Assembly: GCA_003709165.1 (NCBI GenBank)
Contig: RDRZ01000006.1
Span: 1-64,000, forward strand
Length of the DNA: 64,000 nt
From: Flavobacteriaceae bacterium PRS1
GTDB taxonomy: Bacteria > Bacteroidota > Bacteroidia > Flavobacteriales > Flavobacteriaceae
Reading direction: 5' to 3'
Positions 1-64,000 of the stretch are shown one piece after another. The position numbers were made by a program, and so were the translations under genes. The notes beneath the pieces were generated by a model. That model saw only the letters and a list, made by a program, of their open reading frames with translations, made no database searches and was not told where the DNA came from. Within the stretch, counting starts at the first letter, position 1. Every line of letters starts with the position of its first letter.

Positions 1-125
1 AAATGAATCTTGCTGTAAACGAATTGGAAGAATTTTACGATGCCTTTGAAATGGAGTTTACCCTTTTCTTTGCTGAACTTATAGAATATTCAAAACAAGA
101 ATTAAAACTATTACATTCACAATAA
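1..125 (+). CDS. 3' end of an unidentified gene (partial)
   Basis: An open frame runs in from the left edge (codons beginning at base 3) and stops at TAA 123-125. The visible tail is about 40 residues, acidic and helical-looking, rich in Glu, Phe and Leu, and ends Leu-Leu-His-Ser-Gln. An ATG at 3-5 is in frame, but the gene most likely starts outside the window. It lies 12 bp before the next gene on the same strand. I do not recognise a family from this fragment. Confidence 0.45.
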   Translation, partial: MNLAVNELEEFYDAFEMEFTLFFAELIEYSKQELKLLHSQ

Positions 126-137
126 TTAATCAATAAT

Positions 138-1841
138 ATGAAAAACATAATCTTAATCTTATTCATTTTTGTTGCATTTTTTTCGTGCAATAACAATTCA
201 AACAAATATGAAGTAGATGAATCTAAAAGAGGTCTTATTGTAGAAAAAGCTATGGTGGTTTCTGCACGTATAGAAGCTTCAAAAATTGGTACAGATATTC
301 TTAAAAAAGGTGGCAACGCTTTTGATGCTATGGCAGCTACTCAATTAGCACTTGCTGTGGCATATCCTGTTGCTGGAAATATTGGTGGTGGTGGTTTTAT
401 GGTATATAGAAAAGCAAATGGAGAGGTTGGAGCACTCGATTATAGAGAGAAAGCGCCTTTAGCAGCGACTAAAGATATGTATCTGGATTCGTTAGGCAAT
501 GTGATTCCTGAAAAGAGTACATTAGGTGTTATGTCTGTTGGTGTTCCTGGATCGATTGCTGGTGTATTTGCTGTTCATGAAAGATTAGGAAGTTTACCAA
601 TAGAAGATATTATAAAACCATCGATTGATTTAGCATTTAGAGGTGTTGTAGTAACCAAAAAACAAGAAAGCAGAATAAAGAGATCCCAAGAATCCTTTTT
701 AAAAGCAAATAACGACACGATCCTTTTTGTAAAAGAATGGAAAGAAAACGATACTATAAAATATCCTGCACTTGCTGAAACCTTAACTCGGATTATGAAA
801 AATGGTCGTGATGAATTTTATAAAGGGGAAACTGCAAAACGATTGGTAAAATTTATACAAGACAATGGAGGTATTATTACCGAAGAAGACTTGGTAAAAT
901 ACAAAGTGAGTTGGCGCAGACCTACAACTTTTGAGTACGACGATTTAAAAATTATTTCCATGTCGCCACCTTCAAGTGGTGGTATATGTCTAGCGCAAAT
1001 TATGGAAATGATAGAACCTTATGATTTAGAAAAATTTGGTCCTAATTCGTTGAAGGCTATTCAAGTAATTACTGAAGCCGAACGTCGTGCTTATGCTGAT
1101 AGAAGTTTTTATTTAGGCGATCCGGATTTTGTGACTGTACCAGGCGAAAAACTTATAAGTGAAGATTATTTAAGAGATAGAATGTCAACATTTTCTTTTG
1201 AAAAAGCAACGCTTTCTTCCGATGTTTCTCATGGCAAAGTTCAGGTTATTGAGAGCAATGAAACAACCCACTATTCTATTATTGACCAATTTGGCAATTC
1301 GGTTTCGGTAACTACAACAATAAATGGAGGCTTTGGATCCAAGCTGTATTGTTCCGATTTGGGTTTCTTTTTAAATAATGAAATGGACGATTTTAGCAGT
1401 AAGCCTGGTGTTCCTAATATGTTTGGATTAATCGGTGCCGAAGCCAATAGTATTGTTCCCGAAAAACGTATGTTAAGCTCGATGACACCAACTATTGTAG
1501 AACGAGACGGAAAGTTATTAATGAGCGTTGGTACTCCTGGAGGCTCTACAATTATTACCTCGGTACTTCAAACTATTTTAAATGTCCACGAATATAAAAT
1601 GACGATGCAACAAGCTGTTGATGCACCTCGTTTTCATCATCAATGGCTGCCTGATGTTATTTTGTTTGAACCTAATTCTTTTCCGAAAGAAATTATTGAA
1701 CAATTACAACGTTTAGGTTATACAACTAATGAAGAAAGTGCGCCAGTACTTGGTAAAGTAGATGGTATTCTTGTATTGGAAAACGGAAAACTGGAAGGTG
1801 GAGCAGACAGACGTGGTGACGATACTGCTATTGGTTTTTAA
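138..1841 (+). CDS. ggt: Gamma-glutamyltransferase (lipoprotein)
   Basis: This 567-residue enzyme of the Ntn-hydrolase GGT family cleaves gamma-glutamyl amides such as glutathione and transfers or hydrolyses the glutamyl group. The first 17 residues form a lipoprotein signal ending in FFSC, so it should be anchored in the cell envelope. The autoprocessing site is visible as ETTHYS; by family comparison the first Thr, residue 376, becomes the N-terminal nucleophile of the small subunit. The downstream SSMTPT and GTPGGS motifs build the substrate pocket. Length matches bacterial GGTs and both subunits are complete. It starts 12 bp after the preceding partial gene and is followed by an inverted repeat that looks like a terminator. 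Confidence 0.93.
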   Translation: MKNIILILFIFVAFFSCNNNSNKYEVDESKRGLIVEKAMVVSARIEASKIGTDILKKGGNAFDAMAATQLALAVAYPVAGNIGGGGFMVYRKANGEVGALDYREKAPLAATKDMYLDSLGNVIPEKSTLGVMSVGVPGSIAGVFAVHERLGSLPIEDIIKPSIDLAFRGVVVTKKQESRIKRSQESFLKANNDTILFVKEWKENDTIKYPALAETLTRIMKNGRDEFYKGETAKRLVKFIQDNGGIITEEDLVKYKVSWRRPTTFEYDDLKIISMSPPSSGGICLAQIMEMIEPYDLEKFGPNSLKAIQVITEAERRAYADRSFYLGDPDFVTVPGEKLISEDYLRDRMSTFSFEKATLSSDVSHGKVQVIESNETTHYSIIDQFGNSVSVTTTINGGFGSKLYCSDLGFFLNNEMDDFSSKPGVPNMFGLIGAEANSIVPEKRMLSSMTPTIVERDGKLLMSVGTPGGSTIITSVLQTILNVHEYKMTMQQAVDAPRFHHQWLPDVILFEPNSFPKEIIEQLQRLGYTTNEESAPVLGKVDGILVLENGKLEGGADRRGDDTAIGF

Positions 1842-1853
1842 TTATTCAAAATA

Positions 1854-1894
1854 CCTACAAGGAATACCTACAAAGTTTTTAAAAACCTTGTAGG
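1854..1894. terminator. Inverted repeat / probable terminator after ggt
   Basis: Two overlapping inverted repeats lie here. CCTACAAGG at 1854-1862 and a second CCTACAAAG-type copy from about 1868 both pair with CCTTGTAGG at 1886-1894. The inner pair is a nearly perfect 14-bp stem rich in A/T at its tip. Hairpins of this kind are common between flavobacterial genes, and here it sits 13 bp after the ggt stop. Confidence 0.5.
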
Positions 1895-2031
1895 ATAAAT
1901 ATGTTTTATAATGATATTACTAAAAATTAAAAATTCATACACTTGATTATCAATTAAGTAAATCTAATTTAATGTCTAATTCAAGTTATAATAGTTGCCT
2001 ATTTCTATAAGAGTTAATATATTTACATATA

Positions 2032-2748
2032 ATGAAACTTAAAAAGACACTTAAAATAATTGCTGGACTTATCGTATTTATTACGCTTCCTAGTGTATTG
2101 TTTTTTGGGTATTTATATGTTAAGTACGATGAAGATATTCCACGAGGAAAACAAGGCGTTGAAGCCGAAAAATTAGCCGTTAAAATGTTGGATGCATTAG
2201 ATTTTACAGCTTACAAAAAAACAAATTATATAGAGTGGACATTTAGAAACAAACATCATTACAAGTGGCAAAAAGACAAGAAAATTTGCACGGTTTACTG
2301 GAAAGATTACAAAGTAGTTTTACACCTTAATAACCCTGAAAACAGCAAAGTTTATGTACATAATTTTAGTGTAAAAGGCGAGATTGAAAAAGAACTGATT
2401 GAAAAAGCAATTGATTATTTTAATAACGATTCATTTTGGTTGGTTGCACCTTATAAGTTATTCGATCCAGGTGTAGAACGTCGTTTGGTAACTCTTGAGA
2501 ATGGAGACGACGCATTACTAGTCACCTACACAACAGGTGGCTCTACTCCAGGAGATTCTTACCTATGGATTCTTGACGATAACGGAAAACCTAAAAGCTT
2601 TAAAATGTGGACATCCATATTACCTCTTAAAGGTGTTGAAGCATCTTGGAGCGATTGGATTACTACCAAAAGTGGCGCACAGCTGCCTAGCTTTCATCAT
2701 CTTTTATTTTTTGGTTTAGAAATGGGAGAGGTAAAAGGAACGGAATAA
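2032..2748 (+). CDS. Membrane-anchored hypothetical protein
   Basis: A 238-residue protein with one N-terminal membrane segment (about residues 8-28), followed by an extracytoplasmic region rich in Trp, Lys and Asp. The N-terminus lacks a lipobox, so it is probably a signal anchor. The body alternates short beta-like stretches with WxWxxDxxG-like segments around residues 175-205. I recall similar conserved proteins of unknown function in other Flavobacteriaceae but cannot name a family. It is a lone gene between the ggt terminator and the uvrA promoter. Confidence 0.7.
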   Translation: MKLKKTLKIIAGLIVFITLPSVLFFGYLYVKYDEDIPRGKQGVEAEKLAVKMLDALDFTAYKKTNYIEWTFRNKHHYKWQKDKKICTVYWKDYKVVLHLNNPENSKVYVHNFSVKGEIEKELIEKAIDYFNNDSFWLVAPYKLFDPGVERRLVTLENGDDALLVTYTTGGSTPGDSYLWILDDNGKPKSFKMWTSILPLKGVEASWSDWITTKSGAQLPSFHHLLFFGLEMGEVKGTE

Positions 2749-2817
2749 AAGTAAATAGTTAATAAGTTTATAAAAAAACCTAAACCAACCTCACTTCATT
2801 TTTAGAATCAAAAACAG

Positions 2818-2825
2818 TACCTTTG
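2818..2825 (+). promoter_or_regulatory. -7 element of the uvrA promoter
   Basis: TACCTTTG fits the Bacteroidota -7 consensus TAnnTTTG and lies 38 bp before the uvrA ATG. No clear -33 TTG is seen at the expected spacing, so only the -7 box is claimed. No SOS-type operator was recognised. Confidence 0.5.
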
Positions 2826-2862
2826 CGGTTTTGCCTGCAAAATTAGGCAGGATTGCCAAAAT

Positions 2863-5694
2863 ATGAACAATCACCAAGAATATATTGAGGTTCAGGGAGC
2901 CAGAGTACACAACCTGAAAAACATTGATGTATCTATACCAAGAGAAAAATTGGTTGTGATAACCGGACTTTCCGGTAGCGGAAAATCGTCTCTTGCTTTC
3001 GATACCATATATGCCGAAGGACAACGTAGATACATTGAAACATTTTCAGCCTATGCACGACAATTTCTTGGAGGTTTGGAACGTCCTGATGTCGATAAAA
3101 TTGATGGGCTTTCTCCCGTTATTGCCATAGAGCAAAAAACAACAAATAAATCGCCTCGCTCTACCGTTGGAACCATTACAGAAATATATGATTTTTTACG
3201 TCTCTTTTTTGCACGTGCCAGCGACGCTTTTAGCTATAATACTGGTAAAAAAATGGTGAGTTACAACGACGAACAAATTAAAGCACTTATAATAAAAAGT
3301 TTTAATGGTAAACACATCAATGTACTGTCTCCGGTTGTACGTTCCAGAAAAGGACATTATAGAGAGTTATTCGAGCAAATTGGGAAGCAAGGCTTTGTCA
3401 AGGTACGAACAGATGGAGAAATTAAAGACCTCGTAAAAGGTATGAAGCTCGATCGCTATAAAACGCACGATGTCGAAATTGTAATAGATAGACTAAAAAT
3501 CGATGAGAATTCCGATAGTAACAAACGTCTCACCGAAACCATTAAAACGGCGATGTATCATGGCGATAATGTGTTAATGATTATTGACCACGACACCAAA
3601 GAAATTCGTTATTTCAGTCGGAATTTAATGTGCCCAACTTCAGGTATTTCATATCCAAATCCTGAACCTAATAACTTTTCGTTCAATTCGCCAAAAGGTG
3701 CTTGTTCAAAATGTAATGGTATTGGCACGTTGTACGAAGTTAATATCGAAAAAATAATTCCTGACAATACTATTTCTATAAAAAATGGTGGATTAGCTCC
3801 ACAAGGTCCGCAAAAAGATAGCTGGATTTTTAAGCAATTAGAATTAATAGCACAACGTTTTGAATTTAGTTTGAGTGATGCTATCAAGTCCATTCCAATA
3901 GAAGCAATGGAAATGATACTTTATGGCGGAAACGAAAAATTTTCAGTTGAAAGTAAATCGCTTGGCATTACACGCAACTATAATATAGATTTTGAAGGGA
4001 TAGCAAACTTTATCGAAAATCAATATAAACATACCGATTCAACATCCATAAAACGTTGGGCAAAAGATTATATGGACAATGTTACTTGTCCTGAATGTAA
4101 AGGAACTCGGTTAAAAAAAGAATCACTATACTTTAAAATTAATGGCAAAAATATTTCAGAATTAGCACAATTGGATATTGCTGATTTAGAGTATTGGTTT
4201 AATGATTTAGAAAATCATTTAAGTAAAAAACAAAATAAAATAGCATCCGAAATTATTAAAGAAATAAACTCCAGAATTCAATTTTTATTGGATGTGGGCT
4301 TGGATTATTTATCTTTAGACCGACCCTCTAAATCGCTTTCAGGTGGCGAGGCACAGCGCATTCGGTTAGCCACACAAATTGGCTCACAACTTGTTGGCGT
4401 ACTTTATATTTTAGATGAACCGAGTATTGGATTGCACCAACGCGATAATGCAAAACTGATAAACTCATTAACATCGCTTCGTGATTTAGGAAATTCGATA
4501 ATTGTTGTCGAGCATGATAAAGAAATGATTGAACGTGCAGATCATGTTATTGATCTTGGTCCGAGAGCTGGAAAACATGGTGGCGAAATTATTAGCGAAG
4601 GAACTCCTAAAGATTTAAAAAAACACCATACACTAACTGCCGATTATTTAAATGGTACCAAATTTCTTGAAACTCCCAAGAAACGAAGAAAAGGCAACGG
4701 AAAAAGAATAGTATTAAAAGGCTGTACAGGTAACAACTTGAAAAATGTGACGCTAACAATTCCTTTAGGTAAAATGATTGGTATTACAGGTGTTTCAGGA
4801 AGTGGAAAATCTACGTTAATTAACGAAACGCTTTATCCTATTTTGAATAATTATTATTTTAATGGTAAGAAAATTCCATTGCCTTATAAAAAAATAGAAG
4901 GTTTACAACATTTAGATAAAGTTATAGAAATCAATCAATCTCCTATTGGAAGAACGCCACGTAGCAATCCTGCTACTTACACAGGAGTTTTTAGCGAAAT
5001 ACGAAGTTTGTATGCCAAAATTCCTGAAGCAATGATTCGAGGTTATAAGCCTGGAAGATTTAGCTTTAATGTTACTGGAGGACGTTGCGAAACCTGTAAA
5101 GGTGGAGGTTTACGTGTTATAGAAATGAATTTTCTTCCAGATGTATATGTTGAATGTGAAACCTGTTTGGGCAAACGTTTCAATAGGGAAACTTTGGAGA
5201 TTCGTTACAAAGGAAAATCGATTAGCGATGTTCTAAATATGACTATAAATGAAGCAGTTCCTTATTTTGAGCACATTCCTAAAATTCACAGGAAATTAAA
5301 AACCATTAAAGATGTTGGATTGGGTTATATTTCTTTGGGTCAACAAAGTACAACACTTTCTGGTGGTGAAGCTCAGCGCATAAAATTGGCTTCCGAATTA
5401 TCTAAAAAAGACACAGGAAATACATTCTATATTTTAGACGAACCTACAACAGGCTTACATTTTGAAGATATTAGGGTGCTTATGATTATGTTGAACAAAC
5501 TTGCTGATAAAGGCAATACAGTTTTAATTATAGAACATAATTTAGATGTCATTAAAATGGTAGATCATATTATTGATATAGGTTATGAAGGCGGAAAAAG
5601 TGGTGGTGAAATTGTTGTAGAAGGCACACCAGAAATCGTGGCAAAACACAAAAAGAGCTATACAGCCCAATTCCTCAAAAAAGAATTAAATTAG
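2863..5694 (+). CDS. uvrA: UvrABC excinuclease subunit A
   Basis: UvrA is the DNA-damage recognition ATPase of nucleotide excision repair and works as a dimer with UvrB. The 943 residues contain two ABC ATPase modules. The first has Walker A GLSGSGKS (35-42), an SGGEAQR signature and LDEPSIGLH; the second has [16 protein letters not shown] and LDEPTTGLH. Zinc-module cysteines are present as CSKC, CPEC and the CETC pairs. The first pair, usually CPxCG, reads CPTSG here, so one zinc ligand is replaced by Ser. I recall a CPTxG form in other Bacteroidota UvrA proteins. Length is typical. It is followed after 23 bp by the LOG-family gene. Confidence 0.96.
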
Positions 5695-5717
5695 CACATT
5701 GCAAAATTTTTAAAAAG

Positions 5718-6407
5718 ATGAAAAAACAGAAACATCTAAAAGGATGGAATGAAATAAAAGCAAACGACTCTTGGGCGATTTTTAAAATCATGGGAGAATT
5801 TGTTGAGGGATTCGAAAAAATGAGTAGGATTGGCCCTTGTGTGTCTATATTTGGATCTGCTAGAACAAAGTCAGATAATAAATATTACAAGTTAACAGAA
5901 AAAATAGCTGAAAAAATTGTAGAAGCTGGTTATGGTGTGATAACTGGAGGTGGTCCAGGAATTATGGAAGCTGGAAACAAAGGAGCTCATCAAGCTGGAG
6001 GAACTTCAGTTGGTTTAAATATTGAATTGCCCTTTGAACAAAATGACAATCCGTATATCGATACAGATAAGAACTTAGATTTCGACTATTTTTTTGTACG
6101 TAAGGTTATGTTTGTAAAATATTCTCAAGGATTTGTTGTCATGCCTGGAGGCTTTGGAACTTTAGACGAAATTTTTGAAGCGATTACTTTAATACAAACC
6201 AAAAAAATTGAAAAATTTCCTATTATAATGGTTGGAACAGAGTTTTGGGAAGGCATTATGGATTGGATAAGAGATACTGTACTTAAAAAATTTGAAAATG
6301 TTAGCGCAACCGATTTAGATTTAATACATCTTGTTGATACAGAAGATGAAGTTATTGAGATTTTAGACTCTTTCTATAATAAGCATGGAACAAGAATTAA
6401 TTTCTAA
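5718..6407 (+). CDS. LOG family protein (TIGR00730, nucleotide 5'-monophosphate phosphoribohydrolase-like)
   Basis: A 229-residue Rossmann-fold protein with the two hallmark motifs of the LOG/TIGR00730 family: GGGPGIMEA near residues 77-85 and PGGFGTLDE near 143-151. Characterised relatives remove ribose 5-phosphate from cytokinin or purine nucleotides; in bacteria many remain of uncertain substrate. No signal peptide is present, so it is cytosolic. It follows uvrA by 23 bp and may be cotranscribed with it, although no functional link is implied. Confidence 0.9.
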   Translation: MKKQKHLKGWNEIKANDSWAIFKIMGEFVEGFEKMSRIGPCVSIFGSARTKSDNKYYKLTEKIAEKIVEAGYGVITGGGPGIMEAGNKGAHQAGGTSVGLNIELPFEQNDNPYIDTDKNLDFDYFFVRKVMFVKYSQGFVVMPGGFGTLDEIFEAITLIQTKKIEKFPIIMVGTEFWEGIMDWIRDTVLKKFENVSATDLDLIHLVDTEDEVIEILDSFYNKHGTRINF

Positions 6408-6437
6408 ATTAACAACAATTTTTTCTCCCTAAATAAA

Positions 6438-7697
6438 ATGAAAAAGAAATTATTAGTAATATTGATAGTTTGTTTTTGTGCCATAAATAATGTGGTTTCA
6501 CAAGAAACATTCAAGATCATGTTTTACAACTTGCTAAATTTCCCAGATCAGTCTTCCTCAAAAATATTAAATTTAGAAATAATTTTAGAAGATTATAAAC
6601 CAGATTTGTTTATGGTTTGCGAACTCAACAATCAAACTGGAGCAGATGCTATATTAAATTCACTTCAGTTTATTAATCCAGATTATGAGAGTGCAGTTTT
6701 TGTTACAAATTCTTCCGACGATACCATCGGAGATCAAAACTATTTGCAAAATTTTATATATTTTGATAGTAGAAAGTTTATTTTAGTAAGCCAGACTCAA
6801 ATACAAACTATCTTTCGAGATTTCAATCATTATACCTTTAAACTAAATACAACAGATCAAATATCGAACCCAATTATTATTCATTTTATAGTATGCCATT
6901 TGAAGTCTTCTCAAGACATTCCTAATCCTGATTTAAGATTCCAAATGGTAGAAGATTTAACAAATTATCTTGATGGTTTTCCTAGTAGTGACTATTTTAT
7001 TTTAGGTGGAGATCTTAATATTTATACAAATTCTGAATTAGCATTTATAGAACTAACAGATGCAACTAATAATATAACATTTACAGATCCTGCAAATAGA
7101 GTTGGAAATTGGCATAATAACACTGCCTATTTAGATGTTTTTACACAATCTACAAGATTGACAGATGCTTTAGGTGGGGCTGGTGGTGGTTTTGACGATC
7201 GTTTCGATTTTATTCTAACTTCTGAAAACGTGCTTACAAATCCTGATATTTTTTATGTAACAAGTTCGTATCAAGTTTTTGGAAATAACGGTAATACAAA
7301 CTGCTATAATCAAGAAATAAACTCTAATAGTTGCAATGGTGTTGATTTTGGTATAACAATCAGGAATGCGCTCTACAACATTAGTGATCATTTACCGGTT
7401 ACTTTAGAATTACAAACTAATGAAACTTTAAGCACAAGTAATTTTAATATGACACCAACGTTTAGTATTTCAGGAAGTAATATTGTAAAAGATAAGCTTT
7501 TAATACAATTAAACACAACTGCTTTTAAAAGTGATTTTATTTTTGTTTATAATATATTAGGACAAAAAATAGAAAGTTATAAAGTTCAAAATCTAACTCT
7601 TTTACAGCTTAATGTATCTAATTTGTCAAACGGAATTTATTATTTAATTGCCTCAAACTTTAATTTAAACCCATTAAAATTCATTAAAGCGAATTGA
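6438..7697 (+). CDS. Secreted endonuclease/exonuclease/phosphatase-family protein with T9SS sorting domain
   Basis: A 419-residue protein beginning with a Sec signal peptide (about 21 residues). The catalytic domain resembles the EEP (DNase I-like) superfamily: an N-terminal FYNLLNF strand, CELN near residue 57, GGDLNIY near 190 and SDHLP near 315, giving the Asn/Asp/His metal and catalytic residues. The last 70 residues form a type A Por/T9SS C-terminal domain with NILGQ and LSNGIYYLIA-like motifs, so it should be exported through the type IX system. The substrate may be nucleic acid or phosphoester. The stop codon overlaps the start of the next gene. Confidence 0.85.
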   Translation: MKKKLLVILIVCFCAINNVVSQETFKIMFYNLLNFPDQSSSKILNLEIILEDYKPDLFMVCELNNQTGADAILNSLQFINPDYESAVFVTNSSDDTIGDQNYLQNFIYFDSRKFILVSQTQIQTIFRDFNHYTFKLNTTDQISNPIIIHFIVCHLKSSQDIPNPDLRFQMVEDLTNYLDGFPSSDYFILGGDLNIYTNSELAFIELTDATNNITFTDPANRVGNWHNNTAYLDVFTQSTRLTDALGGAGGGFDDRFDFILTSENVLTNPDIFYVTSSYQVFGNNGNTNCYNQEINSNSCNGVDFGITIRNALYNISDHLPVTLELQTNETLSTSNFNMTPTFSISGSNIVKDKLLIQLNTTAFKSDFIFVYNILGQKIESYKVQNLTLLQLNVSNLSNGIYYLIASNFNLNPLKFIKAN

Positions 7698-10528
7698 AAA
7701 TAAATATACTATACCTACTTATATTTTCACTATTTCAATTTAGTGCTATATGTCAAAACAAAATTGACATTATAGCTGTGTTCGATATTGAAAACGATCA
7801 AATTCATATAAGTCAGGAAATAGTTTATAAAAACACTTCAACAGATACTTTAAAAAGCATTTTTTTAAATGATTGGAGTCATAGTTATTCTACTAAAAAC
7901 ACGCCATTAGCTAAACGTTTTTCAGAAGAGTACAGTACTAAATTTCATTTTGCAGAAAATGAAGATCGTGGTTATACAGTTATAACTGCTTTAACAAACA
8001 ATAATAATACTAATTTAGTATTTGAACGCCTACAATCACATCCTGACGTTATAAAAGTTGAATTGGCAAATTCATTATTACCAAATAATAGTTACAGTTT
8101 AAAATTAGTTTATACAGTACAACTCCCAAAAGACAAGTTTACACGTTATGGTGTAACTGCTTTAAAAGATTATAATTTAAAATATTGGTATATTACTCCA
8201 GCAGTATATAATGGCACTTGGCATTATTATAGTAATAAAAATTTAGATGATATTTTTATTCCTAAAGCAGATATCAATCTACAAGTGGAGTTCCCAAAAA
8301 ATTATATACTTACTTCAGAATTAGATATTATAGAAACGATTGAAAACAGTAATACTCAAACAATTTTTCTATCCGGAAAAAATCGTATAGACAGCAAATT
8401 ATTTTTAAATAAATTACAAATTTATAAAACAGTACAGACTAATAAATTTTCTATTCTTTCTAATATTGGCGAAAAAGGATTGGGTGCTACTGATAAGGCC
8501 ATCATTTCATATAAGATTATAAACTTCATAAGTGATTATTTAGGTGAATATCCACACAAAAAACTTATAGTTTCTGATATAGATGCAAAAAAAAATCCTA
8601 TTTATGGATTAAACCAATTACCAGATTTTATTAGACCATTTCCTAAAAATTTTCAGTTTGAATTAAAACTGTTAAAGAATACTCTTAATAACTATCTTGA
8701 TAACACTCTGCTTATAAATCCAAGAAAAGAACAATGGTTAAAAGATGGGATTCAAATTTATTTTATGATAAAATACATTGAAGACTATTATCCCGATATG
8801 AAACTTTTAGGCTCGTTAGCCAATGTATGGGGAATTCGGTCATTTCATGCTTCTGATTTAAAATTTAACGAACAATATGGTCTTGTGTATATGCATATGG
8901 CGAGAACAAATAGAGATCAGCCATTAGACATGCAAAAGGATTCGCTATTAAAGTTTAATAAAAATTTAGCAAACAAATATAAAGCGGGAGTTGGATTAAA
9001 ATATCTCGATGATTATATAAATGAAGATATATTAGAAAGAACAATTAAGTCTTTTTTAAAAGATAATAAATTAAGAAATACTTCGGCAAAAGATTTTGAA
9101 ATTTTTCTGAAATCACAAACAACAAAAAATATAGATTGGTTTTTTGAAGATTATCTTACTACGAGAAAGAAAATTGATTTTAAAATTAAAAGCGTTACGA
9201 AAACTAAAGATTCTATTACTTTAACAATAAAGAATAAGCGTAAAAACAAAATGCCCGTTTCGCTTTTTACACTTAACAATGATTCTATAATATCTAAAAT
9301 CTGGATTAACAATATCGATGGAGAAAAAACGTTAACCATACCAAGAAATAATGCCAATAAATTGGTGTTAAATTACGATAATACCATTCCTGAATACAAC
9401 TTAAGAGATAACTGGAAATCTCTAAAGGGTTTCCCTTTTAACAATAAACCGATTCAATTTAGATTATTTAAAGATATTGAAGACCCATACTACAGTCAGG
9501 TGTTTTTAATGCCATTAATAGAATTTAATAACATTTATGACGGCTTAACCCTTGGCTTAAAGTTTTATAATAAAACTTTATTAAGAAAAGGGTTTAATTA
9601 TAATTTAGCACCTCAATATGGAACTAAATCTAAATCATTTACGGGCTCAGGATCTATTTTTTATATTCAAAATATAGAAGATACTAGCCTTTACAAAATA
9701 ACTTATGGATTAACTGGAAGCTACTCATCTTTTGCTCCCGATTTATTTGTAAAAAGAGTCTCACCTTTTTTAACCTTTAGTTTTAGAGACCACGCCGATT
9801 TTAGATCTAATAAATTTCAAGCAATAAATTTTAGATATATAGGTATTTCTCGAGATGAAGATATAAATAATATTTCAGGTAATACAGACCCTGATTATAA
9901 AGTCTTCAATGCAAGATATATAAATACTAATCCTGGCTTAATAAATTATTACAAGTGGTTTACCGACTTTCAGTTATCAAAAGACTTTGGAAAACTGTCC
10001 TTTAATTTTGAATATAGAAAATTATTTGAAAACAACAGGCAATTAAATATTCGCTTTTTTGCTGGTGCTTTTTTGTATAATAACAATCCAACAGATACTG
10101 ACTTTTTCAGTTTTGCATTAGATAGACCAACAGATTATTTGTTCGATTATAATTATTTAGGTCGTTCGGAAACTTCAGGAATTTTTAGTCAACAATTAAT
10201 TATTGCCGAAGGTGGATTTAAATCTAAATTAGAAACGCCTTTTGCAAATCAATGGATTTCGACATTTAACTTAAGTACAACGTTGTGGAAATACGTACAA
10301 GCCTATGGAGATATTGGTCTCGTAAAAAACAAATTCCAAAATCCAAAATTTGTTTACGATTCTGGAATACGTTTAAATTTAGTGACCGATTATTTTGAAA
10401 TTTATTTCCCAGTATATTCAAGTTTGGGTTGGGAAATCGGCAATAAAAATTACGATCAAAGAATACGATTTATATTTACTGTAGATCCGGAGGTTTTGCT
10501 TGGTTTATTCAGACGTAAATGGTACTAA
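7694..10528 (+). CDS. M1 peptidase-like protein fused to a C-terminal beta-barrel; catalytic motif missing
   Basis: A 944-residue protein. The start is TTG at 7694-7696, overlapping the upstream TGA; a signal peptide begins at this codon, which supports the choice. The N-terminal half follows the M1 (gluzincin) layout: a beta-sandwich, then a helical region. The HExxH zinc motif is absent; the place where it should be reads LKNTLNNYLDN, and the downstream WLxEGF motif is altered to WLKDGIQ near residue 347. The C-terminal 350 residues are amphipathic beta strands typical of an outer-membrane barrel ending in an aromatic residue (Lys-Trp-Tyr). It is probably non-peptidolytic and outer-membrane inserted. 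It is translationally coupled with the preceding gene. Confidence 0.75.
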   Translation: MKINILYLLIFSLFQFSAICQNKIDIIAVFDIENDQIHISQEIVYKNTSTDTLKSIFLNDWSHSYSTKNTPLAKRFSEEYSTKFHFAENEDRGYTVITALTNNNNTNLVFERLQSHPDVIKVELANSLLPNNSYSLKLVYTVQLPKDKFTRYGVTALKDYNLKYWYITPAVYNGTWHYYSNKNLDDIFIPKADINLQVEFPKNYILTSELDIIETIENSNTQTIFLSGKNRIDSKLFLNKLQIYKTVQTNKFSILSNIGEKGLGATDKAIISYKIINFISDYLGEYPHKKLIVSDIDAKKNPIYGLNQLPDFIRPFPKNFQFELKLLKNTLNNYLDNTLLINPRKEQWLKDGIQIYFMIKYIEDYYPDMKLLGSLANVWGIRSFHASDLKFNEQYGLVYMHMARTNRDQPLDMQKDSLLKFNKNLANKYKAGVGLKYLDDYINEDILERTIKSFLKDNKLRNTSAKDFEIFLKSQTTKNIDWFFEDYLTTRKKIDFKIKSVTKTKDSITLTIKNKRKNKMPVSLFTLNNDSIISKIWINNIDGEKTLTIPRNNANKLVLNYDNTIPEYNLRDNWKSLKGFPFNNKPIQFRLFKDIEDPYYSQVFLMPLIEFNNIYDGLTLGLKFYNKTLLRKGFNYNLAPQYGTKSKSFTGSGSIFYIQNIEDTSLYKITYGLTGSYSSFAPDLFVKRVSPFLTFSFRDHADFRSNKFQAINFRYIGISRDEDINNISGNTDPDYKVFNARYINTNPGLINYYKWFTDFQLSKDFGKLSFNFEYRKLFENNRQLNIRFFAGAFLYNNNPTDTDFFSFALDRPTDYLFDYNYLGRSETSGIFSQQLIIAEGGFKSKLETPFANQWISTFNLSTTLWKYVQAYGDIGLVKNKFQNPKFVYDSGIRLNLVTDYFEIYFPVYSSLGWEIGNKNYDQRIRFIFTVDPEVLLGLFRRKWY

Positions 10529-10535
10529 TACCACT

Positions 10536-10603
10536 AATTAGCGTTCAGAACTATAAAGTAAAAAAAACCTGTTCTTTTTACTTTATAGTTCTGAACGTTA
10601 ATT
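10536..10603. terminator. Long perfect-type hairpin between genes
   Basis: Arms of 29 nt (10536-10564 and 10575-10603) are reverse complements with a single mismatch and a 10-nt loop, framed by A- and T-runs. It begins just after the stop of the upstream barrel protein. It is the strongest hairpin in the first 15 kb and could act as a bidirectional terminator or be a small mobile palindrome. Confidence 0.6.
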
Positions 10604-10730
10604 GGTAAAAAAGTTTTATGTATTTTGAATTATTCTTAATGTATTTTATCTTTTATATCTAAAAATACATTATTATTATAATATAACCTTTATAGTTGGT
10701 AATTTCTCATTTATTTAACAATTATACCCA

Positions 10731-10761
10731 TTGTAAAAATCATAAAATTTAAGTAAATTTG
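10731..10761 (+). promoter_or_regulatory. Promoter of the fused E1 gene
   Basis: TTG at 10731-10733 and TAAATTTG at 10754-10761 are spaced by 20 bp, a good match to the Bacteroidota -33/-7 promoter. The E1 ATG follows at 10791, giving a leader of roughly 20 nt. Confidence 0.6.
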
Positions 10762-10790
10762 TAGCATACATAAACCTGTTTAATTATTAA

Positions 10791-13202
10791 ATGCAGATAG
10801 ATCCTGAAATAACTTCAAATATTTCCTATAACGATTTTAAACAAGAAATCATTGACGATTATACGTTAGCTGTAACAAGCAGAGCATGTAGTATATTAGG
10901 AAGACGTGAAGTTCTTACAGGAAAAGCAAAATTCGGAATTTTTGGAGATGGTAAAGAAGTGCCACAACTCGCCTTAGCAAAAGCCTTCAAAAATGGAGAT
11001 TTTAGATCAGGCTATTACAGAGACCAGACCTTTATGATGGCAATTGGAGAACTCACTGTTTTACAATTTTTTGCAGGATTATATGCACATACCGAAATTG
11101 AAGCTGACCCAATGAGCGCAGGCAGACAAATGGGAGGACATTTCGGTACTCATAGTTTAGACGATGATTACAATTGGAAAGATCTTACCAAACAAAAAAA
11201 TTCTAGTGCAGATGTATCACCTACAGCTTCGCAAATGCCAAGATTATTAGGATTAGCTCTGGCTTCAAAAATTTATAGAAATGTAAAGGGAATTGATACT
11301 ACAAACTTTTCAGAAAACGGTAACGAAGTAGCTTGGGGAACAATTGGTAATGCAAGTACAAGTGAAGGTATATTTTTTGAAACCATTAATGCAGCCGGTG
11401 TTTTACAAGTACCAATGGTAATGAGTGTTTGGGATGATGAATACGGAATTTCTGTTCATGCAAAACACCAAACTACCAAAGAAAATATTTCGGAGATATT
11501 AAAAGGATTTCAGCGTGATGAAAACACTAACGGGTACGAAATTTTTAAGGTAAAAGGCTGGGATTATCCGTCGTTAATAGATACCTACCAAAGAGCTGGA
11601 CAAATTGCTCGCAATAAACATATTCCTGTTTTAATTCATGTTACTGAATTAACACAACCCCAAGGACACTCGACTTCGGGTTCTCAAGAACGCTATAAAA
11701 GTTCAGAGCGTTTAGAATGGGAAAAAGAATTTGATTGTATTGTAAAGATGAGACAATGGATGATAGAAAACGATTTTGCCACAGAAGAAGAATTAGATAA
11801 TCTTGATAAAAAACTCAAAAAAGAGGTTAGAGAAAAAAGAAAAATTGCCTGGAGTAATTTTCTGGCACCTATGCTTAAAGATCGTAATGAACTTATTCCT
11901 TTATTGCAAAATGTAGCCGAGAAAACAGCTAACAAAGCCTTTGTCGTAAAAATTATCAGCGATTTAAATACTACTGAAGAGCCTATACGAAAAGACATTT
12001 TAACTGCTGCCCGCAAAACCTTACGATATATAATTTTTGATAATTGTGTCGAAAAAGAACAATTACAAAAATGGATAAATTGGTATATCGAAACTAATCA
12101 ACCAAAATATAGTTCGCATCTTTACAGCGAATCAAAACAAAATGGCTTAACTATAAAAGAAGTTAAACCAACCTACGACGAGAATGCCAAAAATGTTGAC
12201 GGTCGAATTATTATCAGAGATAATTTTGATGCGCTTTTTAATAAATACCCTGAAGCGTTAATATTTGGAGAAGACTCTGGGGCAATTGGTGATGTTAATC
12301 AAGGATTAGAAGGTTTACAAGAAAAATATGGCGAATTACGAGTTTCAGATGTTGGAATTCGCGAAGCTACAATTCTTGGACAAGGTATTGGTATGGCGAT
12401 GCGGGGACTGCGTCCTATTGCCGAAATTCAGTATCTGGATTATATAATGTATGCGCTTCAAATTATTAGTGACGATTTGGCAACGCTTCATTACAGAACA
12501 AAAGGAAAGCAAAAAGCACCTATGATTATTAGAACTCGTGGTCACAGACTGGAAGGCATCTGGCATTCGGGTTCACAATTAGGAGGTATTATTAATCTGG
12601 TTAGAGGCATATACGTATTAGTACCACGAAATATGACCAAAGCTGCGGGATTCTATAATACCATTATGGAAAGTGACCAACCTGCTTTAATTATCGAATG
12701 CTTAAATGGCTACCGTTTAAAAGAGAAAATGCCAAATAATCTTGGAGAACTTAAAACACCTGTTGGAGTTGTGGAAACAGTAAAAGAAGGTAGCGATATT
12801 ACTTTAGTATCATATGGCTCTACGTTAAAAATGGTGTTACAAACAGCAAAGGAATTATTAGAAGTTGGTATTAATGCCGAAGTTATAGATGTACAATCTT
12901 TATTACCTTTCGATGTAAATCATGATATTGCCAAAAGTGTAGCGAAAACAAACCGTTTACTTATTATTGACGAAGATGTTCCCGGCGGAGCTTCATCATA
13001 TATTTTAAATGAAGTTTTAAATATTCAAAATGCATATCAGTATTTAGACAGCCAACCACAAACACTTACATCAAAACCTCATCGTCCGGCTTACGGAACA
13101 GATGGTGATTATTTCTCGAAACCTTCAAACGAAGATATTTTTGAAACTGTTTATAATGTGATGCATGAAGCAAACCCTGAAGATTATCCCAAATTAAGGT
13201 AA
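10791..13202 (+). CDS. Fused alpha/beta 2-oxoacid dehydrogenase E1 (branched-chain or pyruvate type)
   Basis: An 803-residue thiamine-diphosphate enzyme that decarboxylates a 2-oxoacid and passes the acyl group to the lipoyl E2 subunit. The N-terminal part is the E1 alpha domain, with the ThDP region around IGNASTSEG and WDDEYGIS (residues 186-225). From about residue 455 the E1 beta domain follows, with FGEDSG, REATILGQGIG, HSGSQLGG near 590 and the C-terminal PAYGTDGD segment. Fusion of alpha and beta in one chain is common in Bacteroidota, where the substrate is usually given as branched-chain 2-oxoacids. No E2 or E3 gene is adjacent, so substrate choice cannot be read from context. Confidence 0.88.
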   Translation: MQIDPEITSNISYNDFKQEIIDDYTLAVTSRACSILGRREVLTGKAKFGIFGDGKEVPQLALAKAFKNGDFRSGYYRDQTFMMAIGELTVLQFFAGLYAHTEIEADPMSAGRQMGGHFGTHSLDDDYNWKDLTKQKNSSADVSPTASQMPRLLGLALASKIYRNVKGIDTTNFSENGNEVAWGTIGNASTSEGIFFETINAAGVLQVPMVMSVWDDEYGISVHAKHQTTKENISEILKGFQRDENTNGYEIFKVKGWDYPSLIDTYQRAGQIARNKHIPVLIHVTELTQPQGHSTSGSQERYKSSERLEWEKEFDCIVKMRQWMIENDFATEEELDNLDKKLKKEVREKRKIAWSNFLAPMLKDRNELIPLLQNVAEKTANKAFVVKIISDLNTTEEPIRKDILTAARKTLRYIIFDNCVEKEQLQKWINWYIETNQPKYSSHLYSESKQNGLTIKEVKPTYDENAKNVDGRIIIRDNFDALFNKYPEALIFGEDSGAIGDVNQGLEGLQEKYGELRVSDVGIREATILGQGIGMAMRGLRPIAEIQYLDYIMYALQIISDDLATLHYRTKGKQKAPMIIRTRGHRLEGIWHSGSQLGGIINLVRGIYVLVPRNMTKAAGFYNTIMESDQPALIIECLNGYRLKEKMPNNLGELKTPVGVVETVKEGSDITLVSYGSTLKMVLQTAKELLEVGINAEVIDVQSLLPFDVNHDIAKSVAKTNRLLIIDEDVPGGASSYILNEVLNIQNAYQYLDSQPQTLTSKPHRPAYGTDGDYFSKPSNEDIFETVYNVMHEANPEDYPKLR

Positions 13203-13259
13203 CTTCATATATCATAAATTTTCATATCTTTCGTTAGTTCAAATTTAACTTGAAAGCTA

Positions 13260-13899
13260 ATGACAAAATTCTTTCGTTACTTTTTTATTGTTGTTAGTAG
13301 TGCTTTAGTACTCATTTTGTTATTGGCTTCAATTTACAGATTATTCCAATTGCATTTGGTAAGTATCCATCCTGATTTATTCTCACAAAATAGCATTGAG
13401 TTTTTTTTATATTAATCACCTTTTATTGGTATATATCCATATTATTCCTGGTTTAATATTTTTAATTTTAGGTGGCTACCAATTGATTCCATATTTCAGA
13501 AAAAAGAATTATAAAATTCATCGATTTATTGGCAAAATATTTTTAGTGTTGAGTGCTATTATATTTAGTACTGTTATCGTACTGGCACTATTTTACACTT
13601 TTGGAGATTGGATTGAAAGTATTGTAACTTTAATTTTCGGAATATTTCTTTTATTCTGTACTTATAAAGCATATACCACAGCAAGGAAAAAAAGATTTAT
13701 TGAGCATAGCAACTGGGTAACCCGAATATATTTTATTGCACTTTCTGTTTCTACATTACGTGGAATTATTGGACTATTCACTACTTTAGGAGATGACACT
13801 CTTCAGAGTTCATTTGGCAAATCTTTTTTAATTGCTTTTGTATTACACACTTTTTTGGTAGAACTTTGGATAAAATATTTGTCAAGAAAAAGTATATAA
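13260..13899 (+). pseudogene. DUF2306-type membrane protein interrupted by a +1 frameshift in a T8 run
   Basis: Two overlapping frames make one membrane protein. ATG 13260 encodes an N-terminal membrane helix and about 50 residues, then runs into TAA just after eight T residues at 13401-13408. The second frame, readable from TTG 13396 to 13899, continues with YINHLLLVYIH, GGYQLIPYFR and IHRFIGKI, the pattern I associate with DUF2306 heme-less membrane proteins, with four further helices. Removing one T joins the frames without loss. It could be a real lesion, a homopolymer sequencing error, or transcriptional slippage. It lies about 58 bp after the E1 gene. Its function is unknown. Confidence 0.65.
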
Positions 13900-13979
13900 A
13901 GTTTTATTCAATAATATTTTTCAAGTTTAATCAATAGAATTCCTCAAATCTAATTTTTTAGAAACCCAATAAATTAACT

Positions 13980-14010
13980 AAAAAGGAGGCAAAATTACTT
14001 CCTTTTTTCT
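13980..14010 (+). terminator. Intrinsic terminator before the methyltransferase gene
   Basis: AAAAAGGA (13980-13987) pairs with TCCTTTTT (14000-14007) across a 12-nt loop and is followed by a T-rich tract. It follows the DUF2306-like gene by about 80 bp. Confidence 0.5.
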
Positions 14011-14066
14011 TTATATAATACCCTCTTTAAAAGTTTTTGCTATCTTTAAAATCTAAAATTTAATGA

Positions 14067-15671
14067 ATGCTAACAAAGCAAGAAAAAGAACAATTAAGAG
14101 GCACTATTTTTAATCATCTCGATGGCATTGCCACCTCAACAACAGCGTATGCCTTACATAAAAAAGGAGTGCTTAACTATTTATTAGAACATAAAAAAAT
14201 AAGCTTAAATGAGTTAGCTGCCACATTCAATGCCAACGATGGGTATTTAAATGTAGCATTACGTGTTTTATGCTCACAGGGTTGGTTGGTACAACATTTA
14301 AATAATGCTAAAGATGCCATTAGTTATGAAGTTAATGAAAATAGCCAAACAGCTTTTGAATTAGTACCACTTTACGAAGATGTTATAAATCTTTTGAGTT
14401 ATGCGGTAAATTTTCCTGAAGAACGTATTGGTCCGGATGCCTTTCTTGTATTAGAACGCATCTTTAAAAAATATGAATCTCAATTTGGTTTAACTAATGT
14501 TGCTGAAGACACTATTGAATACCAAATATTAAAGCATATTGAAGGTGTTATAGTTGCTCCAATTATTGTGATGTTGGGCGTTAGCGGTTTGTTTCATAAA
14601 TATTTTATGGAAGCTTCGTTTAGAGCTCAGGAATTTCATAAAGACCCTGAAAGCTTTAAAAAAATACTTGACTTTTTTGCAAATTTGGGATGGTTTAATA
14701 AAAAGAAAGATACGTATCAATTTACAGACAGAGGCTTATTTTTTGCAAAACGTGCAAGCGCTTATGGTGTAACCGTATCTTATTTGCCAACTTTTTTAGA
14801 ATTAGACGAGCTCATTTTTGGTAATCCGTTAATACTTAAAACCAATTCGTCCGATGAAACCGAAAAGCACGTCCACAGAGAAATGAATGTTTGGGGAAGT
14901 GGAGGTGCACATTCTACCTATTTTAAAGTGATTGATGAAATAATTATAAATCTGTTTAACAAACCCATAGACGAACAACCCAAAGGTATTTTAGATATGG
15001 GTTGTGGCAATGGCGCATTTATTCAGCATATTTTTGATGTTATCGAATACCAAACACTACGTGGTAAACTTCTTGAAGAATACCCATTATTATTGGTTGG
15101 AGCCGATTTTAATCAAACTGCATTGAGAGTCACTCGTTCTAATTTAATTAAAGCAGATATTTGGGCTAAAATTATTTGGGGAGATATTGGCAGACCAGAT
15201 ATTTTAGCAAAAGACTTAAAGGAAGATTATAATATAGATTTAAAGGATTTACTTAATGTTCGTACCTTTTTAGACCATAACCGTATTTGGGAAGCACCTA
15301 AAAATGCTACTAATCGCGTGAGTAATTCTTCTGGGGCTTATGCTTTTCAAGGGAAACGTATTAGCAATAATATTGTTGAAGATTCGTTGTTGGAACATTT
15401 TAAGAAATGGAAACCTTATGTGGAACAATTTGGATTGCTGATTATAGAATTACATACTATAAGCCCACAACTAACTGCTAATAATTTAAGCATAACAGCA
15501 GCTACAGCTTACGATGCAACTCATGGTTTTTCTGACCAATATATTTTAGAAGTCGATGTTTTTATTTCTATAGCAAAAGAAGCTGGTTTGTTTCCTAATA
15601 CCAATTATTTTACTAAATTCCCAAATAACGAATTAGCAACTGTGAGCGTAAATTTACTGAGAGGAACCTAA
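14067..15671 (+). CDS. Class I SAM-dependent methyltransferase, large two-domain form
   Basis: A 534-residue cytosolic protein. The N-terminal half is helical, with two winged-helix-like segments (about residues 30-75 and 195-235). The C-terminal half has the SAM-binding motif LDMGCGNGAF near residues 308-318 and VGADFNQTAL as motif II. The layout resembles the methyltransferase type found in some polyketide loading modules (AprA MT-like), but here it stands alone. The substrate cannot be deduced. ATG 14067 is preferred over the ATG four bases earlier, which opens a different frame. It is followed after 20 bp by a DoxX gene. Confidence 0.75.
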   Translation: MLTKQEKEQLRGTIFNHLDGIATSTTAYALHKKGVLNYLLEHKKISLNELAATFNANDGYLNVALRVLCSQGWLVQHLNNAKDAISYEVNENSQTAFELVPLYEDVINLLSYAVNFPEERIGPDAFLVLERIFKKYESQFGLTNVAEDTIEYQILKHIEGVIVAPIIVMLGVSGLFHKYFMEASFRAQEFHKDPESFKKILDFFANLGWFNKKKDTYQFTDRGLFFAKRASAYGVTVSYLPTFLELDELIFGNPLILKTNSSDETEKHVHREMNVWGSGGAHSTYFKVIDEIIINLFNKPIDEQPKGILDMGCGNGAFIQHIFDVIEYQTLRGKLLEEYPLLLVGADFNQTALRVTRSNLIKADIWAKIIWGDIGRPDILAKDLKEDYNIDLKDLLNVRTFLDHNRIWEAPKNATNRVSNSSGAYAFQGKRISNNIVEDSLLEHFKKWKPYVEQFGLLIIELHTISPQLTANNLSITAATAYDATHGFSDQYILEVDVFISIAKEAGLFPNTNYFTKFPNNELATVSVNLLRGT

Positions 15672-15691
15672 ATAACTAAAATCAATATATA

Positions 15692-16066
15692 ATGAAAAAC
15701 AACTTACCAAATTTAGCATTAGCCATGTTAAGAATAGGTGCTTCTGCCATGTTATTAACACATGGCATTCCAAAAATTGAAACACTTTTTGCAGATACTG
15801 TTTCGTTTTCAGACCCTTTAGGTATTGGTGCAATTTTATCTTTAGTCTTGGTTTTAATAGCAGAAGTTATCGCTCCAATATTCATCATCATAGGTTACAG
15901 AACAAAAATCGCTGCATTGTTTCCAATCATTATGATGACAGTTGCACTTTTAATGGTTCATTTTAATGACCCTTTTGCCAAAAAAGAAAAAGCTGTATTC
16001 TTTTTATTAGCCTTTTTGGTTGTATTTCTAGCTGGTCCAGGGAAGTATTCCATAGATAGAAGATAA
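15692..16066 (+). CDS. DoxX family membrane protein
   Basis: A 124-residue integral membrane protein with four predicted helices and the DoxX-like opening ALAMLRIGASAMLLTHG, followed by a conserved Glu in the second helix (IAEVIAPIFIIIG). DoxX-family proteins are associated with quinone or redox metabolism, but the role of most members is unproven. It sits 20 bp after the methyltransferase gene and is followed after one base by the next gene, so the three probably form an operon. Confidence 0.85.
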   Translation: MKNNLPNLALAMLRIGASAMLLTHGIPKIETLFADTVSFSDPLGIGAILSLVLVLIAEVIAPIFIIIGYRTKIAALFPIIMMTVALLMVHFNDPFAKKEKAVFFLLAFLVVFLAGPGKYSIDRR

Positions 16067-16067
16067 A

Positions 16068-16544
16068 ATGAAAGCTGTTTCTCTAAAAGAAATAAAACAG
16101 GAGTTAAACCATCTTACACACAACCAAGTACAAGAACTCTGCTTGCGTTTATTACGTTTTAAAAAGGAAAACAAAGAACTCCTCACCTATTTGTTGTTTG
16201 AATCTACAGATGAAAGTAATTATATAGAAAGTGTAAAACATTATATAGATAAACAATTTGAAACAATTAATACAAAAAGCTATTTCTATATCCGAAAAAG
16301 TGTACGTAAGATTTTAACCAATACCAAAAAGTATATTCGTTACTCACAACATAAAGAAACCGAAGTAGAATTACTCCTCTATTTTTGTGCAAAACTTAAA
16401 AATTTTAAACCTTCAATTAAAAAAAGCCCAAGACTACAAAACACATACAATCGCCAAATAGAATTGATTAAAAAAGTAATAGAAACTCTTCATGAAGATT
16501 TACAGTATGATTATAATTTGTCTTTAGAAGAATTAGAAGCTTGA
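16068..16544 (+). CDS. Conserved flavobacterial hypothetical protein
   Basis: A 158-residue, strongly charged, helical cytosolic protein without signal or membrane segment. The opening (SLKEIKQELNHLTHNQVQEL) resembles proteins annotated DUF6155-like in Bacteroidota, but this is only a recollection of pattern. It starts one base after the DoxX stop and is therefore likely translated with it. It ends just before the cassette-like island. Its function is unknown. Confidence 0.7.
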   Translation: MKAVSLKEIKQELNHLTHNQVQELCLRLLRFKKENKELLTYLLFESTDESNYIESVKHYIDKQFETINTKSYFYIRKSVRKILTNTKKYIRYSQHKETEVELLLYFCAKLKNFKPSIKKSPRLQNTYNRQIELIKKVIETLHEDLQYDYNLSLEELEA

Positions 16545-16559
16545 TTTATTAGTACTAAT

Positions 16560-16720
16560 TTTTGGAGTTGCGCTTATCGGTTTGTGTATGGTTTCGTTGC
16601 GTGTTTAAGCAACTAAATTAATAAAAAAGAAACTAACTTGGCGGAAAATCCGCAGGATTTTCCAAGTACAAAACTAACTAAGCAATGAATTATACACATT
16701 GTTGCCAGTAGTGCTTATGT
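16560..16720. repeat. Cassette-border-like structured repeat (attC-like candidate)
   Basis: The region 3' of the minus-strand MORN gene holds an imperfect hairpin at about 16635-16666: ACTTGG and GGATTTTCC arms pair, with three unpaired bases on one side. The direct repeat AAACTAAC flanks it on both sides. Further out lie TTATCG- and TGTGTATAA-type segments that I recall as recurrent between accessory genes in Flavobacteriaceae. The asymmetry of the stem recalls integron attC sites. No integrase is present in the window, so this is inference. Confidence 0.4.
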
Positions 16721-16740
16721 TTTAGAAATCGTTTTCCGTT

Positions 16741-17339
16741 TCATAATACATTTTTCCGTTTAGTGGAATCATAGTAGTTATTGTGTAAGAGTGAGAAAAA
16801 GAAAATTTGTAATTCATATATTTTATTTGCTGTAACTCTGTCCCAATATTCTAATGTAATATTCTCTATAATTCCGAAAATCATTTTGTCTCCACCTTCA
16901 CATCTTGTATCAACAGAATGTTCTTTAGGAACAAAATCAAGTACAAAGTCCAATTCTCCATTTTTCTTAAAGTATTTCCATTTTCCAATTCTGTAATAAT
17001 AGAACGCTCGGAAAGCACCTCCCATACCACAGTCAATAAACGAACTTATTTTATAATTTCCTTCTGCTGATAAATTTCCGTCCGAATCATATTCTTTCCA
17101 CAAATCAAACTTTAAAACACTAACTTCATTATTCTCAACTGCCATTTTTCCAATTCCGATAACAGTTCCTTTTTTGTTTTTGAGTTCAATTAAAGTATCC
17201 TTTTCAGGAATTCCATTTTCAAGTTCTCCATAAAGTTTGTCATATTCAATAAAAATACGATTCTGATGTAGTTTTTTAGTTCCACAACTAAAGGTAAAAA
17301 TAATTAATAAGAGGCTTATCGTTTTTTTTATTTTCTCAT
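16741..17339 (-). pseudogene. MORN/YwqK-type repeat lipoprotein with broken start
   Basis: The minus-strand frame runs open from about 17360 to TGA at 16741-16743. It encodes a lipoprotein-like leader (hydrophobic stretch ending FTFSCG, around 17285-17330) followed by YwqK/MORN_2-like repeats such as LWKEYDSDGNLSAEGNY and GKWKYFKKNGEL. No in-frame ATG, GTG or TTG precedes the leader. The expected ATG at 17337-17339 is one base out of frame and meets TAA after three codons; one extra A in the A4 run at 17331-17334 would restore it. An internal ATG at 17143-17145 gives a 134-residue protein without the signal. Its flanks suggest a mobile cassette. Confidence 0.55.
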
Positions 17340-17355
17340 TACTGGCAAGGTTAAA

Positions 17356-17382
17356 ATATAGTTCCGTTTTAATGAACTATAT
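17356..17382. terminator. Hairpin upstream of the MORN gene
   Basis: ATATAGTTC (17356-17364) and GAACTATAT (17374-17382) are perfect 9-bp inverted repeats around a 9-nt loop. It lies upstream of the minus-strand MORN gene, so it may be an operator or cassette boundary rather than a terminator. Confidence 0.35.
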
Positions 17383-17539
17383 TGATCGATAAGCGAAGGT
17401 AGTTTTTTACAATTAAAAAGTCAATGGTATAAATAGCTTAATGAAAAATAGTTGTCCACAATTTATTGTCATTTCTCACTTTAAGCAGAATCTATTATTA
17501 ATTTTGAAGATTCCTACCTTTGCAGAAATGATAAACTAT

Positions 17540-18544
17540 TTAACTCATAATCCTAACCAACAACTCCTTTAACAAATCGCCTTGTGGAACTGCGTTTGCA
17601 CCTACACCTTTACTTTTTACATCAAACTCACGTAAAGTAGAAATAACCTGACTCACTTTTTTCATTGGGTAATTACGTGCTGCACTTATATATTCATTTA
17701 CAAAATAAGGATTAATTCGTAATGCAGAAGCCACACTTCGAGACGATTTATCGTTCAATCCATGATAATATAACAACTGTGAAAAGAAATTAAACAATAA
17801 CGAAACCGTAACTACCATTGGGTTACTTCTTGGGTTATCGCCAAAATATTTTGCGATTTGTTGTGCTTTAAGCACATCTTTATTTCCCACAGCTTTTCGT
17901 AACTCGAAATTGTTATAGTCTTTATTTATACCAATATTTTCTTCTATAAGTTCGGGTGTAATCTGGCTTCCCTTGGGTAAAATAATCTGCAATTTTTCTA
18001 ATTCGTTATTTATATTACTTAAATCGGTTCCTAAAAACTCAACCAACATTTGTGCAGCTTTTGGCGTTATAGAATAGTCTTTTGGTGACAAAACTCGACG
18101 AATCCACTCGCCAACCTGATTTTCGTAAAGTTTCTTACTTTCGTAAACAACACCAATCTTCTTTATAGTTTTATAAAGTGCTTTTCGCTTATCAATTTTT
18201 TTGTACTTGTAATTAACAACCAAAACTGTTGTTAGCTGTGGATTAGAAGCATAGTCAACTAACTTTTCAATAGTTCTCGATAAATCTTGAGCTTCTTTAA
18301 TAATAAGGACTTGGCGTTCTGCCATCATAGGATAACGCTTGGCATTAGCAACAATATCTTCTATGGTAACATCTCGACCATACAAAACCATTTGATTAAA
18401 GCCCTTTTCTTCTTCCGAAAGGATATTTTGTTCTATAAAGTCTGAGATCTTATCTATATAATAAGGTTCTTCTCCCATTAAAAAGTAAATGGGCTTTATA
18501 ATACCATTCTTAATATCTGTTACAAGTTGTTTAACTTCGTCCAA
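17540..18544 (-). CDS. holA: DNA polymerase III subunit delta
   Basis: A 334-residue clamp-loader subunit that opens the beta sliding clamp. It shows the family pattern: YFLMGEEPYYIDKI at residues 20-33, the AKRYPMMAERQVLIIKEAQ segment near 65, and a C-terminal helical collar domain. There is no Walker A, as expected for delta. Length is typical. It is divergent from the HSDR_N gene with about 120 bp between starts; that gap contains a perfect 18-bp palindrome. Confidence 0.93.
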   Translation of the reverse strand: MDEVKQLVTDIKNGIIKPIYFLMGEEPYYIDKISDFIEQNILSEEEKGFNQMVLYGRDVTIEDIVANAKRYPMMAERQVLIIKEAQDLSRTIEKLVDYASNPQLTTVLVVNYKYKKIDKRKALYKTIKKIGVVYESKKLYENQVGEWIRRVLSPKDYSITPKAAQMLVEFLGTDLSNINNELEKLQIILPKGSQITPELIEENIGINKDYNNFELRKAVGNKDVLKAQQIAKYFGDNPRSNPMVVTVSLLFNFFSQLLYYHGLNDKSSRSVASALRINPYFVNEYISAARNYPMKKVSQVISTLREFDVKSKGVGANAVPQGDLLKELLVRIMS

Positions 18545-18568
18545 AATAAATAAAATTTCAATTTACAA

Positions 18569-18586
18569 TTCCGATAGCTATCGGAA
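18569..18586. repeat. Dispersed palindrome, copy 1
   Basis: A perfect 18-bp palindrome centred on CCGATAGCTATCGG, placed between two divergent starts. Related copies occur at 24034, 29671 and 51809-51860. Confidence 0.8.
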
Positions 18587-18665
18587 CCAAATTCCAAAAT
18601 TTAACTCGCTTAGAATTTGTTATTTGAGATTTGAAAATTAACTTTGACAAATTTAAAGTTTGTTA

Positions 18666-19115
18666 ATGCAAGAACTAAATTTTCCAAAGTTTTCGTTCCG
18701 ATTCAAAAATAGCGAAAATAAAATTTCTATTTTCGATGAAATTCGTAAAAAATTTGTGATACTTCAACCCGAAGAATGGGTGCGTCAACATTGTGTACAA
18801 TATTTAATTCAAAATAAAAAATATCCGAAATCATTAATTAACGTTGAAAAAGAGTTAAAAGTAAACGATTTACGAAAACGTTATGATATTGTTGTTTATA
18901 ATAATAACGGAAGTATTTATTTAATTATAGAATGCAAATCGCCAAAAAATATAATAAATCAAAACACTTTTGACCAGATTGCGCGTTATAATTTAACGCT
19001 TAATGCTGACTATTTAATGGTAACAAACGGATTAAATCATTATTATTGTAAAATGGATTTTGAAGCAAAACGTTATGAGTTTTTAAAAGATATTCCGGAA
19101 TACAATTTTAAATAA
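18666..19115 (+). CDS. HSDR_N-type (type I restriction R N-terminal-like) nuclease-fold protein
   Basis: A 149-residue protein with the fold of the HsdR N-terminal domain. The PD-(D/E)xK signature is visible as Asp74 (RYDIVVY) and Glu89-x-Lys91 (IIECKSP). Its size means it consists of this domain alone, without helicase or methylase partners nearby, so a classical restriction system is unlikely. I chose ATG 18666 over the TTG two codons upstream. In other flavobacteria I recall this gene divergent from holA, as here. The biological role is unknown; a DNA-end or repair nuclease is possible. Confidence 0.8.
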   Translation: MQELNFPKFSFRFKNSENKISIFDEIRKKFVILQPEEWVRQHCVQYLIQNKKYPKSLINVEKELKVNDLRKRYDIVVYNNNGSIYLIIECKSPKNIINQNTFDQIARYNLTLNADYLMVTNGLNHYYCKMDFEAKRYEFLKDIPEYNFK

Positions 19116-19124
19116 AAGCTAAAA

Positions 19125-19751
19125 ATGAACACAAATAAAATATTTTGGTTAGGTATACTTGGTGCTGTGTTTTTAATCATAACAACTATATTAAGTGGCT
19201 TATTGTTCCCAAATTATAACCATGTTGAACAGTTTATAAGCGAAAGTTATGCAATAGGTACACAAAATGGAATCTATTTAAGAGTTTTTGGTTTTATTCC
19301 AAGTGGTATTTTTATAACTTTATTCGCTTTTTTTGCAATAAGAATCTTGCCTAAGTCCAAATTAACAACAATTGGGCTTTTAGGATTTGGAATATTCTAT
19401 GGTATTGGCACAATAATGGTCAGTATATTTCCTTGTGATGCAGGCTGCAATAAAGAATTTATAGACACTAGCTTATCACAACATATTCATAATTTATTTG
19501 GTGCTTTTATTTATTTAATCACACCTGTTTGTTTAATTTTAATAGGTGTTAAAGCCAAAGATTGGATTAATGGCAAAACCATTTCCACTATATCAATTTT
19601 ATGCGGAAGCATTGCAGTACTATTTGTTATGATATTTATGAGTAGTTTAGAAGGTAATTATATTGGATTATACCAAAGAATTATAGAAGCTTCTATTTTA
19701 TTTTGGATGGTAAATCTTGCCTTTTACATTAAAAACTATAAACATCAATAA
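19125..19751 (+). CDS. DUF998 family membrane protein
   Basis: A 208-residue integral membrane protein with six hydrophobic helices. The first (residues 7-28) and the FPCDAGCN loop near residue 104 match DUF998 proteins, whose function is not established. It begins 9 bp after the HSDR_N gene and ends 7 bp before the glycosyltransferase, indicating a small operon of otherwise unrelated functions. Confidence 0.82.
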   Translation: MNTNKIFWLGILGAVFLIITTILSGLLFPNYNHVEQFISESYAIGTQNGIYLRVFGFIPSGIFITLFAFFAIRILPKSKLTTIGLLGFGIFYGIGTIMVSIFPCDAGCNKEFIDTSLSQHIHNLFGAFIYLITPVCLILIGVKAKDWINGKTISTISILCGSIAVLFVMIFMSSLEGNYIGLYQRIIEASILFWMVNLAFYIKNYKHQ

Positions 19752-19758
19752 CATCAAT

Positions 19759-20751
19759 TTGAAAACAGCAATCGTCATATTGAACTGGAACGAAAAAAAA
19801 TTGCTTGAGCAGTTTTTGCCATCTGTTATTTTTCATTCCAACGAAGCCACAATCTATGTTGCAGATAATGCATCTACTGACGATTCTGTTAATTTTATAA
19901 AAAGCAATTTTCCCAGTGTTCAAATTATTCAGAATACAGAAAATGGAGGCTTTGCCAAAGGTTATAACGATGCTTTAAAAGATATTGATGCCGATATATA
20001 CTGCTTACTTAATAACGATGTGGAAGTGACTGAAAACTGGCTTTCTCCTATTATTAGTATATTTAAAAGCGAACCAAACACTATAATCATTCAGCCGAAA
20101 ATTTTAGATTATAAACACAAATCCTATTTTGAATATGCTGGAGCAGCTGGAGGGTTTATAGATAAGTTTGGCTATCCTTATTGTCGTGGACGTATTTTTA
20201 ATACTGTTGAAAAAGATGAAAACCAATACGATAAAATAAACAATATATTTTGGGCTTCAGGAGCCTGTTTTTTTATAAGAAAAAACGCTTTTGTAACACT
20301 AAACGGTTTAGACGAAGCATTCTTTGCACACATGGAAGAAATAGATTTGTGTTGGAGAGCAAAAAATTTGGATTACGACATAAAATATATAGGAACTTCA
20401 ACTGTTTTTCATCTTGGTGGAGCAACACTAAATAATACGAATCCAAGAAAAACTTACCTCAATTTTAGAAACTCGTTATTTATGTTAACTAAAAATATTC
20501 CAAAAGGACAGGTATTTTACATCGTATTTATACGACTTTTTTTAGATGGAATAGCTGGAATACGATTTTTAATAACCGGAAAATTTTCTCATTTTATTGC
20601 TGTTATAAAATCTCATTTTAGCTTTTACTGGCACTTACCAAAGTTATTAAAACAACGAAAAACACTTCAGCAAAAGAAAAAATACTATCAAACTAAATCT
20701 ATAGTCTGGTCTTATTTCGTAGATAATAAAAAGACTTTTAATAGTTTATAA
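19759..20751 (+). CDS. Family 2 glycosyltransferase (rhamnosyltransferase-like)
   Basis: A 330-residue GT-A fold enzyme that transfers a sugar from a nucleotide donor, probably to a cell-surface glycan. Motifs in order: AIVILNWN at the N-terminus, VADNASTDDS near 34-43, NGGFAKGYNDAL, the metal-binding LLNNDVEV near 84-91 and LDEAFFAHMEEIDLCWRAK as the acceptor-side segment. The C-terminus has one hydrophobic stretch and a basic tail. TTG at 19759 is preferred to the upstream TTG at 19717, because the GT fold begins right there and the other start would overlap the upstream gene. Confidence 0.88.
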   Translation: MKTAIVILNWNEKKLLEQFLPSVIFHSNEATIYVADNASTDDSVNFIKSNFPSVQIIQNTENGGFAKGYNDALKDIDADIYCLLNNDVEVTENWLSPIISIFKSEPNTIIIQPKILDYKHKSYFEYAGAAGGFIDKFGYPYCRGRIFNTVEKDENQYDKINNIFWASGACFFIRKNAFVTLNGLDEAFFAHMEEIDLCWRAKNLDYDIKYIGTSTVFHLGGATLNNTNPRKTYLNFRNSLFMLTKNIPKGQVFYIVFIRLFLDGIAGIRFLITGKFSHFIAVIKSHFSFYWHLPKLLKQRKTLQQKKKYYQTKSIVWSYFVDNKKTFNSL

Positions 20752-20758
20752 AACTGTT

Positions 20759-20947
20759 AACCTGAGTTCGACCTAATATTTGTTTACAGTTAAGATGAAT
20801 TTTTATTCAATTCGAAGTCAGATTGTTGAAAGACTAACTGGTTAATTTGAGGAAATTTGACGAGAATTGGGTAAAATTTACTAAATACAAAGGAAAATAA
20901 TCTTTTTTATGTATTCTGTAAATTAAATCTTAGGTCGAACTCAGGTT
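20759..20947. mobile_element. MITE-like element, 189 bp with 18-bp terminal inverted repeats
   Basis: Perfect 18-bp inverted repeats (20759-20776 and 20930-20947) with the sequence AACCTGAGTTCGACCTAA bound a 189-bp non-coding unit. GTT stands immediately outside each end and may be a 3-bp target duplication. No transposase fragment is readable inside. It separates the glycosyltransferase and OmpA genes. Confidence 0.6.
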
Positions 20948-21036
20948 GTTAGTAAAAGTTTTGTTAATACTCATTAAAACAAGTCTTTTTTATATATTTT
21001 TACCGTTAATATCAATAAAAATTAATTACAAAAATT

Positions 21037-21894
21037 ATGAAGAGAATCCTCTTATTTAGTCTTTCCACAATGCTCTTATTAAGTTCATGTGTATCCAAAA
21101 AAGAATTTGCTGCTCTTGAAGCCAGACAAAAAGAAACTAAAGATTTGCTAAATACTGCAACTGTAAAATTAAATGCTTGCTTAACCGACGAAGCTGCAGC
21201 TTCAGCTCGTGCAAAAGCTTTAGAAGAACAAATTGCAGACATGCGTAAAACTAATCAAGATTTAATAGTGAGTAATAAAGACCTTACAATGCTAACAGCA
21301 AAAGGTGCCGATAATATTGAAAAAACTTTAGAAAGCATGAAGGAGAAAGACTTAAGAATCTCCAGATTACAAGATGCTATATCCCAAAAGGATAGTGTTA
21401 TGTTAGCGCTTGTAACCAGCTTAAAAAAGGAAATAGGCATCAACGATCCTGACATTGAAATAAATGTAGAAAAAGGAGTTGTTTATATTTCTTTATCGGA
21501 TAAATTATTATTTAAAAGCGGAAGCTATATTGTAACGACGAGAGCTAAAGAAATATTAGCTAAAGTAGCTATAGTTGTTAATGAAAAACCCGATTTTGAG
21601 TGTATGGTTGAAGGTCATACAGACAACAAATCGTACAAAAATGGTGTATTAATAGATAACTGGGATTTAAGTGTGAAACGCTCTACGTCTATTATTCGTA
21701 TCTTACAAGAACTTGGCGTAAACCCAAGTCGTTTAATTGCTTCAGGTCGTAGTTATTATGTACCATTAGTAGATAATGATACGGCAGTAAACAGAGCAAC
21801 AAACCGTAGAACCAGAATAATAATATTGCCTAAATTCGATCAATTTTATGATATGATTGAAAAAGAAATGAAAAATCTATCTACTGGTAATTAA
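21037..21894 (+). CDS. OmpA-family lipoprotein with coiled coil
   Basis: A 285-residue outer-membrane lipoprotein. The signal ends at the lipobox LLSSC (Cys18). Residues 20-135 are Ala/Lys/Glu-rich and coiled-coil-like. Residues about 155-275 form the OmpA/MotB peptidoglycan-binding domain, with VEGHTDN, the NWDLSVKR segment and NRATNRRTRI. It probably tethers the outer membrane to the cell wall. It is a single gene between a MITE-like element and a strong terminator. Confidence 0.92.
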   Translation: MKRILLFSLSTMLLLSSCVSKKEFAALEARQKETKDLLNTATVKLNACLTDEAAASARAKALEEQIADMRKTNQDLIVSNKDLTMLTAKGADNIEKTLESMKEKDLRISRLQDAISQKDSVMLALVTSLKKEIGINDPDIEINVEKGVVYISLSDKLLFKSGSYIVTTRAKEILAKVAIVVNEKPDFECMVEGHTDNKSYKNGVLIDNWDLSVKRSTSIIRILQELGVNPSRLIASGRSYYVPLVDNDTAVNRATNRRTRIIILPKFDQFYDMIEKEMKNLSTGN

Positions 21895-21914
21895 TTTTGC
21901 AAATTGTTATGATT

Positions 21915-21943
21915 AAGCCCAACCGAAACGTTGGGCTTTTTTT
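21915..21943 (+). terminator. Rho-independent terminator of the OmpA gene
   Basis: AAGCCCAAC (21915-21923) and GTTGGGCTT (21930-21938) form a perfect 9-bp stem with a 6-nt loop, followed by T residues to 21943. It begins 21 bp after the stop. Confidence 0.9.
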
Positions 21944-22040
21944 ATGAGTTGGGCGTTCCTCTACTTCGTAAAAACTTCGTAGAGTCAGGCTATCCACTAT
22001 ATCTTTTGCTTTGCAAAAGGATTCCGTTTTTATCCTTAAC
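21944..22040. repeat. Structured intergenic repeat
   Basis: The stretch holds GGGCGTTCC, then a CTCTAC/GTAGAG stem (21959-21964 with 21979-21984), GTCAGGCTATCC, and a CTTTTGC/GCAAAAG hairpin (22003-22009 with 22013-22019). The GGGCG...GTCAGGCTATCC arrangement is one I recall as a repeated element between flavobacterial genes. No open frame is present. Confidence 0.4.
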
Positions 22041-22102
22041 GCAAAATTTTAATGCAGTCTTGTTGCTTTCAACAAAGTTCAACTTTCATCGTATATCATC
22101 AA

Positions 22103-22123
22103 CAGTCTTCCGTCTTCTGTCCA
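22103..22123. repeat. Heptamer repeat array A, 3 units
   Basis: Three consecutive 7-bp units of the CAGTCTT type (CAGTCTT, CCGTCTT, CTGTCCA) end two bases before the 3' end of the yciO gene. It is the smallest member of the family seen at 23650 and 29554. Confidence 0.55.
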
Positions 22124-22125
22124 AT

Positions 22126-22746
22126 TTATAAAATCTCCAAACTCCCTTTACCTTCTCTAACTACAAAAGGTTCTCCTTCTGAAAAATCTATTATTGTGGA
22201 AGGCTCATTACCTCCAAAACCACCATCAATAACTAAATCTACCAAGCTATCCCATTTTTCAAGAATCAGTTCCGGGTCAGTGGCATATTCAATAATTTCA
22301 TCTTCATCGTATATTGAAGTCGAAACAATTGGGTTTTCCAATTCGCGAACAATCTCTAAAGCAATGGCATTATTTGGCACACGAATACCAACAGTTTTTT
22401 TCTTTTTAAATGCTTTAGGCAACGTTTTAGACCCTGGAAGAATAAACGTGTAAGGACCAGGAAGCGCACGCTTTAATATTTTAAAAGTTGATGTATCAAT
22501 TTGTTTTACATAATCGCTTAAATTACTTAAGTCGTGACACACAAACGAAAAATTAGCTTTTTCTAATTTTACATTTTTTATTCGTGCAATACGTTCCAAT
22601 GCCTTGGCATTGGTAATATCGCAACCTAATCCATAAACAGTATCTGTAGGATAAATAATTAAACCTCCTTTTTTAAGAATGTCAACGACTCTCTTAATTT
22701 CTTTTGGATTAGGGTTCTGTTCATATATTCTTACAAATTCAGCCAT
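22126..22746 (-). CDS. yciO: YciO/Sua5/TsaC-family protein, YciO-like
   Basis: A 206-residue RNA-binding-fold protein of the Sua5/YciO/YrdC family. The nucleotide pocket is seen in IIYPTDTVYGLGCDI (residues 30-44), GPYTFILPG and VGIRVPNN. The TsaC-type STSAN motif is replaced by STSIYDED, and the KxR region reads RIKNVKLEKANFSFVC, which is closer to YciO than to the essential threonylcarbamoyl-AMP synthase. Another TsaC copy is expected elsewhere in the genome. It is divergent from the esterase gene with only 18 bp between start codons. Confidence 0.82.
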   Translation of the reverse strand: MAEFVRIYEQNPNPKEIKRVVDILKKGGLIIYPTDTVYGLGCDITNAKALERIARIKNVKLEKANFSFVCHDLSNLSDYVKQIDTSTFKILKRALPGPYTFILPGSKTLPKAFKKKKTVGIRVPNNAIALEIVRELENPIVSTSIYDEDEIIEYATDPELILEKWDSLVDLVIDGGFGGNEPSTIIDFSEGEPFVVREGKGSLEIL

Positions 22747-22764
22747 AATAGTTATCTTGCAGAG

Positions 22765-23646
22765 ATGATATTCAAAGAAACTAATAAATTTATTATTCCA
22801 AATCTAAAACCTGTAATCTTTAATATTCTAATCTTATTTCTTGTTTTATCATGCTCCAATAACGATTCAGAAGTTATTGTTGAACAACCTCTGGAATATT
22901 TTGAAGAATTAAATGTTTCTTACGGAAATGATAGCGATCAAAGATTCGATATCTACCTTCCAGCAAATAGGACATTAGATACAAAAGTGATGATTTTGGT
23001 TCATGGTGGAGGCTGGTCGGCTGGCGACAAAACAGATATGAATCTTTTTAAAGGTCTTATTCTGCAAGAGCTACCCGATATTGGAATCGTAAATATGAAT
23101 TACAGATTAGCAGAAACCAACAACAACCCATTCCCTATGCAAATTAACGACATTACTGCGGTTATTGAATATTTAAAATCTAATAGAAATACCTTTGTAA
23201 TTGATGATGATTTTGGTTTTATTGGTACAAGTGCAGGTGCACATTTATCTATGCTATGGACTTATGCTTTTGATACTGATATTAATATAAAAATGGTAAG
23301 CAGTATTGTTGGCCCTACTAACTTTACCGATCCTGCTTACTTAAATAGTTCAGAATTCCAAAACTTGTTTAGCGGTTTTGGAATTAATCTTACAACCGAT
23401 TTTTTAGAAGAAATAAGCCCATACCACCAAGTTGATACTTCTGCTCCACCTACAATTTTGTTTTATGGTGGCCAAGACCCTCTTATTCCTACAAGTCAAG
23501 GTATAGATATGAGAGATAAATTAGTAGAACTTGGAGTGACTCACGAATTTACTCTATATGAAAACGAAGGACATGGCTGGTCTGGAGCTAACGGAATTGA
23601 TACTTGGAATAAACTGAAAATATTTATACAAACACATTTAGAGTAA
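22765..23646 (+). CDS. Alpha/beta hydrolase (carboxylesterase-like) lipoprotein
   Basis: A 293-residue secreted esterase of the alpha/beta hydrolase fold, BD-FAE/hormone-sensitive-lipase-like. A lipobox (VLSC, Cys30) follows an unusually long N-region. The oxyanion motif HGGGW is at 79-83, the nucleophile elbow GTSAG has Ser156, and the late GGQDP and GHGW segments supply the Asp and His. The natural ester is unknown. The promoter must overlap the start of the divergent yciO gene. A heptamer repeat array lies directly after the stop. Confidence 0.87.
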   Translation: MIFKETNKFIIPNLKPVIFNILILFLVLSCSNNDSEVIVEQPLEYFEELNVSYGNDSDQRFDIYLPANRTLDTKVMILVHGGGWSAGDKTDMNLFKGLILQELPDIGIVNMNYRLAETNNNPFPMQINDITAVIEYLKSNRNTFVIDDDFGFIGTSAGAHLSMLWTYAFDTDINIKMVSSIVGPTNFTDPAYLNSSEFQNLFSGFGINLTTDFLEEISPYHQVDTSAPPTILFYGGQDPLIPTSQGIDMRDKLVELGVTHEFTLYENEGHGWSGANGIDTWNKLKIFIQTHLE

Positions 23647-23649
23647 TAC

Positions 23650-23691
23650 TGAAGACTGAAGACAGAAGATTGAAGACCGAAGACCGAGTAA
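23650..23691. repeat. Heptamer repeat array A, 6 units
   Basis: Six 7-bp units (TGAAGAC twice, AGAAGAT, TGAAGAC, CGAAGAC, CGAGTAA) start 3 bp after the esterase stop. Read on the other strand they match the CAGTCTT units at 29554. Confidence 0.7.
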
Positions 23692-23704
23692 CAAACAACT
23701 AACA

Positions 23705-26023
23705 TTAACCAATCACTTCTAATTTTGCAAAACGAAGCAACAATTTCTTTTTGCCTCCATTTTCGAAATTAATTTCGGCTTTTACATCTGCTCCAACACC
23801 TTCAATTTTTAAAACCTCACCTTTCCCAAAACGTAAATGTTTTACAAAATTTCCAGCAACTAATTTACTGTTAAACAAATTCGTGTTCCCTTGGGTTTTG
23901 GATATTTTCTTTAGGTTTTTTGGTATACTGATTCTAAACTTTTCAGGGTTTTTCTGCAAAGGTTTTTTAAACCGAATTGTATTTGGGGACACATCACCAA
24001 AAATACTTGCATCCAACATTGGGTTAAAACGCCTCCCGATAGCTACCGGGACTTCAATTGGAGTAATTATCTCTAAATATTTATCATCAATTTCTTCAAT
24101 AAACCGGCTCGGTTCGGCATCTATTAATTTCCCCCAACGATATCGCGATAATGCATAAGATAAATACGCTTGTTTTTCGGCTCTTGTCAATGCTACATAA
24201 AACAAACGTCGCTCTTCTTCTAACTCACTTCGTGTATTCATACTCATGGCACTCGGAAATAAATCTTCTTCTAGACCAACAATAAATACATGAGGAAACT
24301 CCAAGCCTTTTGCTAAATGAATAGTCATTAATGCCACGTGGTTTGGGTCTCCTTTAGTATTATCTAAATCGGTAGCCAATGCAACATCTTCTAAAAATTC
24401 AGCTAAAGAATCTGATGCATCTACCAGCTCTTTTTGTCCTTCAACAAAATCTTTAATACCATTTAGGAGTTCTTCAATATTTTCCATTCTGGTCACACCT
24501 TCCGGAGTACCATCTTTACCAAACTCCCTTATTAAACCACTGGATTTTGTAACGTGTTCAGCTAAGTCAAAAGCATTAGCAGTTTGATTGATTACCTGAA
24601 AGCTCTCCAACATGGTTGCAAAATTTTGAAGCTTCGTTTTTGTACCTGCATTTAAGTTTATTTCAACCTGATTTATATTTTGCAAGACTTCAAAAATTGT
24701 TTTGTTATAACTATTTGCAGCAACTATTAATTTATCGATAGTAGTTTGACCAATTCCTCGTGATGGAAAATTAATGATGCGTTTTAAAGCTTCTTCATCC
24801 GCAGGATTAATAATCAATCTCAAATAGGACAATACATCTTTTATTTCTTTTCGCTGATAAAACGACAATCCTCCATAAATCCGATACGGAATATCACGTT
24901 TACGCAATGCATCTTCAATGGCACGAGATTGGGCATTGGTTCGATACAAAACCGCAAAATCGCTATTTGAAAGCTGATTTTGCATTTTACTTTCAAAAAC
25001 AGTACTCGCTACATAACGGCCTTCATCAGCATCGGTTAATAAACGGTTTACTTTTATTTTTGAACCTTCTTCGTTTGCAGTCCAAATAATCTTATCAAGT
25101 TTCGTTTCGTTTTTATCGATTATAGAATTTGAGGCGTTTACTATGTTTTTGGTCGAGCGATAATTCTGTTCTAATTTAAAAACCTTTACATCGTCATAAT
25201 CTCGCTGAAAATTTAAAATATTATTAATATTAGCGCCACGAAAGGCATAAATACTTTGTGCATCGTCGCCAACAACACAAATATTTTGAAAACGATCTGC
25301 TAATGCTCTTACAATTAAGTACTGCGAATGATTGGTATCCTGATACTCATCAACCAAAATATACCGAAACCTATCTTGATACTTTGCTAACACATCTGGA
25401 AACCGCGTTAACAGCTCGTTGGTTTTTAACAGCAAATCATCAAAATCCATCGCTCCGGCTTTAAAACAACGATCTACATATTCCTTATATATATCGCCAA
25501 GTTTTGGACGTCTTGCCATGGTATCTGCTTCAATAAGTTCTGGATTTTGAAAATATGCTTTAACAGTTATTAGGCTGTTTTTATATGATGATATTCTGGA
25601 ATAAATCTGTTTATATTTATACACATCTTTATCCAGATTCATTTCTTTTATTATTGAAGCAATCAATCGTTGCGAATCTTGTGTATCGTAAATGGTAAAA
25701 TTACTTGGATATCCTAAACGATCTGCTTCAAAACGCAAGATTTTCGCAAACACTGAATGAAAAGTTCCCATCCAAATATTTTTAGCTTCGCTATCGCCAA
25801 CAATCGTTGCAATACGTGCTTTCATTTCACGAGCAGCTTTATTGGTAAACGTTAAAGACAAAATATTAAACGCATCAACACCTTGACTCATTAAATAAGC
25901 AATGCGATATGTAAGCACACGGGTTTTACCAGAACCTGCTCCAGCAATAACAATCATAGGACCATCCTTTTGCAAAGTTGGTGCTAATTGTGCTTCGTTT
26001 AACTGATTTAAAAAGGTATCCAA
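23705..26023 (-). CDS. pcrA: ATP-dependent DNA helicase, UvrD/PcrA family
   Basis: A 772-residue superfamily 1A 3'-5' helicase for repair and replication-fork processing. Motifs in order: Q-motif NEAQ, Walker A GAGSGKT (28-34), DEYQDT, GDDAQSIYAFRGA, QNYRST, then TIHLAKGLEFPHVF and ALTRAEK near the C-terminal third. The last 60 residues form the Tudor-like tail that binds RNA polymerase in PcrA relatives. Within the less conserved linker (EVPVAIGRRF) the DNA carries a copy of the CCGATAGC palindrome. The gene is complete and monocistronic. Confidence 0.93.
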   Translation of the reverse strand: MDTFLNQLNEAQLAPTLQKDGPMIVIAGAGSGKTRVLTYRIAYLMSQGVDAFNILSLTFTNKAAREMKARIATIVGDSEAKNIWMGTFHSVFAKILRFEADRLGYPSNFTIYDTQDSQRLIASIIKEMNLDKDVYKYKQIYSRISSYKNSLITVKAYFQNPELIEADTMARRPKLGDIYKEYVDRCFKAGAMDFDDLLLKTNELLTRFPDVLAKYQDRFRYILVDEYQDTNHSQYLIVRALADRFQNICVVGDDAQSIYAFRGANINNILNFQRDYDDVKVFKLEQNYRSTKNIVNASNSIIDKNETKLDKIIWTANEEGSKIKVNRLLTDADEGRYVASTVFESKMQNQLSNSDFAVLYRTNAQSRAIEDALRKRDIPYRIYGGLSFYQRKEIKDVLSYLRLIINPADEEALKRIINFPSRGIGQTTIDKLIVAANSYNKTIFEVLQNINQVEINLNAGTKTKLQNFATMLESFQVINQTANAFDLAEHVTKSSGLIREFGKDGTPEGVTRMENIEELLNGIKDFVEGQKELVDASDSLAEFLEDVALATDLDNTKGDPNHVALMTIHLAKGLEFPHVFIVGLEEDLFPSAMSMNTRSELEEERRLFYVALTRAEKQAYLSYALSRYRWGKLIDAEPSRFIEEIDDKYLEIITPIEVPVAIGRRFNPMLDASIFGDVSPNTIRFKKPLQKNPEKFRISIPKNLKKISKTQGNTNLFNSKLVAGNFVKHLRFGKGEVLKIEGVGADVKAEINFENGGKKKLLLRFAKLEVIG
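24034..24051. repeat. Dispersed palindrome, copy 2, inside pcrA
   Basis: An 18-bp TCCCGATAGCTACCGGGA palindrome with one mismatched pair lies in frame inside the C-terminal linker of the helicase. The reading frame passes through it as VPVAIG. Confidence 0.75.
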
Positions 26024-26163
26024 ATTGCTATATTTTAATGTGTGAATTTAGCCAATGTCTTGCGTATTTTTTAATGGATATATGATTAATTATAAACAAT
26101 CCTATATCTACATAATCATTATATAAAATTTGAATATCTTTAGGGCTAAAAATATATTTCTTT

Positions 26164-26706
26164 ATGTACAAATTACTTTTTCTAATAACAATCTGTTTCT
26201 ATTCTACTTTTCAAGTAACAGCTCAAAAAAGTAGACTCGATGGAAAGATTATAAAAGATTTTGGTCAAACTTTTAAAGTTGAAAATTTAGATATTAAAAC
26301 AGATACTACTGTAACTTTCAAGATTATTTTTGATGTTTCTAAAACTTCGGAAGATAAAAGCATGCCTAACAAATACATTGTTACTGCAGCACGTTTTTTA
26401 AATATGCACGCTGATGCAGGTGTAAAAAAAGAACAACTGAAGGTAGCTATGACAATTCATGCAAGTGCTTGGAAAGATGTTCTCAATAATAAAGAATACA
26501 AAGAAAAATTTGGCGTAGATAACCCAAATTTAAAACTTATAGAAGCGCTTGATTCTGCTGGTGTGGATATCATTTTGTGTGGACAAACTGCAATTTTTAG
26601 AGGTCTTAATAAAGAAAATGTAATACCAAGTGTAAAGTTTGCACTTTCAGCAATGACAGCACTCATACAATATCAAAACAAAGGTTATCATTTTATAAAA
26701 TTCTAA
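26164..26706 (+). CDS. DsrE-family protein with signal peptide
   Basis: A 180-residue exported protein. A Sec signal (about 20 residues, ending VTAQ) precedes a DsrE/DsrF-like domain: VTAARFLNMHADAGV, then KVAMTIHASAW and a late single Cys139 in the ILCGQTAIFRGL segment. DsrE-type proteins carry or sense sulfur species through such a Cys, but periplasmic single-domain members are not well characterised. It is followed by the M20 gene after 9 bp, suggesting cotranscription. Confidence 0.82.
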   Translation: MYKLLFLITICFYSTFQVTAQKSRLDGKIIKDFGQTFKVENLDIKTDTTVTFKIIFDVSKTSEDKSMPNKYIVTAARFLNMHADAGVKKEQLKVAMTIHASAWKDVLNNKEYKEKFGVDNPNLKLIEALDSAGVDIILCGQTAIFRGLNKENVIPSVKFALSAMTALIQYQNKGYHFIKF

Positions 26707-26715
26707 ATAAAAAAT

Positions 26716-27990
26716 ATGAAAAATTTAATTTTTACTTTAACACTATTAACAAGCATTATCGGATTTTCTCAAAATCTGGAAACAGACATAACTGAAATTG
26801 AGTCTAAAATTATTGAATGGCGTCGCTATTTTCATGAAAATCCCGAATTATCAAATAGAGAATTTAAAACTGCCGAAAAAATTGCTGCTCATCTTAAATC
26901 TCTTGGATTAGAAGTTCAAACGGGTATTGCCCATACAGGTGTAGTGGCTCTTTTAAAAGGTAATAACTCTGGAAAAGTAATCGCACTTCGTGCAGATATT
27001 GATGCATTACCGGTAACGGAAAGAACAGATGTTTCTTTTAAATCTCATGTAAAAACAAATTTTGATGGTGTAGATACTGGAGTAATGCATGCCTGTGGTC
27101 ATGATACTCATATCGCTATTCTTATGGGTGTTGCCGAAGTATTGTCTAAACATAAAGACCAAATAAATGGGACTATAAAATTTATTTTTCAACCTGCTGA
27201 AGAGGGCTTTCCGAAAGGAGAAGAAGGCGGTGCTGCATTAATGGTTAAAGAAGGCGTTTTAAAAAACCCTGATGTAGATGTAATTTTTGGTTTACATATT
27301 TCAGCTGATTCAAATGTTGGAACAATTGAGTACAAACCAGGTGGAACTATGGCGGCGGCACAAAGCTTTGAAATTATTGTAAAAGGCAAACAAAGTCATG
27401 GCTCTACACCATGGGCAAGTATAGACCCTATAATGGCTGCTGTTAAAATCATTGATGGTTTACAAACTTTAGTAAGCCGTGAAATGGAATTAACTAAGGA
27501 AGCTGTTGTTCTATCTATTGGAAAATTCACTAGCGGAGTAAGAAGTAATATTATACCTGAAACGGCACAAATAATTGGAACTTTACGAACTTTAGATTAC
27601 GGTATGCAAGACCAAATTAAAAAACGTATGGAAGAAATGATACCTGCTATTGCAAAAGCTTATAGAGCTAGTGCCACATTAGAGTTTGGAGTAAATTATC
27701 CGATTACTTTTAACGATTTAGACCTTACCGCACAAATGATTCCTTCTTTTGAAAAAGCTGCAGGAAAAGAAAACGTACACTTAATAAAAGCTATTACTGG
27801 AGCCGAAGATTTTTCTTTCTTTCAAAAAGAAATTCCAGGATTGTACTTTTTTTTAGGAGGAAAACCATTAGATGTCCCTGTTGAAGAAGCGGCTTCACAT
27901 CATACTCCAGATTTTTATATTGATGAAAGCGGAATGTTATTAGGTGTAAAAACTTTTATACAATTATCATTAGATTATTTAAATAACTAA
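26716..27990 (+). CDS. Secreted M20 family amidohydrolase
   Basis: A 424-residue zinc-dependent amidohydrolase/carboxypeptidase of the M20D (hippurate hydrolase/IAA-amino-acid hydrolase) type. A signal peptide (FSQN cleavage near residue 19) precedes the catalytic domain. Metal ligands are seen in MHACGHDTH near residues 124-132, PAEEG near 160 and the late SHHTPDF His. GKQSHGSTPW marks the dimerisation/lid domain. It acts in the periplasm on N-acyl amino acids or peptides. Cotranscription with the DsrE gene upstream and the FMN protein downstream is likely. Confidence 0.9.
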   Translation: MKNLIFTLTLLTSIIGFSQNLETDITEIESKIIEWRRYFHENPELSNREFKTAEKIAAHLKSLGLEVQTGIAHTGVVALLKGNNSGKVIALRADIDALPVTERTDVSFKSHVKTNFDGVDTGVMHACGHDTHIAILMGVAEVLSKHKDQINGTIKFIFQPAEEGFPKGEEGGAALMVKEGVLKNPDVDVIFGLHISADSNVGTIEYKPGGTMAAAQSFEIIVKGKQSHGSTPWASIDPIMAAVKIIDGLQTLVSREMELTKEAVVLSIGKFTSGVRSNIIPETAQIIGTLRTLDYGMQDQIKKRMEEMIPAIAKAYRASATLEFGVNYPITFNDLDLTAQMIPSFEKAAGKENVHLIKAITGAEDFSFFQKEIPGLYFFLGGKPLDVPVEEAASHHTPDFYIDESGMLLGVKTFIQLSLDYLNN

Positions 27991-27992
27991 AA

Positions 27993-29549
27993 TTGGATAC
28001 TTTGCTGAATTTTTTAGGAAACATTAGCTGGTGGTTATGGATTATCATCATCATTCTACTTGTTGCGATACGCGATGTATTCTTTCAAAAAAAACATACA
28101 GTAAGTCATAACTTTCCAGTAATTGGTCATTTTCGTTATATACTCGAAAAAATCGGACCGGAATTAAGACAGTATCTTGTTGCTAATAATAGAGAAGAAT
28201 TGCCTTTTAATCGTATTGAACGTGGTTGGATTTACGCTTCGGCAAAGAAAGAGAACAACTACGAAGGCTTTGGGACTGATAGAGACATTTATGCACATCA
28301 GCATATTTTTATCAATAATGCAATGATGCCTTTCAAAATCGATGAAAATCACCCAAACACAATTGACAAATGTTTTTTGCCTTGTGCTAAAGTTTTTGGA
28401 GCTTACAACAATCGCAAAAAACCGTATCGCCCTGCTTCTATAATTAACGTTTCTGCAATGAGTTTTGGTTCATTGTCAGCAAAAGCTATAGAATCCTTAA
28501 ATAAAGGTATTAAACTCGCTGACGCTTATCACAATACTGGAGAAGGTGGATTGTCGCCTTACCATAGATATGGTGGTGATGTTATCTTTCAAATTGGAAC
28601 CGGATATTTTGGAGTTCGAGATAAGAACGGTCATTTTTCTATGGAGAAATTAGAAAAATTAATAACTGACAATCCATTTGTTAAAGCTATTGAAATTAAA
28701 CTCTCTCAAGGTGCAAAACCTGGAAAAGGAGGCGTGCTTCCTGCTGCAAAAATCACAAAAGAGATTGCTGCTATAAGAGGCGTAGAAATGGGTAAAGATG
28801 TAATTTCTCCTCCAAATCATTCAGCGTTTTCTAATGTCCATGAAATGGTCGATTTTATTGAATCTGTAGCTGAAAAAACCGGACTTCCGGTTGGTATAAA
28901 AGCAGCTATAGGCAAATTAGACCAATGGAAAGAATTGGCAGACATTATGCTTAAAACAAATAAAGGACCAGATTTCATTTCGGTCGATGGTGGCGAAGGT
29001 GGTACAGGAGCTGCTCCTCCAAGTTTTGCAGACCATGTATCCTTACCTTGGGTGTATGGCTTTAGCGATTTGTATAAAATGTTTCAGAATTACGGATTAT
29101 CCGAACGTATTGTATTTATTGGCAGTGCGAAACTTGGCTTTCCTGCAAAAGGAGCCATGGCATTTGCAATGGGAGCCGATTGTATAAATGTTGCACGTGA
29201 AGCCATGATGAGCATTGGTTGCATACAAGCTCAAATTTGCCATACCAATCATTGTCCGAGTGGCGTTGCCACACAAAGCAAATGGCTGCAAAGTGGTATC
29301 AATCCAACATTAAAATCTGAACGTCTGGCACAATATTTTAGGACTTTTAGAAAAGAATTGGTAGAAATCACTCATGCAGCTGGTTACGAGCATCCTTGCC
29401 AGTTTAAAATGAGTGATATTGATGTTAATGTAGATGACCACCACTTATCGAAAGAGCTAGACAAGACATATATGTATGAAAAAACTCCAGTTCCATTTAC
29501 GTCGGTGCAAGATTTAAAAGATTGTATTTATTTGGGAGGGAAATGTTAG
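27993..29549 (+). CDS. FMN-binding glutamate synthase-family membrane protein
   Basis: A 518-residue protein with one N-terminal membrane helix (residues 13-25) followed by the GltS FMN/central barrel. Key pieces: GEGGLSPYHRYGGDVIFQIG, the IEIKLSQGAKPGKGG segment, DGGEGGTGAAP, and a Cys cluster C-x5-C-x4-C near residues 410-421 that would hold the 3Fe-4S centre. The amidotransferase and GXGXG domains of true glutamate synthase are missing, so ammonia channelling is not expected; the redox role is unknown. It starts with TTG two bases after the M20 stop. A 13-unit heptamer array lies directly after it. Confidence 0.85.
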   Translation: MDTLLNFLGNISWWLWIIIIILLVAIRDVFFQKKHTVSHNFPVIGHFRYILEKIGPELRQYLVANNREELPFNRIERGWIYASAKKENNYEGFGTDRDIYAHQHIFINNAMMPFKIDENHPNTIDKCFLPCAKVFGAYNNRKKPYRPASIINVSAMSFGSLSAKAIESLNKGIKLADAYHNTGEGGLSPYHRYGGDVIFQIGTGYFGVRDKNGHFSMEKLEKLITDNPFVKAIEIKLSQGAKPGKGGVLPAAKITKEIAAIRGVEMGKDVISPPNHSAFSNVHEMVDFIESVAEKTGLPVGIKAAIGKLDQWKELADIMLKTNKGPDFISVDGGEGGTGAAPPSFADHVSLPWVYGFSDLYKMFQNYGLSERIVFIGSAKLGFPAKGAMAFAMGADCINVAREAMMSIGCIQAQICHTNHCPSGVATQSKWLQSGINPTLKSERLAQYFRTFRKELVEITHAAGYEHPCQFKMSDIDVNVDDHHLSKELDKTYMYEKTPVPFTSVQDLKDCIYLGGKC

Positions 29550-29553
29550 TGTT

Positions 29554-29644
29554 CAGTCAACAGTCTTCAGTCTTCGGTCATCAGTCATCGGTCATCAGTG
29601 TTCAGTCAACAGTCTTCAGTTTGCAGTATTCAGTAATCAGTATT
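29554..29644. repeat. Heptamer repeat array A, 13 units (91 bp)
   Basis: Thirteen consecutive 7-bp units of consensus CAGTCWT, each beginning C(A/G)GT, run without a break. It begins 4 bp after a stop codon, as do the related arrays at 22103 (on the other strand) and 23650. No reading frame is conserved through it. Confidence 0.85.
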
Positions 29645-29670
29645 TTGAAACTTGATTTTTTGGAATTTGT

Positions 29671-29688
29671 TTCCGATAGCTATCGGAA
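29671..29688. repeat. Dispersed palindrome, copy 3
   Basis: A perfect 18-bp palindrome identical to the one at 18569. It lies just after the long heptamer array and before the next gene. Confidence 0.8.
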
Positions 29689-29766
29689 TTGGAATTTGAT
29701 ATTTTAATTTCCTTTTGTGCTTATTAATAAATAGCTTAAGTTTGTTTAACCCAAAAATCGATTTTT

Positions 29767-30288
29767 ATGGAAATTGATAAAATATTTGAAGTCTTCCTTT
29801 ATGCTGTTCCGTCTTTAATTACAGGTTTAGTTGCCTACTACTTTTTTAAAGAGCATACAAAAAATGAAGATGGCAGAAGACGCTTCTTATTACACAAAGA
29901 TATGCAAGTAAGTTCGTTGCCAATACGTTTACAGGCTTACGAGCGTATGGCTTTGTTTTTAGAGCGAATTACTCCAACCAAATTGCTGGTAAGAGTATCT
30001 CCAACAAGCTCAAACGAAGAAGATTACGAATCTTTGCTTATACAGAATATTTCACAAGAATTTGAACATAATTTGTCGCAGCAAATCTATGTAACCGACG
30101 ATTGCTGGAACATAATAGTTGCCGCAAAAAATGCGACAATTCAATTGATTAGAAAAGCAGGTTTATTAAAAAAAACGGGGACTGCAAATAAATTAAGAGA
30201 AGTTATTTTAACCGAAATGATGGAAAAACGTGCGCCAAGTGATGCAGCTTTATCTTTTATTAAAAAAGAAGTTTCTGAATTATGGTAA
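29767..30288 (+). CDS. Conserved membrane-anchored hypothetical protein
   Basis: A 173-residue protein with one N-terminal membrane helix (about residues 8-26) and a cytosolic domain that is helical and charged, with ISSLP- and LERITPTKL-like segments. I believe it matches a flavobacterial family annotated with a DUF number (possibly DUF7935) but cannot confirm this. Its 3' end overlaps the convergent patatin gene by 9 bp. Its function is unknown. Confidence 0.7.
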   Translation: MEIDKIFEVFLYAVPSLITGLVAYYFFKEHTKNEDGRRRFLLHKDMQVSSLPIRLQAYERMALFLERITPTKLLVRVSPTSSNEEDYESLLIQNISQEFEHNLSQQIYVTDDCWNIIVAAKNATIQLIRKAGLLKKTGTANKLREVILTEMMEKRAPSDAALSFIKKEVSELW

Positions 30289-31200
30289 TACATCGCCTCT
30301 TAATTCATTAGAATCTAATTCGCTGTGTTTCTTTTTAGCATAATTATATCCTTGTTCCCACCAACTGATCATTAATTTTTTATTAAAGATCAATGAATTT
30401 TCAGTAAGCTTTGATGGTGTATAATACAAATTGAGTTTTACTCCTCTGTTTTTAGCTGCAAGTTTACCTATAGTTATATCGTGCTTTTCAACTTGGTCTA
30501 ATAAATGGCTAAACAAATTCAGCATCAACGAAAAAGGATTTTTACCCAATACTTTTAGCTGTTCCATGTTTTCCGATTCTAAAATTATAACATCTACTTC
30601 GGTTGCTCCACGTAAAATCGCTTCACGAATTGGTACCACACAACCCAATCCACCATCGGCGTACTCGTAGCCATTTTTTACAGCCAACGACATGAATGGC
30701 ACATAATTACAAGAAATCCAAATCCAATCGCAATACTCTTCGTAACTAAAATCGTGTATAGACTTATACTCTACTCTATTTTGAGATAAATTTGAAACAG
30801 TTACTACAACATCGGCTTTAGTTGCTCTAATTTGATCGTACTCTTCCTTTGTGAAATTTCGCCGTATATTTCTTTTTAATGCCTTACTTTCTCCAAAAGT
30901 TCGTTTCTTTTTAATAAACTGAAATAAAGAACTTAAAAAATTAATAGATACAAATTCCCTATTTCCTTTTTTTCGTACTACAAAAGGATTGATACTAAAA
31001 ATATGCTTTTGTTTTACATTGGTAAAAATAGTATATAACTTTTTTATATCGTTTGTAGCCAAATGCTGAATGAGCAAACTTCCGGTAGAAGTTCCCAAAA
31101 ACATATCGTAATTACGCTGCTTCTCGTTAATAAGATATTGTGCAACACCTCCTGCGTATGCACCTTTACTTCCTCCTCCTGATATAACTAATGCTCTCAT
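30280..31200 (-). CDS. Patatin-like phospholipase
   Basis: A 306-residue patatin-fold acyl hydrolase with a Ser-Asp dyad. Motifs: oxyanion loop GGGSKGAYAGG near residues 8-18, nucleophile GTSTG with Ser38, and the DGG motif (YADGGLG) near residue 180. No signal peptide precedes these, so it is probably cytosolic or peripheral. I chose ATG 31200 rather than a start 17 codons upstream, because the family begins MxALVxSGGG. Substrate is unproven; relatives release fatty acids from phospholipids. Confidence 0.88.
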   Translation of the reverse strand: MRALVISGGGSKGAYAGGVAQYLINEKQRNYDMFLGTSTGSLLIQHLATNDIKKLYTIFTNVKQKHIFSINPFVVRKKGNREFVSINFLSSLFQFIKKKRTFGESKALKRNIRRNFTKEEYDQIRATKADVVVTVSNLSQNRVEYKSIHDFSYEEYCDWIWISCNYVPFMSLAVKNGYEYADGGLGCVVPIREAILRGATEVDVIILESENMEQLKVLGKNPFSLMLNLFSHLLDQVEKHDITIGKLAAKNRGVKLNLYYTPSKLTENSLIFNKKLMISWWEQGYNYAKKKHSELDSNELRGDVLP

Positions 31201-31307
31201 ATAATTATGCGAATCTATAATTTTGTTGAACTTAAACAATAATAATTTCAAAAAAGCAAATTAATAATTATACTTGTCATTATTACTAAAAGAATTAATT
31301 TAGTTCT

Positions 31308-33473
31308 GTGAATACAAATTTCCTTCAAACTCCAATAGATTACCTAAAAGGCGTTGGTCCAAATCGTGCCGATTTACTACGTAAGGAATTGGGTCTTCAT
31401 ACCTATCAAGATCTAATCAATTTATTTCCAAATAGTTATATAGATAGAACGCAATATTACAAAATCAATCAATTACAACGTAACTCGTCTGAAGTACAAA
31501 TTATTGGACAAATAATTGATGTTCATGAAGTGCCACAAAAACGTGGTAAACGTTTGATTGCAAGGTTTCAAGACGATACAGGAGATATGGAATTGGTTTG
31601 GTTTCGTGGACATAAATGGATTCGGGAAAGTTTGAAATTGGATAAAGAATATGTCATTTTCGGAAAAACCAATTGGTTTAATGGGAAATATAATATGCCT
31701 CACCCAGAAATGGAATTGCTAGAAGATTATAAAAAAAATCTACGTTCCGCAATGCAACCCATTTATCCTTCGACTGAAAAACTATCGAACAAAGGTATTT
31801 CCAATCGTGTGATAAGTAAACTTATGCAACAATTATTTACCGAAACTAAAGGAAAATTTACTGAAACTCTTTCCGATAATCTTATTTCTGAATTTAAATT
31901 AGTTTCAAAATCTGATGCGCTTTTTAATGTCCATTTTCCTAAAAATCAAGAGCTATTATCACGTGCAGAATACCGTTTAAAATTTGAAGAATTATTTTAC
32001 ATTCAGTTGCAATTAATACGTAAGAATTTAATCCATAAATCAAAAATTAAAGGCTTTCCGTTTACAATAGTTGGCGACTACTTTAATACCTTTTTTAAAA
32101 CCCATTTAGCATTCGAATTAACCAATGCACAAAAACGTGTTCTTAAAGAAATTAGAAACGATTTAGGAAGCAATGCACAAATGAATCGGCTTTTACAAGG
32201 TGATGTTGGTTCTGGAAAGACCATAGTTGCGCTAATGTCAATGTTAATCGCACTTGACAACGGTTATCAGGCCTGTTTTATGGCTCCGACTGAAATTTTG
32301 TCAGTCCAACACTACAATGTATTACTTGATATATGTAATAAACTGAAAATCAGCATTAAACTACTTACAGGTTCAAGTAAAACTTTAGAACGTCGAAAAA
32401 TTCATGAAGCTCTAGAAAATGGCGGATTACAAATCTTAATTGGCACTCATGCCCTACTCGAAGATAAGGTAAAATTCAAAAATTTAGGACTCGCAATCAT
32501 CGATGAGCAGCATAGATTTGGAGTTGCACAACGGAGTAAATTATGGAAGAAAGGCTCACACTTAATCCCTCCCAAAGGGAGGAAAAATAAAAGTCTCACT
32601 TCAAAGGAAATTAAAGGGACTCCTCCGCATATTTTGGTGATGACTGCAACACCAATTCCGAGAACCTTGGCCATGTCAGTTTATGGTGATCTCGACATCT
32701 CCATAATTGACGAATTACCGCCTGGAAGAAAGTCGATAAAAACAGTACATCGTTTCGATAAAAACCGACTTAAAGTCTTCCGATTTATTCGCGACGAAAT
32801 TGCAAAAGGAAGACAAGTATATATTGTCTATCCATTAATTCAGGAAAGCGCAACAATGGATTATAAAGACCTGATGGATGGTTACGAAAGTATCGTTAGA
32901 TATTTCCCTTTGCCAGATTATCAAATCTCAATTGTGCATGGCAGAATGAAACCAGCAGATAAAGACTATGAAATGCAGCGTTTTATTAAAGGTGAAACAC
33001 AAATTATGGTAGCCACTACAGTTATTGAGGTTGGTGTGGATGTGCCAAATGCTTCAGTAATGATTATAGAGAGTGCCGAACGCTTTGGTCTATCGCAATT
33101 ACACCAGCTTCGTGGTCGTGTAGGTCGTGGTGCAGAACAGAGCTATTGTATTTTAATGACAAGCTACAAATTAAGCAACGACAGTAAAACACGATTAGAA
33201 ACGATGGTAAGAACCAATGATGGTTTTGAAATTGCTGAAGTTGACCTTCGGCTTCGTGGTCCTGGCGATATTATGGGTACGCAACAAAGTGGTGTACTCA
33301 ATCTTAAAATTGCTGATATTATAAAAGATAGTGACATCTTACAGCATGCGAGATATTATGCTAAAAAGATTCTGAAAAGCGATCCTTCACTTACTAGTCC
33401 AGCAAACAAAGTACTTCTGCTAACATATAAACAGATAACAAAATATAAAAACATTTGGAATTATATTAGCTGA
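31308..33473 (+). CDS. recG: ATP-dependent DNA helicase RecG, with an in-frame insertion
   Basis: A 721-residue branch-migrating helicase that rescues stalled forks. The OB wedge domain fills residues 1-200, then superfamily 2 motifs follow: GDVGSGKT (298-305), DEQHRFGVAQR near 400, MTATPIPRTL near 450 and QLRGRVGRG. It starts with GTG. Between DEQHRF and MTATPIP an extra stretch of about 22-25 residues (near residues 415-440) is encoded by DNA that contains the palindrome CCTCCC-AAA-GGGAGG. The frame is kept, so a repeat appears to have been accommodated. Confidence 0.93.
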   Translation: MNTNFLQTPIDYLKGVGPNRADLLRKELGLHTYQDLINLFPNSYIDRTQYYKINQLQRNSSEVQIIGQIIDVHEVPQKRGKRLIARFQDDTGDMELVWFRGHKWIRESLKLDKEYVIFGKTNWFNGKYNMPHPEMELLEDYKKNLRSAMQPIYPSTEKLSNKGISNRVISKLMQQLFTETKGKFTETLSDNLISEFKLVSKSDALFNVHFPKNQELLSRAEYRLKFEELFYIQLQLIRKNLIHKSKIKGFPFTIVGDYFNTFFKTHLAFELTNAQKRVLKEIRNDLGSNAQMNRLLQGDVGSGKTIVALMSMLIALDNGYQACFMAPTEILSVQHYNVLLDICNKLKISIKLLTGSSKTLERRKIHEALENGGLQILIGTHALLEDKVKFKNLGLAIIDEQHRFGVAQRSKLWKKGSHLIPPKGRKNKSLTSKEIKGTPPHILVMTATPIPRTLAMSVYGDLDISIIDELPPGRKSIKTVHRFDKNRLKVFRFIRDEIAKGRQVYIVYPLIQESATMDYKDLMDGYESIVRYFPLPDYQISIVHGRMKPADKDYEMQRFIKGETQIMVATTVIEVGVDVPNASVMIIESAERFGLSQLHQLRGRVGRGAEQSYCILMTSYKLSNDSKTRLETMVRTNDGFEIAEVDLRLRGPGDIMGTQQSGVLNLKIADIIKDSDILQHARYYAKKILKSDPSLTSPANKVLLLTYKQITKYKNIWNYIS
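32551..32625 (+). repeat. Repeat-derived insertion within recG
   Basis: The segment carries CCTCCC-AAA-GGGAGG at 32568-32582 and sits where RecG relatives have a short linker between motifs II and III. The CCCAAAGGGA core recurs in the intergenic element at 43131. It lengthens RecG by roughly 25 residues while keeping the frame. Confidence 0.5.
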
Positions 33474-33642
33474 TAGTTGTTAAAAACAAAATATTATAGT
33501 CCTAACTGTTTGTATTGACTTTTTAATATTAAAAAACTAACTTCGATCCTGCTTACCGTAGATAGGTATCTAACAATATAATAAATTAAAACGAATATAT
33601 TTTAATCCATTACAAACAATTTGACCAAATTTTACGCAATGA

Positions 33643-33791
33643 AAAAACAGATTTTAGCTTAATCAATAATAAAAACTATAAACATGATTATCAGTAAATT
33701 AAACAACAGACCAAGAAAATTATTAGGATATAAAACTCCTAACGAAGTGTTTTTAACTAATTTTAACCAATCTGTTGCACTTATTAGTTGA
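33643..33791 (+). pseudogene. Remnant of an IS30-family transposase (C-terminus)
   Basis: From ATG 33684 to TGA 33789-33791 the frame reads KLNNRPRKLLGYKTPNEVF, the C-terminal signature of IS30-family transposases. Just upstream the preceding piece TDFSLINNKNYK is in another frame, so at least one frameshift separates them. Nothing else of the transposase can be found, and no terminal repeats were recognised, so it is a decayed fragment. Confidence 0.7.
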
Positions 33792-33808
33792 ATCTAGTTA
33801 ACTAAAAA

Positions 33809-33845
33809 ACAAAACCCTACTAAAATTAATTAGTAGAGGTTTTGT
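33809..33845. terminator. Hairpin after the IS30 remnant
   Basis: ACAAAACCCTACTAA-type and TTAGTAGAGGTTTTGT arms pair around a short loop with one unpaired base, giving a stem of about 15 bp. It is located between the remnant and the 3' end of the convergent lipoprotein gene. Confidence 0.55.
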
Positions 33846-33922
33846 CTTGACTATAATAAATTATCAAATAGTAACTTCTGTTCTCGACAGCTTCTTTTAT
33901 TTTTTTAGTTAAGGCACATTCA

Positions 33923-34582
33923 TTACTCTCTGCTTCCGCTCCAAGTCCCACCTATATTACCGTTTACCCAAGTTCCAGTAAGTGTATTTCCAGTAATTTG
34001 AAAAACTCCTATGGTCCCGTTTTCGCTGGTTGAAGTTCCTGATCCGTCAGCCGCTATTGTAGTACTTATTGTAGCAACTGTTTGATTACCATTATTTGAA
34101 TAAGCTGATCCTGATACAAACTCTCCAGTATCTGAGATCTCAAAAGTCCACGTTCCAGTGTCATCACCATCAAATGTGCCACTCCATGTTCCTGCAAATT
34201 GAGAAATATTTGTGTTAAATGAAGCTACTCCACTTTGTGTACTAGTATTATCGACTGCACAAATGGCTTGTACATAAAAATCATAGGAAGTACCTGGGGT
34301 TAATCCATCAATATTAATTGAATTCTGTGAAACCGAAATAACTGAACCATTTCCTGGTGAAAACTCAGTGAGACCATATTCAACTTTAACGTCTAGATTA
34401 TTATTAAGGTTGTCCCAATTTAAGACAGCACTATATTCTGTAATTTGTGAAATTGATAAACTTATTGGAGTATTGCATACAGCAATTATTGGTTCATCGT
34501 CAATATCGTTACTATCGTCACTACTAGAGCAAGATTGAAAAGTTAGCGTGATTACCGTTAATATTAATAATAGTTTTTTCAT
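33923..34582 (-). CDS. Fibronectin type III-containing lipoprotein
   Basis: A 219-residue surface lipoprotein. A signal peptide ends at FQSCSSSDDSND (lipobox Cys18), followed by an acidic Asp/Ser linker. Residues about 38-128 form a fibronectin type III-like domain with the SAVLNWD and LTPGTSYDFYVQAIC motifs. The last 90 residues are beta-rich with repeated Gly-Thr-Trp segments (AGTWSGTF and GTWSGS), suggesting a small jelly-roll/lipocalin-like domain. It has no obvious partner nearby. Confidence 0.8.
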   Translation of the reverse strand: MKKLLLILTVITLTFQSCSSSDDSNDIDDEPIIAVCNTPISLSISQITEYSAVLNWDNLNNNLDVKVEYGLTEFSPGNGSVISVSQNSINIDGLTPGTSYDFYVQAICAVDNTSTQSGVASFNTNISQFAGTWSGTFDGDDTGTWTFEISDTGEFVSGSAYSNNGNQTVATISTTIAADGSGTSTSENGTIGVFQITGNTLTGTWVNGNIGGTWSGSRE

Positions 34583-34904
34583 AATATATAGTTTTAGATT
34601 AATAATGGTGTGAAGATGTTATAAAAAGGAATGCAACACCTAACACTAGAGTTGCAATAAATTCTAATATTTAATTAAAGGCTTATAATTATGTTGCATT
34701 TAGGAGTATAAATAATTGATAATAAAGTAGTTACACGTTGTGTGGAAAAAAATTTAAGAAAGGCTTTTCTTGAGATTTTTGTGTAGATTCTTGTCCAAAA
34801 GTCAAGAAACAGTAATAGTACTTTGCAGAAATCACTAATAATCTTGTATAAAGATATCTGTCTATTGTGCAATAATAGATTTACAATATAAAAACAAACC
34901 TATT
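34583..34904. other. Intergenic stretch of 322 bp
   Basis: I see no credible gene. A 65-codon minus-strand frame (34675-34872) has irregular composition and no recognisable motif. A short TTCTTG/CAAGAA stem lies near 34790. The promoter of the lipoprotein gene on the minus strand should be here, but I could not place a clear -7/-33 pair. Confidence 0.5.
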
Positions 34905-36617
34905 TTAATCTGTTTTAATAGGTGGCATTAAAGGCAAATAAGGCCTTATTTGGTTTTGGATTAATTCCAATTGTTTCTCACCACGTCTTATCCATTCTTG
35001 AAAACGAGGGTTATTCCTAAGTACATCAAATTGATAGTCGAATTTTGCCATTTCTACCATTCCTCCCCACATTGTCCACCCATTTAATTCTTCAAAATTG
35101 TCCATGCTTTCATATACTTTATCATATTGTCCCAATGAAGCATAAGCTCCTACTAAATCATAATAAATCCATTCGTCTGCACGACCAACACTAATTAATT
35201 GATCAGATACCTCAATTTGTTTTTTCACCATGTCCAATCCTTTTTCAATTTGCCCATCACGTATTAAGGCCTGGTCATATCTATGATAAGTTCTTCTGGA
35301 CAACCAACTATTAATTCCTTCAGCCATTACTTGATCATGCCAATCTCTATAATGTTTTAGTGCTTCTTTGTTTTTTTCGGGTATAAACGAATTAAAAGCT
35401 GCTAACCACGCATTTTTTTGTTGATTATATTCAGGCCAATATTTTTTGATATGATCAATACTTTTTTCGTGTTGCTGTGTCCTAGTATATAACCAAACCT
35501 GAGTATTTAAAAATCCGGATTGGATTTCAGCAATTTTATCTAAATAAAATTGTTCTGTTTTATAGTCATCTAAAAGGGCATAATAAAATCTATAAATTTT
35601 ATAAACTCTTAAGGTGTCATCTTTCGTTTCTACCCTTTTTTCAATCTTTTTAAACGTTTTTAAAGCATTTGTATAATTTTGCTCTGCTGTATACAAACTC
35701 CATAAACTATTTAAAACATAATTATTATTTGGTTCTAAGGTTAATGCATTCTCATAATCCTTTATTGCTTTGTCACTTTTGTTTGTTTCAAAATAATAGC
35801 CTCCTCTAGTTACAAATGCTCTTGAGAGATTAGGATTTATTTGCAATGCCTTATTTGTAAAAGTGAGTACATCTTCTAAATTATTTTCTTCAAGTGCATA
35901 TGGTGCCTTTTCTTCAAATATACTTTGTGCTAGCCCTACATATGCTTGTGCAAATAATGAATCCCGTTCAATAGCTAATTCATAAGATAATTTTGCCTTA
36001 CTTAATAATTCTAGCCAATCTTCTGTCTTTTGAAGTGGCCGGTTCGCCTTAAACCTATATTCTTCTCCTTTTAAATAATGGTCGTACGCCAACGTATTTT
36101 GTGTAGGGGTTGTGTTTAATTCGCTCTTTAAGTAGGAGGAAATAATGGTTTCAAGATTAGTAGTAATAGATTGTATGACATTGGTTTGAACCGCAAAGAT
36201 TTCTGAAACATCCTTATCATAACGTTCAGACCAAAGCACCTTATTATCTTCAACCCTAATGAGTTCAGCAGATATAATTGCACGATCACCAATGCGCTGT
36301 ACATTACCTTCAATTACATAATTAACATCCAATTCTCTAGCAATAGTCTTTAAAGGAAATGAGGTGTTTCTGTATTGTTCAACAGAAAGTCGAGATACCA
36401 CCGAAAATTCAGGGATTTTAGCTAAATGATCACGAATTCCTGCCATGATACCGTTACAAAAATACAAGTTTTCATCATTTGAATTGTTGTTTACAAATGG
36501 TAATACTGCAATTGTTTTTTCAAGATTAGCAACATCAACATTTGTTTTGTCATATGTCTTATTAAATACTATCAATCCTATTAGAATGATAACAGGAATA
36601 ATACCTGCTAATTTTTT
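34905..36617 (-). pseudogene. C-terminal part (TM, TolB-like, TPR) of an AraC-TPR regulator cut off by a stop codon
   Basis: The frame continues directly from the AraC domain upstream (36618-36986) after a single TAA at 36618-36620. It first encodes a membrane helix (AGIIPVIILIGLIVF), then a FlgO/TolB-like domain with TIAVLPFVN and VNYVIEGNVQRIGDRAIISAEL, and then about eight TPR-like repeats. From TTG 36575 it could be translated as a 556-residue protein, but that start removes most of the membrane helix. In flavobacteria I recall these domains as one chain acting as a one-component regulator. The 556 codons remain open, so the stop may be recent or an error. Confidence 0.75.
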
Positions 36618-36986
36618 TTAAAATGTTTTTTTAGGAGGTACAATAGCTTTTTGAAATTTAACTTCTCCTGGAGGGTAACCATAAAAGTTATGAAAGCAGG
36701 TATTAAAATAAGTTGGGCTTGTAAAGCCAACACGGTAAGCTATTTCTGAAGCCGTACCCGAGTTCAGTTTTAGCATTTCCATTGCTTTTTCTAGGCGATA
36801 TTCTCTAATAAACTGACTTGTAGATTTACCATTTATTTCATGAAGTTTGCGGTGTAATTGTGATCTGCTAAGTCCTGCTTCTGAGGCTAGTTCTATAACC
36901 ACAAAGTTTTCATTCTCTAAATTAATTTCAAGAATGTCTATCAATTTTTTAATAAACTCCTGATCCATGGAACGCTTTTCTGTCAT
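36618..36986 (-). pseudogene. AraC-type DNA-binding part of the split AraC-TPR regulator
   Basis: The 122 residues contain the two helix-turn-helix units of the AraC/XylS family: LSRSQLHRKLHEINGKSTSQ and ASEIAYRVGFTSPTYFNTCF, followed by FYGYPPGEV, the usual end of the domain. It stops at TAA 36618 inside a Lys-rich linker that leads into the membrane helix of the next part, in the same frame. As it stands the product would be a free DNA-binding domain without sensor. Confidence 0.8.
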
Positions 36987-37210
36987 AATTGTACTTTACA
37001 AAATATTTTCAAGGGAGAAAAACATACTATTTTGCTACTTACATTTTTAAATATATGAATTTATTGCTATAGTTGTTTAGTAAACACTATAAATTAAATT
37101 GAATAAAGGTTAAAGTGTGTTGATGTATAATTAAACAACAAATTTCAAGAATAAACTATAATTTGTCATTTTACTATATAACAAAGATTAGGAAATGTTA
37201 AATAAAAACG

Positions 37211-37218
37211 TATATTTG
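37211..37218 (+). promoter_or_regulatory. -7 element of the DEAD-box helicase promoter
   Basis: TATATTTG fits TAnnTTTG and implies a leader of about 125 nt before ATG 37350. No strong -33 TTG is visible at 17-20 bp upstream. It is in the 363-bp gap between 36987 and 37349, of which the first 200 bp show only AT-rich sequence. Confidence 0.5.
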
Positions 37219-37225
37219 CCGCTTG

Positions 37226-37349
37226 AAACTCAAAAATGAGTTTATAAATTCCTCAGAGAGAGGACGTGTTACAAGAAGTTTCTATTTAAGTATGTCGATT
37301 CGCTTCTTTATGTAACACTTACATAACGCAATTGAATACTTAAATAACA
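37226..37349 (+). ncRNA. Structured 5' leader of the DEAD-box helicase mRNA
   Basis: The leader contains a small hairpin (AAACTCA 37226-37232 with TGAGTTT 37237-37243) and a long one. GTGTTACA (37266-37273) pairs with TGTAACAC (37311-37318), with an inner AGAAG/CTTCT helix (37274-37278 with 37303-37307). Helicase genes of the cold-shock type often have long, structured leaders for autoregulation. No known riboswitch pattern was recognised. Confidence 0.45.
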
Positions 37350-39176
37350 ATGAACAAATTTGAACAACTTGGTCTTGAAAACAACTTACTTCAAGCCATA
37401 ACCGACTTGGGTTTTGAAACACCAAGTGAAGTACAAGAAAAGGTAATCCCTATTTTATTAGAACAAGACACAGACCTTGTGGCTTTAGCACAAACCGGAA
37501 CAGGCAAAACAGCTGCGTTTGGATTTCCGATGCTTCAAAAAATAAATATAGAAAGTCGTACCACTCAAGGACTTATTTTATCGCCTACTCGTGAACTTTG
37601 CTTACAAATAACCAACGATATTAAAACTTACGGCAAATACCTCAAAGGATTAAACGTCACTGCCATTTATGGTGGTGCAAGTATCACAGACCAGGCGAAA
37701 CAGGTAAAACGGGGTACGCAAATTATAGTGGCTACTCCCGGACGAATGAAAGATATGATTAGTCGCAAACTCGTCAATATTTCAAAAATAGAATATGCTG
37801 TTCTCGATGAAGCCGATGAAATGTTGAACATGGGATTTTATGAAGACATCACAGATATCTTATCGCATACTCCACTAGATAAAAGTACATGGTTGTTTTC
37901 GGCAACCATGCCAAGGGAAGTATCTACAATTGCAAAAAAGTTTATGGACAATCCTGTTGAAATTACTATTGGCACCAAAAATCAAGGTACCGATAGTGTT
38001 TCACATGAGTTCTATTTGGTAAATGCCAGAGACAGATATTTAGCACTAAAGCGTTTGGCTGATGCAAATCCAGATATATTTTCGGTTATTTTCTGTAGAA
38101 CAAAGCGAGATACTCAAAAGGTTGCCGAAAAATTAATTGAAGACGGTTATAATGCTGGTGCCCTGCATGGCGATTTAAGCCAGAATCAGCGGGATTTGGT
38201 AATGAAATCCTTCAGAAACAAACAAATACAAATGCTTGTAGCTACAGATGTTGCTGCTCGTGGTATTGATGTTGAAAATATTACACACGTTATTAATTAC
38301 CAATTACCTGATGAACCTGAAATATACACGCACCGAAGTGGTCGTACAGGTCGTGCTGGGAAAACCGGAGTGTCCATGGTAATTGTTTCTAAAAGTGAAT
38401 TGCGTAAAATAAAAAGTATTGAACGTATTATTAAGAAACAATTCACGAAAAAAGAAATTCCTGATGGAATGCAAATTTGCGAAGTACAGCTCATGTCGCT
38501 TGCAAATAAAATTCACAATACAGAGGTAAACCATGAAATTGATAAATATTTAGATGAAATTAACGCTTTGTTTGAAAACGATTCAAAAGAAGCATTGATA
38601 AAAAAGTTTTTTTCGGTAGAATTTACTCGTTTCTTTAACTATTACGACAAGTCTAAAGATTTGAATGCCGAAGCACACCACAGTAGTGAACGCGATGGAG
38701 GCAGTAATGATAATTCTACACGTTACTTTATAAACATTGGACATAAAGACGGTTACGACTGGATGAGTTTAAAAGACTTTTTACGTGATAGGCTGGAACT
38801 TGGAAAGGACGATGTTTTTAAAGTAGATGTAAAAGATAGCTTTTCATTTTTTAATACTGAAACTGGTATCAAGCAAAAAGTATTAGAATTCTTTACAGAC
38901 TTTAAAGAAAATGGTCGTTTTGTAAATGTTGAAGTTTCAGAAGACAAAGGGCGTAATAGAAATCGTGGTAGAGGAAGAGGAGGCCGTTATGATGATAGAA
39001 GAAGTGGAAGACGAGATGATAAAAGAAGCGGAAGAAGACGTACTGATTCAAGACACAGTTCCGGAAATAGAAGTGAGCGCAGAGGCAATACTAATGCATC
39101 ACGTTCAAGACGTTCCAATTTCGATTCAAGTCCGAGTTTTTCAGGTTCGTCAAGACCAAGGAGAAGCAGACGATAA
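37350..39176 (+). CDS. DEAD-box RNA helicase (DeaD/CsdA-like)
   Basis: A 608-residue RNA helicase of the DeaD/CsdA type, used in ribosome assembly and RNA turnover, especially in the cold. Motifs: Q-motif near residue 25, AQTGTGKT near 47-54, PTRELCLQ, TPGRMKD, DEAD at 153-156, SAT, then HRSGRTGRAGKTG. Residues about 460-530 form a DbpA-like RNA-binding domain, and the last 75 residues are an Arg/Ser/Gly-rich basic tail. The gene is complete and monocistronic, with the structured leader described above. Confidence 0.93.
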   Translation: MNKFEQLGLENNLLQAITDLGFETPSEVQEKVIPILLEQDTDLVALAQTGTGKTAAFGFPMLQKINIESRTTQGLILSPTRELCLQITNDIKTYGKYLKGLNVTAIYGGASITDQAKQVKRGTQIIVATPGRMKDMISRKLVNISKIEYAVLDEADEMLNMGFYEDITDILSHTPLDKSTWLFSATMPREVSTIAKKFMDNPVEITIGTKNQGTDSVSHEFYLVNARDRYLALKRLADANPDIFSVIFCRTKRDTQKVAEKLIEDGYNAGALHGDLSQNQRDLVMKSFRNKQIQMLVATDVAARGIDVENITHVINYQLPDEPEIYTHRSGRTGRAGKTGVSMVIVSKSELRKIKSIERIIKKQFTKKEIPDGMQICEVQLMSLANKIHNTEVNHEIDKYLDEINALFENDSKEALIKKFFSVEFTRFFNYYDKSKDLNAEAHHSSERDGGSNDNSTRYFINIGHKDGYDWMSLKDFLRDRLELGKDDVFKVDVKDSFSFFNTETGIKQKVLEFFTDFKENGRFVNVEVSEDKGRNRNRGRGRGGRYDDRRSGRRDDKRSGRRRTDSRHSSGNRSERRGNTNASRSRRSNFDSSPSFSGSSRPRRSRR

Positions 39177-39261
39177 TAAAATTGTTAATTTTTAGTCAAA
39201 ATTATATTCAAAATAATTTTTATTCGTTTTGTTTATTACTTTTATCATATAAATACTCTTT

Positions 39262-40044
39262 ATGAAGAAACTGCTTTTATTATTCACTTTTATCTTTGCA
39301 TCTGTTATTGGCATTGCACAAGAACAAGGTTCGGTTAAAGGTAAAATAGTAAGAGCTGGAAGACTCTCACCTTTAGAAAACGTTAATATTGTTAACCTCA
39401 GTCAGGTTATTGGTACTGCTACAAACAGTAAAGGCGAGTTTGAGATTAAAGCTAAAGTTAATGATACGCTTCATTTATCTTATTTAGGCTATAAATCTTT
39501 AAAAATTAGAGTTACCAGTGATTGGTTAAAATTTGCAAACTCGACAACTATCGAAATGACCGAATTGGCATTAGCTTTAGAAAAGGTAGTTGTAACACAA
39601 TTGAAATTAACCGGCTATCTTGAAATTGATATAAAACAAGTTCCGATTACAAAAAATATACGTTACAGTATATCGGGATTACCAAATGCAGGATTAGAAG
39701 GTGGACATCGTTCTCCGGGTGCTGTAACTAAAGTGATAGGTGCTATTTTTAATCCTCTCGATTTTTTGCATAATATGTTTGGAAAAGTACCGAACGAAAT
39801 GAGAAAACTACGAAAAATGAAAGAGGATGATCAAATTAGAAACATGTTATCTACAAGATTCGATCGTGAAACACTGTTAGTGCTACTGCAAGTAAACCGT
39901 GTGGATTTAGACCTTATTGTAAGTGAGTGTAATTATTCGGCCGATTTTATTCGTACTGCAAACGACTTGCAAATACTCGATGCCATTAGCGAATGCTATG
40001 AAGAGTACAAAGTGTTAAGTCGCTCTCGCAAAAGACGATTATAG
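39262..40044 (+). CDS. Exported carboxypeptidase-regulatory-like domain protein
   Basis: A 260-residue secreted protein. The signal peptide (about 19 residues, ending GIAQ) precedes a CarboxypepD_reg-like beta-sandwich, with GKIVRAGRLSPLENVNIVN and DTLHLSYLGYKSLKIRV, the same fold that opens SusC-type receptors. The rest (residues 110-260) is charged and includes a GAVTKVIG segment of unknown role. In flavobacteria such proteins are common and their partner is unknown. It converges with the VOC gene with two bases between stop codons. Confidence 0.78.
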   Translation: MKKLLLLFTFIFASVIGIAQEQGSVKGKIVRAGRLSPLENVNIVNLSQVIGTATNSKGEFEIKAKVNDTLHLSYLGYKSLKIRVTSDWLKFANSTTIEMTELALALEKVVVTQLKLTGYLEIDIKQVPITKNIRYSISGLPNAGLEGGHRSPGAVTKVIGAIFNPLDFLHNMFGKVPNEMRKLRKMKEDDQIRNMLSTRFDRETLLVLLQVNRVDLDLIVSECNYSADFIRTANDLQILDAISECYEEYKVLSRSRKRRL

Positions 40045-40046
40045 TT

Positions 40047-40424
40047 TTAAGCTCGAGAGTGTAAGGCTATTCTGTTTCCTTCAGAATCTATAAAAAGTGC
40101 CATATAACCTATATCTTCCGAGATTTGTGTTTTTGCTTTTACAATTTTTCCACCAGCTGCCTCTACTCTATTAATTTCAGTATTGATATCTTCAGAAGAA
40201 AAATAAATGAGCACACCTTTGTTATCACTAGGTATATAAGCATCATTTTGAATTAAAGAACCTGATGCTCCCAATTTTCCTTCAGCAAATGGAAACCAAC
40301 CCATTAAAGTGCCTCCAAAATCTTGTATATTAATCTCGACACCAAAAACGGTATCGTAAAACGTTTTTGCTCTTTCTATGTTGGTTACAGGAATTTCGAA
40401 CCAACCTACCATATTATGTTTCAT
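40047..40424 (-). CDS. VOC family (glyoxalase-like) protein
   Basis: A 125-residue protein with the paired beta-alpha-beta-beta-beta modules of the vicinal oxygen chelate superfamily: WFEIPVTNIERAKTFYDTVFG at the start and ALFIDSEGNRIALHS at the end. Possible metal ligands are the early Glu and the C-terminal His. Substrate is unknown. It follows the SRPBCC gene on the same strand after 10 bp, so the two likely act or are expressed together. Confidence 0.85.
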   Translation of the reverse strand: MKHNMVGWFEIPVTNIERAKTFYDTVFGVEINIQDFGGTLMGWFPFAEGKLGASGSLIQNDAYIPSDNKGVLIYFSSEDINTEINRVEAAGGKIVKAKTQISEDIGYMALFIDSEGNRIALHSRA

Positions 40425-40434
40425 AATTTAGTTA

Positions 40435-40854
40435 TTAAGTTTTAAAAGGCTGTCCTTTTTCCTTTTCAAGTAATAGTCTTAAACTTTCTAAATATCCCTC
40501 CCAGCTGAACGAACAATGTGCAAAGAAATCACTATCAGTAGGCCAATTATTGTGTTTAAAACGCAGCCTGGTTTTATTTTCGTTTGTGTCTAACTCAAAA
40601 GTTATAATAGTATTGATCCAATCATCAGGACCGTCAATACATTTCCATTGTACAGCTTTGTTTTCAATTAAGGTTTCAACCTCCATTTTAAAAAAATGTA
40701 CTTCCCCAAAACGAAACTCGATAATACCATCCTGAGTTGGATTACCAGAAGTTTGTTCAGTCCACCATTGCGACAATCCTTTAATAGTAGTAAGGGCTTT
40801 AAAAACCTCTTCTTTCGAAGTGTTTATATGATATAAATGTTTAATACAGTACAT
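40435..40854 (-). CDS. SRPBCC/AHSA1-family protein
   Basis: A 139-residue START-like protein of the AHSA1 group. The N-terminal strand (HLYHINTSKEEVFKALT) and the helix ending GLSQWWTEQ are typical, and the C-terminal helix (SWEGYLESLRLLLEKEKG) closes the cavity. Proteins of this group bind small hydrophobic ligands or act as chaperone cofactors. It heads a two-gene operon with the VOC gene. Confidence 0.85.
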   Translation of the reverse strand: MYCIKHLYHINTSKEEVFKALTTIKGLSQWWTEQTSGNPTQDGIIEFRFGEVHFFKMEVETLIENKAVQWKCIDGPDDWINTIITFELDTNENKTRLRFKHNNWPTDSDFFAHCSFSWEGYLESLRLLLEKEKGQPFKT

Positions 40855-40953
40855 TTATTAAATATTTATTTGCCTTGAAGTGATTCTTTAAAAATACAAA
40901 AAAAAATTATCGATAATTTTACGGTTGACTGAAATAGATTTTTAATTTTATAA

Positions 40954-41640
40954 ATGAAGCATATCGTTGTTCTTACAGGCGCAGGAATGAGTGCCGAAAG
41001 TGGACTAAAAACCTTTAGAGATGCCGATGGTTTGTGGGAAGGTCATGATGTTATGGAAGTCGCTTCACCTGAAGGTTTTGCTACAAATCCTAAACTGGTT
41101 TTAGAGTTTTACAACCAACGCAGAAGGCAATTATTAAAAGTAAAACCTAATCAGGCACATTTTGATTTAGTTGCTTTAGAAGTTAATTATAAAGTTACAA
41201 TCGTAACTCAAAATGTAGATGATTTACACGAACGTGCCGGTAGTGCAAACGTGATTCATTTACATGGTGAGTTATTTAAAGTACGAAGCACTTATAACGA
41301 GTTTGATGTGCAAGACTGGAAAACCGATTTAGTACTTGGCGATTACTGCTCAAAAGGCTACCAATTACGTCCTGATATTGTGTGGTTTGGTGAAGACGTA
41401 CCATTGATACCAAAAGCAATTTCGATATGTGAAACTGCTGATATTTTGCTTATTATTGGCACTTCTATGCAAGTGTCTCCAGCAGCAAGTTTGATGCAAT
41501 ATGTAAATCCAGAAACTAAAATTTATTATATCGACCCTAAACCTGCTTTGGATAATAACAATCAAATTACGGTTATCTCTAAATCTGCAACTTCTGGAAT
41601 GCAAGATTTTATAGCAATATTGACAAAAGATAAAGTATAA
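40954..41640 (+). CDS. Sirtuin-family NAD-dependent protein deacylase lacking zinc cysteines
   Basis: A 228-residue sirtuin that removes acyl groups from lysines using NAD. Motifs: GAGMSAESG (9-17), TQNVDDLH, catalytic His104 in HLHG, and VWFGE. Tyr53 and Arg56 (FYNQRRR) match the pair in CobB and SIRT5 that favours succinyl or malonyl lysine. The zinc module normally has four cysteines (two CxxC pairs); here it is only a short stretch (VRSTYNEFDVQDW to DYCSKG) with one Cys, so zinc is not expected. Length otherwise matches CobB. It is preceded by about 100 bp of AT-rich DNA. Confidence 0.9.
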   Translation: MKHIVVLTGAGMSAESGLKTFRDADGLWEGHDVMEVASPEGFATNPKLVLEFYNQRRRQLLKVKPNQAHFDLVALEVNYKVTIVTQNVDDLHERAGSANVIHLHGELFKVRSTYNEFDVQDWKTDLVLGDYCSKGYQLRPDIVWFGEDVPLIPKAISICETADILLIIGTSMQVSPAASLMQYVNPETKIYYIDPKPALDNNNQITVISKSATSGMQDFIAILTKDKV

Positions 41641-41669
41641 ATTTAACTACCAGCAAGATTATATTTAGC

Positions 41670-41885
41670 TTAATCATTATCTCCAAGTTTAAAAAAATCG
41701 TTAACCGGTTTATTAAACAGTTCAGACAATTTTAAAGCCAAAACTGTAGGTGGCACATATCTATTGGCTTCAATAGAGTTTATAGTTTGACGTGAAACTC
41801 CAATACGTTTTGCTAACTCGTCTTGAGTAAGATTTAAAATAGTACGTTCATTGCTTGGTCTATTTAATAACTTAGATTCTTTAAT
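41670..41885 (-). CDS. Small XRE-family helix-turn-helix regulator without a normal start codon
   Basis: A 71-codon minus-strand frame ends at TAA (41670-41672) and contains a complete Cro/C1-type HTH: NLTQDELAKRIGVSRQTIN, then EANRYVPPTVLALKLSELF and the family ending NKPVNDFFKL. The frame is open from just after the TAA that blocks it at 41894-41896, but contains no ATG, GTG or TTG; ATT at 41883-41885 is the only likely non-canonical candidate. An ATG near 41850 is one base out of frame. Either an unusual start or a frameshift near the 5' end applies. It follows the GT gene immediately on the same strand. Confidence 0.6.
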   Translation of the reverse strand: MKESKLLNRPSNERTILNLTQDELAKRIGVSRQTINSIEANRYVPPTVLALKLSELFNKPVNDFFKLGDND

Positions 41886-41887
41886 AG

Positions 41888-43126
41888 TTAATCTGTTTTA
41901 TTCTTCTCTTCAATCCAACGAGACATATACTTTGTACTTTGTAGGGTATGATGCTGTAACATTTGCCCTGTAAAATTGTTGAGTCGCTTGCTGTAGAGTT
42001 GTTGAATCGTTTCTTCTAATACTTCAAAAAATTTACTTTGAAAATGTTTTTTATTAAATCGCTCATTAACAACTTTAAAACCGTTTAGTTGTTTCTCTTG
42101 CCAAAGTGTTTTGTTAGTATATAACTCAACCGCTTTGTCTGCAAATTGTTCTGGATTGTCTTCAATAAATCCGTTAACTTCCATGTCTCCAAACATACCT
42201 TCGGCTCCAATAGTTGTGGTTACACAAGGTGTTCCGTTTTGCATGGCATCAATCAGTTTACCTTTTAGTCCTGCGCCAAACTGTAAAGGAGCTAAACATA
42301 CTTTAGCATTTTGCATCACTTGGTTTACATCTACTGCAAAACCTTTAATTAAAAAGCCTTCTTTTTTATTGTGAAGTTGATTTACTTTCTGCGAAGCATA
42401 AGCGCCATAAACATGCAGTTCCACTTTTGGTAATTGTTGTTGTATTAGCGGCCAAATGGTTTCTTTTAAGTACAACACCGAGTTATAATTAGGCTCGTGT
42501 AAAAAGTTTCCAATGCTAATAAAATGTTGTCGTTCTTTAAATTTGGGAACCTTATTTATGGTTTCTGAAGAAATTACTTGTAGCATAAAGGGTAAATAAT
42601 GTAGTAATGATTTATCTACTTTAAATTTACGTTGAAGTATTTCCATTTCGGCTTCCGAAATAATCAAACTCAAATCGCATCTGTAAATACTTGCGATTTC
42701 TCGTTTTGCGGTTTCATTAAATAAATATGCATCATTAAACGGTTTGTTATCTTTAAAAGCCTGATGCCTTCCTTTTCGTAAGCAATGTAAATCTTCGGTA
42801 TCTAAAAGTCGTAACGCATTTGGGCAATGTTCAGCAACGCGCCAACCAAACTGTTCTTCCATCATAAAACGGTCGAACAACACAATTGATGGATTCAACT
42901 TTTTTATAAAATCATCGAAACTGGAATTATTTAACTCAATGTTTATTTGAGGAATACCAATACGTCCTAAATCGAAAGCATTATCGCTTTTAGAACAAGA
43001 ACTTGCAAATGTTATGTTGTAGTTGTGTGATTGGAATACATTAATTAATTGCATCATCCTGCTTCCAGCCGCAGAACTTTGGGGCTCTGGCCAAACAAAA
43101 CCAATGATTAACAAATTTTTATACAT
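41888..43126 (-). CDS. Glycosyltransferase, group 1 (GT-B fold)
   Basis: A 412-residue GT-B type enzyme. The N-terminal lobe begins LLIIGFVWPEPQSSAAGSRM, with the acceptor pocket. The C-terminal lobe has the donor-site segments FISIGNFLHEPNYNSV, VYGAY and the E-rich CLAPLQFGAGLKGKLIDAMQ, followed by GTPCVTT. It presumably adds a sugar to surface polysaccharide or protein glycans. The small XRE gene follows at once downstream on the same strand; no other glycan genes surround it. Confidence 0.88.
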   Translation of the reverse strand: MYKNLLIIGFVWPEPQSSAAGSRMMQLINVFQSHNYNITFASSCSKSDNAFDLGRIGIPQINIELNNSSFDDFIKKLNPSIVLFDRFMMEEQFGWRVAEHCPNALRLLDTEDLHCLRKGRHQAFKDNKPFNDAYLFNETAKREIASIYRCDLSLIISEAEMEILQRKFKVDKSLLHYLPFMLQVISSETINKVPKFKERQHFISIGNFLHEPNYNSVLYLKETIWPLIQQQLPKVELHVYGAYASQKVNQLHNKKEGFLIKGFAVDVNQVMQNAKVCLAPLQFGAGLKGKLIDAMQNGTPCVTTTIGAEGMFGDMEVNGFIEDNPEQFADKAVELYTNKTLWQEKQLNGFKVVNERFNKKHFQSKFFEVLEETIQQLYSKRLNNFTGQMLQHHTLQSTKYMSRWIEEKNKTD

Positions 43127-43130
43127 AAAA

Positions 43131-43170
43131 TCCCTTTCTGTCCTTCGGACATCTTTCCCAAAGGGAAAGA
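43131..43170. repeat. Palindromic repeat with CCCAAAGGG core
   Basis: Two hairpins in tandem: TGTCC-TTC-GGACA at 43139-43151 and TCTTTCCC-AAA-GGGAAAGA at 43152-43170. The second has the same CCCAAAGGG centre as the insertion inside recG. It lies between two minus-strand genes. Confidence 0.55.
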
Positions 43171-43206
43171 ATTACTACCTTGAGAAAACCGAATACTGTA
43201 CATTTC

Positions 43207-43680
43207 TTATTCCGATTTTAGTTCTAAACTATATTTAGCTCGTACTTTTTTTGTCCACGAAATAACATCTTCAATCTGCGCATCGGTAAGAATCGCATCT
43301 CTATGCATCCAAGTGTAGGATGGGAAAGGCATTTCTCTGTCACCAACCATTTCAATCAATTCGTCTAATTTATGGTCTTTATTTTTTATAGAATAGTCGT
43401 TCCATTCTGAAAAATTTAATTCTCCTTTTGCATGCCTTATATGGTCTGCCATCCAATAATTAACTGGTGTAATGTTATAATACCAAGGATATTTTGTAAA
43501 ATTACTATGACAATTAAAACAACTTTCTTTTAAAATAAGTTTTACGTTTTCTGGCGGATTGGTATCTTCAAAAAAAACTGCAATATCATCAATATTGCCT
43601 TCGTTATTTTTTGGGCTGAAAAATTGAGCAATAATAAATACCATTAATAATAGGAATAATATCTTTTTTATAATCTTCAT
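43207..43680 (-). CDS. Haem-binding-domain protein
   Basis: A 157-residue exported protein. One N-terminal hydrophobic helix (residues 5-22) anchors or exports it. The CFNCHSN motif near residue 53 is a c-type haem site (CxxCH), followed by KYPWYYNITPVNYW, as in the Haem_bd family. A later Met (REMPFP) could be the second iron ligand. It probably acts in periplasmic electron transfer, but the partner is not visible here. Confidence 0.83.
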   Translation of the reverse strand: MKIIKKILFLLLMVFIIAQFFSPKNNEGNIDDIAVFFEDTNPPENVKLILKESCFNCHSNFTKYPWYYNITPVNYWMADHIRHAKGELNFSEWNDYSIKNKDHKLDELIEMVGDREMPFPSYTWMHRDAILTDAQIEDVISWTKKVRAKYSLELKSE

Positions 43681-43720
43681 TTTTACCTATTTTTAGAATT
43701 CTAAATTTATAAAAATATCT

Positions 43721-44267
43721 ATGACTTCTGAAGAATTATACAAACATTTATCTTTTGTGAACAGTTCACGAGAAAGCAGAATAAAAAATGCCGAAATGAT
43801 CTTAAACGATATTCGTTTAATGCCAATACTCATAGATGTTTTATTTAAGGTAGATGATAAAGTGTCTTGTAAAGCCGCTTGGGTTTTAGAGTTTATTATT
43901 CCTTATTTAGATAAGTTTACAGCAAACATTAGCAAAGTACATTTAGATTCTGCCATTAGACCTGTTGCAAAAAATTTACGAATTTTTAGTTAAAGCATAT
44001 TATTCTAAGCAAGAAAATACTATAAAAAATACATTGACACCAATTTACCAAGAACGTATTATCGAAACCTGTTTTGATTGGATGATTACGAATCAAAAAG
44101 TCGCAGTAAAGGTATTTGCAATGAACACTTTATACTTATTAGGACAGGACAACAAATGGGTTCGTCCAGAACTAATCGTAATTTTAGAACATGGGTTTCA
44201 ATACAATAGTGCTGCTTTTAAAGCAAGAGCCAGACATATACTTCTCAAACTGAATAAATATTCGTAA
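43721..44267 (+). pseudogene. HEAT-like protein next to purB, frameshifted at an A6 run
   Basis: Two frames join into one protein of about 180 residues that I recall as a conserved neighbour of flavobacterial purB. The first frame (43721-43993) has SRESRIKNAEMIL and DDKVSCKAAWVLEFI. The second (43965-44267) continues with IYEFLVKAYYS, ERIIETCFDWMI and KARARHILLKL. The switch falls at AAAAAA 43969-43974; five A instead of six gives RPVAK-IYEFL with no gap. It might be a true mutation or a homopolymer error. The helical pairs suggest an alpha-solenoid; function unknown. Confidence 0.75.
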
Positions 44268-44290
44268 ATCATAAATCGTAAATCATAAAT
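44263..44290. repeat. Heptamer repeat array B, 4 units
   Basis: CGTAAAT-CATAAAT-CGTAAAT-CATAAAT, four 7-bp units spanning the stop of the HEAT-like gene. A second array of the same family lies in the cobalamin riboswitch leader at 52175. Confidence 0.65.
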
Positions 44291-44298
44291 CAAATACT

Positions 44299-44306
44299 TA
44301 TCTTTG
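44299..44306 (+). promoter_or_regulatory. -7 element of the purB promoter
   Basis: TATCTTTG matches TAnnTTTG and lies 27 bp before the purB ATG. The spacer overlaps the end of the heptamer array, and no clear -33 box is seen. Confidence 0.5.
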
Positions 44307-44332
44307 CAACTTCTTAAAAACAACAACAACCT

Positions 44333-45676
44333 ATGTCTTTGTCAACACTTAATACTATTTCGCCTATCGATGGTCGTTACCGAAACAAAGTAGAAGCATT
44401 AGCTACATATTTTTCAGAAGAAGCATTAATTAAATATCGTGTCAAAGTAGAAATTGAATATTTTATTGCTCTTTGTGAAATTTCGCTACCTCAACTTACA
44501 GACTTTAACACTTCCCTTTTTGATGATTTAAGAGCGATTTATAAGAATTTTTCTACTGGTGATGCTTTAAAAATAAAAAAAATAGAAAACGTTACAAACC
44601 ATGATGTTAAAGCCGTTGAATATTTTATTAAAGAAAAATTTGACACACTAAACCTGAATAAGTACAAAGAGTTTATTCATTTTGGATTAACTTCACAAGA
44701 CATCAACAATACTGCCATTCCGTTAAGTATTAAGGAGGCAATAAATGATGTTTATGTTCCTGAATATTTTTCTGTTGTTGAAAAATTGGAAGAACTATCA
44801 ACCGAGTGGGCGGCTATTCCAATGCTGGCAAGAACACATGGTCAACCAGCTTCTCCTACACGACTTGGCAAAGAAATTGACGTTTTTGTTGTTCGCCTTA
44901 AAGCGCAATTCAATGTGCTAAAGGATATACCTAATGCAGCGAAATTTGGAGGCGCTACTGGTAATTTTAATGCGCATCATGTAGCCTATCCTAATATAGA
45001 CTGGAAAGCATTTGGGTCTCGTTTTGTACAAGAAAAATTAGGATTACACCATTCGTATCCCACAACACAAATAGAACATTACGACCATCTGGCAGCTTTG
45101 TTTGATTGCCTAAAACGCATCAATACAATAATCATAGATTTAAACAGAGATATATGGACTTATGTGTCTATGGAATATTTTAAACAAAAAATCAAGGAAG
45201 GTGAGGTTGGAAGTTCTGCAATGCCACATAAAGTAAATCCTATTGACTTTGAAAATTCTGAAGGTAATTTGGGTTTTGCCAATGCTATTTTTGAGCACCT
45301 TTCAGCAAAACTTCCTGTGTCTCGTTTGCAACGCGATTTAACCGACAGTACAGTACTACGAAATGTTGGTGTGCCTTTTGCACATACCCTAATAGGTTTT
45401 AAATCTACTTTAAAAGGACTTAATAAATTAGTGCTGAATAAGGCGAAAATTGCTGAAGATTTAGATAAAAATTGGGCTGTGGTTGCTGAAGCAATTCAAA
45501 CCATTTTGCGTCGTGAAGGTTATCCTAATCCTTATGAAGCCTTAAAGGGTTTAACAAGAACCAATGAAGCAATAACACAAACATCAATTTCTAACTTTAT
45601 TGATACTTTAGAAGTGAGTGATGCAATAAAAACCGAACTCAAAACTATTTCGCCAAGTAACTATACAGGAGTTTAA
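44333..45676 (+). CDS. purB: Adenylosuccinate lyase
   Basis: A 447-residue enzyme of the fumarase/aspartase superfamily that cleaves adenylosuccinate and SAICAR in purine synthesis. It shows SPIDGRYRNKV at the start, the HFGLTSQDIN and RTHGQPASPTRLGKE segments, and the mobile-loop signature SSAMPHKVNPIDFEN with the catalytic Ser. Length and order of domains are typical. The last base of its stop is the first base of the next ORF's ATG. Confidence 0.95.
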   Translation: MSLSTLNTISPIDGRYRNKVEALATYFSEEALIKYRVKVEIEYFIALCEISLPQLTDFNTSLFDDLRAIYKNFSTGDALKIKKIENVTNHDVKAVEYFIKEKFDTLNLNKYKEFIHFGLTSQDINNTAIPLSIKEAINDVYVPEYFSVVEKLEELSTEWAAIPMLARTHGQPASPTRLGKEIDVFVVRLKAQFNVLKDIPNAAKFGGATGNFNAHHVAYPNIDWKAFGSRFVQEKLGLHHSYPTTQIEHYDHLAALFDCLKRINTIIIDLNRDIWTYVSMEYFKQKIKEGEVGSSAMPHKVNPIDFENSEGNLGFANAIFEHLSAKLPVSRLQRDLTDSTVLRNVGVPFAHTLIGFKSTLKGLNKLVLNKAKIAEDLDKNWAVVAEAIQTILRREGYPNPYEALKGLTRTNEAITQTSISNFIDTLEVSDAIKTELKTISPSNYTGV

Positions 45677-45858
45677 TGAATGACAAAATAACTTTAATCG
45701 CAACAGGAGTGTTTACGCTATTCTTTTTTATAAGTGGAATGCTCGATATTCTGGACTATTTTGTGGTTAAAATAATTTTGCTTGTAATTTTTTTAGGAAT
45801 CGTAGTAAATATAATTCTTGTAAAAACGAAAGGTAAAAACAAAAAAAATCTGCTATGA
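45676..45858 (+). CDS. Small two-helix membrane protein
   Basis: A 60-residue protein with two hydrophobic helices (residues 7-24 and 29-48) and a Lys/Asn-rich C-terminus. Its ATG overlaps the purB TAA by one base, so it is likely translationally coupled. No family is recognised. The terminator hairpin overlaps its last codons. Confidence 0.6.
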   Translation: MNDKITLIATGVFTLFFFISGMLDILDYFVVKIILLVIFLGIVVNIILVKTKGKNKKNLL

Positions 45859-45871
45859 TAAGCAGATTTTT
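45844..45871 (+). terminator. Terminator of the purB operon
   Basis: AAAAATCTGCT (45844-45854) and AGCAGATTTTT (45861-45871) form a perfect 11-bp stem with a 6-nt loop, ending in T residues. It includes the stop of the small membrane gene. Confidence 0.85.
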
Positions 45872-45915
45872 CTCACTAACATCTATAGAATTCAATATGG
45901 ATTATTGAAAAAAAA

Positions 45916-46470
45916 TTATTTTCCCAACTGAAAGAAATCCATAAAATCTTTAACATTGGTTTCATCCGGACTTGCATTTTTTATAACATCTCCTAACAAC
46001 ATTAGTTTAGCAGGTTCCATATTATTTCCTAAAACTCTAATAATAGCAAAGCCTTTTCCGTTTGCAGATCCAAAAATAATTAACTCATCAATAGAAGTAT
46101 CTGTTCCTATGTATTTTACTACAATTTTACCAACAGAAGAATTTCCAGCTCTAAAAAGCTCTTCATATTTTTCATCTTTTAAAATGTTTTGAACTTTAAC
46201 TAATTCGGTTTTGTATTCTTCTACATTATCATCGGTTAACATATAGCCTAACATATTAAGTTTGTCTATAGACTCGTAAGCTTCTTTTTGTTCTTTGCTC
46301 AACGTAGCTTTATCAATATTAACAAAACTTGTAGGTATGTCTATTGAAATAAAATTTGGAGCCTCTTGATTATTAACATAGTAACCTTGTAAGGTCTCTT
46401 CATAGTTGCAGCTTGTTAAAACCACAACTACAAAGAGTAACATTATACTATTCTTGATTAATGTATTCAT
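45916..46470 (-). CDS. DUF4252 lipoprotein (second copy)
   Basis: A 184-residue lipoprotein with a signal ending at VLTSCNYE (Cys21). The body carries the DUF4252 pattern: KIVVKYIGTDTSIDELIIFGSANGKGFAIIRVLGN. The role of DUF4252 is unknown. It is the last gene of the sigma/anti-sigma operon, 19 bp after its paralogue, and may be an effector of the response. Confidence 0.85.
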   Translation of the reverse strand: MNTLIKNSIMLLFVVVVLTSCNYEETLQGYYVNNQEAPNFISIDIPTSFVNIDKATLSKEQKEAYESIDKLNMLGYMLTDDNVEEYKTELVKVQNILKDEKYEELFRAGNSSVGKIVVKYIGTDTSIDELIIFGSANGKGFAIIRVLGNNMEPAKLMLLGDVIKNASPDETNVKDFMDFFQLGK

Positions 46471-46489
46471 TTTGATACTTTTTACTTTC

Positions 46490-47059
46490 TTAATTTTTGT
46501 CTCCTGCTTTTTTTAAGTGCTTTCCTCCAGGAATATTCATGCTGCTGGTAAGTTTAGAAATTTCTCTAAGATCAATATCTCCAACTATTGAAACTATTAC
46601 GGTCTCTATTTCACGTTTCTCGCCATTAATAGTAATATCCCGTCCTTTTGTTAATTCTTTTAAGCCAGTAACAAACATTAGTAACTCTTTTACATAATTC
46701 TCGCTTGTGCCTTCTCTTACATAAAACTTAACGGTTTGATTTCCATCTTTAAATCGCATCAATTCCTCTAAATTCGAGTTTCTTACATACTTCTCAACAT
46801 CAGCTTTCATACTAGCAGACGTTTTATCGTTTCCAGTAGTCAGCACTTTTATGCTTTTAATTTTTTTAATCGCTTCCATCATTGCTTCAGCTTCTGGATC
46901 GTCAAAATCCACATTGATGCTTGCCAACATCGAAAACATTTTTTGGTTTACCACAAATGATGATACACCATCCATGTCTTCATACTTATCGAATAAGCCC
47001 TGTCCTAAAGACATTAAAGGAACTATTACAATTGCTAATACTAAAATTACTTTTTTCAT
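46490..47059 (-). CDS. DUF4252 protein (first copy)
   Basis: A 189-residue exported protein. A Sec signal (about 19 residues, ending SLGQ) replaces the lipobox of the paralogue downstream. It shows VKFYVREGTSENYVKELLMFVTG and a second strand pair ETVIVSIVGDIDLREIS. It is 13 bp downstream of the anti-sigma-like gene. Confidence 0.85.
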   Translation of the reverse strand: MKKVILVLAIVIVPLMSLGQGLFDKYEDMDGVSSFVVNQKMFSMLASINVDFDDPEAEAMMEAIKKIKSIKVLTTGNDKTSASMKADVEKYVRNSNLEELMRFKDGNQTVKFYVREGTSENYVKELLMFVTGLKELTKGRDITINGEKREIETVIVSIVGDIDLREISKLTSSMNIPGGKHLKKAGDKN

Positions 47060-47072
47060 GATACTTTTTTAA

Positions 47073-47570
47073 TTATTTATTATTCGTTTTTAAAAATTTA
47101 TTTGTTGTTTTTGAAAATTCGCTGATGTAAACTATACTCTCTGCACCTTTGGTAAAATTTGAAGACACCAAATTTAGTGCATTCATATTTTCGCTACCTT
47201 GATTAAGTTTTGAGGATACGAGATTAAATACTTTCTTCGTCTGATTGTAAGCATACAACTCTTCGTCAGATAAATCACTAAATGATCTGGAATTACCTAC
47301 TTGTGTATAAACTCCAAGCATTATAACTGCTACTGCTGCGACCGAAATCCATTTGTACAATGTAAATGTTTTTCTAGGTTTTAATGGAACGTCTTTAGTA
47401 AACTGTTCTTGCTGGGTTTGCAAAAAATACTGAAACATAGATTTGTATACTTCCAAATGTGGCGCTACAGTTTCTTGTGTAAAATAGTGTTTTAACTGCT
47501 GCTCTTCCTGTAAAGAAGTTTCTCCGTTGTCGTACTTTTTTAATAATTGTTCAATCTTATCTAATACCAT
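47073..47570 (-). CDS. Putative anti-sigma factor (single-pass membrane protein)
   Basis: A 165-residue protein with a cytosolic N-terminal helical region (residues 1-70), one membrane helix (about 74-90) and a periplasmic tail. That topology, and the 14-bp overlap with the sigma gene, are as expected for a regulator that holds the sigma factor at the membrane. It has no clear zinc-finger (ZAS) motif, so the assignment rests mostly on position. Confidence 0.7.
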   Translation of the reverse strand: MVLDKIEQLLKKYDNGETSLQEEQQLKHYFTQETVAPHLEVYKSMFQYFLQTQQEQFTKDVPLKPRKTFTLYKWISVAAVAVIMLGVYTQVGNSRSFSDLSDEELYAYNQTKKVFNLVSSKLNQGSENMNALNLVSSNFTKGAESIVYISEFSKTTNKFLKTNNK

Positions 47571-48066
47571 AACTATGGGTTTTAGTTAATTTTTCTCTTA
47601 TTGTTTTACGTCCTCTTGATAAGGCTACTCTAATGGCTGTTTCGTTCATATCCAACATTTCAGAAATTTCATTAAAGTCGTATTGTTCAATATCTCTTAA
47701 TTGTATTATTATTTTTTGTTGCTCTGGTAACTCTTCCATTATTTTAGAAACCCAATTTAAACTGTCATTTAATTCTACCTGTTTCTGTAACGATGCATTA
47801 TTATCCTGATAATTGCTATGTACAATTTTTAAATTTTGTGCATGTTTTGATTTCAATTTATCAAGGCAAAAATTCTTTGTCATCGTCATGGAAAATGCTT
47901 CTACATTTTTGTAATCTTGTATAAGCTCTTTTTTATTCCAAAGTTTAAGTAATATCTCCTGTGTTGCGTCTTCGGCTTCTTCATTCGATACCAATAATCG
48001 TTTTGCTAAACGAAATACCTTATCTTTAAAAGGCAATACAATGTTTAAAAACTCCGACTCTGTCAT
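47557..48066 (-). CDS. ECF-type RNA polymerase sigma factor
   Basis: A 169-residue sigma-70 family (ECF) protein. Region 2 covers residues 10-75 (EEAEDATQEILLKLWN) and region 4 lies at about 110-165 (LPEQQKIIIQLRDIEQYDFN and ETAIRVALSRGRK). It probably controls its own operon with the anti-sigma and DUF4252 genes. Two direct repeats lie 33-70 bp upstream of its start. Confidence 0.9.
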   Translation of the reverse strand: MTESEFLNIVLPFKDKVFRLAKRLLVSNEEAEDATQEILLKLWNKKELIQDYKNVEAFSMTMTKNFCLDKLKSKHAQNLKIVHSNYQDNNASLQKQVELNDSLNWVSKIMEELPEQQKIIIQLRDIEQYDFNEISEMLDMNETAIRVALSRGRKTIREKLTKTHSYGIR

Positions 48067-48413
48067 TTTTTGGTTGGTTAATTCTCCATTATCTGAAGAT
48101 ATTTGACTTTGTCATATAAAAATATTTGACTTCGTCTAATCTTCAATCCCCCCTAAATGGAAAACTTAAAAAGGAATAAATAGTTTTGCTATTTGTTATT
48201 ACGACGATGTACTCTTTATTTTGTTACAACAATATAAAATTATTTTACTCAAAGTAAAATAAAGAATAGTTCTATTCCACACAAATAAATTCTATCCTAT
48301 GCGAAAGTGACAATTTCAAAGATTTCCAAATGAAAATATTTAGAAGAATAATTATTTTTTTTATTCTGCAATAATGTAACTAACTTTAGAGTTTTAAAAG
48401 AGAAATTTAAGCT
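48067..48413. other. Intergenic stretch of 347 bp with direct repeats
   Basis: ATATTTGACTTTGTC (48099-48113) and ATATTTGACTTCGTC (48122-48136) are 15-bp direct repeats with one difference, start to start 23 bp apart, located where the promoter of the minus-strand sigma gene should be. The rest is AT-rich without a readable gene. The promoter of the S41 gene should also lie here. Confidence 0.5.
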
Positions 48414-49883
48414 ATGAAAAAAATTACCCTAAATGTGTTTCTAGTAATTTTGTTACTAGGACTTACCATAAGTTGCTTTAATGACGATAGAGATGATAAT
48501 CTTATTCTTGCAAGCGAAATCAATGATTTTGTTTGGAAAGGTATGAATGTAGTCTATCTATATAAAGATGAAATTCCAAATTTAGCTAACGACCGATTTT
48601 CTTCAAATCAAGAATATGCCAATTATTTAAATGGTTTTTCTACTCCCGAAGATTTATTTGAAAGTCTCATTTACCAAAGAGAGGTTGTTGATAGATTTAG
48701 CTGGATAGTAGATGATTATATTGCTTTAGAGCAATTATTTAGCGGTATTTTTAAAACCAACGGCATGGAGTTTAGCTTATTTTTTGCTCCAAATAGTACA
48801 ACTGATGTTTTTGGAGTAGTTCGTTTAATTCTTCCAAATAGTGAAGCAGACAATAATAATTTAAAACGAGGTGATATTTTTTATGCCATTGATGGTATTC
48901 CTCTTACTGAAAACAACTTGTCTAATCTTTTAAATCAAGATACTTATACATTAAATCTTGGAGTATATAATGATAATGGTACTCCTGAAACCACCGATGA
49001 TACGATTGATCCAGAAACAGAAAACGTGACCATAAGTAAAGAACCATATACTGAAAACCCTGTTTTTAGAACTGAAGTTATTAATGTTGGTGGAGAAAAT
49101 GTAGGGTATTTAATGTATAACGGTTTTACTCCAAATTTTGAAACGGAATTAAATAATGCCTTTGGGGAATTTGTATCAAATAATGTGCAACATCTAGTTT
49201 TAGACCTTCGTTACAATCCTGGTGGTCGTATAGATACAGAAACTTTTTTAGCAAGTATGATTACTGGTCAATTTATTGGACAAGTTTTTACAAAGCTTAT
49301 TTATAATAATGATTTACAAGTTAATAACACAATATTTGACTTCACAAATAGTATTAGCAATGGTAATTCTATTAATAGTTTATACCTTAATAAGGTGTAT
49401 GTATTAACAACTAGTAGATCTGCATCTGCAAGTGAAGGTTTAATAAATGGATTAAGTCCTTATATTGATGTAGTACAAATAGGGACTACTACAACTGGTA
49501 AAACACAAGCTTCTATAACTATTTATGATTCACCAAATTTGAGAAGAGAAGGTGCAAACCCTAACCATACCTATGCAATGCAACCACTTGTTGCAAATGG
49601 TTTTAATAAAAATAATGAAGCTGTGCCATCTACTGGTTTAGTACCAACAATAGAATTGAATGAGAGTCCTTTTAATTATGGTGTTTTAGGAGATGTAAAT
49701 GAGCCATTATTAGCAGCAGCATTGGTAAACATACTAGGTTCTGGAAGAAGCACCTACCCTATTTTCCAAGAGCTTAAACTAATTGGAGATAGCAACGACT
49801 TTTTACCATTTGAAAAAGGAGGTATGATTATTGACAATAAATTTTTAATAAAAACTAATAAAAAGTTAGATTCAAATCAATAA
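48414..49883 (+). CDS. S41 family peptidase lipoprotein (Ctp-like)
   Basis: A 489-residue serine protease of the C-terminal processing peptidase family. The lipobox (TISC, Cys21) anchors it. A PDZ domain spans about residues 115-200 (GVVRLILPNSEADNNNLKRG, then the GDIFYAIDG). The catalytic domain follows, with LRYNPGGR and the nucleophile in SASASEG (Ser336). It has no close neighbours that indicate a target; C-terminal protein trimming in the envelope is likely. Confidence 0.88.
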   Translation: MKKITLNVFLVILLLGLTISCFNDDRDDNLILASEINDFVWKGMNVVYLYKDEIPNLANDRFSSNQEYANYLNGFSTPEDLFESLIYQREVVDRFSWIVDDYIALEQLFSGIFKTNGMEFSLFFAPNSTTDVFGVVRLILPNSEADNNNLKRGDIFYAIDGIPLTENNLSNLLNQDTYTLNLGVYNDNGTPETTDDTIDPETENVTISKEPYTENPVFRTEVINVGGENVGYLMYNGFTPNFETELNNAFGEFVSNNVQHLVLDLRYNPGGRIDTETFLASMITGQFIGQVFTKLIYNNDLQVNNTIFDFTNSISNGNSINSLYLNKVYVLTTSRSASASEGLINGLSPYIDVVQIGTTTTGKTQASITIYDSPNLRREGANPNHTYAMQPLVANGFNKNNEAVPSTGLVPTIELNESPFNYGVLGDVNEPLLAAALVNILGSGRSTYPIFQELKLIGDSNDFLPFEKGGMIIDNKFLIKTNKKLDSNQ

Positions 49884-49887
49884 AATT

Positions 49888-49949
49888 AAGACCTCACAGG
49901 TTTTTCAACTTTGCTAGAAGCCCGTTATAACTTAAAGCTGTGAGGTCTT
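49888..49949. terminator. Bidirectional hairpin between convergent genes
   Basis: AAGACCTCACAG (49888-49899) and CTGTGAGGTCTT (49938-49949) are perfect 12-bp arms with a 38-nt loop. It stands between the S41 gene and the converging TonB receptor, in the style of the ACCTCACAGG hairpins frequent in flavobacteria. Confidence 0.6.
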
Positions 49950-49967
49950 TAAAACACATAAAAAATC

Positions 49968-51929
49968 CTAAAACTTTAGATTAAACCCAAGATTCACATT
50001 TCTACCTTTTGTGGTATAACCAAACAATTCCTGGTAATCTGCATTAAAAATATTTGTGAGATTTACAAAAAGCATCAGCTTATCATTTATAATCTTATGA
50101 CTCACATAAAAGTCTAACAAATTATAACTTTTTAAGTTTACAGTTTCACTTTCAAACGTTGTACTGTTAAAAAACGCATCTTCTCTATCGTCATTATATT
50201 GGTAAGACAAGCTCATAAATGTAGTTTCAAACAATTGATAATCTAATTTTGCATTTACTTTCAGCTTCGGAATGCGTAGCTTTAAATTGTCTTCAACTTT
50301 AGTATATGTTGCATTGGCAGATATTTTCAAATCTCTATTCAACTTATAATTTCCTGTAAATTCTATTCCGCTTGCAGTAAAAGATTCATCAATATTATTG
50401 TACTGAAACACAAAGTTTCCCAAGTCGATAAAATCGATAAAATTGGTTTCTGTTCGGTTAAAATAAACCACATTGAACATTGCTTTGTTTTTAATATTTA
50501 ACTCTGCTCCTATTTCAAGGGTTGCATTTTCTTCAGGCTGTAAATCGGAATTTCCAAAAGAAGTCTCAAACAATTGAAACAACGAAGGTGTAATATATGC
50601 TGTACTATAACTCGCCAAGCCTTTAATATAACCAAAACTGACATCTTTTTTAAATGAAGGGTTTATACTATATACCAAATGCGAACCATATTCACTATGA
50701 TTGTTTAACCGAATTCCTGTATTAATATTTAAACCAAAATCTGAAATACAAACTACATTAGCATAAGGATCAATAATAGTGAACGAAGCATTCTCTGGAT
50801 TTATACTTTGTTCAAAATCAGTTCCTCCAAACGGAATTGAAAAACTCTCCATCTTATTGTCTTGAACATTAACACCTAAAACTGTATAAAATCTATTGTT
50901 AAAATTATATCTGTTAAATACATCAGCTATAAAACTTTCAGAATTAAATTGTGATGGAAAACTGGATGCTATCTCGCGCTCTACATTATTATATGCTGCG
51001 TTTACAATAATGCTTCCATTATTATATTTATATTCTGAAGAAATCCCTAAACGAAACTGATCTGTTTCTAAAACATTATCAGCATCAGCAAAAGCAAACC
51101 CATCATCAAAATCGGCTTTAATTTTGTCAAAACTTGTGTAAACAGTTGTTTTAAATGCTTCCGAAAATCGGTAACCAATTTTTAAATTTCCGTTTATAGA
51201 ACTAAAAACATCTGCTTCTGTTCCGTTAGAAATAGCAGACAACCCATCGGTGAATTGATGCCCAAAACTTGACAAATAGCTAAATCTATTTAATGTTCCG
51301 TTTACAGAAACACTATTCATAAAGCTTTGTATTGAATAATTATTATCATTTTGAGATTGATTACTTCCCAAAACGCTTCTAAAATTAGCATAAATGGCTT
51401 TTTCAGAAGCCTCTTTCAGCTCAATATTTATCACAGCAGTTGCAGCTCCCGAACCATAAAGAGCGCTCGATGCACCTTTAAGAATTTCTATACTTTCTAC
51501 TTGGTCAGCATTAAGTAAACGCAAATCGTAATCGTTTGCAATTCGCGAAGCATCAGTTACAGCAATTCCATCAATTAAAATTAAAACTTGTCTGTTACGT
51601 CCTCCACGAATAAAATAACTTAAATTTTGAGCAGCATTACTCTTTGTTCCGTTAATTTCTATCCCAACTGTTGCGTTAATAATCTGGGCTATTGTTTCTC
51701 CTTGTAAATGTTGCAACTCATTTTGAGTGATTTTAGTAATCACTTTTCCCGAGTTTTCTCGTTTTAACTTAAATTTAGAGTCCGTAATTACAACTTCATC
51801 TAATTGCTCTCCCGATAGCCATCGGGATTGAGTGGAATCGATCCCGATGGCTATCGGGAGCTGTTGCGCAAACGCAAATGTAGATATACAAAAACATAGC
51901 ATACCTAAAACGGTTGTTTTTGTGTTCAT
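49968..51929 (-). CDS. btuB: TonB-dependent receptor (vitamin B12 receptor-like)
   Basis: A 653-residue outer-membrane receptor. The signal peptide ends near FAFAQ. The plug domain starts at LDEVVITDS (about residue 43) and has the VLILIDGIAVTD and SIEILKGASSALYGSGA motifs; the barrel runs to the final Phe. Between signal and plug about 20 residues are coded by two inverted copies of the CCGATAGCC palindrome. A cobalamin riboswitch lies in its leader, so the substrate is very probably cobalamin or a corrinoid. Confidence 0.9.
   Translation of the reverse strand: MNTKTTVLGMLCFCISTFAFAQQLPIAIGIDSTQSRWLSGEQLDEVVITDSKFKLKRENSGKVITKITQNELQHLQGETIAQIINATVGIEINGTKSNAAQNLSYFIRGGRNRQVLILIDGIAVTDASRIANDYDLRLLNADQVESIEILKGASSALYGSGAATAVINIELKEASEKAIYANFRSVLGSNQSQNDNNYSIQSFMNSVSVNGTLNRFSYLSSFGHQFTDGLSAISNGTEADVFSSINGNLKIGYRFSEAFKTTVYTSFDKIKADFDDGFAFADADNVLETDQFRLGISSEYKYNNGSIIVNAAYNNVEREIASSFPSQFNSESFIADVFNRYNFNNRFYTVLGVNVQDNKMESFSIPFGGTDFEQSINPENASFTIIDPYANVVCISDFGLNINTGIRLNNHSEYGSHLVYSINPSFKKDVSFGYIKGLASYSTAYITPSLFQLFETSFGNSDLQPEENATLEIGAELNIKNKAMFNVVYFNRTETNFIDFIDLGNFVFQYNNIDESFTASGIEFTGNYKLNRDLKISANATYTKVEDNLKLRIPKLKVNAKLDYQLFETTFMSLSYQYNDDREDAFFNSTTFESETVNLKSYNLLDFYVSHKIINDKLMLFVNLTNIFNADYQELFGYTTKGRNVNLGFNLKF
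51809..51860. repeat. Dispersed palindrome, copies 4 and 5, as an inverted pair inside btuB
   Basis: Two 20-nt arms (51809-51828 and 51841-51860) are perfect reverse complements around 12 nt. Each arm is itself nearly palindromic (CCCGATAGCCATCGGG). The btuB frame reads straight through, right after the signal peptide. Confidence 0.8.
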
Positions 51930-52011
51930 TTTAATTTAATTAATCGAGAATCGCATGGATTATCATACGTAAACTTTTATCCCGAAAGTTTGACTTATTT
52001 TTTGTTGAAAA

Positions 52012-52222
52012 TGGCAGGTCTCCTGACTTGTTTTTTGTTATTTCACCTTCCCGAAATAATCAGTGGTACGAAGTAAATAACAACTCAAAATAATGAGGTG
52101 CCAAAATAAATTTGGCATAAACTTACAGTTGCGGGAACAGTTCAGGAATTAACGAATTACGAATTATTAAAAATCGTAAATCTAAAATCGTAAATCGTTG
52201 CACCTGATTCCCTTTTAATCGA
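52012..52222 (-). promoter_or_regulatory. Cobalamin riboswitch in the leader of the TonB receptor
   Basis: On the minus strand the B12 box AGTCAGGAGACCTGCC is complete (52013-52028). Upstream are CCCGCAACTGTAA (near 52123-52136), CCACTG and GGGAAGGTG further 3', and the start GGGAATCAGGTGCAA (near 52197-52213). The order and spacing fit the cobalamin aptamer, except that about 45-50 nt (52150-52196) containing 7-bp repeats interrupt the GGTGnAA...AATTCC loop. The receptor start is about 80 bp downstream. Confidence 0.9.
52175..52195. repeat. Heptamer repeat array B inside the riboswitch loop
   Basis: CGTAAAT-CTAAAAT-CGTAAAT, three 7-bp units of the same family as the array at 44263. It sits inside the expanded loop of the cobalamin aptamer. 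Confidence 0.6.
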
Positions 52223-52230
52223 CGCTGTCG

Positions 52231-52249
52231 TCCCGAACTTGTGTCGGGA
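52231..52249. repeat. Short inverted repeat before the riboswitch
   Basis: TCCCGAACTTGTGTCGGGA: arms TCCCGA and TCGGGA with a 7-nt loop. It stands a few bases 5' of the aptamer and is of a type I recall as recurrent in flavobacteria. Confidence 0.5.
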
Positions 52250-52334
52250 TCTCATAATAGTATCCTAAAATTCTTTTAACGACATTGTCAAACCAAAATT
52301 CATTGCGAAAATAAACAATTTGCTTTTTAATTTC

Positions 52335-52361
52335 ATTGAAAAGTAAATAATCTTATTTTTG
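52335..52361 (+). promoter_or_regulatory. Promoter of the ABC transporter genes
   Basis: TTG at 52335-52337 and TATTTTTG at 52354-52361, separated by 16 bp, precede the TTG start at 52381. The ABC genes point away from the riboswitch, which therefore would not control them. Confidence 0.45.
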
Positions 52362-52380
52362 AATTATTAAAATAGAGATT

Positions 52381-53544
52381 TTGAAAAAAATAGTACCTTT
52401 TATAATATTAATTATTATACTTTCATGTAAAAACGAACCCAAAAGTAAAAAGAGCGAAACTTTTATTACACCTATAATTGAATATCAATCATTAAAGAAA
52501 GATATAGTTTTTAAATACTCAAAAGGTTTAACAATTGAAGGTTCTTATGATAAGTATATTATCACTATTAAAAGCTCATGGAAAGACTCACAAGAACATT
52601 TAATTTATGAACTTTTAGATTCAACCATTGCATATACTGGCATTCTGCCTAAACATTTAGAAGCTGGTTTTTATATCCCAAAAAGGATTGTCGTTACTTC
52701 AACAACTCATATTTCAGCTTTAGAACTACTTGGTGTTGAACAAACTTTAGTTGGATTTCCTGGAACCGACTATGTTTCGTCTGAAAAAACCAGACAGCGT
52801 ATTGATGCAGGTTTTGTTAAGGAACTTGGTAAAAACGAAGGTATTAATACCGAAGTTTTATTAGAATTAAAACCTGATATTGTTATTGCTTTTGGTGTTG
52901 ATGGTTCAAATAAATCTTTAGAAGTTATTAGGAAAGCTAATATTCCCGTAATTTATAATGGGGATTGGCTAGAAGATTCTCCACTTGCAAAAGCTGAATG
53001 GATTAAATTTTTTGGTGTTTTGCTCAACAAAGAAAAGGAAGCTGACTCCATTTTTAATAAAATTGAAAACGATTATCTAAATGCAAAACTATTAGCAAAA
53101 AACGCAAACAAGCAACCAACCGTTTTAAGTGGAGCGATGCACAAAGATATTTGGTATTTACCTAACGGAACAAGTACAGAAGCGCAATTTTTAAAAGATG
53201 CCAATGTAAATTATTTATGGCAAGAAACATCTGGAAAAGGTAGTTTAGCTTTGAGTTTTGAAGCTGTTTTTGACAAAGCGAGAGAGGCAGATATTTGGTT
53301 GAGCCCTTCTTATTATACAAGTTTGGAAGCACTTAAAAAAGCCAATGAACATTACACAAAATTTGATGCTTATACGACCAAAAACATATATACATTTTCA
53401 AACACAACAGGGAAAACAGGTGGCGTTTTGTATTACGAATTGGGTATGGCACGACCAGATTTAGTACTCAAAGATATTATTAAAATATGCCATCCTGAAT
53501 TACTTCCAGATTACGTACTTTTCTTTTTTAAACCTTTAAAGTAA
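52381..53544 (+). CDS. btuF: ABC transporter substrate-binding lipoprotein (BtuF-like)
   Basis: A 387-residue lipoprotein (Cys16 after FIILIIILS). The class III binding-protein fold begins near residue 95, with RIVVTSTTHISALELLG and the VLLELKPDIVIAFG segment. It delivers a metal-chelate or corrinoid to the permease; the neighbouring riboswitch and receptor make vitamin B12 the likely ligand, though siderophores use the same fold. Start codon is TTG at 52381. It is followed at once by the permease. Confidence 0.8.
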   Translation: MKKIVPFIILIIILSCKNEPKSKKSETFITPIIEYQSLKKDIVFKYSKGLTIEGSYDKYIITIKSSWKDSQEHLIYELLDSTIAYTGILPKHLEAGFYIPKRIVVTSTTHISALELLGVEQTLVGFPGTDYVSSEKTRQRIDAGFVKELGKNEGINTEVLLELKPDIVIAFGVDGSNKSLEVIRKANIPVIYNGDWLEDSPLAKAEWIKFFGVLLNKEKEADSIFNKIENDYLNAKLLAKNANKQPTVLSGAMHKDIWYLPNGTSTEAQFLKDANVNYLWQETSGKGSLALSFEAVFDKAREADIWLSPSYYTSLEALKKANEHYTKFDAYTTKNIYTFSNTTGKTGGVLYYELGMARPDLVLKDIIKICHPELLPDYVLFFFKPLK

Positions 53545-54576
53545 TTGTATTCTACAAACACATACAGATTTTCTTTTCTAATTTTAACAATTATATTAAT
53601 AGTATGCTTTTTTGCAAATATTAGTTTGGGTTCGGTTTCTATTCCTGTAAAAGATGTGTTTAATAGTTTATTAGGAAACACTATTGAAAATGAAGCTTGG
53701 CAACATATTATTCAAAACTATAGATTACCAAAAGCATTTACTGCTGTTTTGGTTGGTTCTGGATTAGGCATTTCTGGATTGTTAATGCAAACCCTCTTTA
53801 GAAATCCATTAGCTGGACCATTTGTGCTTGGTATAACTTCGGGAGCAAGCTTAGGAGTTGCTTTAGTAATTATGGGAGCATCCCTTTTTGGAAGTTTTTT
53901 TGCTACACTATTACTTACCAAATGGAGTCTGGTAATTGCAGCAAGTTTAGGTAGCTTTTTAGTGCTTCTTGCTGTAATAATGGTTTCTGCAAAAGTTAGA
54001 GATACAATGGCAATACTTATTATTGGTTTAATGTTTGGAAGTATTACGGCTGCAGTTGTGAGTGTCCTATCCTACTTCAGCTCTGCCGAACAACTACAAC
54101 AATATATTTTTTGGGGATTTGGAAGCCTAGGTAATTTATCGTGGAATGAACTCTTAATCTTTCTATTAGTTTATTGCTTTGGAATACTATTTAGCATTAT
54201 TTCTTTAAAATCCTTAAACACCTTACTTCTTGGCGAAAATTATGCTAAAAGTCTTGGTGTAAATATTAAGCAAAGCCGATTCATCATTATTATTGCTACA
54301 AGTTTGTTAGCAGGAACTATTACAGCATTTGCTGGACCAATCGCCTTTATTGGATTAGCAATTCCTCATATAACACGGCAGGTTTTTAATACCTCTAATC
54401 ATAAAATATTATTACCTGCTGTTTTTATTTTTGGCGCCATAGTAATGCTTATTTGCGATAGCATTGCACAGTTACCAACTAGCGATTATACCTTGCCAAT
54501 TAATGCGATTACGTCTTTAATTGGTGCTCCAATAGTAATTTGGTTGTTGGTTAGAAAACGGAAAATGATTTTTTAG
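53545..54576 (+). CDS. btuC: FecCD-family ABC permease (BtuC-like)
   Basis: A 343-residue permease with about ten membrane helices. Typical FecCD segments: YRLPKAFTAVLVGSGLGISGLLMQ, RNPLAGPFVLGITSGAS, and the cytosolic coupling loop GPIAFIGLAIPHITRQ. It starts with TTG at 53545, the base after the stop of the binding protein, so the two are translationally coupled. It works with the ATPase encoded 118 bp downstream. Confidence 0.88.
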   Translation: MYSTNTYRFSFLILTIILIVCFFANISLGSVSIPVKDVFNSLLGNTIENEAWQHIIQNYRLPKAFTAVLVGSGLGISGLLMQTLFRNPLAGPFVLGITSGASLGVALVIMGASLFGSFFATLLLTKWSLVIAASLGSFLVLLAVIMVSAKVRDTMAILIIGLMFGSITAAVVSVLSYFSSAEQLQQYIFWGFGSLGNLSWNELLIFLLVYCFGILFSIISLKSLNTLLLGENYAKSLGVNIKQSRFIIIIATSLLAGTITAFAGPIAFIGLAIPHITRQVFNTSNHKILLPAVFIFGAIVMLICDSIAQLPTSDYTLPINAITSLIGAPIVIWLLVRKRKMIF

Positions 54577-54584
54577 TTAGGATT

Positions 54585-54710
54585 TTATGCCACGAATACA
54601 CGAATAATTGTGTTTTGTTGCATTTTGACAATAAATAAATTAAGAAGAAATAGATTTGTGAATTAGTGACAAAAAAAATAATTAGTGAAAATTCGTGAAA
54701 TTAGTGTCTA
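54585..54710 (+). repeat. CACGAAT-type repeat reaching the start of the ATPase gene
   Basis: The left end holds CACGAATACACGAAT and the right end AATTCGTGAAATTAGTG-like motifs, inverted with respect to each other, with further AATTAGTG copies between. Sequences of this type recur in Bacteroidota intergenic DNA in my experience. The GTG start of the ATPase gene lies inside its right end. Confidence 0.45.
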
Positions 54711-55489
54711 AACATATCATCCTAAAAACCGAAGCCTTATCCATAGGTTACAAATCCAAAAAATCACAAACTATCGTTGCTTCAAATATAAATATTGAAT
54801 TATTTAAAGGTGAATTAGTCGGATTAATTGGTGCTAATGGTATCGGAAAATCTACACTATTAAGAACACTTTCCAAAGTACAACCTGATTTAAATGGAAC
54901 TATTTTAGTACATAATAAAAATGTAGCACAATATAATTCTACTGAATTAGCAAAAACATTAAGTCTGGTATTAACCGAACAAATAGTGTCTAAAAATTTA
55001 TCTGTCTTTGAACTCGTTGCATTAGGCAGACAACCATATACCAATTGGGTTGGTAATTTAACCAAAAACGATATTAATATTGTAAATCAATCGATCAATC
55101 AAACTAATATTGAAGAATTAAAACACAAGAGATGCTTCGAATTAAGTGATGGTCAATTACAAAAGGTAATGATAGCAAGAGCGTTAGCACAAGATACCGA
55201 TTTAATAATTTTAGACGAGCCAACTACACATCTTGATGTCTATCATAAAACATCTATTTTAAAACTGCTACAAAAAATGACGAAAGACAGTAAAAAAACC
55301 ATTTTATTTTCTTCTCACGAAATAGATTTAACGATTCAATTATGTGATAAATTGATTATTATGACTGATGGAAAAGTGTTGATAGACACTCCAGAGAATC
55401 ATATTAAACAAGGTAATTTTAATTCGCTATTTCCTAAAGATTTAATTACTTTTAATAAGACAACCAAGACCTTTAAAATTAAAAAATGA
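54695..55489 (+). CDS. btuD: ABC transporter ATP-binding protein (BtuD-like)
   Basis: A 264-residue ATPase for the permease above. Walker A GANGIGKST near residues 47-55, signature LSDGQLQKVMIARAL, Walker B LIILDEPTTHLD, and a switch His in SSHEIDL. The start is GTG 54695; GTG 54704 is an alternative, and both lie within a repeat that occupies the gap after the permease. Confidence 0.87.
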   Translation: MKLVSKHIILKTEALSIGYKSKKSQTIVASNINIELFKGELVGLIGANGIGKSTLLRTLSKVQPDLNGTILVHNKNVAQYNSTELAKTLSLVLTEQIVSKNLSVFELVALGRQPYTNWVGNLTKNDINIVNQSINQTNIEELKHKRCFELSDGQLQKVMIARALAQDTDLIILDEPTTHLDVYHKTSILKLLQKMTKDSKKTILFSSHEIDLTIQLCDKLIIMTDGKVLIDTPENHIKQGNFNSLFPKDLITFNKTTKTFKIKK

Positions 55490-55573
55490 AACGAGCGTGC
55501 TAAAAAGTTTATCACCTAAAGAAATGATTAATAGCGAACAGCATGTGTTCAGTTAAAAATAAAATTTATACAC

Positions 55574-56428
55574 ATGAAACAATTACTACTATCAGTTTTT
55601 CTTATACTTTTTACATTAAGTTCATTTAGTCAAAAAAAAGAATCACATGTTATTTATAATGCTAAAGGGAAAAAAGTATCTTACAAAAAAATGCTAAAGA
55701 CCATTGCTAAAAAAGACATTATTTTATTTGGAGAGTCGCATAATAATCCTATTTCGCATTGGTTACAATATGAAGTGACAACAGATTTAAATAATACAAA
55801 TCAACTTATTTTAGGAGCTGAAATGTTTGAAGCAGATAACCAAGAAGCCTTAAATGATTATTTAAGTGGTAAAATAGATGCCAAAGCTCTGGATACATTA
55901 GCAAGATTATGGAGGAATTATAAAACCGATTATGCACCATTGGTTAATTTTGCTAAAAAAAACAAACTCACATTTGTTGCAACAAATATTCCCCGAAGAT
56001 ATGCAAGTATGGTTCATAAAAACGGGTTTAGTATTCTTGATTCTCTTCCTTCAAAAGAAAAGGAATGGATGGCTCCTTTACCAATGCCATTTGATCCTGA
56101 AATAGAAACTTATAAGAACATACTTAAACTAATGGGTGATCATGGAACACCGGAATTGGTAATGGCACAAGCGACTAAAGATGCTACAATGGCTTATTTT
56201 ATTTTGAAAAATTTAAAGGTCAATCATACTTTACTGCATTTTAACGGTTCGTTTCATTCTAATTATTATGAAGGTATTTTATGGTATATAAAAAGAGAAC
56301 GACCTAATATTAAATACGCAACAATTACTACCGTATCTCAAGAAAATGTGCATAAATTACTGGAAGAACATAAAAATAAAGCCGATTTTATTATTTGTGT
56401 AAATAGTAATATGACTACTACATACTAA
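55574..56428 (+). CDS. ChaN-family protein (haem-binding uptake, Tiki superfamily)
   Basis: A 284-residue exported protein with a Sec signal (about 19 residues). It has the ChaN/Tiki motifs GESHNNP near 53-59, the GAEMFEADNQ segment and late NGSFHSNY, whose His residues are conserved in the superfamily. Relatives bind haem or act as metalloproteases; the function here is unproven. It follows the B12 genes after 84 bp and could be in the same transcript. It converges with rmuC with two bases between stops. Confidence 0.85.
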   Translation: MKQLLLSVFLILFTLSSFSQKKESHVIYNAKGKKVSYKKMLKTIAKKDIILFGESHNNPISHWLQYEVTTDLNNTNQLILGAEMFEADNQEALNDYLSGKIDAKALDTLARLWRNYKTDYAPLVNFAKKNKLTFVATNIPRRYASMVHKNGFSILDSLPSKEKEWMAPLPMPFDPEIETYKNILKLMGDHGTPELVMAQATKDATMAYFILKNLKVNHTLLHFNGSFHSNYYEGILWYIKRERPNIKYATITTVSQENVHKLLEEHKNKADFIICVNSNMTTTY

Positions 56429-56430
56429 TT

Positions 56431-57552
56431 TTAGTCATCTAAACTTGGCTTATCTAACAACTCTGTTTCAAAATCAATTTGATTTTTCCCATCAGATATT
56501 TTCAAAATATCTTTGTCAATTTTTCTGAATTCCGAAGAAGTTGCGTTATAATGATTTACTGTAGTTTTAATTGTATTCCCTAATTTTTTATGATATTCTG
56601 AATAAGCATTGAGATGGTTTGATAATTTTTCTACATTATTTAAAATAACATCTATTGATTTTTCAACCTTTAAATTATGTAAGGCTTTTACAGTAATTTG
56701 AAGCATAGGAAACAAACTCATTGGCGAAACTATCATCACTTTTTTTGTATATGCGTACGAAACTAAATCTTTCGAATTTATTTGAAGCGTACCAACTCGA
56801 CTGTTCAATAAATCCTGATACAAACCATCTGCCGGAATAAACATGTAGGCATAATCAGTCGTTTTTTCGGTTGGTCGTATATATTTCGCAGTTTCATCAA
56901 TTCTGGATTTAATATCAGCTTTAAAGCTCTTTTCGAGCATTTCTATTTCACTTTTATCATCGCTTTCAATCATTTTATTATAATTGTCCAAAGAAAATTT
57001 TGCGTCTATCGGAATTATATAATCTCCTATTTTTACAATAGCATCAACGGTTTCTCTATTGCTAAAACTGTATTGCATTTTAAAAAGTTCGGGAGGTAAT
57101 ACGTTTGCTAATAAATTTTCCAGTTGAATCTCTCCAAGAATTCCTCTTTGCTTTTGATTTCCCAAGATTTTTTCCAGAGTTTTCATTTGATTGGCAAAAT
57201 TAAGCACTTGCTCGTTTGTGCCTTTAATCTTTTCAAGTTCAGTGGTTACATCTTTTATTACTTTGTTCGATTCAGAAAATTGTTTTTGCATATCTGTTTT
57301 CGAAGACTTCTGAAATTCATTTATTTTCAGGCTAATATCTTTGAGCTTACCTTCAATTTCCACCCTACTTTCTTTAGAATTACTACTAACTTCTTTTCGT
57401 ATTTCTTTTATATCATTACTCAAATTGTTGGTAAGATGAACCAATAAATCATTAGATGATGAATCATTTTTGTTCTTATTGAAGAAAAAAATCATTATCA
57501 CAACTGCAACTATAATGACAATTAGAATAACAACTAACAAAGTGGTTTCCAT
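56431..57552 (-). CDS. rmuC: DNA recombination protein RmuC
   Basis: A 373-residue protein. An N-terminal membrane helix (residues 4-24) is followed by a coiled coil (about 35-125). The RmuC nuclease-like domain follows: LGNQKQRGILGEIQLENLL, PIDAKFSLDNY, YAYMFIPADGLYQDLL. RmuC is thought to limit inverted-repeat recombination through a PD-(D/E)xK fold, with Asp/Lys in PIDAKF. Complete; no operon partner. Confidence 0.9.
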   Translation of the reverse strand: METTLLVVILIVIIVAVVIMIFFFNKNKNDSSSNDLLVHLTNNLSNDIKEIRKEVSSNSKESRVEIEGKLKDISLKINEFQKSSKTDMQKQFSESNKVIKDVTTELEKIKGTNEQVLNFANQMKTLEKILGNQKQRGILGEIQLENLLANVLPPELFKMQYSFSNRETVDAIVKIGDYIIPIDAKFSLDNYNKMIESDDKSEIEMLEKSFKADIKSRIDETAKYIRPTEKTTDYAYMFIPADGLYQDLLNSRVGTLQINSKDLVSYAYTKKVMIVSPMSLFPMLQITVKALHNLKVEKSIDVILNNVEKLSNHLNAYSEYHKKLGNTIKTTVNHYNATSSEFRKIDKDILKISDGKNQIDFETELLDKPSLDD

Positions 57553-57703
57553 TTAATCTATATATTGAACTTGTTTAAACGTATCGACTAAAATACCTTA
57601 ATTAATTAGTTTTTGCAATGCTATTATTGTAATAATTTATTTTTTAAAAGTAAATTATCATTATTAAATTTAGTAATTTAGAATAAAATTGTTCCCTTTA
57701 TAA

Positions 57704-58084
57704 ATGAAACGCAAATTGATAGTTTTATTGGTTTTGATGCTGTTGGCATTTGCAGGTTACAAATACATCTACCAAGACCATAGAGATATCCAAAAAGAGC
57801 AGGCAGAATTTGTTGTCTCTTCAACTTCAATAACAAAAGAATTTTTACAAAAATCAATAGAAGCAGAAAAAAAGTACCTCAATAAAACTATTGAAATTAG
57901 TGGTGTTATTACTGAAATTACCGAAAATGATATTACCCTAAATAATAATGTGTTTTGTCAATTTAGCAGTAAGATAACAACCTTATTCACTACTAAAGAT
58001 TCAATTACAATTAAAGGAAGATGTATTGGTTATGACGACCTGCTTGAGCTGGTTAAAATTGATCAAAGCACAATAATAGAATAA
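57704..58084 (+). CDS. Membrane-anchored OB-fold (tRNA_anti-like) protein
   Basis: A 126-residue protein with one N-terminal helix (residues 5-20) and a small beta-barrel domain: LNKTIEISGVITEITENDITL and DSITIKGRCIGYDDLLE. The strand order resembles the tRNA_anti-like family of unknown function. It starts the four- or five-gene group with DUF5777 and a cytochrome; the gap to the next gene is 11 bp. Confidence 0.75.
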   Translation: MKRKLIVLLVLMLLAFAGYKYIYQDHRDIQKEQAEFVVSSTSITKEFLQKSIEAEKKYLNKTIEISGVITEITENDITLNNNVFCQFSSKITTLFTTKDSITIKGRCIGYDDLLELVKIDQSTIIE

Positions 58085-58095
58085 AGCTATATGGT

Positions 58096-58944
58096 ATGAA
58101 ATATATATTTATTATCACACTTTGTTTTCCAATATTTACATATTCACAAGACGATTTATTGAGTGAAATTGATTCAGACTCTGTTGGAATAGAATATGCA
58201 ACTGCAGCATTTAAAGGATTAAAGATTGTTAATTTTGAATCTACAAAACTAGTAGCCAAAAAAGAACTTACTTTTATAGTTTCTCATAGGTTTGGTAGTA
58301 TTGAGGATGGTTTTGACACTTTTTTTGGGCTTGATAATGCAGTAACTCGATTGAATTTTGTTTACGGACTAACTGATAATTTTAATATTGGGATTTCACG
58401 TAGTTCTTACCAAAAAACGTATGAAGCTTCAGCCAAATACAGACTCATTAGACAGCAAAAAAATGGATTTCCATTTACTATAGTTGGTTTTAATGAAATA
58501 TTAATAAATACAGCTTTAGAAAAAGACAATTTACCAAAATTAGAATTAAAACATCGTTTAAGCTATGTAGCACAAGTACTAATTTCAAGAAAAGTAAGTA
58601 CAAATTTTTCTTTTGAATTAGCTCCAACATTCTTCCATGACAATTATGTTATGCTAGATAGCCAAGACAATTCACAATTCGCGCTTGGGCTTGGTGGACG
58701 TTATAAATTAACTAAACGTTGGTCGTTAAATATGGATTATGGATGGCATTTAAACAGAGCTAACGATTCCCCTTTTAAAAACCCATTTTCCATTGGCGTG
58801 GATTTAGAAACTGGTGGTCACGTGTTTCAGATGCATTTTACCAATGCGCAACCTATGAATACAAATGGGTTTTTAGGTCAAAGCACTGGTGACTGGACGG
58901 ATGGAAATATTTATTTTGGATTTAATTTAAGCAGAGTTTTCTAA
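58096..58944 (+). CDS. DUF5777 beta-barrel protein
   Basis: A 282-residue exported protein. A signal of about 18 residues precedes alternating amphipathic strands (FNIGISRSSYQKTYEASAKY) and a final Arg-Val-Phe, so an outer-membrane barrel is likely. The HRFGSIEDGFDTFFGLD segment is characteristic of DUF5777. The family's role is unknown; the cytochrome and YceI partners suggest an envelope redox or lipid context. Confidence 0.83.
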   Translation: MKYIFIITLCFPIFTYSQDDLLSEIDSDSVGIEYATAAFKGLKIVNFESTKLVAKKELTFIVSHRFGSIEDGFDTFFGLDNAVTRLNFVYGLTDNFNIGISRSSYQKTYEASAKYRLIRQQKNGFPFTIVGFNEILINTALEKDNLPKLELKHRLSYVAQVLISRKVSTNFSFELAPTFFHDNYVMLDSQDNSQFALGLGGRYKLTKRWSLNMDYGWHLNRANDSPFKNPFSIGVDLETGGHVFQMHFTNAQPMNTNGFLGQSTGDWTDGNIYFGFNLSRVF

Positions 58945-58961
58945 TAGTAAAGCAAATTATT

Positions 58962-59324
58962 ATGAAGAATTTTATTTTATTCGTTTTTACAGTTTCAATT
59001 ATCTTTAGTTGTACAAATGTAAGTGAAGATGATTTAATTGATGTTATTGAGCCGCCTCTGGTAGTTACTTATAATGCTGATATAAAAATCATTATAGACA
59101 ATAATTGTTTAAATTGCCATATATCACCACCAATAAATGGAGCAAACATACCTTTGCTAATATTCGAAAATGTAAAAAATGGCGTGGAAAACAATAATTT
59201 AATAAATAGAATTTCTAAACAAGCTGGTGAAAGTGGTGCAATGCCTTTTGGAGGTCCAAGGTTACCACAAAATTTAATTGATTTATTAATACAATGGGAA
59301 GCTGATGGATTATTAGAAAATTAA
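58962..59324 (+). CDS. Cytochrome c-like lipoprotein
   Basis: A 120-residue lipoprotein with signal ending IFSC (Cys17). A single haem site CLNCH is near residues 49-53, followed by a possible Met ligand in SGAMPFGGPR. It probably accepts or donates electrons at the outer membrane or in the periplasm. It starts 17 bp after DUF5777 and 49 bp before the YceI gene. Confidence 0.85.
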   Translation: MKNFILFVFTVSIIFSCTNVSEDDLIDVIEPPLVVTYNADIKIIIDNNCLNCHISPPINGANIPLLIFENVKNGVENNNLINRISKQAGESGAMPFGGPRLPQNLIDLLIQWEADGLLEN

Positions 59325-59373
59325 TTGATTCTAAATTGGTAAGATTATTGCTATAATTATTTAAATTATACAA

Positions 59374-59925
59374 ATGATGAAAAAAGTAACTTATTTAATA
59401 CTACTACTTGTTAGCCTAAGTATTACTTCACAAAACAGATATTTAACTAAAACAGGAACGGTTGAATTTGAAGCATCAGTCCCTTCTTTCGAAGAAGTAA
59501 AAGCTATAAATAATTCTGTTACTGCTATTATTAATTCTGAAACTGGCGAATTTGCCGCTTTAGTGCTAATTAAAGGTTTCCGGTTTAAAAATGCGCTTAT
59601 GGAAGAGCATTTTAATGAGAACTATGCAGAATCCGACCTATATACAAAAGCAACTTTTAAAGGAAAAATAATAGATTTTTCTTTAGATGGTTTAAATTCT
59701 GAAGTTAAAACATTTAGATTAACAGGTGTATTAACCTTTCATGGTAAAACAAAAAAATTAGAAGGATTAAATTTAAATATTACAATCAATGAAAATATCA
59801 TCACTATTTCTGGAAAATTTACAGCTGATGCTTCCGATTTTGGCATTAAAATTCCAAAAATAGTCAAGAGTAAAATCTCTGAAGATATTACAGTTTCATT
59901 CAAATTCGAGTTAAAAAAGAAATAG
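59374..59925 (+). CDS. YceI family protein
   Basis: A 183-residue exported protein with a signal of about 20 residues. The lipocalin-like YceI fold is shown by NSVTAIINSETGEFAALVLIKGF, MEEHFNENYAESDLYTKATF and LTFHGKTKKLEGL. YceI proteins bind polyisoprenoids such as quinones. It converges with the cupredoxin gene with two bases between stops. Confidence 0.88.
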   Translation: MMKKVTYLILLLVSLSITSQNRYLTKTGTVEFEASVPSFEEVKAINNSVTAIINSETGEFAALVLIKGFRFKNALMEEHFNENYAESDLYTKATFKGKIIDFSLDGLNSEVKTFRLTGVLTFHGKTKKLEGLNLNITINENIITISGKFTADASDFGIKIPKIVKSKISEDITVSFKFELKKK

Positions 59926-59927
59926 CA

Positions 59928-60521
59928 TTATTGTTTAACAAAACGCTTGGTATGCGTTGCGTTGCTTGTAGATACTCTTACTAAATAAACGCCTCTACTC
60001 CAACTTGAAATATCTATAGGAGTTGTTGTTATCTCATTATTATAAATTCGTTTTCCCAATACATCAAATACTTCTACTTTGGCATTGGTTATATTATTTG
60101 GCAACTCAATATTTAGATTTAGAGAAGACGGGTTTGGTTTAATTAAAAAGCTCTTTAAAGAAAAATCTTCAATACCCAAAGGAGCAGTTACAGTTATTGT
60201 TCCGTACATAGTTAAAGGGTGAAAATCACATTGATAATCATTTGTTCCAATAGTATTAAAAGTTTTGCTAAATGAATTTGGCATTCCAGAAAGAGAACCA
60301 CTATCAAAAGTTTCAGTGCTTCCTGCCTTATTTGTTACTGTATGAGTCGCTACATTATCATTCCAAATCCATTCTACAGTATCACCAACTTCTATTGTTA
60401 GGTCAGCTAGCAAAGGTGTGGTATCACTATTAATATCAAAAGTCCACTGTATTTGATGTGTAGTTTGAGCATTTAAGTCAAAAAATGAGAAACATAATAA
60501 AATAAGTAATTTTGTTTTCAT
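59928..60521 (-). CDS. Cupredoxin-like protein with T9SS sorting domain
   Basis: A 197-residue protein. After the signal peptide (about 18 residues) comes a plastocyanin-like domain: VGDTVEWIW, THTVT, and the late copper ligands in CDFHPLTMYG (Cys, His, Met), with the THTV His completing a type 1 site. Residues about 120-197 form a T9SS type A sorting domain (NPSSLNLNIE, GVYLVRVS). It is an exported copper electron carrier, attached or secreted by T9SS. Confidence 0.88.
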   Translation of the reverse strand: MKTKLLILLCFSFFDLNAQTTHQIQWTFDINSDTTPLLADLTIEVGDTVEWIWNDNVATHTVTNKAGSTETFDSGSLSGMPNSFSKTFNTIGTNDYQCDFHPLTMYGTITVTAPLGIEDFSLKSFLIKPNPSSLNLNIELPNNITNAKVEVFDVLGKRIYNNEITTTPIDISSWSRGVYLVRVSTSNATHTKRFVKQ

Positions 60522-60679
60522 GTGTCTATATTTATAGTTTTTTAATGGTCACATGTAACATCCATATAGTAATTCTCTTGAGTATCGAAATTTAGTAAAG
60601 GATGTTTCATAACTTTTTTGTTTTAAAATTACAAAAAAATAAGTTACATGACCTATACTAAAATGTTAAAAAAGGAAAT

Positions 60680-63532
60680 TTACTTACTCAAATACATTTT
60701 ACGTCTGGAGTACAGTTCATAAAACTGATCGTCTTTTAAGTTGTCGATAAACAAAATACTTTCTCCAGTACTTTTCATTTCGGGTCCCAGTTTTTTGTTT
60801 ACGTTTGGAAATTTATTAAAAGAAAATACTGGCTGCTTAATGGCGTACCCTTTTAATTGAGGATTAAAATTAAAATCGGTTACTTTCTTTTCGCCTAACA
60901 TAACTTGTGTTGCATAATTTACATAAGGCTCTTTATAGGCTTTAGAAATAAATGGTACTGTTCGCGATGCTCTGGGATTGGCTTCTATAATATAAACCAT
61001 TTCATCTTTTATGGCAAATTGTATATTAATTAAACCAACAGTGTTTAATGCCAATGCTATTTTTTTAGTATGATCTTTAATTTGCTGCATGACTAAATCT
61101 CCAAGATTAAATGGTGGCAATGTCGCGTTACTGTCCCCCGAATGGATTCCGCAAGGCTCTATATGCTCCATAATACCAATAATATAGACGTTTTCGCCAT
61201 CGCAAATTGCATCTGCTTCCGCTTCTATAGCACCATCGAGATAATGATCTAACAGTAACCTATTTCCTGGCATTTTGCGAAGTAAATCTACGACGTGTTC
61301 TTCTAATTCTTTTTTATTAATCACAATTTTCATGCCTTGTCCTCCTAGTACATACGAAGGGCGAATAAGGATTGGAAAACCTAACACATCTGAAATAATC
61401 ATAGCCTCATCTGCAGATGTAGCGATATCAAATTCTGGGTAAGGAATATTAAGCTCCTTTAATAATGTTGAAAAATTTCCTCTATCTTCGGCTAAATCCA
61501 AAGATTTGTAAGTTGTACCAATAATTTTAATTCCATATCGATCTAATTTTTCAGCCAGTTTTAAAGCGGTTTGCCCACCAAGTTGCACAATCACACCTTC
61601 AGGTTTTTCGTGCTTGATTATATCGTAAATATGTTCCCAAAACACAGGTTCAAAATAGAGTTTATCTGCAGTATCAAAATCGGTTGAAACGGTTTCAGGG
61701 TTACAGTTAATCATAATGGTTTCATAGCCACATTCAGCAGCAGCCAATACACCATGAACACAGCAATAATCAAATTCAATGCCTTGACCAATTCTATTTG
61801 GTCCCGAACCCAAAACGATAATTTTTTTCTTATCGGAAACTACACTTTCATTATCTGCAAAACGTTTGCCATCTGCTGTTTCCAATTCATTTTCGAATGT
61901 AGAATAATAATACGGAGTTTTCGCCTTAAACTCGGCAGCACAAGTGTCAACAAGTTTGTAAACACGATTAATATTTAATTCTTCACGTTTTTTGTACACC
62001 TTACTTTCCAGGCAGCCCAACATATAGGCTATTTGCCGATCTCCATATCCTTTTTGCTTGGCTTCAAGTAATAAATCACGCTCTATAGTATCTATATTAT
62101 AAGTTGAGATTTCTTTTTCTAAATGATAGAGTTCTTCATATTGTTTCAAGAACCACATATCAATTTTAGTAATCTCATGAATTCTGCTCAACGGAATTCC
62201 CAATTGAATAGCGTCATAAATCACAAAAACGCGATCCCAACTTGCATGGGTAAGTTTACTAATTATTATATCGTAGTCTTTATATCCTTTTCCGTCAGCT
62301 CCAAGACCATTACGATTAATTTCTAAAGATTGTGTTGCCTTATGTAGTGCTTCCTGAAACGAACGCCCAATTCCCATAACTTCACCAACCGATTTCATTT
62401 GAAGCCCAAGAGTTCTATCGCTTCCTTCAAATTTATCGAAGTTCCAACGTGGTATTTTTACAATAACATAGTCTAATGTTGGTTCGAACAATGCCGAAGT
62501 AGATTTAGTGATTTGATTTTGTAGTTCGTCTAAATTAAATCCAATAGCTAACTTTGCAGCAATTTTTGCAATAGGATAACCTGTAGCTTTACTGGCTAAT
62601 GCTGAAGACCTAGAAACACGCGGATTAATTTCTATAGCAATAATATCTTCATTCTCGTCGGGACTTACAGCAAATTGTACATTGCATCCTCCAGCAAAAT
62701 CGCCAATACTACGCATCATTTTAATAGCCATATTTCGCATTCTCTGGTATGTTGTATCACTTAAAGTCATCGCTGGAGCTACAGTTATGGAGTCGCCTGT
62801 ATGAATTCCCATAGGATCCATATTCTCTATCGAACAAATAATAACAACATTATCGTTTGAATCTCTTAACAATTCTAATTCAAACTCTTTCCAGCCAATA
62901 AGTGCTTTATCAATCATAACCTCATGGATAGGAGATATTTCCAAACCACGAGTTAACAATTCGTCATATTCTTCCTTATTGTGTACAAAAGATGCTCCAG
63001 CACCACCAAGTGTAAACGATGCTCTGATGACTAAAGGAAATCCAAATTCTTGAGCAATTTCTTTACCTTTTAAATAGGATGTGGCTGTTGCCTGAGGTGC
63101 CATTGGAATCCCAATTTTATGCATCAAGCATTTAAACTGTTCTCTGTCTTCTGTTATATTAATGGCATCAATATCAACACCAATAATTTCTATATTAAAA
63201 TCTTTCCAAATCCCTTTTTCATCGGCTTCAATACATAAATTAAGAGCTGTCTGCCCTCCCATTGTTGGCAATACAGCATCAATTTGAGGATGTTCTTCAA
63301 GTATTTCTACAATAGACTTAGTTGTTAATGGCAATAAATAAACATGGTCTGCCATTGAGGGATCTGTCATTATTGTTGCAGGATTAGAATTTATAAGAAC
63401 AGTTTCAATTCCATCTTCGCGTAAGGAACGAAGTGCTTGAGTTCCAGAATAATCAAATTCACACGCTTGTCCAATAATTATTGGTCCAGATCCAATTATT
63501 AAAATAGAGTTAAGGTTTTTTCTTTTTGGCAT
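60680..63532 (-). CDS. carB: Carbamoyl phosphate synthase large subunit, without allosteric domain
   Basis: A 950-residue synthase that makes carbamoyl phosphate for arginine and pyrimidine synthesis. Two ATP-grasp halves are complete: the first with IIGSGPIIIGQACEFDYSGTQ at the N-terminus, the second with VLGSGPNRIGQGIEFDYC near residue 575. E. coli CarB has about 1073 residues, with a C-terminal methylglyoxal-synthase-like allosteric domain from about 936; this protein ends at that point (YSRRKMYLSK). The IMP/UMP/ornithine site is thus absent. carA is not in the window. Confidence 0.94.
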   Translation of the reverse strand: MPKRKNLNSILIIGSGPIIIGQACEFDYSGTQALRSLREDGIETVLINSNPATIMTDPSMADHVYLLPLTTKSIVEILEEHPQIDAVLPTMGGQTALNLCIEADEKGIWKDFNIEIIGVDIDAINITEDREQFKCLMHKIGIPMAPQATATSYLKGKEIAQEFGFPLVIRASFTLGGAGASFVHNKEEYDELLTRGLEISPIHEVMIDKALIGWKEFELELLRDSNDNVVIICSIENMDPMGIHTGDSITVAPAMTLSDTTYQRMRNMAIKMMRSIGDFAGGCNVQFAVSPDENEDIIAIEINPRVSRSSALASKATGYPIAKIAAKLAIGFNLDELQNQITKSTSALFEPTLDYVIVKIPRWNFDKFEGSDRTLGLQMKSVGEVMGIGRSFQEALHKATQSLEINRNGLGADGKGYKDYDIIISKLTHASWDRVFVIYDAIQLGIPLSRIHEITKIDMWFLKQYEELYHLEKEISTYNIDTIERDLLLEAKQKGYGDRQIAYMLGCLESKVYKKREELNINRVYKLVDTCAAEFKAKTPYYYSTFENELETADGKRFADNESVVSDKKKIIVLGSGPNRIGQGIEFDYCCVHGVLAAAECGYETIMINCNPETVSTDFDTADKLYFEPVFWEHIYDIIKHEKPEGVIVQLGGQTALKLAEKLDRYGIKIIGTTYKSLDLAEDRGNFSTLLKELNIPYPEFDIATSADEAMIISDVLGFPILIRPSYVLGGQGMKIVINKKELEEHVVDLLRKMPGNRLLLDHYLDGAIEAEADAICDGENVYIIGIMEHIEPCGIHSGDSNATLPPFNLGDLVMQQIKDHTKKIALALNTVGLINIQFAIKDEMVYIIEANPRASRTVPFISKAYKEPYVNYATQVMLGEKKVTDFNFNPQLKGYAIKQPVFSFNKFPNVNKKLGPEMKSTGESILFIDNLKDDQFYELYSRRKMYLSK

Positions 63533-63579
63533 TGGTGTTTGTAGCTTTTAATTGTTCAAAAATAGGTATCAAACAGGTA

Positions 63580-63612
63580 TAAAAAAAGGCGTTACGTATA
63601 GTAACACCTTTA
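63580..63612 (-). terminator. Terminator between rpmH and carB
   Basis: On the minus strand AAAGGTGTTAC and GTAACGCCTTT pair around a 4-nt loop, with one G-T wobble, followed by a T-run. It lies just 3' of rpmH, so carB would need its own promoter or read-through. Confidence 0.75.
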
Positions 63613-63634
63613 ATATATTAACAATTGTTAATCA

Positions 63635-63796
63635 TTATTTTTTATGTCTTGTTTCTGAAGACACAGATAATTTTTTTCTTCCTTTTGCTCTTCTACGAGC
63701 TAAAACTTTTCTACCATTTACGGAAGCCATTCTTTCTCTAAAACCGTGTTTATTTCTTCTTTTTCTTTTTGACGGTTGAAACGTTCTTTTTGGCAT
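63635..63796 (-). CDS. rpmH: Ribosomal protein bL34
   Basis: A 53-residue, very basic protein that reads [20 protein letters not shown] and ends ETRHKK, the bL34 signature ([26 protein letters not shown]). ATG at 63794-63796, TAA at 63635-63637. It is part of the large ribosomal subunit. It stands alone here rather than with rnpA; its own promoter and terminator are visible. Confidence 0.95.
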
Positions 63797-63859
63797 TGTC
63801 TTATATTTTTAAAAACTAATATTCTTTTTTAAAGTTGAGAGATATCTCAAAACTGCGGG

Positions 63860-63867
63860 CAAATATA
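63860..63867 (-). promoter_or_regulatory. -7 element of the rpmH promoter
   Basis: TATATTTG on the minus strand, about 64 bp before the rpmH ATG. A convincing -33 TTG was not found. Confidence 0.5.
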
Positions 63868-63923
63868 CAAAGAGTTTTTACTTTGACATACCTAAAATTA
63901 AAAATATTTTGAATTGTTTTTAC

Positions 63924-63931
63924 TACCTTTG
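63924..63931 (+). promoter_or_regulatory. -7 element of the last gene
   Basis: TACCTTTG, 24 bp before the ATG at 63955. It matches the Bacteroidota -7 consensus. Confidence 0.5.
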
Positions 63932-63954
63932 CATTCTCTTAATTAAACAAAAAA

Positions 63955-64000
63955 ATGTACAACAAAAATATAAAACTTTTTATTGCTATTTTAATTATTG
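63955..64000 (+). CDS. Start of an exported protein (partial)
   Basis: ATG 63955 opens a frame reading MYNKNIKLFIAILII up to the window edge, which looks like a signal peptide or membrane anchor. The rest is outside the window, so no function can be given. Confidence 0.5.
   Translation, partial: MYNKNIKLFIAILII

Follow-up and report, generated by a model that had tools for sequence, protein, structure and literature searches.

With a probability of about three in four, the AraC-family gene described here is a nonsense allele of recent origin in an otherwise ordinary flavobacterial regulator of the AraC-TM-TolB-TPR type, and no more than a free AraC domain would be left of it. A nonsense mutation is supported by the uninterrupted state of the gene in relatives, by the frame that remains open past the stop, and by the lack of any bypass among the shifts and slips considered. 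The allele is most likely null or near-null, since an AraC domain cut ahead of the membrane helix would lose its anchor, its sensor and, by analogy with CadC, its means of dimerisation.

The locus and its interrupting stop

The window, by which we mean the whole stretch of 64,000 nucleotides that was analysed, is G000:C58:1-64000 of a 103,646-base contig, from a genome of 2.4 Mb in 61 contigs with a completeness of 84.65%. Its relevant features are the following, where residues of the joined reading are numbered with the stop as residue 123:

36618..36986, minus strand: AraC-type DNA-binding domain, 122 aa, the first part (ORF, HTH_18, 91% identity to a 696-aa homologue)
36618..36620, minus strand: in-frame TAA in the linker (a sense codon one base off in the two nearest homologues)
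36561..36617, minus strand: codons 1-19 past the stop, KK and a single hydrophobic stretch, predicted membrane anchor (Kyte-Doolittle, model)
34905..36575, minus strand: downstream ORF with a restart at TTG 36575, 556 aa, most of the helix gone
36147..36521, minus strand: joined-reading residues 156-280, TolB/FlgO-like part (weak FlgO match, homologue identity)
34908..36146, minus strand: joined-reading residues 281-693, TPR repeats reaching the C-terminus (TPR_1, all-helical model)
33923..34582, minus strand: next gene, which by eye looks lipoprotein-like and which carries a fibronectin type III domain (fn3, E 1.4e-8)

The ORF of the AraC part starts at ATG 36986 on the minus strand and ends after 122 codons at TAA 36620-36618, so that the window gene is not the single uninterrupted ORF of an AraC-TM-TolB-TPR regulator. 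Past the TAA the same frame is open from 36617 to 34908, a run of 570 codons without a second stop anywhere, and closes at 34907-34905. The first-pass annotation had placed the AraC domain and the membrane/TolB/TPR part in one frame, and reading the ORF from 36986 to 34908 bears this out; its counts of 14 open codons between the TAA and TTG 36575 and of 556 intact codons thereafter also agree with the sequence. The linker reads PPKKTF-stop-KKLAGIIPVIILIGLIVFNK, with a hydrophobic stretch right after the stop; it was described there as KKTF-stop with a full membrane helix beyond.

The AraC part matches Pfam HTH_18 with an E value of 1.3e-19 and 70.7 bits (cut-off 33.6), which identifies it as an N-terminal AraC domain. 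The helix, the TolB-like part and the TPR region all lie downstream in the same frame, and homology to the intact family is strong. The TPR assignment comes from Pfam TPR_1 (E 1.7e-9), and the TolB-like part has a weak match to FlgO that falls under the cut-off (E 6e-4). The hydrophobic stretch has a mean Kyte-Doolittle value of 2.68 across 17 residues starting at residue 3 past the stop; the structure model places a helix at 6-24, with pLDDT below 50 there. The model of the sensor part is all-helical and, built from two sequences, of mediocre quality (mean pLDDT 67.6), and the PDB matches listed for it are generic, being solved TPR superhelices and other helical-repeat proteins. The family to which the window gene belongs is that of one-component, membrane-anchored regulators, with a presumably cytoplasmic AraC domain, one predicted helix, and a TolB/FlgO-like and TPR part as the putative sensor. 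The lysines preceding the helix suggest an orientation in which the sensor part is probably periplasmic.

The downstream lipoprotein-like fn3 gene is a possible target of the regulator. It is a plausible one because the intact regulators of two other loci, L032 and L127, likewise precede genes that look lipoprotein-like by eye.

The gene in related genomes

The first-pass annotation had proposed an alignment with related AraC-TPR proteins. For this comparison residues 1-290 of the nearest homologue, covering the AraC domain, the helix and the TolB-like part, were searched against 397 Flavobacteriaceae genomes, an even draw out of a larger group, and 277 of these matched at least some of the query. 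Matches were considered to span the junction when they began at query position 19 or earlier and ended at 270 or later, and were counted by hand among the matches listed. On this count at least 84 matches span the AraC-sensor junction, and the only stop in those listed is the single TAA of the window; the gene is whole in the other 83 of 83. Weaker matches bearing stops, in G146, G104 and G174, covered query residues 4-153 at most and lie in frames of 952-1021 codons, and inspection of stop-bearing matches in G355, G279 and G033 found none with a stop in the AraC-sensor linker. One further AraC-TM-TolB match (G380:C1:1291839-1292699) has an open frame of just 335 codons and is perhaps a regulator without the TPR part, or one cut ahead of it.

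The nearest homologue, G004:C434, belongs to the same genus, has the same ORFs as JAGLKH010000049.1, and encodes the regulator in one ORF of 696 aa; a scan of the genome collection found a single relative, L032. Between the window and G004:C434, identity amounts to 91.0% across the AraC domain but 54.7% across the sensor part, within which the TolB-like part is 89% identical. Where the window has its stop, a sense codon that differs from TAA by one base is present both in G004:C434 and in G272, the homologue next in line. The lesion is therefore a single substitution and not a change in the length of the adjacent A-run, and intact homologues with a sense codon at this position are what is expected for a pseudogene.

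This also bears on a possible consensus error in the assembly at the TAA, with the gene whole in the living organism, which we consider unlikely. The frame past the stop is open, the site adjoins a run of eight A, and the genome, 84.65% complete and split into 61 contigs, may well be a metagenome bin. At this site, however, the window differs from the two nearest relatives by a substitution, hence not by the usual homopolymer error, and the site is interior to a contig of 103.6 kb.

The fetched loci were also compared for the arrangement of the two parts. AraC and sensor occur in one ORF, with AraC first, in 34 distinct homologues, a count that omits sensor homologues with other N-termini or with a C-terminal AraC-like match, and they occur as separate neighbouring ORFs in the window only. 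A naturally split pair recurring in relatives was seen neither in the fetched loci nor in the other 83 junction-spanning matches listed. Sensor-part relatives with an AraC-like match near the C-terminus, and not the N-terminus, are found at L014, L015, L023, L024 and L096. Another genome of the family encodes a TM-TolB-TPR-like protein of 497 codons with no AraC match in frame (L088:2809-4299).

For a restart past the stop, the first NTG codon is TTG 36575, 14 codons on and within the hydrophobic stretch, and the first ATG, at 36446, lies within the TolB-like part; the rare start codons ATT, ATC and ATA are present between the TAA and TTG 36575, with ATT at codons 6 and 7. We regard it as highly unlikely that the locus encodes a truly split regulator, with selection keeping both an AraC activator of one free domain and a sensor part translated on its own. 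Such a regulator would fit the two open frames, the rare start codons just past the stop, and an AraC domain that alone is sized like MarA (match to 1bl0, E 1.3e-7), but translation from the first NTG would leave out the greater part of the helix, the first ATG falls in the TolB-like part, and no split homologue was found in the fetched loci or among the matches listed. Among the readings offered by the first-pass annotation, a nonsense mutation or a base error thus fits the uninterrupted relatives, which speak against the truly split regulator; its proviso that homologues might always encode both parts as separate genes is at odds with the 34 that carry both in one ORF.

Same-frame pairs of ORFs separated by one stop are not rare in this genome. 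In a sample of 428,197 bases, comprising the window and 20 other stretches, there are 24 such pairs with both parts of at least 100 codons; 13 have an ATG within 8 codons past the stop and the 11 others do not. By eye, most of the 24 are neighbouring genes. What sets the window split apart from chance is homology, in that the junction-spanning relatives listed have one gene here. Beyond the window pair, three of the pairs were examined further. A GH92 glycosidase gene (L124:3708-6650, G000:C50) has a single in-frame TGA inside its N-terminal domain, with Pfam GH92N matched before the TGA over no more than positions 1-173 of 236 and the catalytic domain after it, and the congener G004:C257, found with the part after the stop only as the query, has GH92 in an uninterrupted 988-codon frame. 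Within this genome, a single in-frame TGA probably also cuts the gene of a DUF285 repeat protein that carries a Por secretion tail (L109:14195-16417, G000:C22; pair at L109:15361), and possibly, in the same manner, one that includes a PQQ-like part (L120:13091-14974, G000:C20; pair at L120:13481). The GH92 case, together with the DUF285 and PQQ-like cases, indicates that the window gene is not the only one here to have such a lesion, whether it is real or a consensus error.

Fate and age of the interrupted frame

Several ways of bypassing the stop were considered. A +1 shift at the stop gives KKN-stop, and a -1 shift adds a tail of 19 residues. Simulated A-run lengths of 0-13 give products of 122-138 aa, none of which restores the downstream frame; the simulation covered shifts and slips. 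Programmed frameshifting or slippage was therefore rejected, as the stop is not bridged by any single shift, +1 or -1, or by any slip in the A-run; neither a shift or slip reaching the downstream frame nor a conserved site, the marks of programmed recoding, was found. We regard it as extremely unlikely that readthrough or slippage at the TTTT-A8 site (TTTTAAAAAAAA) yields some full-length protein. The site looks slippery and is present once in the window, but 1.58 occurrences of the motif are expected there by chance, the products of single shifts and A-run changes are all short, and the stop is missing from the homologues among the matches listed. An altered genetic code with TAA or TGA as sense was also rejected, since TAA closes 190 of 256 stop-to-stop frames of at least 200 codons in the 428-kb sample and prfB is present. 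The prfB gene itself has an internal TAA just upstream of its main frame, beside an overlapping short frame, which we take to be the well-known prfB frameshift arrangement.

For the nonsense allele, the following course of events is proposed. A recent single-base change would have created a TAA at the end of the linker, directly ahead of the helix, and translation would stop there, producing at most a soluble AraC domain of 122 aa with neither an anchor nor a sensing part. The lost sensor part would, if it works as in CadC, have served in dimerisation. The sensor part would not be produced in useful amount, and signal-dependent regulation would be lost. It is very unlikely, in our estimation, that the stop has been kept in the population as an adaptive release mutation, by which a single step would convert a membrane-held, signal-dependent regulator to a free activator resembling MarA. 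If that were true, the downstream lipoprotein-like gene would be rewired and the sensor half would be decaying.

The open frame gives some indication of when the stop arose. In an unconstrained sensor frame, 323 of the 5130 possible single-base changes create a stop, and by 0.028 substitutions per site the chance of having gained another stop would reach 95%. Between the window and the nearest homologue, dS is 0.51 in the AraC part and 0.36 in the TolB-like part. As no further stop is present, the stop is much younger than the split between the window and its nearest homologue, unless the sensor is still used. On sequence grounds the break looks young. Counting against a nonsense allele, the long open frame could reflect a sensor part still in use, and ATT at codons 6 and 7 could in principle retain most of the helix.

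Changes found only in the window were compared with those found only in the intact homologue L032. With L063 as outgroup, window-only and L032-only changes number 4 and 2 in the AraC part, 1 and 8 in the linker and helix, 4 and 4 in the TolB-like part, 38 and 9 in the TPR region, and 49 and 23 in the C-terminal part. With L064 as outgroup, the corresponding numbers are 4 and 3, 1 and 0, 4 and 2, 14 and 17, and 35 and 28. This pattern suggests that the TolB-like part evolves no faster in the window than in L032. The window-only TPR excess seen with L063 would fit relaxation or a different history and counts against a nonsense allele, but it is gone with L064; as the excess in the TPR and C-terminal parts varies with the outgroup, it is ambiguous and not clean evidence of decay.

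A different history of the TPR part is also touched on by third-position identity between the window and the nearest homologue, which is 0.77 up to residue 275 and 0.48 beyond it (a drop reached in 0 of 1000 permutations). On codons for the same residue alone, the fall is from 0.80 to 0.65 (18 of 1000 permutations), and the L032-L063 pair has similar breaks in identity near residues 186-190 (2 of 1000 and 14 of 1000). It is possible that the TPR part is mosaic, or that sensor parts have been exchanged between regulators at the TolB-TPR border. Since the drop on same-residue codons is weaker and similar breaks occur in L032-L063, recombination here is a lead only, and this is a weakly supported possibility.

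Relation to known systems

In domain order the window gene is the same as the AraC-TM-TolB-like-TPR regulators of Flavobacteriaceae, which have a continuous ORF, whereas the window copy is cut by the stop in its linker. The intact family is common, with at least 83 other junction-spanning matches in the 397 genomes searched; a limited full-text literature search found no paper about it. Regulators of the CadC/ToxR type likewise unite in one protein a DNA-binding domain, one membrane helix and an additional part. The window sensor part matches the NCBIfam model of CadC over residues 8-249 (E 2.1e-8), but its 33.5 bits are far under the curated cut-off of 400, and the DNA-binding domain of CadC is of the winged-helix type while that of the window gene is AraC-type.

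MarA, SoxS and RamA resemble the truncated product that the window gene would make, in that it too would be an AraC domain of about their length (match to 1bl0, E 1.3e-7), and activators of the MarA type function as single domains. The window domain in contrast arises from a stop in a larger gene, and its AraC part scores 33.8 against the NCBIfam cut-off of 250 for MarA. The best solved match is PDB 12aw (E 9.5e-17), the AraC output domain of a hybrid two-component system protein; in contrast to that system, no histidine kinase or receiver family is among the Pfam matches listed for either part of the window gene. Nonsense-interrupted genes, or pseudogenes, share with it intact relatives, one in-frame stop and a frame that is otherwise open, and we find no notable difference from them. 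AraC-TM-TolB-TPR regulators are many, and the window case is in all likelihood just a nonsense allele of one of them, of an ordinary kind. It has little significance alone, and serves as a reminder that a split seen in a single genome needs checking against relatives; the intact regulators may be a more interesting subject than this broken copy.
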